Source: Candidatus Uhrbacteria bacterium (GTDB lineage: Bacteria > Patescibacteriota > Patescibacteriia > UBA9934). Taken from it: a DNA stretch of 34,394 nt. Position numbers and translations under genes: made by a program. The first letter of the stretch is position 1, and the number at the start of each line of letters is the position of its first letter. Below are positions 1-34,394 of the stretch, in pieces. A model generated the notes under the pieces. The model saw nothing but the letters and a program-made list of their open reading frames with translations, did not search any database and was not told where the DNA came from. Location of the stretch: the NCBI GenBank assembly GCA_943350635.1, contig CALRAI010000010.1, positions 1 to 34,394 of the forward strand, read 5' to 3'.

Positions 1-560
1 AGCCCCTTTCCAAACGACAACGTCATGATGGCACGTAAATCTTGTCCTTGTTGCATGGCAGAAAGCACAAGCAAAATAAGCATCGCAATAATATCTTGTA
101 CGATAAGCATTCCCACCGCAATTCGTCCGTATAATCGATCAAGATCCTCCTTATCCGTCAGCAGCTTCACGATGATAATTGTGGACGAGAAGGAAAACGC
201 AACACCAAGAAAAATCGCTGTCGGCAATGGCACGCCAAGCGCCAAGGCAATACTCGTTCCAATGATCGACGTAGCAATCACCTGCGCCGATCCGGCGATA
301 AGCGCAACTCTCCCAACGTCACGAACATTCCGCCAATTCAAATTGAGTCCAACGATAAACAACAAGAACGCAATACCAATAGAGGACATCGTTTCAAACA
401 CCTCCACCGATTTCGTGAGTCCAAACAACCCCGGCCCCACCACAATCCCCGTAGCAATATACGCAATAATCAACGGTTGACGAAGCTTATACGCAATGAG
501 CGAAAATACTCCCGCCGTCATCATCACCGCTGCAATTTCAAGAAAGAGGGAGTTGATCAT
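1..560 (-). CDS. Cation:proton antiporter (CPA2/Kef-type), N-terminal part, truncated by window edge
   Basis: Reverse strand from ATG at 560 reads MINSLFLEIAAVMMTAGVFSLIAYKLRQPLIIAYIATGIVVGPGLFGLTKSVEVFETMSSIGIAFLLFIVGLNLNWRNVRD..., a typical Kef/NhaA-like CPA2 N-terminus. It is open to the edge, so it is absent from the ORF track. It overlaps the upstream stop by ATGA. Confidence 0.9.
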   Translation of the reverse strand, partial: MINSLFLEIAAVMMTAGVFSLIAYKLRQPLIIAYIATGIVVGPGLFGLTKSVEVFETMSSIGIAFLLFIVGLNLNWRNVRDVGRVALIAGSAQVIATSIIGTSIALALGVPLPTAIFLGVAFSFSSTIIIVKLLTDKEDLDRLYGRIAVGMLIVQDIIAMLILLVLSAMQQGQDLRAIMTLSFGKG

Positions 561-2545
561 ATATTTCCATAACTCCAATCACGATATTCATTCTTATACG
601 CAAATTGCCATTCCGGATCGCGCCCATACTCTCCACCATACGTTAAAATCCCACCGGAATGGAATATCGCCTCAACAATGGTGCTCGCTTTTTGTACGGC
701 AGGATTCATCATTCCAGCTCCTGCTATTGCTCGCTGTATCGCAACAAGATCCGGAACAATACTTGGTCGTGGCCCATCGGTAGAGATACTCAAAATTTCT
801 TTTCCTCCAGCATCACCAACCACAAAATCACGTTCTTGTTCGAACATGGGCGCCTTTTGAATCTTTTCCCGCAAATCTTCGTCGAGTGCGCCAGCAAGAT
901 CCACGGCAATACATCGACGATCCTCAGCTTCAGATATTGTGCGGGTTCGCAAGAGTTCCTCAGGAAAAATACCAAAAAACTGCAAAGAACGGATCGCAGC
1001 GGTCGCAGCAGATAGATACACCGGATCCTGTTCCTCATCGATAAGTTCTGCTCCATTGCCTGAAATATACTTTTCTAGGAGTCCTCGTATATACCCATCA
1101 TCATCGTAACCTTTGAACGTTCCGCTCCGAACAAAATTCAAAAACGCACGATCAAAAGACTGAAACATGCTATCAGCCATTCTTTGAGCACCTCCCCGCG
1201 TACCTGGGAATGTTTTGGGTAGAATATTCGTTACAAATTCCTTACGCGCAATCCTCAGTGCTCCAAGCGCACGAACAGACTGATCCTCATGCAAAAGATT
1301 TCTCACGGTAAACAACACATCATTCACTGCCTTTGTTGGTTTTCCGTGTTCGGTGCGCATTGCTGAAACAGCCTGTAGCATGTTCTCAAGATCACCGTGA
1401 AAAAACGCGTCTGGGACTTCAGAATTCTCAATAAGTGCATTCCAAATTGCGTTAATTTTTTCCCGCTCTTCACTGCGCTCTTTTTCCTGAATACTCCGAT
1501 CGTCCACCGGAACCTCAACAGGAACAGATCCATCACGCTCGAATATTTTCTGCATCGCACCACGAACACCAGTAATACGCGATTGAACAACCGCATGAAC
1601 TTTCTGATCAATCTTCAACGATTCTTCAACCAACTTTTGCGCTTCTGCAGGAGTAAGAAATCGAAATTCTGCTTTTTTGTAGCCATCGTCGTCTTCAACT
1701 TTTTTATACAAAATACTTCCATCTGGCATGATCTTTACTTCGTCATCGCCACATCCATATACTCGCAGTACCGAAAGCGCAGGAATACGTCTCGTATATG
1801 GATGGTATTCGAAGAGTGTTTTCATCGCATGCTCATCGGTAATATCCGGAAGATTTTCGACCGCCTCCTGCAGCGCCCAATATTCCTTCTCCTCAGCATC
1901 CGTTCGCGCATCCTCCATGCGCTCCAATCCCGCAAGTCGACGCTTCGTCCGCTCAATCGCTTGTGGATCAGAAAGCTGACGGAGTGTTTCCAGCACTTCC
2001 GAATTTTCTTCATTTGGTGCATCGGTATGATTCTCGCGCTTATACGCAACAAGCGTTTTCAGCATGGCAATTCCGGCTTGCGTACGACGATCAATCACTT
2101 CTCGTGCGGCAGTATCTTTCGTTTCCGACTCCTGCAATACACGACGTGCTTCGCCAGGTGTCAGCGCTCGATACACAACCTTGTCAACATCGTAATCCAT
2201 GGTGACTTCTCTCGAAAGCACCAAACCATTTTGAACAATTTTTATGCCGTCACGATAATAATTGCCTACATTCGCCAACTCAACGGTTGGAACTGCGTCA
2301 TCAATTTCATTCCACAACGATTCTCCAGAAACATTCTCCTCCATCTGCTCAATACGCTCCGCCAAACGGGCACATTCCGCAATTTCCTCCCGTGTTGCGT
2401 CCTTGTTCAACGACTCTAAGAACGCGAATCGCTCTTGCGCATCTTGCAATTCACGCAACGCAGTAAACGAAGCATATCGTGTGTCATTTTGATCCTTTAC
2501 CGGACTTTGTGTAAGCGGAATCTTCGGAAGATCAAAACGCGACAT
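557..2545 (-). CDS. Hypothetical protein, 662 aa, acidic/helical, with an internal duplicated module
   Basis: Long ORF with ATGA overlap to the antiporter; no family recognised. Two similar internal segments (about aa 60-170 and 205-338). Confidence 0.8.
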   Translation of the reverse strand: MSRFDLPKIPLTQSPVKDQNDTRYASFTALRELQDAQERFAFLESLNKDATREEIAECARLAERIEQMEENVSGESLWNEIDDAVPTVELANVGNYYRDGIKIVQNGLVLSREVTMDYDVDKVVYRALTPGEARRVLQESETKDTAAREVIDRRTQAGIAMLKTLVAYKRENHTDAPNEENSEVLETLRQLSDPQAIERTKRRLAGLERMEDARTDAEEKEYWALQEAVENLPDITDEHAMKTLFEYHPYTRRIPALSVLRVYGCGDDEVKIMPDGSILYKKVEDDDGYKKAEFRFLTPAEAQKLVEESLKIDQKVHAVVQSRITGVRGAMQKIFERDGSVPVEVPVDDRSIQEKERSEEREKINAIWNALIENSEVPDAFFHGDLENMLQAVSAMRTEHGKPTKAVNDVLFTVRNLLHEDQSVRALGALRIARKEFVTNILPKTFPGTRGGAQRMADSMFQSFDRAFLNFVRSGTFKGYDDDGYIRGLLEKYISGNGAELIDEEQDPVYLSAATAAIRSLQFFGIFPEELLRTRTISEAEDRRCIAVDLAGALDEDLREKIQKAPMFEQERDFVVGDAGGKEILSISTDGPRPSIVPDLVAIQRAIAGAGMMNPAVQKASTIVEAIFHSGGILTYGGEYGRDPEWQFAYKNEYRDWSYGNI

Positions 2546-2584
2546 ACATCAACAAAGAAAAATATATTCAAATCATAACACAAA

Positions 2585-2633
2585 CACGCACCCGAACCGC
2601 TGGCCCGGATGGCGTTTGCGGTGCAGGTGCGTG
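2585..2633 (-). terminator. Hairpin downstream of the GC-rich orphan gene, candidate terminator
   Basis: CACGCACC (2585-2592) pairs with GGTGCGTG (2626-2633); inner ACCGC (2596-2600) pairs with GCGGT (2618-2622). The minus strand downstream is moderately T-rich. Confidence 0.45.
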
Positions 2634-2636
2634 GCG

Positions 2637-3166
2637 TTAGGAAAAGCTTGCAAGCTCCTCCTCCGTAGTACCGATGTAACTTGGCGGAAGATCCCAGATA
2701 CGAAGTGCCTCCAGGATCTCTTCACGCTGGCTTTTCGCGGAGAACAGAAACTCGTCGTCCACGTATTCGCCGTACTCTGGATCGACGAGCGGTTGACCGA
2801 GCTCCTTCTGCAGTTTGCGAGCCCGAAGGCGCGTGAGCAGACCGTGGCCGTACGAGCATCGCGATCCCGCAGCACACGAAGCGCAAGGCCTTGCGCATAC
2901 TGGATCTGACTCGCCCGAAAGTCACCGCTGTCCGTGAGGGCATTCATCATGCGGCCAAGGCTCCGTCGATCCTCGTCCCGAGAAAAGACTCCCCCGCCCG
3001 TACCAAACCTTCCTCGCTCGAACCACTCCACATAGTCATTCAGCGTGCGCGGCTCCTGAACCGATTCGGAACGCGGAACCGCAATCGCTGCACTCGAGCT
3101 TTCGCTCTTCGCTTTTCCAGTACCGAACCCGAACATTGCAGAGAAGAAGCGGACGAAACGAACCAT
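2637..3166 (-). CDS. Hypothetical protein of GC-rich cassette, apparently interrupted by a -1 frameshift near 2843
   Basis: ORF 2573..3166 reads sensibly to ...LRVLRDRDARTATV. It then continues sensibly only in the -1 frame: GLLTRLRARKLQKELGQPLVDPEYGEYVDDEFLFSAKSQREEILEALRIWDLPPSYIGTTEEELASFS*, with TAA at 2637-2639. SD-like GGAGTC lies before ATG. Confidence 0.6.
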
Positions 3167-3222
3167 GAAGACTCCATGAGGGGGGAAAACCGAACGCCCA
3201 AGATTAGCACAAAAAATACAAA

Positions 3223-3285
3223 AGCGCCAGGATTAGCCGACGCTCTTGGAACGATTGAACGTTCTGAGCGACGGATCCTGGCGCT
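3223..3285 (-). terminator. Rho-independent terminator
   Basis: 11 bp perfect stem AGCGCCAGGAT (3223-3233) / ATCCTGGCGCT (3275-3285) with an inner stem. On the minus strand it is followed by TTTTGTATTTTTT, just after the stop at 3311. Confidence 0.75.
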
Positions 3286-3310
3286 GCGTGACGTACCGAC
3301 CTAAAGGCCT

Positions 3311-4081
3311 CTATCCCCGGGCGTCCATGAGGAGCCCCACACCCTGCGCAGGGCGCTGGCCGCGCTGCGTCCAGTTCCAGTTCAGGTACACCATGGACTG
3401 GCCGCCGTAGAGGCTGTGGTGCACTTCCCAGCGCGGCACGTCATTCCACTCGCCGTTGCCCCTAGGCGAGTACTCCGCCCCGGCACACTCCATGCTGAGC
3501 GTGGGAATCTGCTTGTGACAGGTGTCGCCAGACGTGCGCACGGCGTGAAGGAACTGTGTGAGGACGAGGAGCCCCGTACCCGGATCGATCAGCTTGGCCT
3601 GCGGCATGCCGCTGCGGTACATCACCTTTCGCACTTCGTCGGTGGAATTCCCGATGGTGATGGCGCCCAGGCTAAAGTGTGCTGGGATGAGCACGTCCTT
3701 CTTGCCCTCGAACAGAGAAGCGTAGTGGGCGTTCGGGATGAACCGGTAGTGCTCCGGATCCATCACGCAGTCCGTCCGCACCACGAAACCAAGATCGGCA
3801 AGCACCTCCCGGCACACGGCGATGTCGTCTGCGAGCATCAAATACGGCGCCTCAACCTCGGCCGCGGTGCGAGAAGGAACGAACACGATACCGTCCCAGT
3901 TCCCCTTACCAGCCAAGGCACGCTGCACACCAAGATGATGCGGGTTCACCGCCATCCCCGGGAACATCTGCCCCAGGAGCTTGACGGTGCTCGGCTTCCC
4001 GAACAAAAGTCCGGGAACGAGATACCGGTAGTAGGCGGTCTGCACGAAGGTAGGGTCGACGGGATTCGGGAACGGGTGCAT
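3311..4081 (-). CDS. Hypothetical protein, about 257 aa, GC-rich orphan
   Basis: Start MHPFPNPVDPTFVQTAYYRYLVPG at 4081, preceded by SD-like GGAGAC; followed by a strong terminator. No family recognised. Confidence 0.7.
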   Translation of the reverse strand: MHPFPNPVDPTFVQTAYYRYLVPGLLFGKPSTVKLLGQMFPGMAVNPHHLGVQRALAGKGNWDGIVFVPSRTAAEVEAPYLMLADDIAVCREVLADLGFVVRTDCVMDPEHYRFIPNAHYASLFEGKKDVLIPAHFSLGAITIGNSTDEVRKVMYRSGMPQAKLIDPGTGLLVLTQFLHAVRTSGDTCHKQIPTLSMECAGAEYSPRGNGEWNDVPRWEVHHSLYGGQSMVYLNWNWTQRGQRPAQGVGLLMDARG

Positions 4082-4150
4082 GAAGTCTCCAGGAAATACG
4101 AGGTTATCCAAAACAAAACAGAAACAACGAACCAAAAAGAGTACCCGAAA

Positions 4151-5275
4151 TTAGCAGATTCGTCCAGCTCGAAGTCCCTGAACCGTGCGCATATACTGAG
4201 AAATCTCTGCAGCAGAAGCCTTTGCACGAGCAACAAGCTTTTCGAGTTTTCGAAGCTTCTTTTCGTAATACACTCCCCCACGTGCTTTGGCGCGCTCGAG
4301 TGCAAGAATACCCTTGGCAAACCTTGCCTCAAACATTCCACGATCAAACACGCCTTTCACAATTCTTTTCTTCATTAAGGCCTCAATCGGAGGCTTTCGA
4401 ATTCCCCGAACAAGCCCAAAAACACTCAATGCTTTCAATACATAAAAGCTTACGTCAAATTCCCACCAATAAAATCCTTGATTCGTACTAGATCGATAAT
4501 GATGGTGATTATTATGCCAGCCTTCACCAAGCGTAATCATGGCAAGCAACCAGTTATTCCTGCTGGTATCCGTCGTTGCAAACCGACGATTCCCAAAAAC
4601 ATGGGCAAGAGAGTTGATAGTAAACACTCCATGATACAGCAAAATTGTCGACAAAAAGAATCCAACGACGAGTGCACTCGGCCCACCAACGAGAAAAATC
4701 CCAAGCGCAAGAATTGTAGGAGGAACAAGTGAATACCGATCAAGCCACACCAATTCAGGGTACATCGTAAAATCCTTAATCCTGTCCTCGGGCGTTGCTT
4801 TAAATTTGTCGCTCAAAAACCAACCTATATGACTCCACCAAAACCCTTTGCGCGGAGAATGAATATCCTGTGGTTGATCGGCATACAGGTGATGATCTCT
4901 ATGATGACCCGCCCACCACAACACCCCCTTCTGCGCTGCTAAGGATCCTCCCAACGCCATTACGAATTGCATCCCTCGGCCAAGCTTGTAGGATCGATGC
5001 GCAAAATAGCGATGATACCCGGCAGTAATAAAAAACATGCGCGCAACGTACAGCACCGCACACAACACCACGCTCCCCCAAGTAATACCAGTAAACACAA
5101 TCAAAAACGGTACAAGATGCATGGCGAAGAATGGTATCGACGCAATCCAATTCACACGTTCATCCGCGTTACGAACCATATCCATTGCCATAGACAACGA
5201 GTGTAACACGGAACACTCGATTCGATCTTTGACCATTTCTCTCCATTTTCGTATACTACCTCCGTTCATCTTCAC
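4151..5275 (-). CDS. Membrane fatty-acid (acyl-CoA/acyl-lipid delta-9-type) desaturase
   Basis: Three histidine boxes: HRYFAH, HHRDHH, HNNHHH. Hydrophobic segments are spaced as in the desaturase family. Has a Lys/Ala-rich C-terminal extension. Confidence 0.93.
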   Translation of the reverse strand: MKMNGGSIRKWREMVKDRIECSVLHSLSMAMDMVRNADERVNWIASIPFFAMHLVPFLIVFTGITWGSVVLCAVLYVARMFFITAGYHRYFAHRSYKLGRGMQFVMALGGSLAAQKGVLWWAGHHRDHHLYADQPQDIHSPRKGFWWSHIGWFLSDKFKATPEDRIKDFTMYPELVWLDRYSLVPPTILALGIFLVGGPSALVVGFFLSTILLYHGVFTINSLAHVFGNRRFATTDTSRNNWLLAMITLGEGWHNNHHHYRSSTNQGFYWWEFDVSFYVLKALSVFGLVRGIRKPPIEALMKKRIVKGVFDRGMFEARFAKGILALERAKARGGVYYEKKLRKLEKLVARAKASAAEISQYMRTVQGLRAGRIC

Positions 5276-5277
5276 CC

Positions 5278-5352
5278 GGCTCTATCGTCTAACGGTTAGG
5301 ACAGTGGCTTCTCAAGCCATCAATCCGGGTTCGATTCCCGGTAGAGTCACCA
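5278..5352 (+). tRNA. tRNA-Glu (anticodon CTC), CCA encoded
   Basis: GGCTCTA/TAGAGTC acceptor stem, D-arm TCGTCTAACGGTTAGGA, anticodon loop TTCTCAA (CTC), T-arm CCGGGTTCGATTCCCGG, discriminator A then CCA (5350-5352). Confidence 0.95.
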
Positions 5353-5353
5353 G

Positions 5354-5387
5354 AAAAAACATCCACTTTTGTGGGTGTTTTTTCTTT
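5354..5387. terminator. Bidirectional Rho-independent terminator (tRNA-Glu and higA)
   Basis: ACATCCAC-TTTT-GTGGGTGT stem flanked by an A-run upstream and a T-run downstream, so it works on both strands. Sits between the convergent tRNA and higA. Confidence 0.8.
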
Positions 5388-5391
5388 ATAT

Positions 5392-5697
5392 TTATGCAGG
5401 AGTGAGTGTGTAGTGATGTACCTCTTTTTCAATACGCTTTCCTGATAAGGCGTGCTCAATCAATAAATCATATCGTGATTGCAGGTTTGTCCAAAACTCT
5501 GCCGACGTTCCAAAATATGCAGCGAATCTCAACGCAGTATCAGCAGAAACCGCACGATTGCCATGAACAATTTCGTTGATTCGACGTGCAGGAACATGAA
5601 TATCTTTCGCAAGGCGATATTCCGTAAGAGTAAGCGGCTTCAAAAATTCCTCAAGAAGAATTTCCCCTGGATGAATTGGCGTTATTTTTGCAGTCAT
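5392..5697 (-). CDS. higA: HigA-family XRE antitoxin
   Basis: IHPGEILLEEFLKPL...VPARRINEIVHGNRAVSADTALRFAAYFGTSAEFWTNLQSRYDL, the classical HigA signature. Confidence 0.95.
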   Translation of the reverse strand: MTAKITPIHPGEILLEEFLKPLTLTEYRLAKDIHVPARRINEIVHGNRAVSADTALRFAAYFGTSAEFWTNLQSRYDLLIEHALSGKRIEKEVHHYTLTPA

Positions 5698-5705
5698 ACA
5701 TTGGA

Positions 5706-5984
5706 TTAATGATAATCTTCAATTTGAACATTATAGGCATTTCCGTCTCTCCACATAAAACACACTCGCCATCGATCGTTGATTCTGATACTGAAATATT
5801 CCGCTCGCTTTCCTTTAAGTTTTTCGAGCCTGTTTCCTGGTGGCACCTTTAGATCAATAACTGAAACTGCTGCATGAATCATTTCCAATTTCCGTAATGC
5901 AATGCGCTCAAACTTCTCAAAATGCTTACTATGGTCATGACGAAAAAGTAATTCTGTTTCCTCACTTCCAAATGTTTGAATCAT
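5706..5984 (-). CDS. higB: HigB-family (RelE-like) mRNA interferase toxin
   Basis: MIQTFGSEETELLFRHDHSKHFEKFERIALRKLEMIHAAVSVIDLKVPPGNRLEKLKGKRAEYFSIRINDRWRVCFMW. Toxin-first order as in higBA. Internal Met start chosen over the ORF start at 6038. Confidence 0.93.
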   Translation of the reverse strand: MIQTFGSEETELLFRHDHSKHFEKFERIALRKLEMIHAAVSVIDLKVPPGNRLEKLKGKRAEYFSIRINDRWRVCFMWRDGNAYNVQIEDYH

Positions 5985-6044
5985 AGGACGAAACACGTAT
6001 ACTATAAATATGATAACGCTATACGTTACTACTGTCAAAAATAT

Positions 6045-6494
6045 ATGCCTACAAGCACATCATTCACAGTTCCCGAATACGAAATTTCCTTCGATACCAT
6101 GCGAAGCAGTGGTTCTGGCGGACAAAGCGTGAACACTACAGATTCGGCAGTGCGGGGCACGTGGAATATCAGCAAAGGGTTTATCGGTACACCTGATGAA
6201 AAAGCTCGTGTCATCGATTTCCTCCAAAAACATCGACCAAGCCACATAAAAACCAACGACGATGGTGATATTCTTCTCGTCGCAAAGTCTCAAACACAAA
6301 AATCACAGCTCCAAAACAAAGGGCACGTGCTTGATCGAATGCATGCGCTGATGCACGAGGCGCTCGCGATTCGTGTGAAACGAATTGAAACTATACCAAG
6401 GCGTGTCAAACGAAAACTGGACAGAAAAAGACTCGACGCAAAGTCGCACACAGCGCGCATCAAAAAACTCAGGAATTCGTCAAAAATCGACTAA
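6045..6494 (+). CDS. arfB: Peptide-chain-release-factor-like protein, ArfB/YaeJ type (ribosome rescue)
   Basis: RSSGSGGQSVNTTDSAVRGTWNI contains the GGQ motif; lacks a codon-recognition domain; has a basic Lys/Arg-rich C-terminal tail. Confidence 0.88.
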   Translation: MPTSTSFTVPEYEISFDTMRSSGSGGQSVNTTDSAVRGTWNISKGFIGTPDEKARVIDFLQKHRPSHIKTNDDGDILLVAKSQTQKSQLQNKGHVLDRMHALMHEALAIRVKRIETIPRRVKRKLDRKRLDAKSHTARIKKLRNSSKID

Positions 6495-6539
6495 GGGCCG
6501 AAGAAGGGTCCGTCAACTTATCCTCAGACAGTATTGCAT

Positions 6540-6574
6540 AATGATCCACTCGGCTTTATCGTAAGTGGATCATT
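6540..6574 (+). promoter_or_regulatory. Hairpin between arfB and glmS (arfB terminator or glmS leader element)
   Basis: AATGATCCACT (6540-6550) / AGTGGATCATT (6564-6574), 11 bp perfect inverted repeat with a 13 nt loop, 20 nt upstream of the glmS ATG. Confidence 0.5.
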
Positions 6575-6593
6575 TGCTATTCAATACAAGAAT

Positions 6594-8417
6594 ATGTGTG
6601 GAATCATTGGGGTGGTTGGTGACGCAAACAGTGTCAATACAATTATTGACGGGTTATCGATACTTGAAAGCAGAGGCTACGATTCTGCCGGAGTCGCCAC
6701 CATTGGAAACGACGGAACAATCATCACCACAAAATTCGCGAGCGGCGTAGCACCAGATGCAATCGCCAAGCTGCGAGAACACGTCGGCGACCATGCACAA
6801 CATCAATTCGGTATAGGCCACACCCGATGGGCCACCCACGGAGGAAAAACAGATCAGAACGCACACCCACACTGGGACGATAAAAAACGCATTGCCCTTG
6901 TACACAACGGCGTCATCGAGAATTCGCATGCGCTGCGTTCGGAGATCGAAGCCACGGGAATTACATTCCGATCGCAAACCGACACGGAAGTTATTGCACA
7001 ACTCGTTGGAACATTTCTTGACCGTGGCGAAATGCTCGACGTTGCCGTTAAGCACGCTCTCGCACGACTCGAAGGCACGTGGGGAATCGCAATCGTGTCG
7101 TCGATCATGCCAAACACCATCATCGCTGCACGAAACGGTAGTCCACTCGTTATTGGCGTTGGCAAAGGCACAATGTACGTAGCCAGCGAACCAGCCGCAT
7201 TCAACAATCACACGCGAGAGTTCATCGCGCTCCAAAATGGCGAGTTTGCAATGGTTACCCCAACAGGAACCACACTCGCCACATCCCGAATCGAGCTCGC
7301 TGAAGAAGAAGTTATCGAACTCTCCCCCGCACCATTTCCTCATTGGACTATCAAAGAAATCATGGAACAACCCGAGGCGCTCCAGCGAACACTCAATCAC
7401 GGAGCCCGTCTCCCATCCGATCTAGATGTAAAGCTCGGAGGCCTCGATCGAAACAAGGATGCATTGCTCGGCATCAAGCATCTCGTGATTGCTGCATGTG
7501 GAACATCACTTCATGCGGGAATGTATGGCGCATTGGCCATGCGGGCACTCAAAGCATTCGATACCGTCCAAGTGGTCGATGCCTCAGAAATCACTTCACA
7601 TCATTTTGCCCCGATCGGAGCCGGACTTCTCGTAATTTCTCAGTCCGGCGAAACCAAAGACACGCATCGTGCCGTGATTATCGCTCAAGATTGTGGCGTG
7701 CCAACATTTTCTGTAGTAAACGCCGTTGGATCGCTCATCGCTCGATCGACCAAGTGCGGAGTGTATCTCAACGCTGGCCGTGAACACGCGGTAGCATCAA
7801 CGAAGGCATTCAGCACCCAAGTTGTTGCACTAGAAATGATTGCCGCATGGTTTAGTCAACATCGCGGAACAGAAGCAGACCGTCGACGAAAACTCATCGA
7901 CGAACTTCGCCGCTTGCCAACACTCGTCACCATTGCACTCGGAACACAAGACGCATGCGCACGAATCGCCAAAACCCTCATCGACTCAGAACACTGCTTC
8001 GTTCTTGGAAAAGGCCCGTGTGAGGCAATCGCCAAGGAAGGCGCGCTCAAAATAAAAGAAATTACGTATCTCCACGCCGAAGGCTATGCTGGTGGAGCAC
8101 TCAAACACGGACCTTTTGCACTCATCACTGAAGGCACACCAGTAATCCTGTGTATCTTCGACGATCAACACGGCCAGCTTATGCGCACGGCCGCCGAAGA
8201 AGTCCGAGCTCGCGGAGCACGAACCATCATCATTACCGACAACCCAAAACTCGCCGAAGGCGTTGCCTCCGAAACAATTCTTGTCCCAAAAAACGGCGTG
8301 CTCACCGGCCTTGTTGCCAACATCCCCATGCAACTCCTTGCCTACGAGCTTGCCGTGCTCAAAGGCATCAACCCCGACCGCCCGCGAAATCTTGCAAAGG
8401 CAGTAACGGTGGATTAA
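6594..8417 (+). CDS. glmS: Glutamine-fructose-6-phosphate aminotransferase (isomerizing)
   Basis: MCGIIGVVG N-terminal Cys2 nucleophile, GHTRWATHG, two SIS domains, C-terminal AKAVTVD. Start set at the Cys2-containing Met. Confidence 0.97.
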   Translation: MCGIIGVVGDANSVNTIIDGLSILESRGYDSAGVATIGNDGTIITTKFASGVAPDAIAKLREHVGDHAQHQFGIGHTRWATHGGKTDQNAHPHWDDKKRIALVHNGVIENSHALRSEIEATGITFRSQTDTEVIAQLVGTFLDRGEMLDVAVKHALARLEGTWGIAIVSSIMPNTIIAARNGSPLVIGVGKGTMYVASEPAAFNNHTREFIALQNGEFAMVTPTGTTLATSRIELAEEEVIELSPAPFPHWTIKEIMEQPEALQRTLNHGARLPSDLDVKLGGLDRNKDALLGIKHLVIAACGTSLHAGMYGALAMRALKAFDTVQVVDASEITSHHFAPIGAGLLVISQSGETKDTHRAVIIAQDCGVPTFSVVNAVGSLIARSTKCGVYLNAGREHAVASTKAFSTQVVALEMIAAWFSQHRGTEADRRRKLIDELRRLPTLVTIALGTQDACARIAKTLIDSEHCFVLGKGPCEAIAKEGALKIKEITYLHAEGYAGGALKHGPFALITEGTPVILCIFDDQHGQLMRTAAEEVRARGARTIIITDNPKLAEGVASETILVPKNGVLTGLVANIPMQLLAYELAVLKGINPDRPRNLAKAVTVD

Positions 8418-9010
8418 ATCTCAATCTCCCCTTGTCGCAATACCACAACTTCCAATAGCGTATCGTCCCACGCAATAAGCGTAGACGGTGCGCGTTTTGG
8501 TAATTCGCCTGCATCAAAAATCACATCAGGCTGAAGCGACTCATCATTGAATCGATCGTAAATCTCTTGAGCGTTATACAACTCCGGCTCGCCGGAAATA
8601 TTCGCACTCGTGGAAACCAGCGGAACGTCAAGTGCATCGACGAGAGCATTCGCAACGTCATGACTCGATCGACGAACCGCGACTGTTTCATTCGTGAGAC
8701 ATTGCTGCGCGATCGATGAATCGTTACGCACGGGCAAAACGATATTTAATGCCCCAGGCCAGAACTTCGCCGCAAGATCGCGGAGCTCCGATCGCCACGT
8801 TACGACTCGATCGCCAAAGGAATCATTCGTCGGCAAAAGTACCGTTACACCCTTCCCTTCTGGTCGATGCTTGATTGCAAACACCCTTGCAACAGCCTCT
8901 GTGTTTGTAGCATCACATCCAATCCCATACGACGTTTCTGTGGGATACACCACCACGCCACCAGATTTCAAAACAGAAATTGCAAAATCAAGATCAGATG
9001 TGAGATGCAT
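8414..9010 (-). CDS. tsaC: L-threonylcarbamoyladenylate synthase (Sua5/YrdC/TsaC family)
   Basis: GGVVVYPTETSYGIGCDATN..., KHRPEGKGVTVLLP, STSANISGEP motifs. Confidence 0.93.
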   Translation of the reverse strand: MHLTSDLDFAISVLKSGGVVVYPTETSYGIGCDATNTEAVARVFAIKHRPEGKGVTVLLPTNDSFGDRVVTWRSELRDLAAKFWPGALNIVLPVRNDSSIAQQCLTNETVAVRRSSHDVANALVDALDVPLVSTSANISGEPELYNAQEIYDRFNDESLQPDVIFDAGELPKRAPSTLIAWDDTLLEVVVLRQGEIEI

Positions 9011-9018
9011 ACTCTTCT

Positions 9019-9048
9019 ACTGGATCCCCGCCTTCGCGAGGATGACGG
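9019..9048. repeat. REP-like palindromic intergenic element
   Basis: CTGGATCCCCGCCTTCGCGAGGATGACGG. One frame of the antisense ORF reads WIPAFARMTEM, the familiar signature of dispersed TGGATTCCCGC..GCGGGAATGACG repeats. Confidence 0.55.
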
Positions 9049-9056
9049 AAATGAAA

Positions 9057-10355
9057 TTAATTCTTTGACCAATATTCCTCCTGACGAACAAGAAGTTCGG
9101 AGGCGCGCAGTGGCTCAGCAATAACATCTTTCACCGCCTTCTCCATTCGTGCGCTTTGCGAACCTTTCACAAGAACGATATCGCCTTCTTTGATATTCGC
9201 ATCAAGCCATCTGCCCGCTTCAACACCGTCGTTCACACGAATAACGGCGGGGCTCTTCATACCAAGTCGCTCAGCCTCATCGGCAGCGGCTTGCATCTCC
9301 GATCCTGCTGCAATAAAGATATCGGCAACTTCGGCAACTTTGCGACCAACTGCGGCATGTTCTGATTCTGAATATTGTCCAAGCTCCGCCATTTTCCCAA
9401 GTACGGCAATACGCCTACTCCCAGGCCTATCCGCAGTAAATAACGCAAGCGCATCAATCGCGGCAATCGTCGATGCTGGCGCAGCATTATATGTGTCGTC
9501 CAAAATCAATGATCCTTTAATCCCAGAAAGTGGCTTCAGTCTCCCCGGAGCCGGCACAAACGATTCGCTCAACGCTTTTGCGGCAGCCTTCAAAGGAACA
9601 TCACAATGTTTTGCAACGAGTAATGCCGCAGCACAAGCAAACACCGGAGTATCGCCCAAACAATTTTTGAGCTGAAGATTCACGACTTCTCCCTCGATAT
9701 CGATAGATGCCTTCGTAATAACTGCTACATCTTCAACCGCGTAATGATCGTCGAGAATCGTTTTCACGTAAACGTCCGTAATCGTCGCCTGCCGACCTGA
9801 CTTTCCATACGTTGCCACCGGCGCGATGAATCGACCGCGCATGAGATTAATTGTTTGATCATCTGCATTCAAAATAACCAATCCATCTTCAGAAACATTA
9901 TCGCCAAGCGTTGCCTTTTCCTCTGCCAACGCACCAAAATTTGCATAGTTCGATGCGTGCACCGGGGAAATCGCTGTTAACACTCCCACATTCGGCTTTG
10001 CAATATCGCAGGAAAGCTGAATATCTCCCGGTCGATCCGCACCGTATTCTAGTACAAGATGCGTTGGAAACGTTTTCACACGCAACTGTCGCGCAAAAAG
10101 CTTTGCCCATTCCCATGCATTCTTTCCTGGACTCATTTCTCCCAGAATCGCCAACGGCACACCAAACTCGTTATTATAATTCTTGTTCGCCGTTCGCGCG
10201 TCACACGCGGACGAAAGTGCAATCGCGATTGCATTTTTTGCGCTCGTTTTTCCCACCGATCCGGTTACCGCAATCACCACCGGATGAAACCGATCAATCT
10301 GACGTTTCGCAAGTTTTTGCAATGCCTTGGCGACGAGAAGCTTCATATGAAACAA
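9057..10355 (-). CDS. murF: UDP-N-acetylmuramoyl-tripeptide-D-alanyl-D-alanine ligase (MurF family)
   Basis: VVIAVTGSVGKTSAKNAIAIAL P-loop, NKNYNNEFGVPLAIL, LEYGADRPGDI, DDTYNAAPAS, LGKMAELG motifs. Confidence 0.93.
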   Translation of the reverse strand: MFHMKLLVAKALQKLAKRQIDRFHPVVIAVTGSVGKTSAKNAIAIALSSACDARTANKNYNNEFGVPLAILGEMSPGKNAWEWAKLFARQLRVKTFPTHLVLEYGADRPGDIQLSCDIAKPNVGVLTAISPVHASNYANFGALAEEKATLGDNVSEDGLVILNADDQTINLMRGRFIAPVATYGKSGRQATITDVYVKTILDDHYAVEDVAVITKASIDIEGEVVNLQLKNCLGDTPVFACAAALLVAKHCDVPLKAAAKALSESFVPAPGRLKPLSGIKGSLILDDTYNAAPASTIAAIDALALFTADRPGSRRIAVLGKMAELGQYSESEHAAVGRKVAEVADIFIAAGSEMQAAADEAERLGMKSPAVIRVNDGVEAGRWLDANIKEGDIVLVKGSQSARMEKAVKDVIAEPLRASELLVRQEEYWSKN

Positions 10356-10367
10356 GTGTAAACGAAC

Positions 10368-12350
10368 TTAGCGAGTCGGTGCAATGCGATAGTATCGCAT
10401 CAAAAACTTGGCAATATCACCAAAAATTGGCGCTGCAGTACTTTCTGCCCATGCCACACCAAGCGCAGACGATGTTTTTGGGTTTTCTAACTTGACGATC
10501 ATGGCAAACTTTGGATCCTCCACCGGACCAAAGCCAGAAAACGATGCGTTAAACGCTGTTTCCGAATATCCACCATCTTGAGCGATTTGTGCAGTTCCAG
10601 TTTTCCCCGCAATCCAATATCCCGGAACCTTTGCGCGTTTTCCGTGACCGTTTTCCACAACAGATACGAGCATCCCCGCTACAGTCACCGACGTTTTTGC
10701 ATCAATAACCTGACGAACCTTTTTCGCGGACATTGTATCAATCGTGCCATCTGCATACCGCATTTCATCCACCACTTGCGGCACCATAAGCGCTCCACCA
10801 TTCGCAAGCGCTGCATATCCCATAGCAATCTGAAGCGGCGTTACCGTAATACCCTGACCAAAGCTTGCCGTACCGGCATACACCAAACCAGACTGATCCA
10901 AACTCGCCACCGTTCCCGGTACTTCTGTGTTTAACGGAATTCCCGTCAATGTTCCAAATCCGAAATTTTTAATATATTGCGCAAAGGTATCTTTCCCCGT
11001 TTGTTTCATTGCGTACACCATCGCCGTGTTCACAGACTCTTCCAATCCTTGCGTTATGGTGATTCTTCCATACGATTTATCCAGCGCGTTTCGAATGGTT
11101 CGATCGTCTAATTGCACAAAACCAACGTCTTCAAAAAAAGTGTTCGGCATAATAACACCAGTATCAACACCAGCCGCAATAGTAAACGGCTTAAAAATAG
11201 AACCCGGTTCAAATGGCGTAAAAATAGCTTGATTATTGTACGTGGAAATTTCATCAATGTTTGAATATTCGTCAGGGTCAAAATCCGGTGTACCACACAT
11301 TGCCAAAACTCTTCCCGTTGACGGTTCAATAATGACCAACACTCCACTATCAGCGTTATATTCTGCCACACCGTCGCGAAGCATTTTACATGCGGTGTAT
11401 TGCACTGTGCGATCCAAGGAAAGTACTAACGATCCGCCGTCGATTGCCGGAGTATACGCTCGATTCCCCACACCAATCCACGAACCATTCACGTCTGCTT
11501 GCGACGATATCTCTCCCGCTTTCCCTGCAAGAAAATCGTTAAAATACGCCTCTATTCCATATTGACCAATAGGATTATTTTCCGCATCTTTACCCAAAAA
11601 TCCCAACACCTGCCCACCAAAACCTTTTTCTGGATACGAACGCGAATCCTTAAGAATATAGGAAATGCCAGCAATCTTCTCTACAAGCAAACGATCCAGA
11701 GACTCAGCATCTACACCTTGCGCAACAGGCTCGTAGGGATCGTCGTGCTTGCCCAAACGTACAATAAGATCGCCGATCTTCTTTACTGCAGCGTCCTCTG
11801 CTACACAGGCGTCAGATTCAACGGGAACAGGAACGCCAACAATAGAATCAACGATGCCCTCAGTCATGACATCTGGAACAGTGAGTACTACAGAATCCGC
11901 AACAGGTGTTGGCGCAGCACAAGTATTCAATACCCGAAGCGATTCTGCTTCGTCATGCTTTCCTTGCGACTCAAGACTCGCGATAAGCGCATATCGATCA
12001 TACGCATCGACACCATCCCAACCCAACGCTCGCGCAATCCGCTTTCCCGCATCAGTTGCATCCACAATATTTCGCGGATCTGCGGTAACCACAGCACGCG
12101 GCTCATTCGTCGCAACATCGTAAGCAATATCGTCGTCAAAGTCGTACACCGTAATCTTTCCCCGCTCTGGAACAAGCTCCTCATACAAAGAGTATTTTCC
12201 ATTCGCAATGTCCTGATAAAACTGCGCCGAAACCACCTGGAGTACGAATAACCGAATCCAAATAATACTAAATGACGCAAAAAGAACTCCGCGGAGGATG
12301 CGAAGTCTTTTGCTATACACACTTTGATCGCGATCATGGCGGGAAACCAT
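10368..12350 (-). CDS. Penicillin-binding protein transpeptidase (FtsI/PBP2 type)
   Basis: N-terminal TM segment, PGSIFKPF (SxxK), EESVNTAM (SxN), GKTGTAQ (KTG) motifs. Confidence 0.93.
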   Translation of the reverse strand: MVSRHDRDQSVYSKRLRILRGVLFASFSIIWIRLFVLQVVSAQFYQDIANGKYSLYEELVPERGKITVYDFDDDIAYDVATNEPRAVVTADPRNIVDATDAGKRIARALGWDGVDAYDRYALIASLESQGKHDEAESLRVLNTCAAPTPVADSVVLTVPDVMTEGIVDSIVGVPVPVESDACVAEDAAVKKIGDLIVRLGKHDDPYEPVAQGVDAESLDRLLVEKIAGISYILKDSRSYPEKGFGGQVLGFLGKDAENNPIGQYGIEAYFNDFLAGKAGEISSQADVNGSWIGVGNRAYTPAIDGGSLVLSLDRTVQYTACKMLRDGVAEYNADSGVLVIIEPSTGRVLAMCGTPDFDPDEYSNIDEISTYNNQAIFTPFEPGSIFKPFTIAAGVDTGVIMPNTFFEDVGFVQLDDRTIRNALDKSYGRITITQGLEESVNTAMVYAMKQTGKDTFAQYIKNFGFGTLTGIPLNTEVPGTVASLDQSGLVYAGTASFGQGITVTPLQIAMGYAALANGGALMVPQVVDEMRYADGTIDTMSAKKVRQVIDAKTSVTVAGMLVSVVENGHGKRAKVPGYWIAGKTGTAQIAQDGGYSETAFNASFSGFGPVEDPKFAMIVKLENPKTSSALGVAWAESTAAPIFGDIAKFLMRYYRIAPTR

Positions 12351-12364
12351 GACGATAGTATACC

Positions 12365-12868
12365 TTATGCCTCCTGAATTTCCTCTTCGGTAACTACCAT
12401 TCCAAAAGAAACTGTTGTATCGCCATTCCCCTCGTCCGTCGTTAAACGAATGCGACGACCATCGGAATTTTCAAACTCACGGAATACATATGTCGTTGCA
12501 GTTTCATCGTCCTTCAGAGCTGCCGAACCTTCATATGAAAATTCGTAATCATTTCCACCGTACACCACAACATCATCTTCCGGCTCCAATTCTTCATCGA
12601 TATCCTCAAATTGCATAATTTCTTCACTCCCAGGATCCACCGAAAGCCACATACCAGCATCGCCGTATGCCCAAAATACATTCTCCCCCGTGTCTAGCAC
12701 TGCTGTTTCCAAGGAACGCACATGAAATGTTTTATCACGAACAATAATGCCAGAATCAGCCTGTAATGCAGCAACAATCTCGGAAATCATCATAGAAAGG
12801 ATTAGTGGAACATCAGTATCCGAAAACATTATACTCGGCGTTTTACTGATCAAGCCCCGAGTATCCAC
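12365..12868 (-). CDS. Small acidic hypothetical protein
   Basis: ORF between the PBP and cobO on the same strand. Start is uncertain; an internal Met (MMISEIVAALQADSGI) is possible. Confidence 0.6.
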   Translation of the reverse strand: MDTRGLISKTPSIMFSDTDVPLILSMMISEIVAALQADSGIIVRDKTFHVRSLETAVLDTGENVFWAYGDAGMWLSVDPGSEEIMQFEDIDEELEPEDDVVVYGGNDYEFSYEGSAALKDDETATTYVFREFENSDGRRIRLTTDEGNGDTTVSFGMVVTEEEIQEA

Positions 12869-12877
12869 AGAATCCCA

Positions 12878-13465
12878 TTAATAATCAAGTCCCTCCCGTG
12901 CTTGTACGCCAGAATAGAAGTAATGTCGCTGTAATTGCATCTCTGTCACAAGATGAGCTGCATCGATGAACTCTTGCGCCGGATTGCGACCAGTAAGAAT
13001 AATCTCGACATTCTCGCCCTTCGCCTGTAGCGCTTCAAGAACCGATTCAACCGAAAGCATTCCAAGATTCTGCGTGGAATTGATCTCATCAAGAATCACC
13101 AAATCGTACTCCCCCGACATCATCGCCGCTTTTGCAACACCGATCCCTTTCGCGGCTTCGACACGATCCTCATCCGTAATAGAAAAATCAAACCGATTCG
13201 TCACCGGATCAATCCTATCGCGCCCCGTTGCAACGTAATCGATTCCTTCAATCTGATCGATAATACATCGCTCACTGTAGTGCGTCGTGCCACCCTTATC
13301 AAAGTACACGATCAACACCCTCTTCCCCGCCCCAGCACATCGCACCGCTTGTCCAAGTGCTGCCGTCGTCTTCCCCTTTCCATGACCATGAATGAGCTGA
13401 ATCAACCCATAGCCTTGCCGTCCCTTAATCCGCTCATCAAGAATAGGTTTTTGGGAATCGGTCAT
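12878..13465 (-). CDS. cobO: Corrinoid (cob(I)yrinic acid a,c-diamide) adenosyltransferase, CobO/BtuR type
   Basis: GLIQLIHGHGKGKTTAALGQAVRCAGAGKRVLIVYFDKGG, DLVILDEIN, ILTGRNPAQEFIDAAHLVTEM. Start set at MTDSQKP (13465). Confidence 0.93.
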   Translation of the reverse strand: MTDSQKPILDERIKGRQGYGLIQLIHGHGKGKTTAALGQAVRCAGAGKRVLIVYFDKGGTTHYSERCIIDQIEGIDYVATGRDRIDPVTNRFDFSITDEDRVEAAKGIGVAKAAMMSGEYDLVILDEINSTQNLGMLSVESVLEALQAKGENVEIILTGRNPAQEFIDAAHLVTEMQLQRHYFYSGVQAREGLDY

Positions 13466-13511
13466 ACGAAACACAGACCCTAGACGGAATTCTCTATGGA
13501 AGTCCGTCATT

Positions 13512-13521
13512 ATACTTATGG
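13512..13521 (-). promoter_or_regulatory. Perfect -10 box TATAAT for cobO (minus strand)
   Basis: The minus strand reads CCATAAGTATAATGACGG about 50 nt upstream of the cobO ATG. Confidence 0.45.
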
Positions 13522-13538
13522 AGGAACGTAGCGAACTA

Positions 13539-13669
13539 TTCAACGGGTGGCATCGCGGGAGGCCCCCATACGGCGCGCAGCTCGCACAGCACAAAGACGA
13601 TGATCTCGCCTAAACCCCACGTGCGAGTCGAGCACAGTAATGGGGTCCGCGGTGACAGGACCCGTTGAA
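13539..13669. ncRNA. Candidate structured RNA element (strand unresolved) between nrdJ and cobO
   Basis: 10 bp closing stem TTCAACGGGT (13539-13548)/ACCCGTTGAA (13660-13669). Nested stems on the minus reading: CGCGG/CCGCG, CCCCAT/ATGGGG, CTCGCAC/GTGCGAG, GGCGA/TCGTC. GC-rich relative to surroundings. Confidence 0.5.
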
Positions 13670-13717
13670 GAGCGGAGCGAAGAGATATTTTTACCCGAGT
13701 CGCCACGAAGCGGAGCT

Positions 13718-16700
13718 TCAGGAGCATCCACTAGTTGACCCACAGTTCAAACATTTATAACACGCAGCGTTACGCACCATAATGTTACCGCACGTGTCGC
13801 AGGCCGGAGCATCAGCGGTGTTATTGAACGTCGATGTTAACGACGTTTTTTGAGGCGCAGTGCCAGGGGTCATTGTAGGATTTGCATCGGAGGCTGTAGC
13901 GAAAATCGTAGGTTGAAGTTCTGTTGTTACTCCAGAGTCAACCGAATGATCCGCAGTAATCGCATCGCTGATTGCCGGCACAACATTAATCCCAACCGCG
14001 ATCTGTTCTTGTGGCGAGAGGAACTTCAGCGCCATCCAGCGGAAGATGTAATCCACGATGGACTTTGCAATGCGGATGTTCGGATTGTTCGTGAATCCCG
14101 ATGGTTCAAAGCGCATGTGCACGAACTTATTCACAAGCACCTGGATAGGCACGCCGTATTGCAAACCAATAGACACCGACGTTGCGAACGCATCCATCAA
14201 ACCGCTAATCACCGATCCTTCCTTTGCCATGGTAATGAACATCTCCCCCGGCGCACCGTCGTCGTACAAACCAACGGTAATAAATCCTTTGTGTCCACCA
14301 ACCAAAAACTTATGGTTAATCGCTCGACGTTCATCTGGCAATCGGCGACGACGAGGCGCGTTATCAGATACTGATGCAACTTTCACCGTAGGAATTACCG
14401 TTTCGTGCGCCTTTCCAGAATCCTTCTCCTTACTCGTCGTAAGCGCTTGCTGACGCTTGCTTCCGTCCCGATAAATCGCAATCGCTTTCAGACCCATTTT
14501 CCAGCCCTCCATGTATACCTTTTCAATCTCCTCGACACTCGCCTCATTTGGCATGTTCACCGTTTTGCTGATTGCTCCAGAAATAAATGGCTGCACTGCG
14601 GCCATCATACGAAGATGTCCCATATAATGAATCGAGCGAACGCCATTTTTTGCCTTAAATGCACAATCAAATACCGGAAGATGCTCCGGCTTCACCAATG
14701 GTGCGCCCTCAATAGTGTCCTGCTTGTCGATAAAATCAAGAATATCCTTTCGCTCCGCATCGCTATATCCCAATCGCGTTAGCGCTTCAGGAACCGTCTG
14801 GTTCACCATTTTCAACATACCGCCACCCACCAACCACTTGTATTTCACAATGGCAATATCTGGTTCAATTCCTGTGGTGTCACAGTCCATCAAGAACGCA
14901 ATGGTTCCCGTTGGAGCCAACACGGAAATTTGCGCATTACGCAACCCATGATTCTCGCCACGCTCTATCACCGCATCCCACGAAGCCTTTGCTGCTGCCG
15001 CAATATCCGCCGGCAAGCTTTCCATGTTCATAGCGTAGCTCGCATCACGGTGCATACGCATCACCTCCATGCATGGTTGCTTGTTCAGTTCAAAAGCCGT
15101 AAACGCGCCAAGTTTTTCTGCAATCTCCGCACTTTGCTCATACGTGCATCCCGAAAGCAGCGACATAATTCCTCCGGCAATATTCCGACCCTCATCCGAA
15201 TCGTACGCAACACCACGGCTCATCAACAACGCACCAAGGTTTGCGAACCCAATACCAAGCGGACGGAAATCATGGCTATTCTGCTCAATGGCTGGCGTAG
15301 GGTAGCTCGAATTTCCTACCGCAATTTCCATAGCGGTAATCATCACCTTTGCGGCATGAATAAACGACGGCACATCAAATTCCATCACACCATTCACCTC
15401 TTTGCGGAACTTCATCAAGTTTAAGGAAGACAAATTGCATGCCGTGTCGTCCAAGAACATATACTCCGAACACGGATTGCTCGCATTAATACGATCCGTA
15501 TTTTTGGACGTGTGCCAACGGTTCACCGTCGTATCGTACTGAATACCAGGATCCCCACACTGCCACGCGCATTCTGCCATTTTATGCATCACCTCACGCG
15601 CCTTAAACACCAAAGAAGGCTTTCCCGTCGTCACCTCATGTGTTACCCACTCTCCATCATTTTCCACCGCACGCATAAAGTCGTCTGTAACACGCACGGA
15701 ATTGTTGGCATTCTGGAAGTAGATGGATCCATACGCCTCACCATCCATGCCGCTGTCGTAACCTGCATCCACCAATGTCCATGCTTTACGCTCTTCCTTT
15801 GCCTTACACTCAATGAACGTCATGATGTCTGGATGTCCAACGTTCAAGATAACCATTTTTGCGGCACGACGCGTTTTCCCACCAGACTTCACAATACCCG
15901 CAAAAGAATCGAGACCCTTCATGAAGCTCACCGGCCCAGACGATTTTCCATTGCTGCCTCCAAGGTATTCCTGCGACGATCGTAAGTTCGAAAGGTTCGA
16001 TCCTGTTCCAGATCCCTGCTTGAACAGCATGCTTTCCGTAGCAGTAAGATGCAAAATGGAACGCATGTCGTCCTCCACACTATTAATAAAGCACGCAGAG
16101 CATTGTGGATGCGGATTAATGCCCACATTGAACCATACCGGCGAGTTGAACGCCGCCATTTGATTAACGAGAATCCACGTGAGTTCATCCTCAAACACTT
16201 GCGCGTCCTTTGCAGTTGCAAAATACCCATCCTTCCGGCCCCAGTTCGCCATGGTTACCGAAACACGACTCATCAATTGCTTCATTGATGTCTCTCGTTC
16301 TGGCGTACCCACTTTTCCGCGAAAATACTTCTGCGCCACGATGTTGACCGACGTCTGGCTCCACGTACTCGGTACATCAATATCTTTTTGTTCGAAAACT
16401 ACCGCACCCTTTTCGTTGGTAATACTTGCAGTGCGCTTCTCCCACGTAAGTAAATCGTACGGGTGAACACCTTCTTTCGTAAAATACCGATTCATCAGAA
16501 TTCCTTTCCCATACTTTTCACCAACAGTGACAACATCCGCTTTTCGATACTGCAAATATACTCGAGCAACATGCACCAAATTATTATCAATCAACGCAAC
16601 AGCAGTCATTTCGCGAATCATGCTCGTGGTTGGCGTACTATGACCATCGAAGCGGCGTTGAATACGGGAAAGTACATGACCAGTAATGCGGTCAACATAG

Positions 16701-16897
16701 CGCGGAAGATCCTTTTCCTTAAATCCCGCAGCAAGCAAGGAATTCACAACAGACAAGCGCAGCGCATCAGCAGAAAATGCCGCATGAGTTCCGGAACGTT
16801 TCACTACTTCTTTTACCGATGTCATGTAGCCGTACACTGCTCCAGCGATATCGACAGAGCGTTCCTTTACCGAAGCAGTTGCAAGAGTTGCTGGCAT
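13718..16897 (-). CDS. nrdJ: Vitamin B12-dependent (class II) ribonucleoside-diphosphate reductase
   Basis: N-terminal ATP-cone-like segment; FNSPVWFNVG, FKQGSGTGSNLSNLRSS, NPCSEYMFLDDTACNLSSLNL, PTGTIAFLMDCDTTGIEPDIAIVKYKWLVGGG; C-terminal Cys-rich CDTCGN..CYKCLNCGSTSGCS. Start set at MPATLATASVKERSV (16897). Confidence 0.95.
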   Translation of the reverse strand: MPATLATASVKERSVDIAGAVYGYMTSVKEVVKRSGTHAAFSADALRLSVVNSLLAAGFKEKDLPRYVDRITGHVLSRIQRRFDGHSTPTTSMIREMTAVALIDNNLVHVARVYLQYRKADVVTVGEKYGKGILMNRYFTKEGVHPYDLLTWEKRTASITNEKGAVVFEQKDIDVPSTWSQTSVNIVAQKYFRGKVGTPERETSMKQLMSRVSVTMANWGRKDGYFATAKDAQVFEDELTWILVNQMAAFNSPVWFNVGINPHPQCSACFINSVEDDMRSILHLTATESMLFKQGSGTGSNLSNLRSSQEYLGGSNGKSSGPVSFMKGLDSFAGIVKSGGKTRRAAKMVILNVGHPDIMTFIECKAKEERKAWTLVDAGYDSGMDGEAYGSIYFQNANNSVRVTDDFMRAVENDGEWVTHEVTTGKPSLVFKAREVMHKMAECAWQCGDPGIQYDTTVNRWHTSKNTDRINASNPCSEYMFLDDTACNLSSLNLMKFRKEVNGVMEFDVPSFIHAAKVMITAMEIAVGNSSYPTPAIEQNSHDFRPLGIGFANLGALLMSRGVAYDSDEGRNIAGGIMSLLSGCTYEQSAEIAEKLGAFTAFELNKQPCMEVMRMHRDASYAMNMESLPADIAAAAKASWDAVIERGENHGLRNAQISVLAPTGTIAFLMDCDTTGIEPDIAIVKYKWLVGGGMLKMVNQTVPEALTRLGYSDAERKDILDFIDKQDTIEGAPLVKPEHLPVFDCAFKAKNGVRSIHYMGHLRMMAAVQPFISGAISKTVNMPNEASVEEIEKVYMEGWKMGLKAIAIYRDGSKRQQALTTSKEKDSGKAHETVIPTVKVASVSDNAPRRRRLPDERRAINHKFLVGGHKGFITVGLYDDGAPGEMFITMAKEGSVISGLMDAFATSVSIGLQYGVPIQVLVNKFVHMRFEPSGFTNNPNIRIAKSIVDYIFRWMALKFLSPQEQIAVGINVVPAISDAITADHSVDSGVTTELQPTIFATASDANPTMTPGTAPQKTSLTSTFNNTADAPACDTCGNIMVRNAACYKCLNCGSTSGCS

Positions 16898-16942
16898 AAA
16901 GCAAAACGAAATTAAAGAAGAGTTCACGTCGAAATTTGAGAT

Positions 16943-16974
16943 AAAAAAATCCCAGTAGAAGAATCTGGGCGATT
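16943..16974 (-). terminator. Attenuator-like hairpin in the nrdJ 5' leader
   Basis: The minus strand reads AATCGCCCAGATTCTTCTACTGGGATTTTTTT: stem AATC(g)CCCAG/CTGGGATT followed by T7, upstream of the nrdJ start. Confidence 0.4.
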
Positions 16975-16992
16975 CCTCATATCGACGACGCA

Positions 16993-17040
16993 ACACAATC
17001 GCTTGTGGTGCATTTGCGAGTATAGCACTACATCTAGTGG
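16993..17040 (-). promoter_or_regulatory. Tandem NrdR-box-like operators flanking a -10 element of nrdJ
   Basis: ACACAATCGCTTGTGG (16993-17008) and GCACTACATCTAGTGG (17025-17040), 32 bp start to start. Minus-strand -10 TATACT (17019-17024) lies between them. Confidence 0.75.
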
Positions 17041-17172
17041 TGCGACGTTTTCCGAACAGTAAAAAAGTGGATAACAGCCTTGCAGTTTTCTGACGGAAAA
17101 AAATACAAGAAAAATCACTCTGCCCGTCAAAAATCTGCGCAGTCAAGGGAAGATATCCCCGGGGATAACTCT

Positions 17173-17748
17173 CTAAAAACCCATCGTCAAATTCACCACA
17201 GTCTTCTCTGGAACCGGAGTGAAGTTCACTGGAACTAACTGTCGTTCTCCAGCACGATTATCAAAAAGCACATATCCATTCTTCAGTCCAAATTCGTACA
17301 CTTCCTTTGTTACTTTCACATCTTGCTGACAATACTCTCGAATTTCTTCTATCTTCCCCTCTTTCCACCACGCAACCGCCTGAAGTCCATGAGCTGATTT
17401 TCGTGTACCAATCGTGGCAGCAGCAACGTCGTCCAACTTAATACGATATCCCAAAGATTTCTCAATCTCCTTCAAAATATCCAACTGCGGCAACTTCAAC
17501 AAATCTCCAGCATAATAATTATTCAACACCAGCATATCAAACCCAATCGAGTTGTACCCAATAATCCGACCTCCTGTTTCTAGTTTTTGGAATAAAACCG
17601 GGAGATCGGCCTCCAAATACGATTCATACGTATCAGTCGAATAATAATATGCAACGAGCAAAGAAACCTTGAGTTTATCCGTAAAATATCCACCAACCTC
17701 TTCAAAAGTATTCTGAGTTTCAATATCCAAAACGATCTCATTGCTCAT
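17173..17748 (-). CDS. RNase H-like / DEDD 3'-5' exonuclease family protein
   Basis: VLDIETQNTF (DxE), IGYNSIGFDMLVL, EYCQQDVKVTKEVYEFG: Exo I, II and III-like motifs. Confidence 0.8.
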   Translation of the reverse strand: MSNEIVLDIETQNTFEEVGGYFTDKLKVSLLVAYYYSTDTYESYLEADLPVLFQKLETGGRIIGYNSIGFDMLVLNNYYAGDLLKLPQLDILKEIEKSLGYRIKLDDVAAATIGTRKSAHGLQAVAWWKEGKIEEIREYCQQDVKVTKEVYEFGLKNGYVLFDNRAGERQLVPVNFTPVPEKTVVNLTMGF

Positions 17749-17751
17749 AGA

Positions 17752-18195
17752 TTATGCCGCGATTCCCACCTTCAATTCTAAAACCTCGACCCGTTCTTCA
17801 ACGCGATTGAATTGTGATTGGGCTGCAACCAACTCAAGATCAAACTTCTGATTCTGATGTGCAAAACCATCAATATTTTTCATAACACGAGATTCAGTTT
17901 CCTGCAGATCTTCTTTCGTAGCCATGGTATCTTTAATAAATTCAACGTCTTCCTGAAGCGCAGCAATACCTCCGTTTATCTCACCGATCTCACCCTTCAT
18001 TTCCGTGATCTCACCCTTCATCTCACCGATCTCACCCCGAACATCAGCAATATCATCCTTCGTTGCCATAGTCTTCTGCATCTCAAGCATCGTTTTCTGC
18101 AAACCAAACATACTTTTCTGCATGCCAAGCATATTTTGTTGTACAACCACAAACGCGTGTTCAATATTTTGAACAGTATCTACAATTTCTTGCAT
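17752..18195 (-). CDS. Coiled-coil protein with heptad tandem repeats
   Basis: MQKSMFGLQKTMLEMQKTMATKDDIADVRGEIGEMKGEITEMKGEIGEINGG; 7-aa (21 bp) repeats visible in DNA at about 17970-18150. Confidence 0.75.
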   Translation of the reverse strand: MQEIVDTVQNIEHAFVVVQQNMLGMQKSMFGLQKTMLEMQKTMATKDDIADVRGEIGEMKGEITEMKGEIGEINGGIAALQEDVEFIKDTMATKEDLQETESRVMKNIDGFAHQNQKFDLELVAAQSQFNRVEERVEVLELKVGIAA

Positions 18196-18285
18196 ATGCT
18201 TTTGCTAGCCGTTTGTCATATTTCCCCATCGTACCAAAATCACCCCATCAACGCTATCGATTATTCACAGTAATCCTAAACAGAT

Positions 18286-19158
18286 TTACCACGTTGCACG
18301 AATAACAATCCCTGTTGGGAGCTCGAATCCACGGGGCGATTCTTCTTTCAAAGTCAGTTCAACGGCTTTCATATCGCGAACAAAAGGGATTGATGTTTGG
18401 ATGAGATTTTGGATCGCTAATGCTGGAAAGCCGAGAGAGTAGGCGTTCATCAGAAGCATGCCAGACCCTGGCTTCAAGAGCTTTGCACAATCTGCCAGCA
18501 AAAAAGGAAGGTGCGTCTCAAACTGCCACAATTCTCCTTCTGGACCGCGACCGAACGCCGGCGGATCCATGATAATGACGTCGTACGTGTTGCCACGACG
18601 AATCTCACGCGCAACGAACTTCTGCACGTCGTCCACAATCCATCGGATCTTACGATCGCCGAGGCCAGAGAGCTCGGCATTCTCTTTCCCCCACGTCACC
18701 ACCGGCTTACTTGCATCACAGTGTGTCACATCGGCTCCAACACTCGCCGCAGCAAGCGTTGCTCCGCCGGTATAACCAAAAAGATTCAACACCGTCATTC
18801 CTGGCTTCACATGTGATCGGATCCACGCCCAATTACTCGATTGTTCGGGAAAAAGACCCGTATGTTTAAACGACGTTGGACGAATACGAAATGTTAAATC
18901 TTCCCACGAAACATTCCACGATTCTGGCACCGGCTTGTTGAATGTCCATTCTCCCTCACGACCTTGGCGCTTGTACGACAAATGAGCCGAGGGCCAAATT
19001 GCGGAATCGCCAATATCCCAGAGCGCCTGAGGCTCTGGTCGAATCATCACAACGTCGCCATACCGCTCGCACTTCTCAAAATTCCCAGAATCGAGCAACG
19101 CAATATCCTTCCACACTGCCGCTTCGCGAGTAAGAGGGCTCAACATATTGGGCAACAT
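18286..19158 (-). CDS. SAM-dependent rRNA methyltransferase, RlmI-like
   Basis: LNLFGYTGGATLAAASVGADVTHCDASK, IIMDPPAFGRGPEGELWQ motifs. Start may be at the second Met (MLSPLTREAAVW). Confidence 0.85.
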   Translation of the reverse strand: MLPNMLSPLTREAAVWKDIALLDSGNFEKCERYGDVVMIRPEPQALWDIGDSAIWPSAHLSYKRQGREGEWTFNKPVPESWNVSWEDLTFRIRPTSFKHTGLFPEQSSNWAWIRSHVKPGMTVLNLFGYTGGATLAAASVGADVTHCDASKPVVTWGKENAELSGLGDRKIRWIVDDVQKFVAREIRRGNTYDVIIMDPPAFGRGPEGELWQFETHLPFLLADCAKLLKPGSGMLLMNAYSLGFPALAIQNLIQTSIPFVRDMKAVELTLKEESPRGFELPTGIVIRATW

Positions 19159-19172
19159 TACTGGAAAAACCC

Positions 19173-19952
19173 TTACCGAGCAAAGAAAAGAAGAATAACA
19201 ACTCCAATAATAATGCGATAATAGGCAAACGGTGCAAAGGTTTTTGTTCGAATATACTGCAAGAACAATCGAATCACGATAAGCGCAGAGAGAAACGCTG
19301 TAATAAATCCAATCGTAAGAATGACGAAATCACTCCCCGACAGCGCAACCGGATTCTTTATAATCGAATATGCGGATGCTGCCGCCATTGTTGGAACAGC
19401 AAGAAAGAAAGAGTACTCAGTCGCTGCAGTTCGCGAAGCGCCAAGAAGCATCGCGCCGATAATAGTTGCCGCAGATCGCGATGTTCCTGGAATAAAGGCA
19501 AGACACTGAATACAGCCAATGGCAAATGCTTTTACGTAACTCAATTTTCCAAGATCTGTGAGCGTGGTTTTCGGTTTTCGGTGCTCGACAACAAGAAGAA
19601 TTACACCACCAACGATAAGTGCGATCGCGACAACAACAGGATCAAAAAGTGCCGCTTGAATCTTCGATCCAAAGAGTGCGCCAAGAACCAGTGCCGGTGT
19701 CACCGATACCGCGAATCGCTTCCAAAGAGCGAAGCTCGAGGGAGATGAAGGTCGAGGAAAGAGTTTTTTCGCAAACACCACAAGCACCGCCAGAATTGCG
19801 CCAAACTGGATCACGACGTCGAACATTTTCGTGAAGTCTGGCGCAAACGAGAACCATTCATTGAAGAGTATAAGGTGGCCTGTTGATGAAACAGGAAGAA
19901 ATTCCGTAATACCCTCAACCAACCCAAGAACAACCGCAGAGAGAAAATCCAT
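19173..19952 (-). CDS. uppP: Undecaprenyl-diphosphatase (UppP/BacA)
   Basis: LGLVEGITEFLPVSSTGHLIL and PGTSRSAATIIGAMLLGASR signatures. Confidence 0.97.
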   Translation of the reverse strand: MDFLSAVVLGLVEGITEFLPVSSTGHLILFNEWFSFAPDFTKMFDVVIQFGAILAVLVVFAKKLFPRPSSPSSFALWKRFAVSVTPALVLGALFGSKIQAALFDPVVVAIALIVGGVILLVVEHRKPKTTLTDLGKLSYVKAFAIGCIQCLAFIPGTSRSAATIIGAMLLGASRTAATEYSFFLAVPTMAAASAYSIIKNPVALSGSDFVILTIGFITAFLSALIVIRLFLQYIRTKTFAPFAYYRIIIGVVILLFFAR

Positions 19953-19957
19953 ACATC

Positions 19958-21967
19958 TTAAGCATCAAAATGGATTCTTTCTCCTGGGGCAACGGGAGTA
20001 GGAAGCTTCCCCGCAGACATTGCTGCTGCAACAGGATCCTTCGTAGACTCATGGTGAACAGCGGTCGCCAAAGGCACCGAAACAGGTCCAGAAATACTTG
20101 CAGGTTTCTTGCGTCGTCGACGCTTTTTCTTCGCCGTTGATTCCCCATGTATCAAAGGCGCCGATGAAGCAGGAGTAGCCGCTAAAACCATTGGAACAGC
20201 CGGAACCGAAACTGGTCGAGGAACCACAGGAGCGACTGAAGCCGATGACATAGGAGCAATCACTGGCTTCACGACTGGTGCTTGCGCAGCAACGTGAATA
20301 TGAGTTTCGGATACAGGAGCTGGAGCGGTAGGTCGGGGAGGCAATGATTCTAAAGAGGCGGCACCAGGCGTTGGGATCACAATAGCAGTGCTGTTCGCAA
20401 TCTTTGGTGGCTCTGGCGGATATTGCTTTCCCTGCGGCGGACGAACGGAGCTTTTATTCTTCCGTTCCTCCACCATAATCGCATGACAATCGTCGCAATA
20501 TACCGGGCGACTCTTATCCAATTCCACCGGCAAACTAAAGAGCTTTCCGCACCGAGCGCATGTATATTCGTGAGCAAATCTCGCCTTCTTTGCCTCCTTC
20601 TTTTCCGTAGCAACCTTTGCAAGAACATCGGCGACATTCACATTCGGATCAAACCCACTCCACGTCATCACATGGTCCTCGATCATCTTTCGATTTCCTC
20701 CCAACCGTTCACGTGATTGCTCAATAACCTTTTTCTCACTGCCCGTGCGCTGAGCAATTGGTGGAAGCGTCATTGCGGAAAATGGCTGACTCGTAACCCC
20801 ATCAATCATGAGCTTTAAATAAATACCATATTTCGGAAGATTGATCAGATCCTCCGGTAAAAAACGCGGCATAAACTCACTTTCCATAAATTCAGCATCC
20901 TTCGCACCAATACGGAACGTAATCAAACTTCCAACGTTACCAAATACCGCATCACGAACCGCAGTGGAGGTCATGCTATCCAGCTGCGCAATATATTGAT
21001 GAGCAAGAATAAGATTCAAACGATATTTCCGCGCTTCAGATAAAATATCCGCAAACGATTCTGTTGCAAAGTTCTGGAATTCATCCACGTATAAATAAAA
21101 ATCTTGTCGTTCATTCTCATCGCGAATATTCACACGTTCCATGGCGGACATGTAAATCTTCGTAATCAACATACCCCCCAAAATACGCATCGCATCTTCA
21201 CCAATCTGACCCTTCGATAAGTTAATAAGAAGAATTTTCTGGCCATCCATCACTTCACGAAAACTGAATGATGATTTTGATTGTGCAACAATATTTCGCA
21301 TCATGGTTGATGCTAAAAACTGACCAACCTTGTTTTGAATTGGCGCAGAAGCCTCTGCAGCGAATTTTACATCGTACTGCGCAAATTCCTTCAACCAGAA
21401 TGATTGCACCATCGGATCCTTCACATTTTGAACAATTTCCGTGCGATATTCCTTATCCGACAACATGCGGTTAATACCAAGCAATGTGGTGCCAGGAGTA
21501 TCCAAAAGTGCAAGAATCGTATATTGCAAAATATATTCCATGCGCGCACTCCACACGTTTTCCCATACCTTTTTAAAAATAGAAAGAAGACTGTACATCA
21601 CCTTCGCGTTGTAATCATTGACGCTTTCCCATCCTTCCGTTTTTTCCAGCATGTTAAATGCAATAGGAAAATCGCTATCAGCCGGATTAAAATAAACAAC
21701 GTCATTAATACGCCACGACGGAATATAATCGAGAATTTTCGTTACCGTATCACCGTGAGGATCGATGTAACAACACCCATGACCAGCATAAATATCCGCA
21801 AGAATCATGTTCTCCAACAACGTCGTCTTTCCCATTCCTGTTTTCCCAACCATGTACATGTGGCGTCGACGATCGTCTGTTTTAATACCAAACCGTCGCA
21901 ATTGATTGCGGAAGTTTGTTTGTCCAAAGTAGACAATATCTTTTTCGTGGTCGTGTTCGTACCGCAT
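19958..21967 (-). CDS. VirD4/HerA-like type IV secretion-type DNA-binding ATPase with C-terminal zinc ribbon and Pro-rich basic tail
   Basis: Walker A GKTGMGKTTLLENM, Walker B FYLYVDEFQNF, CARCGKLFSLPVELDKSRPVYCDDC zinc ribbon, AKKKRRRRKKPA. Confidence 0.88.
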   Translation of the reverse strand: MRYEHDHEKDIVYFGQTNFRNQLRRFGIKTDDRRRHMYMVGKTGMGKTTLLENMILADIYAGHGCCYIDPHGDTVTKILDYIPSWRINDVVYFNPADSDFPIAFNMLEKTEGWESVNDYNAKVMYSLLSIFKKVWENVWSARMEYILQYTILALLDTPGTTLLGINRMLSDKEYRTEIVQNVKDPMVQSFWLKEFAQYDVKFAAEASAPIQNKVGQFLASTMMRNIVAQSKSSFSFREVMDGQKILLINLSKGQIGEDAMRILGGMLITKIYMSAMERVNIRDENERQDFYLYVDEFQNFATESFADILSEARKYRLNLILAHQYIAQLDSMTSTAVRDAVFGNVGSLITFRIGAKDAEFMESEFMPRFLPEDLINLPKYGIYLKLMIDGVTSQPFSAMTLPPIAQRTGSEKKVIEQSRERLGGNRKMIEDHVMTWSGFDPNVNVADVLAKVATEKKEAKKARFAHEYTCARCGKLFSLPVELDKSRPVYCDDCHAIMVEERKNKSSVRPPQGKQYPPEPPKIANSTAIVIPTPGAASLESLPPRPTAPAPVSETHIHVAAQAPVVKPVIAPMSSASVAPVVPRPVSVPAVPMVLAATPASSAPLIHGESTAKKKRRRRKKPASISGPVSVPLATAVHHESTKDPVAAAMSAGKLPTPVAPGERIHFDA

Positions 21968-21973
21968 AACACA

Positions 21974-23479
21974 TTACAGAGGAAGATTCGAAGGAGCGTC
22001 GTCATCAATAATAGAACGATCCGCAGTCGGCACGCGAGCATCGGTTGGCGAAAGTGGCGTTGGCACACGAAGAGGCTCGTCTAAAAGATGCTGCACACGC
22101 TCATCTTCTTTTGCATCAACACTATTCTGCTTCCAATTCGGCAACTGTGGTTCGTTATGCATTGCAAGCTGCAAACTATCCGGAGCTTCCGCGCGACGTG
22201 CACCAGTCTTGGTGAGCACTGGTGTTCGAGCATCCGCCGCAGGGAAATGAAATAATGTCGCAAGCTCAACAGTAGTAAGCATCTGCCAACTTCCACCTTC
22301 CCCACCACTTCTACGCTGATATCGTGACACAAGATTCTTCTGCTTCTTGGGCATGGACCACGCCTGCCAGAAATAATCGTCCTTTGGAACCGCAGGGCCA
22401 TGAAGGCTTAAACCATTCAAGTTTTGATTCGTAAACGTGGCCCACATACCCTTCATCGAGCTTGCCATTAAACCTTTTCGGAACGTTGCCTTTGGACCGG
22501 CATACAAAAAGCGAATCTTCGTTTTCCAACCATATTTGGAAATCTTTTCCGCAACAGCATCGAGCATCACTTTTTCCTGTGGCGTCATGCGGAACATACG
22601 GAAATCGTCTTTCTTTTCCTCCTTATGCCCTTCGGCAGGCCCGCCAAGACCAATAAGCTGTTGTGCGATACCCTTCGGCAACCACAGAGCATTCTCAGAA
22701 AGCGCGTCAAACATCCCCGGTTTGTGTTTCTCTTCCTTTCCCATCATTTTATTCAAATACGCAATACCATCGTGCGTCCAATGCTGATCGTTGGGCGGAC
22801 GAATAATAATTTGAATCCAATAGCGTTCACCCTCGCGCATTTTTCCCATCATTTCAATAATTGGCAACAATGGATCCTTGAAGCGCATGTCTTTTTCCCC
22901 TTGATGTTCAAAGTCTTCAAATGTTCGAATCGGAAAGTATGACTTATTCGCAAGCGCAAGTTCGCCACCAAAAACATCAAATTCACTATTTGGATATTCC
23001 TTTGGAATTTGCGCAACATAATCAGGAACCTCGGTAATCTGTGCCTCAGGATACTGTGCATATAACGCGGCCTCAACCAAGTCTCGATACTTCTCGATGG
23101 TACGGATAAGAAACTGGATCTTCCCCTCGTTACTCACAATTTCAAAACTGAACGATGCCTGTTCTTTTCCTATCAACCACTCCTCGCGCCACGTAATACC
23201 AGATTTTACGCCGGAAAGATTCATGAAGAAATTCTCCATTCCCTTTGGTGTATTGATCGCGTCCTGAGGAACGCTCACCTCTAACAGCTGCCATTTTAAC
23301 GTTTTACTGTATTGACCCTGTTTATGATCCACCCAAATATGAGTCAAACCCCAAATAATCACGCCCAAAATAGGCACCCAGCCCACCAAAAGCAATCCTT
23401 GGGACATCATGAGTGGGAACGACGTCACATGAAGATAGTGAACAATGGAATTTGGAAGTTGGATGGCGATGCCAATCAT
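21974..23479 (-). CDS. Membrane-anchored protein of unknown function, partner of the VirD4-like ATPase
   Basis: N-terminal hydrophobic segments then a large soluble domain (WLIGKEQASFSFEIVSNEGKIQFLIRTIEKYRDLVEAALYAQYPEAQI). Stop is 6 bp from the ATPase ATG. Confidence 0.8.
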   Translation of the reverse strand: MIGIAIQLPNSIVHYLHVTSFPLMMSQGLLLVGWVPILGVIIWGLTHIWVDHKQGQYSKTLKWQLLEVSVPQDAINTPKGMENFFMNLSGVKSGITWREEWLIGKEQASFSFEIVSNEGKIQFLIRTIEKYRDLVEAALYAQYPEAQITEVPDYVAQIPKEYPNSEFDVFGGELALANKSYFPIRTFEDFEHQGEKDMRFKDPLLPIIEMMGKMREGERYWIQIIIRPPNDQHWTHDGIAYLNKMMGKEEKHKPGMFDALSENALWLPKGIAQQLIGLGGPAEGHKEEKKDDFRMFRMTPQEKVMLDAVAEKISKYGWKTKIRFLYAGPKATFRKGLMASSMKGMWATFTNQNLNGLSLHGPAVPKDDYFWQAWSMPKKQKNLVSRYQRRSGGEGGSWQMLTTVELATLFHFPAADARTPVLTKTGARRAEAPDSLQLAMHNEPQLPNWKQNSVDAKEDERVQHLLDEPLRVPTPLSPTDARVPTADRSIIDDDAPSNLPL

Positions 23480-23769
23480 AGGCGGTAAAATCCTTCAAAG
23501 TATAACACGGACAAAACATGGATAGAGAGGAATCAGAATATGATTCTTTGGAGGCGTCGAGATCCTCGCCAGGTAAGATGCAGAGTAAAGTGGCTTTTCG
23601 AGACTGTCGCTTTGACTTTACACTTTGCATGAAAAAACCCCAATGATTTTGAACATCAACTGTCAAGTCAAAGCGACAACCACGAAAACACAAAATAGAC
23701 AGCCCCGAGAAGGCCATTCGCCGCCCACCACCCTCTAAAGAATCATGCACAACTCAGATGACTCATTTC

Positions 23770-23801
23770 AAAAAGAGCATTTCCGAAGAAATGCTCTTTT
23801 T
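23770..23801. terminator. Strong Rho-independent terminator downstream of secF
   Basis: Perfect 14 bp stem AAAAAGAGCATTTC / GAAATGCTCTTTTT with a CGAA loop; A/T tracts are symmetrical so it can work bidirectionally. Confidence 0.85.
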
Positions 23802-23816
23802 ATATGTTCTCAATAC

Positions 23817-24719
23817 TTACGCTCTCCGAGCACGATACTTCTCCCACTCCACAAGCAATGGACTTGCAACGAAAATGGAAGAATACGCTCCGGAAAGCAT
23901 TCCAATAATAAGCGCAAGAACAAACGGACGTGTAGTAGCGCCACCAACCACGAATACAGCAATAAGTGGAAGGAACGTTGCAAACGTGGTGTTCAAGGAT
24001 CGAGCAAGCGTTTCCATAACACTCGTATTCACAATATCTCCAAATGATATATCGCCGTGACGACGACGGAGAAGATTCTCGCGAGTTCTATCAAGAACCA
24101 CAATAGTGTCATTAATGGAATACCCTAAAATCGTTAACGCTGCAGCAACAAACGCCAAGTCCACTTGGTATCCCAACGTATGACCAAGAAGCGCAAAGAC
24201 GCCCAAGGGAATAATCACATCGTGAAATGCCGCAACCATCGTAACCACACCGTACTTCCAAGAAGCTACCGGACGAGTTACCTTCCGAAACGCCCATGCC
24301 ACATAAACCATAATCAGTACCAACATAAGTCCCGTCGCTTTCAACGATGCACTCTTCAATTCTCCACCAATCACCGGACCAACCGTGTCGAAACGAATTT
24401 CTGTCGCAGTAGATGATACCGACTGTATTGCTGCAAGAATCGTCTGATGCTCCGCCTCGGTTACTGGCGCAAGACGAACAAAGTACGTATCACCCTCACC
24501 TTGTTGAACCACAGGCTCAAAACCTGAGTTCGTAACAACATCACGCAGCGCTTCCACTGTTGTTGCAGGTGCTTGAATCTGCAACAAACTTCCACCGGTG
24601 AAATCGATACCGAAATTCAGACCATACGTAAAGAGCGATACAAAAGCCAAGGTAACAATCGCAGCAGAAACTCCTAACCAAAGCTTCGAATGACCGATGA
24701 TGTTCAATGAGGATTTCAT
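23817..24719 (-). CDS. secF: Protein translocase subunit SecF
   Basis: LNFGIDFTGGSLLQI, ILGYSINDTIVVLDRTREN motifs; directly downstream of secD. Confidence 0.97.
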   Translation of the reverse strand: MKSSLNIIGHSKLWLGVSAAIVTLAFVSLFTYGLNFGIDFTGGSLLQIQAPATTVEALRDVVTNSGFEPVVQQGEGDTYFVRLAPVTEAEHQTILAAIQSVSSTATEIRFDTVGPVIGGELKSASLKATGLMLVLIMVYVAWAFRKVTRPVASWKYGVVTMVAAFHDVIIPLGVFALLGHTLGYQVDLAFVAAALTILGYSINDTIVVLDRTRENLLRRRHGDISFGDIVNTSVMETLARSLNTTFATFLPLIAVFVVGGATTRPFVLALIIGMLSGAYSSIFVASPLLVEWEKYRARRA

Positions 24720-24724
24720 AGAAT

Positions 24725-26722
24725 TTAGAGGCCAAGAAAGAAGATTTTCTTTCGCAGTATCGGCACACGAGCTAAACGACGAAGAACAAAGCGTGATACG
24801 ACGAATGCACAGAATAAGGATACGAGCACACCGATTGACAATGTAAGTGCAAAGCCCCGAATCGAACCTGAAGTCATTGTGTACAAAATCATTGTTGCAA
24901 TGAGCGTTGTAGCATTTCCGTCACGAATCGATGGCCATGCACGACGGAAAGCTTCCTCCATCGCTGTAGGAACATCTCGGCCATTCCGAAGCTCCTCCTT
25001 TAATCGCTCAAAGATAAGCACATTTGCATCTACCGCAATACCCAGCGAGAAAATGAATCCCGCAATTCCAGAAAGGGTAATAGTCACTCCAAGAACCTTA
25101 AAGAGCATAAGGTTGATCAAGACATACACACCCAATGCACCAACAGCAACCACACCAGGCAACCGATAATACAAAACCATGAAAATCGCCACAAGCAAGA
25201 AACCAACTAATCCCGCCTTCACACTTAAATCAAGTGAAGCTGATCCCAACGCCGGACCAATGGTTTGCTGACTCACCACACTGATCGGTACTGGCAATGC
25301 TCCAGCATTTAATCGCTGAACCAAGAGTTTTGCTTCAGAAATCGTGAAGTTTCCCGTAATCGATGCTTCGCCACCATAAATCGGCTCCTGTACTACCGGA
25401 GTAGTAATAGGCTGACCATCCAAGAAAATACCGATAACTTTTCCGACGTTCTCCTTGGTAAGATCACCAAACAATCGTGTTCCCTCCTCATTGAATTGCA
25501 ACAATATATATGGAGCACCAGTGTTCTGATCGAACGCTACCGTTGCATTCTTTACATCTTTTCCGGAAAGCTCCGTATTCTTCCAAGGATCCACAACTAA
25601 CACATCAGACGCCGTCGTCCATGGCATTTCGATATGCGCAATTTCATACGTTCGTGATGGACGGGAACCAACACGATAGAGAATATGATATCCGAATTCT
25701 GTTTCAATAACTTCTGAAATCTTTGTATCACGATTGCTATACGCTGCATCCTCAAACGCCTGCACCATCATACCGCGAGCAACATATCCCAAATCTCCAC
25801 CGGCATCCTTGCTTCCACCGTCGTCGGAATTTGTTTTTGCAAGATCCGCAAAGTTCTTTGTTGTCGCTTCAGCCATTAATTGATTGATAAACGCTAATGC
25901 CTCCTCCTTTGTACGAGACTGAGTACAGCTTGTCGCGCCGGCGTAACAAATCAAGATGTGAGAAATCCGTGGCTCAGATTCCGTTTTCTTACTGATATAT
26001 TTCACCACGTGCATCCGGCTCGTGCCCTCGTATAATCCATTGACGATACCAAATCGTGTACGATTCTTTTCAAGTTGAGTGATAAGTCCGTCGTATTCCT
26101 TATCATCCGCCGCAACAAATCCAATGTATCCTTCAGAATCTTTCGTGGCGGCATCAATAGAATATTCCTTTACAAGTGCAGAAAAATCTTCTCCAGCAAG
26201 TGCTTTATTCATCACCACAAGCGCGTCTGCACGTTCTTGAGTTTGTGCGTCAGTAATTTGCTGTTGCTGTTCTGGCGTTGGTGTTGTGCTCACGTCAGTA
26301 ATTGGTGTTCGAAATGCCAAAACCGGCGTTTCACCAATCTGTGCAATAGCGTCCTTCACATCAGTAACTCCTGGCAAATCCACCAATACACGATAATGCC
26401 CATCGGCAATATTCGTTTGTACAATTGGTTCAGCAACACCAAACGCGTTCACACGTCGCTCTATCACATCACGAACGCCTTCGAGTGCTGCAGTACGTTC
26501 AGCGTCATCGATCGACGTCATGTCCGCCTCATACACCAAGTGCGCACCACCCTTCAGGTCGAGTCCAAGCGTAAAATCGTTTTCCGGTACGTATGGCAAG
26601 TGGAAGCCCGTCTTATCCTTCATTGCAACCATTGCGCTGTTCCATTCCTTTGGAAACGAGAGAATTCCCGCACCAACCGCAAAGAGAACAAGGAAAAAAG
26701 CACCGATAGCAGTACGATTCAT
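24725..26722 (-). CDS. secD: Protein translocase subunit SecD with embedded parvulin-like PPIase domains
   Basis: FTLGLDLKGGAHLVYE, VVQEPIYGGEASITGNFTISEAKLLVQRLNAGALPVPI, GIAVDANVLIFERLKEELRNG. Insertion at about aa 142-372 containing ISHILICYAG...GGDLGYVARGMMVQAFEDAAY...VIETEFGYHILYRV. Confidence 0.96.
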   Translation of the reverse strand: MNRTAIGAFFLVLFAVGAGILSFPKEWNSAMVAMKDKTGFHLPYVPENDFTLGLDLKGGAHLVYEADMTSIDDAERTAALEGVRDVIERRVNAFGVAEPIVQTNIADGHYRVLVDLPGVTDVKDAIAQIGETPVLAFRTPITDVSTTPTPEQQQQITDAQTQERADALVVMNKALAGEDFSALVKEYSIDAATKDSEGYIGFVAADDKEYDGLITQLEKNRTRFGIVNGLYEGTSRMHVVKYISKKTESEPRISHILICYAGATSCTQSRTKEEALAFINQLMAEATTKNFADLAKTNSDDGGSKDAGGDLGYVARGMMVQAFEDAAYSNRDTKISEVIETEFGYHILYRVGSRPSRTYEIAHIEMPWTTASDVLVVDPWKNTELSGKDVKNATVAFDQNTGAPYILLQFNEEGTRLFGDLTKENVGKVIGIFLDGQPITTPVVQEPIYGGEASITGNFTISEAKLLVQRLNAGALPVPISVVSQQTIGPALGSASLDLSVKAGLVGFLLVAIFMVLYYRLPGVVAVGALGVYVLINLMLFKVLGVTITLSGIAGFIFSLGIAVDANVLIFERLKEELRNGRDVPTAMEEAFRRAWPSIRDGNATTLIATMILYTMTSGSIRGFALTLSIGVLVSLFCAFVVSRFVLRRLARVPILRKKIFFLGL

Positions 26723-26754
26723 AGTGCCGGTATTCTAGGCAAAAACGAGAGTTT

Positions 26755-27936
26755 TCACAAGGGATTCGCTGTGCATTCCCGCAATTCCTGCATCATTTGC
26801 AGGTAAAAACTCAAATTCTGGAGTGTTGCCAGCCGCAAACCAAGCGTTTCACCGGTCTGAAACAGGTGACGAAGATACGCTCGAGAAAACTGACGTGAGG
26901 TTTCCGCAGAGCTCTCGCTATCAATACACCCGTCGTCTGCGGTAAATCGTTCGTTGGTGATTTGGATCTTTTCGTACAGCGCATCCGCGATCCGAACATC
27001 AGATTCTCCTGCCTGTGCTCGACGAAATGCTTCACGAACTGCGTTTTTTGGATTTCCCTTCCACACAAACAACGATCCGTGTCGAGCATTCCGCGTGGGT
27101 AACACACAGTCGAACATATCAACACCAAACGAAACATACGCAACAATCTCCTCCGGCATGCCGCCACCCATAAAATATCGTGGACGATCCTTTGGCATCT
27201 GTTGTGCTAACGATCGCACAATACGAAACGTATCTTCTCGCGACTCCCCCACCGAAAGCCCACCAATCGCGTATCCGTCAAAACCAATATCTATTAGTCC
27301 TTGCAACGATCGTGCACGAAGATCCTCATGTGTACCGCCTTGCACAATGCCAAACAGCTGTGGCCGTTCAGCATCAGTCGACTCTCCAACAATCTCATCA
27401 AACCGCTTCTTTGATCGCGCAGCCCAACGTAAAGATCGCTCCATCGCCTCCTCATATCGTTCTCGCGTGGAGTTCCCCGCCGCAACATCGTCGAACTGCA
27501 TGCGAATCGATGAACCAATTGCGTCCTGTATTTCCATCGATCGTTCCGCGGTAAGCCGATGTGTACTTCCATCAATATGTGATTGAAACGTCACGCCATC
27601 GTCATCAGTCTTATTCAACTTCGACAAACTAAATACTTGGTATCCCCCGCTATCCGTCAGCATCGGCCCTTCCCAACCCATAAACGGTCGCACTCCACCA
27701 GTTCTCCGCAACGCTTCCTCACCCGGTCGCAACAAAAGATGATACGTGTTTCCCAAAATAATCGACGCACCAAGATTCGCCACCTCACTGGGCAACAGCG
27801 TCTTCAGCGCACCCACCGTGGCAATAGGCATAAACACCGGCGTCTGCACCTCACCGTGCATCGTGGAAAGCGTTCCCCGACGTGCATCGCCATGCATTGA
27901 TTGAACGTTAAACGAGGAGTTTCCGGCTTCGTTCAT
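26755..27936 (-). CDS. tgt: tRNA-guanine transglycosylase
   Basis: PVFMPIATVGALKTLLP, LTDSGGYQVFSL, GIVQGGTHEDLR, FDGYAIGGLSVGES, DMFDCVLPTRNARHGSLF. Start set at MNEAGNSSFNV (27936). Confidence 0.95.
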   Translation of the reverse strand: MNEAGNSSFNVQSMHGDARRGTLSTMHGEVQTPVFMPIATVGALKTLLPSEVANLGASIILGNTYHLLLRPGEEALRRTGGVRPFMGWEGPMLTDSGGYQVFSLSKLNKTDDDGVTFQSHIDGSTHRLTAERSMEIQDAIGSSIRMQFDDVAAGNSTRERYEEAMERSLRWAARSKKRFDEIVGESTDAERPQLFGIVQGGTHEDLRARSLQGLIDIGFDGYAIGGLSVGESREDTFRIVRSLAQQMPKDRPRYFMGGGMPEEIVAYVSFGVDMFDCVLPTRNARHGSLFVWKGNPKNAVREAFRRAQAGESDVRIADALYEKIQITNERFTADDGCIDSESSAETSRQFSRAYLRHLFQTGETLGLRLATLQNLSFYLQMMQELRECTANPL

Positions 27937-28585
27937 ACAAAATAATAGACGTGGCGACGCCAACGTTGAGGGATTCGAGTGAGGCGTGATGGGGAATAAA
28001 AATTGACGTACCAGCAACTGGAAGCGTGATGCCACCACCTTCACTTCCCGCAATCAACACACATGGCTCCGGTCGAATATTTTCAGGAAGCAGTGCACCG
28101 TCACGAAGTTCCAATCGATACACTGGCCGATGGAAAGAAGAGATCATCGCTCCAGCATCTTCGCGAGAAACCGTCATCCACGGCGTACGCAAAATCGCAC
28201 TCGCCGATGCTCGCACCACCTTGGGATTCGTCACTTCAGCCGATTCCACAAGTAATACGCTCGCGCCAAATCCGAGTGCCGCACGCAAAATGGTTCCCAC
28301 ATTTCCAGGATCCTGTACACCATCAAGCACAACAATAGTTGCAGATTCTGCAAATCGTTTGAGCGTCATCTTCGGGATTCTCGCGACCGCAGCAATAGCC
28401 TGCGGCGTTTCCGTAGAAACATATTCCGCGAATCGAGGTGTGTCGTTGGCTGTAAACGTGAACTCCACCAATCCACCAGCATCGCGCACAAACTTCTCAC
28501 CCTCAATCACAAACATCTCTGCTTCTCGACGGCCGCGCTTGGTAGTGAGCTGTTGGAGAAGTTTTTCCTGTACAGATGTAAGCAT
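27908..28585 (-). CDS. TrmH/SpoU-family RNA 2'-O-methyltransferase
   Basis: LDGVQDPGNVGTILRAALGFGA, LIAGSEGGGI, IPHHASLESLNVGVATSIILYE. Confidence 0.94.
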   Translation of the reverse strand: MLTSVQEKLLQQLTTKRGRREAEMFVIEGEKFVRDAGGLVEFTFTANDTPRFAEYVSTETPQAIAAVARIPKMTLKRFAESATIVVLDGVQDPGNVGTILRAALGFGASVLLVESAEVTNPKVVRASASAILRTPWMTVSREDAGAMISSFHRPVYRLELRDGALLPENIRPEPCVLIAGSEGGGITLPVAGTSIFIPHHASLESLNVGVATSIILYERSRKLLV

Positions 28586-28588
28586 AAT

Positions 28589-29602
28589 TTATTCTGATTC
28601 AGAAAAAGCACGACGGGCCGCATTCCACAAGGAATCGTCTCCGTGCATCTTCTGGTAATACCACCATTCCGCACCCCAAAGCAACACTTCGCGTATTCCT
28701 GTCTGTTTTGCAAAATTGAGATGTTCCGTAAAATCTGTTTCAGAAAACGGAATTGCAATCGAGCCATCAACCTGCGGACTCCCCGTAAACCACGGTTCCA
28801 TTTGCAGTTCAGAAATCATCACATCCGTTACAAAAAGCTTTGCGTACATCGCGTGCATGCGGTAATACATTGGTTTGTGCGGAAACGTCACCGGACCAAG
28901 CGTATCATTGTACGCAAATCGATACATACTCACGCCAATCGTATCTGCTAATGGAGCAAGATCGAGCCAAGGCTCTTGTTCGCCGCTCACTGTGAGCATT
29001 ACTGGATGCTGCGTATCGAGTAATCTCACCAGCTCAACTTCGTTCCGCAAACGATTCAACGAAGGCGACGGACAGTTACCATACGGAAAAAGTGGCTCAT
29101 TTTCCACCTGCCATCGCACAAGCGCAGGATAATGCCTCGCATGATCCGTTAATGCTTGAACATATCGATACACCGCAGCATCAAGTACAGAATCCGATGC
29201 GGCATTCAAATATTCTGGCGCAAAACATTCCGGCCAACGCGGAACCTTCATACCAATAGCCAACGTAATACGAGCATCGTATTGCTCGGCTATCGCCATG
29301 AATCGATCCAGTTTTTCAAAATTCCAAACTCCAGGCATTCGTTCAATCTCACTCCAATACACCGGCAATCGAATATCGCGAACACCAACATCCGTAATAA
29401 GTTCCGTCAACACATCCTCAGCATTCAATCCAAGATCTTCAGCATATCGGGAAGAAAAGGTAATGCCTAGATTCTGCGCACCGGGTCGTGCAATAATAAG
29501 CATCCACAAAAAAGCTAACGCAACAAGACCAACACAAATCGCTGCCGCAATACCGACAGTTTCGCGCAGCCCCCACACGCGATGCCTCCGTTGATGGTTC
29601 AT
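28589..29602 (-). CDS. Membrane-anchored TIM-barrel glycoside-hydrolase-like protein
   Basis: N-terminal TM; IRLPVYWSEIERMPGVWNFEKLDRFMAIAEQYDARITLAIG, RWQVENEPLFPYG, VSMYRF, ISELQMEPW, LLWGAEWW resemble GH clan-A motifs. AGGAGG SD before ATG at 29602. Confidence 0.7.
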   Translation of the reverse strand: MNHQRRHRVWGLRETVGIAAAICVGLVALAFLWMLIIARPGAQNLGITFSSRYAEDLGLNAEDVLTELITDVGVRDIRLPVYWSEIERMPGVWNFEKLDRFMAIAEQYDARITLAIGMKVPRWPECFAPEYLNAASDSVLDAAVYRYVQALTDHARHYPALVRWQVENEPLFPYGNCPSPSLNRLRNEVELVRLLDTQHPVMLTVSGEQEPWLDLAPLADTIGVSMYRFAYNDTLGPVTFPHKPMYYRMHAMYAKLFVTDVMISELQMEPWFTGSPQVDGSIAIPFSETDFTEHLNFAKQTGIREVLLWGAEWWYYQKMHGDDSLWNAARRAFSESE

Positions 29603-29603
29603 A

Positions 29604-31187
29604 TTAAATTTCCTCCTTTTTCTCCCGAACAAACGCAAGCCAACTTTCCACAAATTCAATAGCAACCTTTAGAGGCGCCTCCAAAATAAAGTCGAAAAAA
29701 TAAATGAACACATTAATTTTTGCCACACGAATGGAAAGCCATGCGCCAGCACGAACAATCGGTAACAAAAGAATATCAAACGCTGTTCCCAAGAATCCAT
29801 TTCTCGCATCTGAAGCGACAATATCCTTTGTAGACGATCGAATACGAATACCAAAGAACGTCACCAATGAAAGGAAGAACAAAAATAATCCAATGGAAAG
29901 TGCATGGAATCCAAAGCTATGCAACATCGACCCAATAAACCCAAACACCACCATAAACAGCAACCCATACAACCCAACAAACACATTAAACCACGCACCA
30001 CGTGCCTCTTGTTTCACGCGAATCGTCAAAAGCTGATGCTGTGCCCCCACCGCAAGTGCACGAACAGCGGCATGATAATCTTCAACGTTCTTCTTTTCAG
30101 GAATACTCACCGACAAACCAATAATCGCCAAGAATAGTGGATGGAATGTGATATTGACGAGCAGCGGATACCACGACGCATCTTTCACCACGAGTAAGTC
30201 GTATGGCACTTCCAAAACAAGCGCCAACAACATTTTTGTAATAAACAAGAAAAGCACCGTACGCACAACAGTTCTCCGCAATCGCACCTTAAAATCGGAT
30301 GTGCGATGGTGAAGCGCTTCCTTTACCGCTTCATCGAGCGCGTGAGGATCGTTCAGCAACACTGTCGAATCTTTGGTGTGCGTAAATACGTCTCGTAACA
30401 CACGGAAAATTCCTGCCTTACGGCGAAGCACACGAGAAAGCCGATCCGTTAATGGATGGAAAATCTCAGTTTCTACAGTATCAATAACACGAACAATATT
30501 CGCCGCAAGCTCATCGCTCAACGCTGGAGACGCTTGTACGCCGGCCCACGTAGGATAATACAGCGTCAACAAACGAAATCGCAGAGTTGCGGCATTACTT
30601 TTTAATAACGTTCGATGAATCGCAATATACAATCGCAAATCCTTCGTCTCATCGCTGAGTCCAAACCTTGGATCCCAATCAATGCGCGTCCGCATTTCCT
30701 CGTACATAAAGCTCGCCAAGGATTCGTCGAGCATTGGTGGAGCAAGCGTATATTCAACCTCTGTTGCAACAACATCGAGCAACCAGTTCTGCAGACGCTC
30801 ACGATTCGCCTTGAGCGTATACACCGCCGCAAACAAGGGTTCGTATTTCCCCAAAATAATCGCCAACGTTTTGCCAAGCGACAACGGTACCATTTTGTTT
30901 GGTAAATATTTTGCCCAGACCAGTTCCTTCAAAAGCTCACTCGCCATACGCTCTGGCGATTCTCCACCACCACGATACCGACGAAGAATGCGTTCAATCG
31001 CATTCCGACGAAGCAAATGTTCTTCTTGATAATCCAACGTGTTTCGAACTTTTTCGTAGATGGACGCCGCAGTGGATCCTGGAACGCTCACTTCGATAGT
31101 TTCTTCCCCATTTACCGCAGCAACAACACTTTCGTGATGCTTCATTCCAGCCGCAAGTTTTACGAATCGTTCGTACATACGCTTCAA
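29604..31187 (-). CDS. Multi-pass membrane protein of unknown function (527 aa)
   Basis: Long ORF, hydrophilic N-terminal half and several hydrophobic helices C-terminally; overlaps the upstream gene stop by 4 bp. Confidence 0.8.
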   Translation of the reverse strand: MKRMYERFVKLAAGMKHHESVVAAVNGEETIEVSVPGSTAASIYEKVRNTLDYQEEHLLRRNAIERILRRYRGGGESPERMASELLKELVWAKYLPNKMVPLSLGKTLAIILGKYEPLFAAVYTLKANRERLQNWLLDVVATEVEYTLAPPMLDESLASFMYEEMRTRIDWDPRFGLSDETKDLRLYIAIHRTLLKSNAATLRFRLLTLYYPTWAGVQASPALSDELAANIVRVIDTVETEIFHPLTDRLSRVLRRKAGIFRVLRDVFTHTKDSTVLLNDPHALDEAVKEALHHRTSDFKVRLRRTVVRTVLFLFITKMLLALVLEVPYDLLVVKDASWYPLLVNITFHPLFLAIIGLSVSIPEKKNVEDYHAAVRALAVGAQHQLLTIRVKQEARGAWFNVFVGLYGLLFMVVFGFIGSMLHSFGFHALSIGLFLFFLSLVTFFGIRIRSSTKDIVASDARNGFLGTAFDILLLPIVRAGAWLSIRVAKINVFIYFFDFILEAPLKVAIEFVESWLAFVREKKEEI

Positions 31188-31936
31188 AAAAGATGACGCT
31201 CCGGTGAGCCTGCCACAATATCGTACGCTTCTTGCGCAGAATCCACCACCGTAAAGAGCTTCAAATCTCCAGCATCAATCGCGTCTTGTGTGCCGTAAAC
31301 ACTGGATTCTAGCCAAGAAACGAGCGGCGTCCAATGATCCTTTCCAATAAGCACAATCGGAAATTTTGACGACTTTCCCGTTTGAACAAGCGTGAGAATT
31401 TCAAAAAGTTCGTCGAGCGTACCAAAACCACCCGGAAAGAAAATGTAGGCTTGCGCTGCAGCAGCAAGCATAACTTTTCGTGTGAAAAAATAATGAAAAC
31501 TATGAGTGAGCGTAATATACGGGTTCAATCGCTGCTCTTGAGGAAGCTCGATGTTAAAACCAATCGAAGGCGCACCAACTTGATACGCCCCTTTATTCGC
31601 CGCTTCCATGACTCCAGGACCTCCACCCGTCACCACCGTAAATCCTCCTTCGCCAAGCAATCTCCCAAGCTTCTCGGATTCCTGATACCAATGCGTAGAG
31701 GGCGCAAAACGTGCAGAACCAAACACAGAAATTTCATGCGATGTTTTGGTAAGCATTTGGAATCCTTCTACCAATTCCGCCATGATACGAAACACACGCC
31801 AGGTAATTTCCGACGCATGTGGAACAGTGCCGTGCTGTTCACACAAAGCACGTTCGTGGTCGTTCAACGGGAAACGACATTTTTCCAAAGCTTTTAACTC
31901 AGAGGTGCGACGAAACAACGCCATAGATGTACGCAT
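31184..31936 (-). CDS. LOG-family / TIGR00730 Rossmann-fold protein
   Basis: VVTGGGPGVMEAANKGA and FFPGGFGTLDELFEILTLVQTGK motifs. Confidence 0.93.
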   Translation of the reverse strand: MRTSMALFRRTSELKALEKCRFPLNDHERALCEQHGTVPHASEITWRVFRIMAELVEGFQMLTKTSHEISVFGSARFAPSTHWYQESEKLGRLLGEGGFTVVTGGGPGVMEAANKGAYQVGAPSIGFNIELPQEQRLNPYITLTHSFHYFFTRKVMLAAAAQAYIFFPGGFGTLDELFEILTLVQTGKSSKFPIVLIGKDHWTPLVSWLESSVYGTQDAIDAGDLKLFTVVDSAQEAYDIVAGSPERHLF

Positions 31937-31959
31937 TGTATCATGAACATCTGCAGTGC

Positions 31960-34394
31960 TTATCGACCACCATCAAGCAACGGACTATGCCCTGTTTCCA
32001 CTTCAATCCAGTCGCTATATCCATCATTATCCGTGTCCGCATCGTATGGTGATGTACCCCACGCAACTTCCAACCATGTTGCAGCACCATCGCCGTCGGG
32101 ATCATTCACCGGATCGGGATACATAAGGTGCCATGAATTCGTGAGGTACCCAGACGCCGCCCAATCTGCAAGTGAAGTTGATGTATGATTTTCGGAAGCA
32201 ACGGAGTAATACGCAAAAGCATCAGTCTCGAGCGTAATCATATTATCAATCCAATAATCCCCCATCGCGTCAACTAACGTCGCTTCATCGGAAATCGGTC
32301 CAAGTTCCACAGCACCATCGGCATCTCGTTGTACGGTATACACGGAAGAGCTTCCATCAAACTTCACCAGAATGGTTCCAGGATTCACTGGCATAGGATC
32401 CCCGAGCGTAGAGAGATTAAATGTATCTTCGTCCACCGTAAGCACACCATCAAAATTCGTTTGATAGGTAAAGAACGTTTGTGCGTCAAAAAATGCATGA
32501 CGAACCAAAGCATGATCAACTGCGTAAATTGTCGGGGAGTCTACGAGCTTAATAAAGATACCACCAGTGAGCGTTGATGTTGTAACAATCGTAACCTCCG
32601 GCTCAACAACAACCTCTTCAACAACAACACTATCGATGGCTCCAGTATCGGTAGGAGAAACTGTAGTAACAGGGACGGTCGTTGTTACGCTATCTGAGGA
32701 ACCACTCGAAGAGGTAGAGCTTGATGAAGAAACAATACTCAACACCGCATCGCTTGAATCATCATCCGAAACAGTGACAAGATCCGTACCTTCGACCTTA
32801 ATCATGACTGTAGACGAAGCAATGCTCGGAACCGCCCAGGAATACATACCGTCATTCTGTTCATTCGTTGCAATAGATGTCCATGTTGAGCCACTATCCA
32901 CCGAGTAATAAAGATTCACATACGAAATTCCCGTTCCAGTAGATGCCCATGCTACAGATGATAGAGAACCGGCCACCAACGACTCACCACCATTTGGCGC
33001 AGAAAGAGTAATCGTGTTCGCGATAGGAACACTAACCGTATCACTACTGGACGTATGTAAAGTAACGGTGTTATCCGTATCAACATAATACATTCGCGTC
33101 GCAGAACTGGCGTCTGCACCAATCGTAAACATTCCCGATGTTCCGGCAGTTGTAGCATTTCGTACTCCGGACATGGTACACACAATAACAGAACCAGTCG
33201 TCACCGTAGATCCAGAAGCGTTCACCCCACGAAACGACTGTCCCGAAATGCTCGCAGTCATAGCAACAAGAACACCATCTGCCTTACAGGTAACCCCCGT
33301 AGTCGCGATATTGAATGATGCTGGGAATGTCACATCAAACAAGCCTTTACTATTCGCGATCGGATCTTCTGTAAGGGTATAAGTAAATGTGTACGTAGCA
33401 GTTGCTCCAACGATCGCATTACTCGATGTCATAGTTGCAGGAAGGAGAACAGTAAACTGAACAGGATTCGACGTTACCGTAAAATCGCTTGTTGGCGAAG
33501 TTCCCGTTGCAAATGTTGCGCCATTAATTGGAATAACAAGCTGCCAAATTTTTCCATGAACACTGTTGTTCACAATATCGGCATACACACATAACGTTCG
33601 ACTCGCAACACTATCCGACGCCGCATACGCTGCCTTCGTCAGCGTAATTGCTTGCGCAAGAAAGGGAGATGAAGCATCGGTTCCCAAAAGCGTGTCTGTT
33701 CCAGTACCCACGCACGAATTACCAACACGTTCGTAAATCTTTACAGCGGAAAGGTAGCTATTATCAATAACATCACTTGCCGATGCGGCGGCGACTTGTA
33801 ACGAAAGAATATCGTCGGCATTATAATATCCAGAAGCATCAACATCAAGAATAACGTCGTCACCGTTTGCATAAGAGCCACTTGTATCGTGATCAAAATA
33901 TTTCGTCGCCGCCGGCACAGCCTCAAGCACACTACCCCCAGAAAGTACGCGATCCGTACCAGTTCCATCTAAGGCTCCAGCAGTAAGATGAAGATCGGTC
34001 GAAAGAACAATGGAACCGCTCGTAGCATTAAAACCACTCACCGGAGTTCCTGGACTCATCATGATGCGCTCTTGAGCATCAAATAATCGCAGCGTTTGAC
34101 CAGTCGCGGTAACAGCAGTTGTACCAGCAACAGCAACAGTAACAATGTCTTCACCATATGAATAAAGAGTGTCCGCATTTGCATCAATATACACATAAAA
34201 TGGTTCGCCTCCGGCAAACAAAGTACCGGCGTTCACTACTTTTTCCGCACCGCCAGATTCATCCCAAGCTATACCCGTCGTGCGAATACCGTCAGTGCCA
34301 TCTGCAGAAGAGTCAAAAAAACGTTCGCAGTATTCGTTTGGGCTCCGGTACCAACATTCGTTCCATCGACTCCAGAATAAAATAACGGCTCACA
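31960..34394 (-). CDS. Large secreted/surface multidomain protein, truncated by window edge, with apparent frameshift at 34315-34321
   Basis: ORF 31960..34236 (GTG) has no start signal. Reading continues upstream (DSSADGTDGIRTTGIAWDESGGAEKV) and switches frame at A7/T7 to FYSGVDGTNVGTGAQTNTANVF. Contains SAPNGGESLVAGSLSSVAW..YSWAVPS, a Ser-rich linker, and C-terminal DPDGDGAATWLEVAWGTSPYDADTDNDGYSDWIEVETG Ca-binding repeats. Confidence 0.8.

Follow-up and report, generated by a model that had tools for sequence, protein, structure and literature searches.

In E. coli, SecD and the prolyl isomerase foldases are separate proteins. SecD is a subunit of the protein-export motor and stimulates protein export using the proton-motive force; in the SecDF structures its P1 region lies on the outer side of the membrane, close to the exit of the translocon, and P1 of SecDF is believed to bind chains as they emerge and to swing with the proton cycle. 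A standing question about bacterial secretion is whether chaperones work through SecDF at the translocon. Among the foldases, SurA has two parvulin domains, the first regarded as inactive and the second as active. SurA binds the holo-translocon, and for the E. coli protein AlphaFold places the two parvulin domains on the P1 head of SecDF (PMC9987972). PpiD contacts the periplasmic domain of SecD (PMC9643414). Here, we analyzed a 34,394-nt stretch of DNA (the window) from a Candidatus Uhrbacteria bacterium, in which a parvulin module is built into SecD itself. This organism belongs to the Patescibacteria, which are tiny, mostly uncultured bacteria. No published description of SecD and a parvulin as one protein was found in the open-licence PMC papers that we searched, and the architecture is apparently undescribed in that literature.

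Identity of the module in SecD

The features of the locus, in window coordinates, are as follows:
23817..24719, minus strand: secF, 300 aa, the next gene downstream of secD (PF02355, PF07549)
24725..26722, minus strand: secD, 665 aa, with the inserted parvulin module (ORF, Pfam, TIGR01129)
25289..25582, minus strand: SecDF P1 head (aa 381-478), directly after the module (PF22599)
25622..25657, minus strand: trailing strand YEIAHIEMPWTT (aa 356-367) (strand comparison, insert model)
25667..25972, minus strand: parvulin copy 2 (aa 251-352), all active-site residues present (Pfam, phmmer, Foldseek, alignment)
25985..26275, minus strand: parvulin copy 1 (aa ~150-246), degenerate (Pfam, alignment)
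26306..26479, minus strand: SecD P1 N-terminal subdomain (aa 82-139) (PF21760, SecD_1st)

The secD frame has no internal stop over its 665 aa, and its TIGR01129 score of 374.7 bits against a cut-off of 244.4 places the product in the SecD family. The domain order is that of a SecD, with the P1 N-terminal subdomain, the P1 head and an RND-type membrane domain (Pfam SecD_SecF_C, aa 480-643), and secF, in which Pfam finds no insertion, adjoins on the same strand. Comparison of the junction with unfused SecDs shows that the strand LAFR closes the P1 N-terminal subdomain and that the module was inserted after it. The first-pass annotation had put some 230 extra residues in P1; we found an insertion of ~240 aa between the N-terminal subdomain and the head. 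By analogy with the topology of SecDF, the module is predicted to lie beyond the outer face of the membrane, close to where the translocon opens. The top Foldseek matches of the full-length SecD model were the SecDF crystal structures (3aqp, 5yhf), with SurA lower down; since the pTM of this model is only 0.45, it does not establish where the module sits relative to the membrane and the P1 head.

Profile searches and structure prediction agree on what the insert is. Rotamase_3 (PF13616) matched it in two stretches (E 1.8e-33, best stretch 239-348, 115.9 against a curated cut-off of 22.5), as did Rotamase (PF00639; E 1.5e-26, 93.6 against 21.7), and in the genome-wide profile scan each copy scored above the curated cut-off separately (25673-25960, E 4e-21; 26054-26260, E 1.2e-5). 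With phmmer, both copies aligned to SurA 163-364, and the PPIase domain of PrsA (6xd8) was matched with E 1.4e-15. The insert modeled alone by AlphaFold reached a mean pLDDT of 94.2 and a pTM of 0.78, and Foldseek returned SurA first, followed by Pin1, PrsA and SurA domain II. The single-domain matches (Pin1, PrsA and SurA domains) had TM-scores by target length of 0.80-0.86 with rmsd 1.6-2.8 Å, SurA domain II giving 0.86 with rmsd 2.2. In the model, the insert takes the parvulin fold. The embedded parvulin module, two copies in tandem, that had been read from the letters was thereby recovered by Pfam, AlphaFold and Foldseek at the coordinates given for it (aa 251-352, 25667..25972; aa 160-246, 25985..26245), and because Pfam and Foldseek both identify a parvulin, neither an absence of rotamase matches nor an unrelated fold was found.

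The two copies differ in their active sites. Copy 2 carries H255, D301, L311, M319, F323 and H346 at all six parvulin positions, corresponding in that order to H59, C113 (here as D), L122, M130, F134 and H157 of Pin1. Residues 251-352 are thus a rotamase domain, as proposed, on both the Pfam score and the active site, and the residues make copy 2 a predicted catalyst of prolyl cis/trans isomerization. Copy 1, for which the annotation's description of the preceding ~85 residues as a second, degenerate parvulin is apt, fails most of the active-site positions (two His, Cys/Asp, Leu, Met, Phe): it has no preceding beta-1 strand and no first active-site His, the F134-equivalent is Leu and the M130-equivalent is lost, with His238 retained.

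Distribution, loss and conservation

A search of SecD homologues across Patescibacteria, a check that the first-pass annotation had suggested, found the module in every one of the family's 23 genomes. A SecD match exists in 70 of the 73 genomes of the order, and 68 of these 70 carry the insertion (62 full-length fused, 6 split over contigs yet reaching into the insert, 2 without it); in the class, each of the 20 other genera sampled has one or two copies. Several Patescibacteria groups beyond the class have it too, among them forms of ~1050 aa in which SecF is also fused and forms of ~810 aa. Among the matches listed in the collection-wide scan, fused forms were seen solely in Patescibacteria, with named records from Falkowbacteria, Uhrbacteria, Magasanikbacteria, Moraniibacteriota and Gracilibacteria. 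The architecture is therefore non-standard, as had been claimed, against E. coli or Thermus, but within the class it is the normal one. The architecture is real and conserved, and the evidence for the identity of the module is strong.

Unfused Patescibacteria SecDs mostly have 5-32 residues between the P1 strand and the head; in two, non-parvulin stretches of 95 and 123 residues occupy the insertion point. In two SecDs of genus g34, in the same order (L081, L082), the module is gone and a 50-aa linker stands in its place with both flanks intact. The g34 branch falls within the fused SecDs with strong support in the SecD tree; this genus has lost the module. The SecD tree requires three state changes, and strongly supported branches force two of these. 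A single gain followed by losses would fit this pattern but is not proven by it, and the parvulin-domain tree is built on too few columns to tell single from multiple origins. Two further variants were observed: SecD and SecF are joined in one protein of ~1030-1110 aa, parvulin module included, in L061-L070 and L108, and the SecD frame of L036 (G023, same order) has one in-frame TAG, which may be a sequencing error, a pseudogene or readthrough.

We surveyed the active site in the last copy of 82 SecDs. The acid at the C113 position is kept in 78, the Phe134-equivalent in 80 and the His157-equivalent in 78; the His59-equivalent is kept in 69, and 10 of the 13 SecDs without it are single-copy forms aligned minus the strand that bears it. 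Two single-copy members (L041, L058) have no second His. Tandem members retain copy 1, although nearly all of them have lost most of its catalytic positions.

Strand order in single-copy and tandem modules

Single-copy SecD parvulins start at the first helix, without the first strand and its catalytic His; that strand (ARHILI, ASHILIK) sits after the last strand (FGYHII), and in none of the unfused SecDs inspected was it found. A circular permutation of this kind is natural because the first and last parvulin strands neighbor each other in the fold. When scored with a profile built from 74 parvulin segments of other bacteria, among the matches listed in the collection scan, eight of ten single-copy cases gained 2.7-9.9 bits from moving the strand to the front, and in those eight at most 1 of 100 shuffles of the moved piece scored equally well; the other two (L041, L058) are degenerate domains. 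Stand-alone Patescibacteria parvulins fall into two classes, canonical and apparently permuted. The canonical ones (L183-L186, L192, L193, L196) gain 13-22 bits from the front strand and almost nothing from permutation, whereas twelve others (L187-L191, L194, L195, L197-L201), PrsA-like foldases with the first strand ASHILIK after the last strand, gain almost nothing from the front strand and most of them 4-13 bits when the trailing strand is moved; for nine of these, 0 of 200 shuffles were as good. Judged from these sequence comparisons, a circularly permuted parvulin appears to be widespread in Patescibacteria, in single-copy SecDs and in many stand-alone foldases. The single-copy SecD parvulins cluster with the permuted stand-alone forms in the parvulin-domain tree, with weak support. 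We found no prior description of a circularly permuted parvulin in the open-licence PMC papers searched; if confirmed, it would add a new topology to an enzyme fold that has been studied in depth.

In the tandem SecD of the window, the trailing strand YEIAHIEMPWTT matches, by position, the beta-1 strand that closes the permuted parvulin of the single-copy relatives. Along the chain, body 1 is followed by last strand 1, first strand 2, body 2, last strand 2 and the trailing strand. Both AlphaFold models, of the insert and of full-length SecD, have unbroken strands at aa 236-258 and 344-367, and the paired strand ends sum to 603 and 602, as a single antiparallel ribbon would give. From the strand boundaries, not the coordinates, of the models, the first and last strands of copy 2 would pair with each other, and the trailing strand with copy 1. 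Moving the trailing strand ahead of copy 1 did not raise the score above shuffles in most tandem members, so that the nested arrangement in these members is derived from the structure model only. We tentatively consider, as possible though doubtful, a nested pair in which a canonical active parvulin sits within the hairpin of a circularly permuted one, both held by one antiparallel ribbon of ~23-residue strands leading to the P1 head, so that the proton-driven P1 cycle would move the foldase. If this were true, the module would be a foldase whose engagement with substrates is powered by the membrane potential.

Proposed function and relation to known systems

We consider it likely that the module is a translocon-tethered foldase or holdase for emerging chains, of the SurA/PrsA type, taken up into the P1 loop of SecD. 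On this proposal, the SecD of essentially the whole class would have acquired the module at the outer face of the membrane, and because SecDF P1 is thought to bind chains and swing, every chain that exits SecYEG should come into contact with the module. It would isomerize prolyl bonds and hold the emerging chain, thereby helping folding and preventing back-sliding, with copy 1 probably serving as a non-catalytic peptide-binding platform. Several points count against this reading. The low pTM of the full-length model leaves the placement of the module unestablished, chaperones of this kind can do without their PPIase activity, and the importance of the parvulin domain of PpiD has been questioned (PMC9643414). 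In addition, the same genome has further exported PPIase candidates. One is a 297-aa protein (L002:985-1878) whose N terminus has a hydrophobic stretch and whose divergent parvulin domain lacks both active-site His; the other is a cyclophilin with a lipoprotein-like signal (lipobox). Together they rule out that SecD is the only exported PPIase of this genome, and the suggestion that it replaces a separate PrsA, SurA or PpiD finds no support in this genome. Replacement may hold in some relatives, since SecD bears the sole PF00639 match in 8 of 20 other class genomes, one of which (G274) also has no cyclophilin match.

The general view of SurA and PpiD as chiefly chaperones speaks for a module that acts as a peptide clamp, a ratchet or holdase adding grip to the proton-driven movement of P1, with isomerization incidental. 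Chaperone binding as a ratchet has been proposed (PMC9987972). The retention of copy 1 despite the loss of most of its catalytic positions fits a clamp as well. However, divergent SecDs very frequently keep the two His, the acid and the Phe/Met of copy 2, beyond what a bare clamp should need, and we consider this explanation rather unlikely. The conservation of the active site in most members also weighs against a mainly structural role, in which a part that happened to be made from a parvulin serves as a spacer or as a surface where SecF, YidC, SecY or a cell-wall partner docks: a spacer would need no complete catalytic site, and such a role is improbable even though genus g34 lives with a linker instead of the module and L041 and L058 dispense with the second His. 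An accidental joining of a separate parvulin gene to secD, by assembly or gene calling, has nothing in its favor beyond the unusual architecture; the same uninterrupted ORF, with SecD sequence on both sides, recurs in the family's 23 independent genomes and throughout the class, which rules out an artefact or frameshift for practical purposes.

The tethered foldase or holdase that we favor can be set beside four described systems. SecDF of Thermus thermophilus and E. coli (3aqp, 5yhf) shares the P1 N-terminal subdomain, the P1 head, the RND-type membrane domain and the adjoining secF, but has no parvulin between the P1 N-terminal strand and the head. PrsA of Gram-positive bacteria is likewise an extracytoplasmic parvulin foldase for secreted proteins, with a PPIase domain close in sequence and fold; it is a lipoprotein outside SecDF and has the canonical strand order, in contrast to the single-copy SecD parvulins. 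PpiD-YfgM is also a membrane-tethered parvulin that acts with SecYEG and SecD/F, but is encoded separately with its own membrane anchor and chaperone domains. SurA, the best Foldseek match of the insert, has the same tandem of a poorer first and a complete second parvulin; it is a separate soluble protein with an N-terminal chaperone domain, whereas here the parvulin pair is part of SecD. Pfam did not find the SurA N-terminal domain in this SecD, which scores 50.4 with NF008038 (SurA) against a cut-off of 394 and so lies outside the SurA family.

Outside Patescibacteria, a parvulin gene follows secD-secF on two Chlorobiaceae contigs (L124, L180), and in the one examined (L124:2885-7218) the gene, which adjoins secF on its downstream side, is surA-like and encodes two parvulin repeats. 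A fusion was considered there and rejected, as Pfam finds no rotamase in these SecDs and the parvulin gene is separate. The predicted docking of SurA, the PpiD-SecD contact and this surA-like neighbor are independent links between parvulins and SecDF, and a covalent SecD-parvulin therefore fits a tethered foldase or holdase. The fusion joins two machines, SecD and a prolyl isomerase, where exported proteins emerge, and suggests that the reduced-genome Patescibacteria made a foldase a fixed part of the export machine; the proposed SecDF-foldase contact becomes directly testable within one polypeptide. Because the SurA parvulins are predicted to dock on the P1 head in E. coli, this class-wide fusion, in which a SurA-like parvulin pair is covalently tied to that same head, is their natural covalent counterpart.
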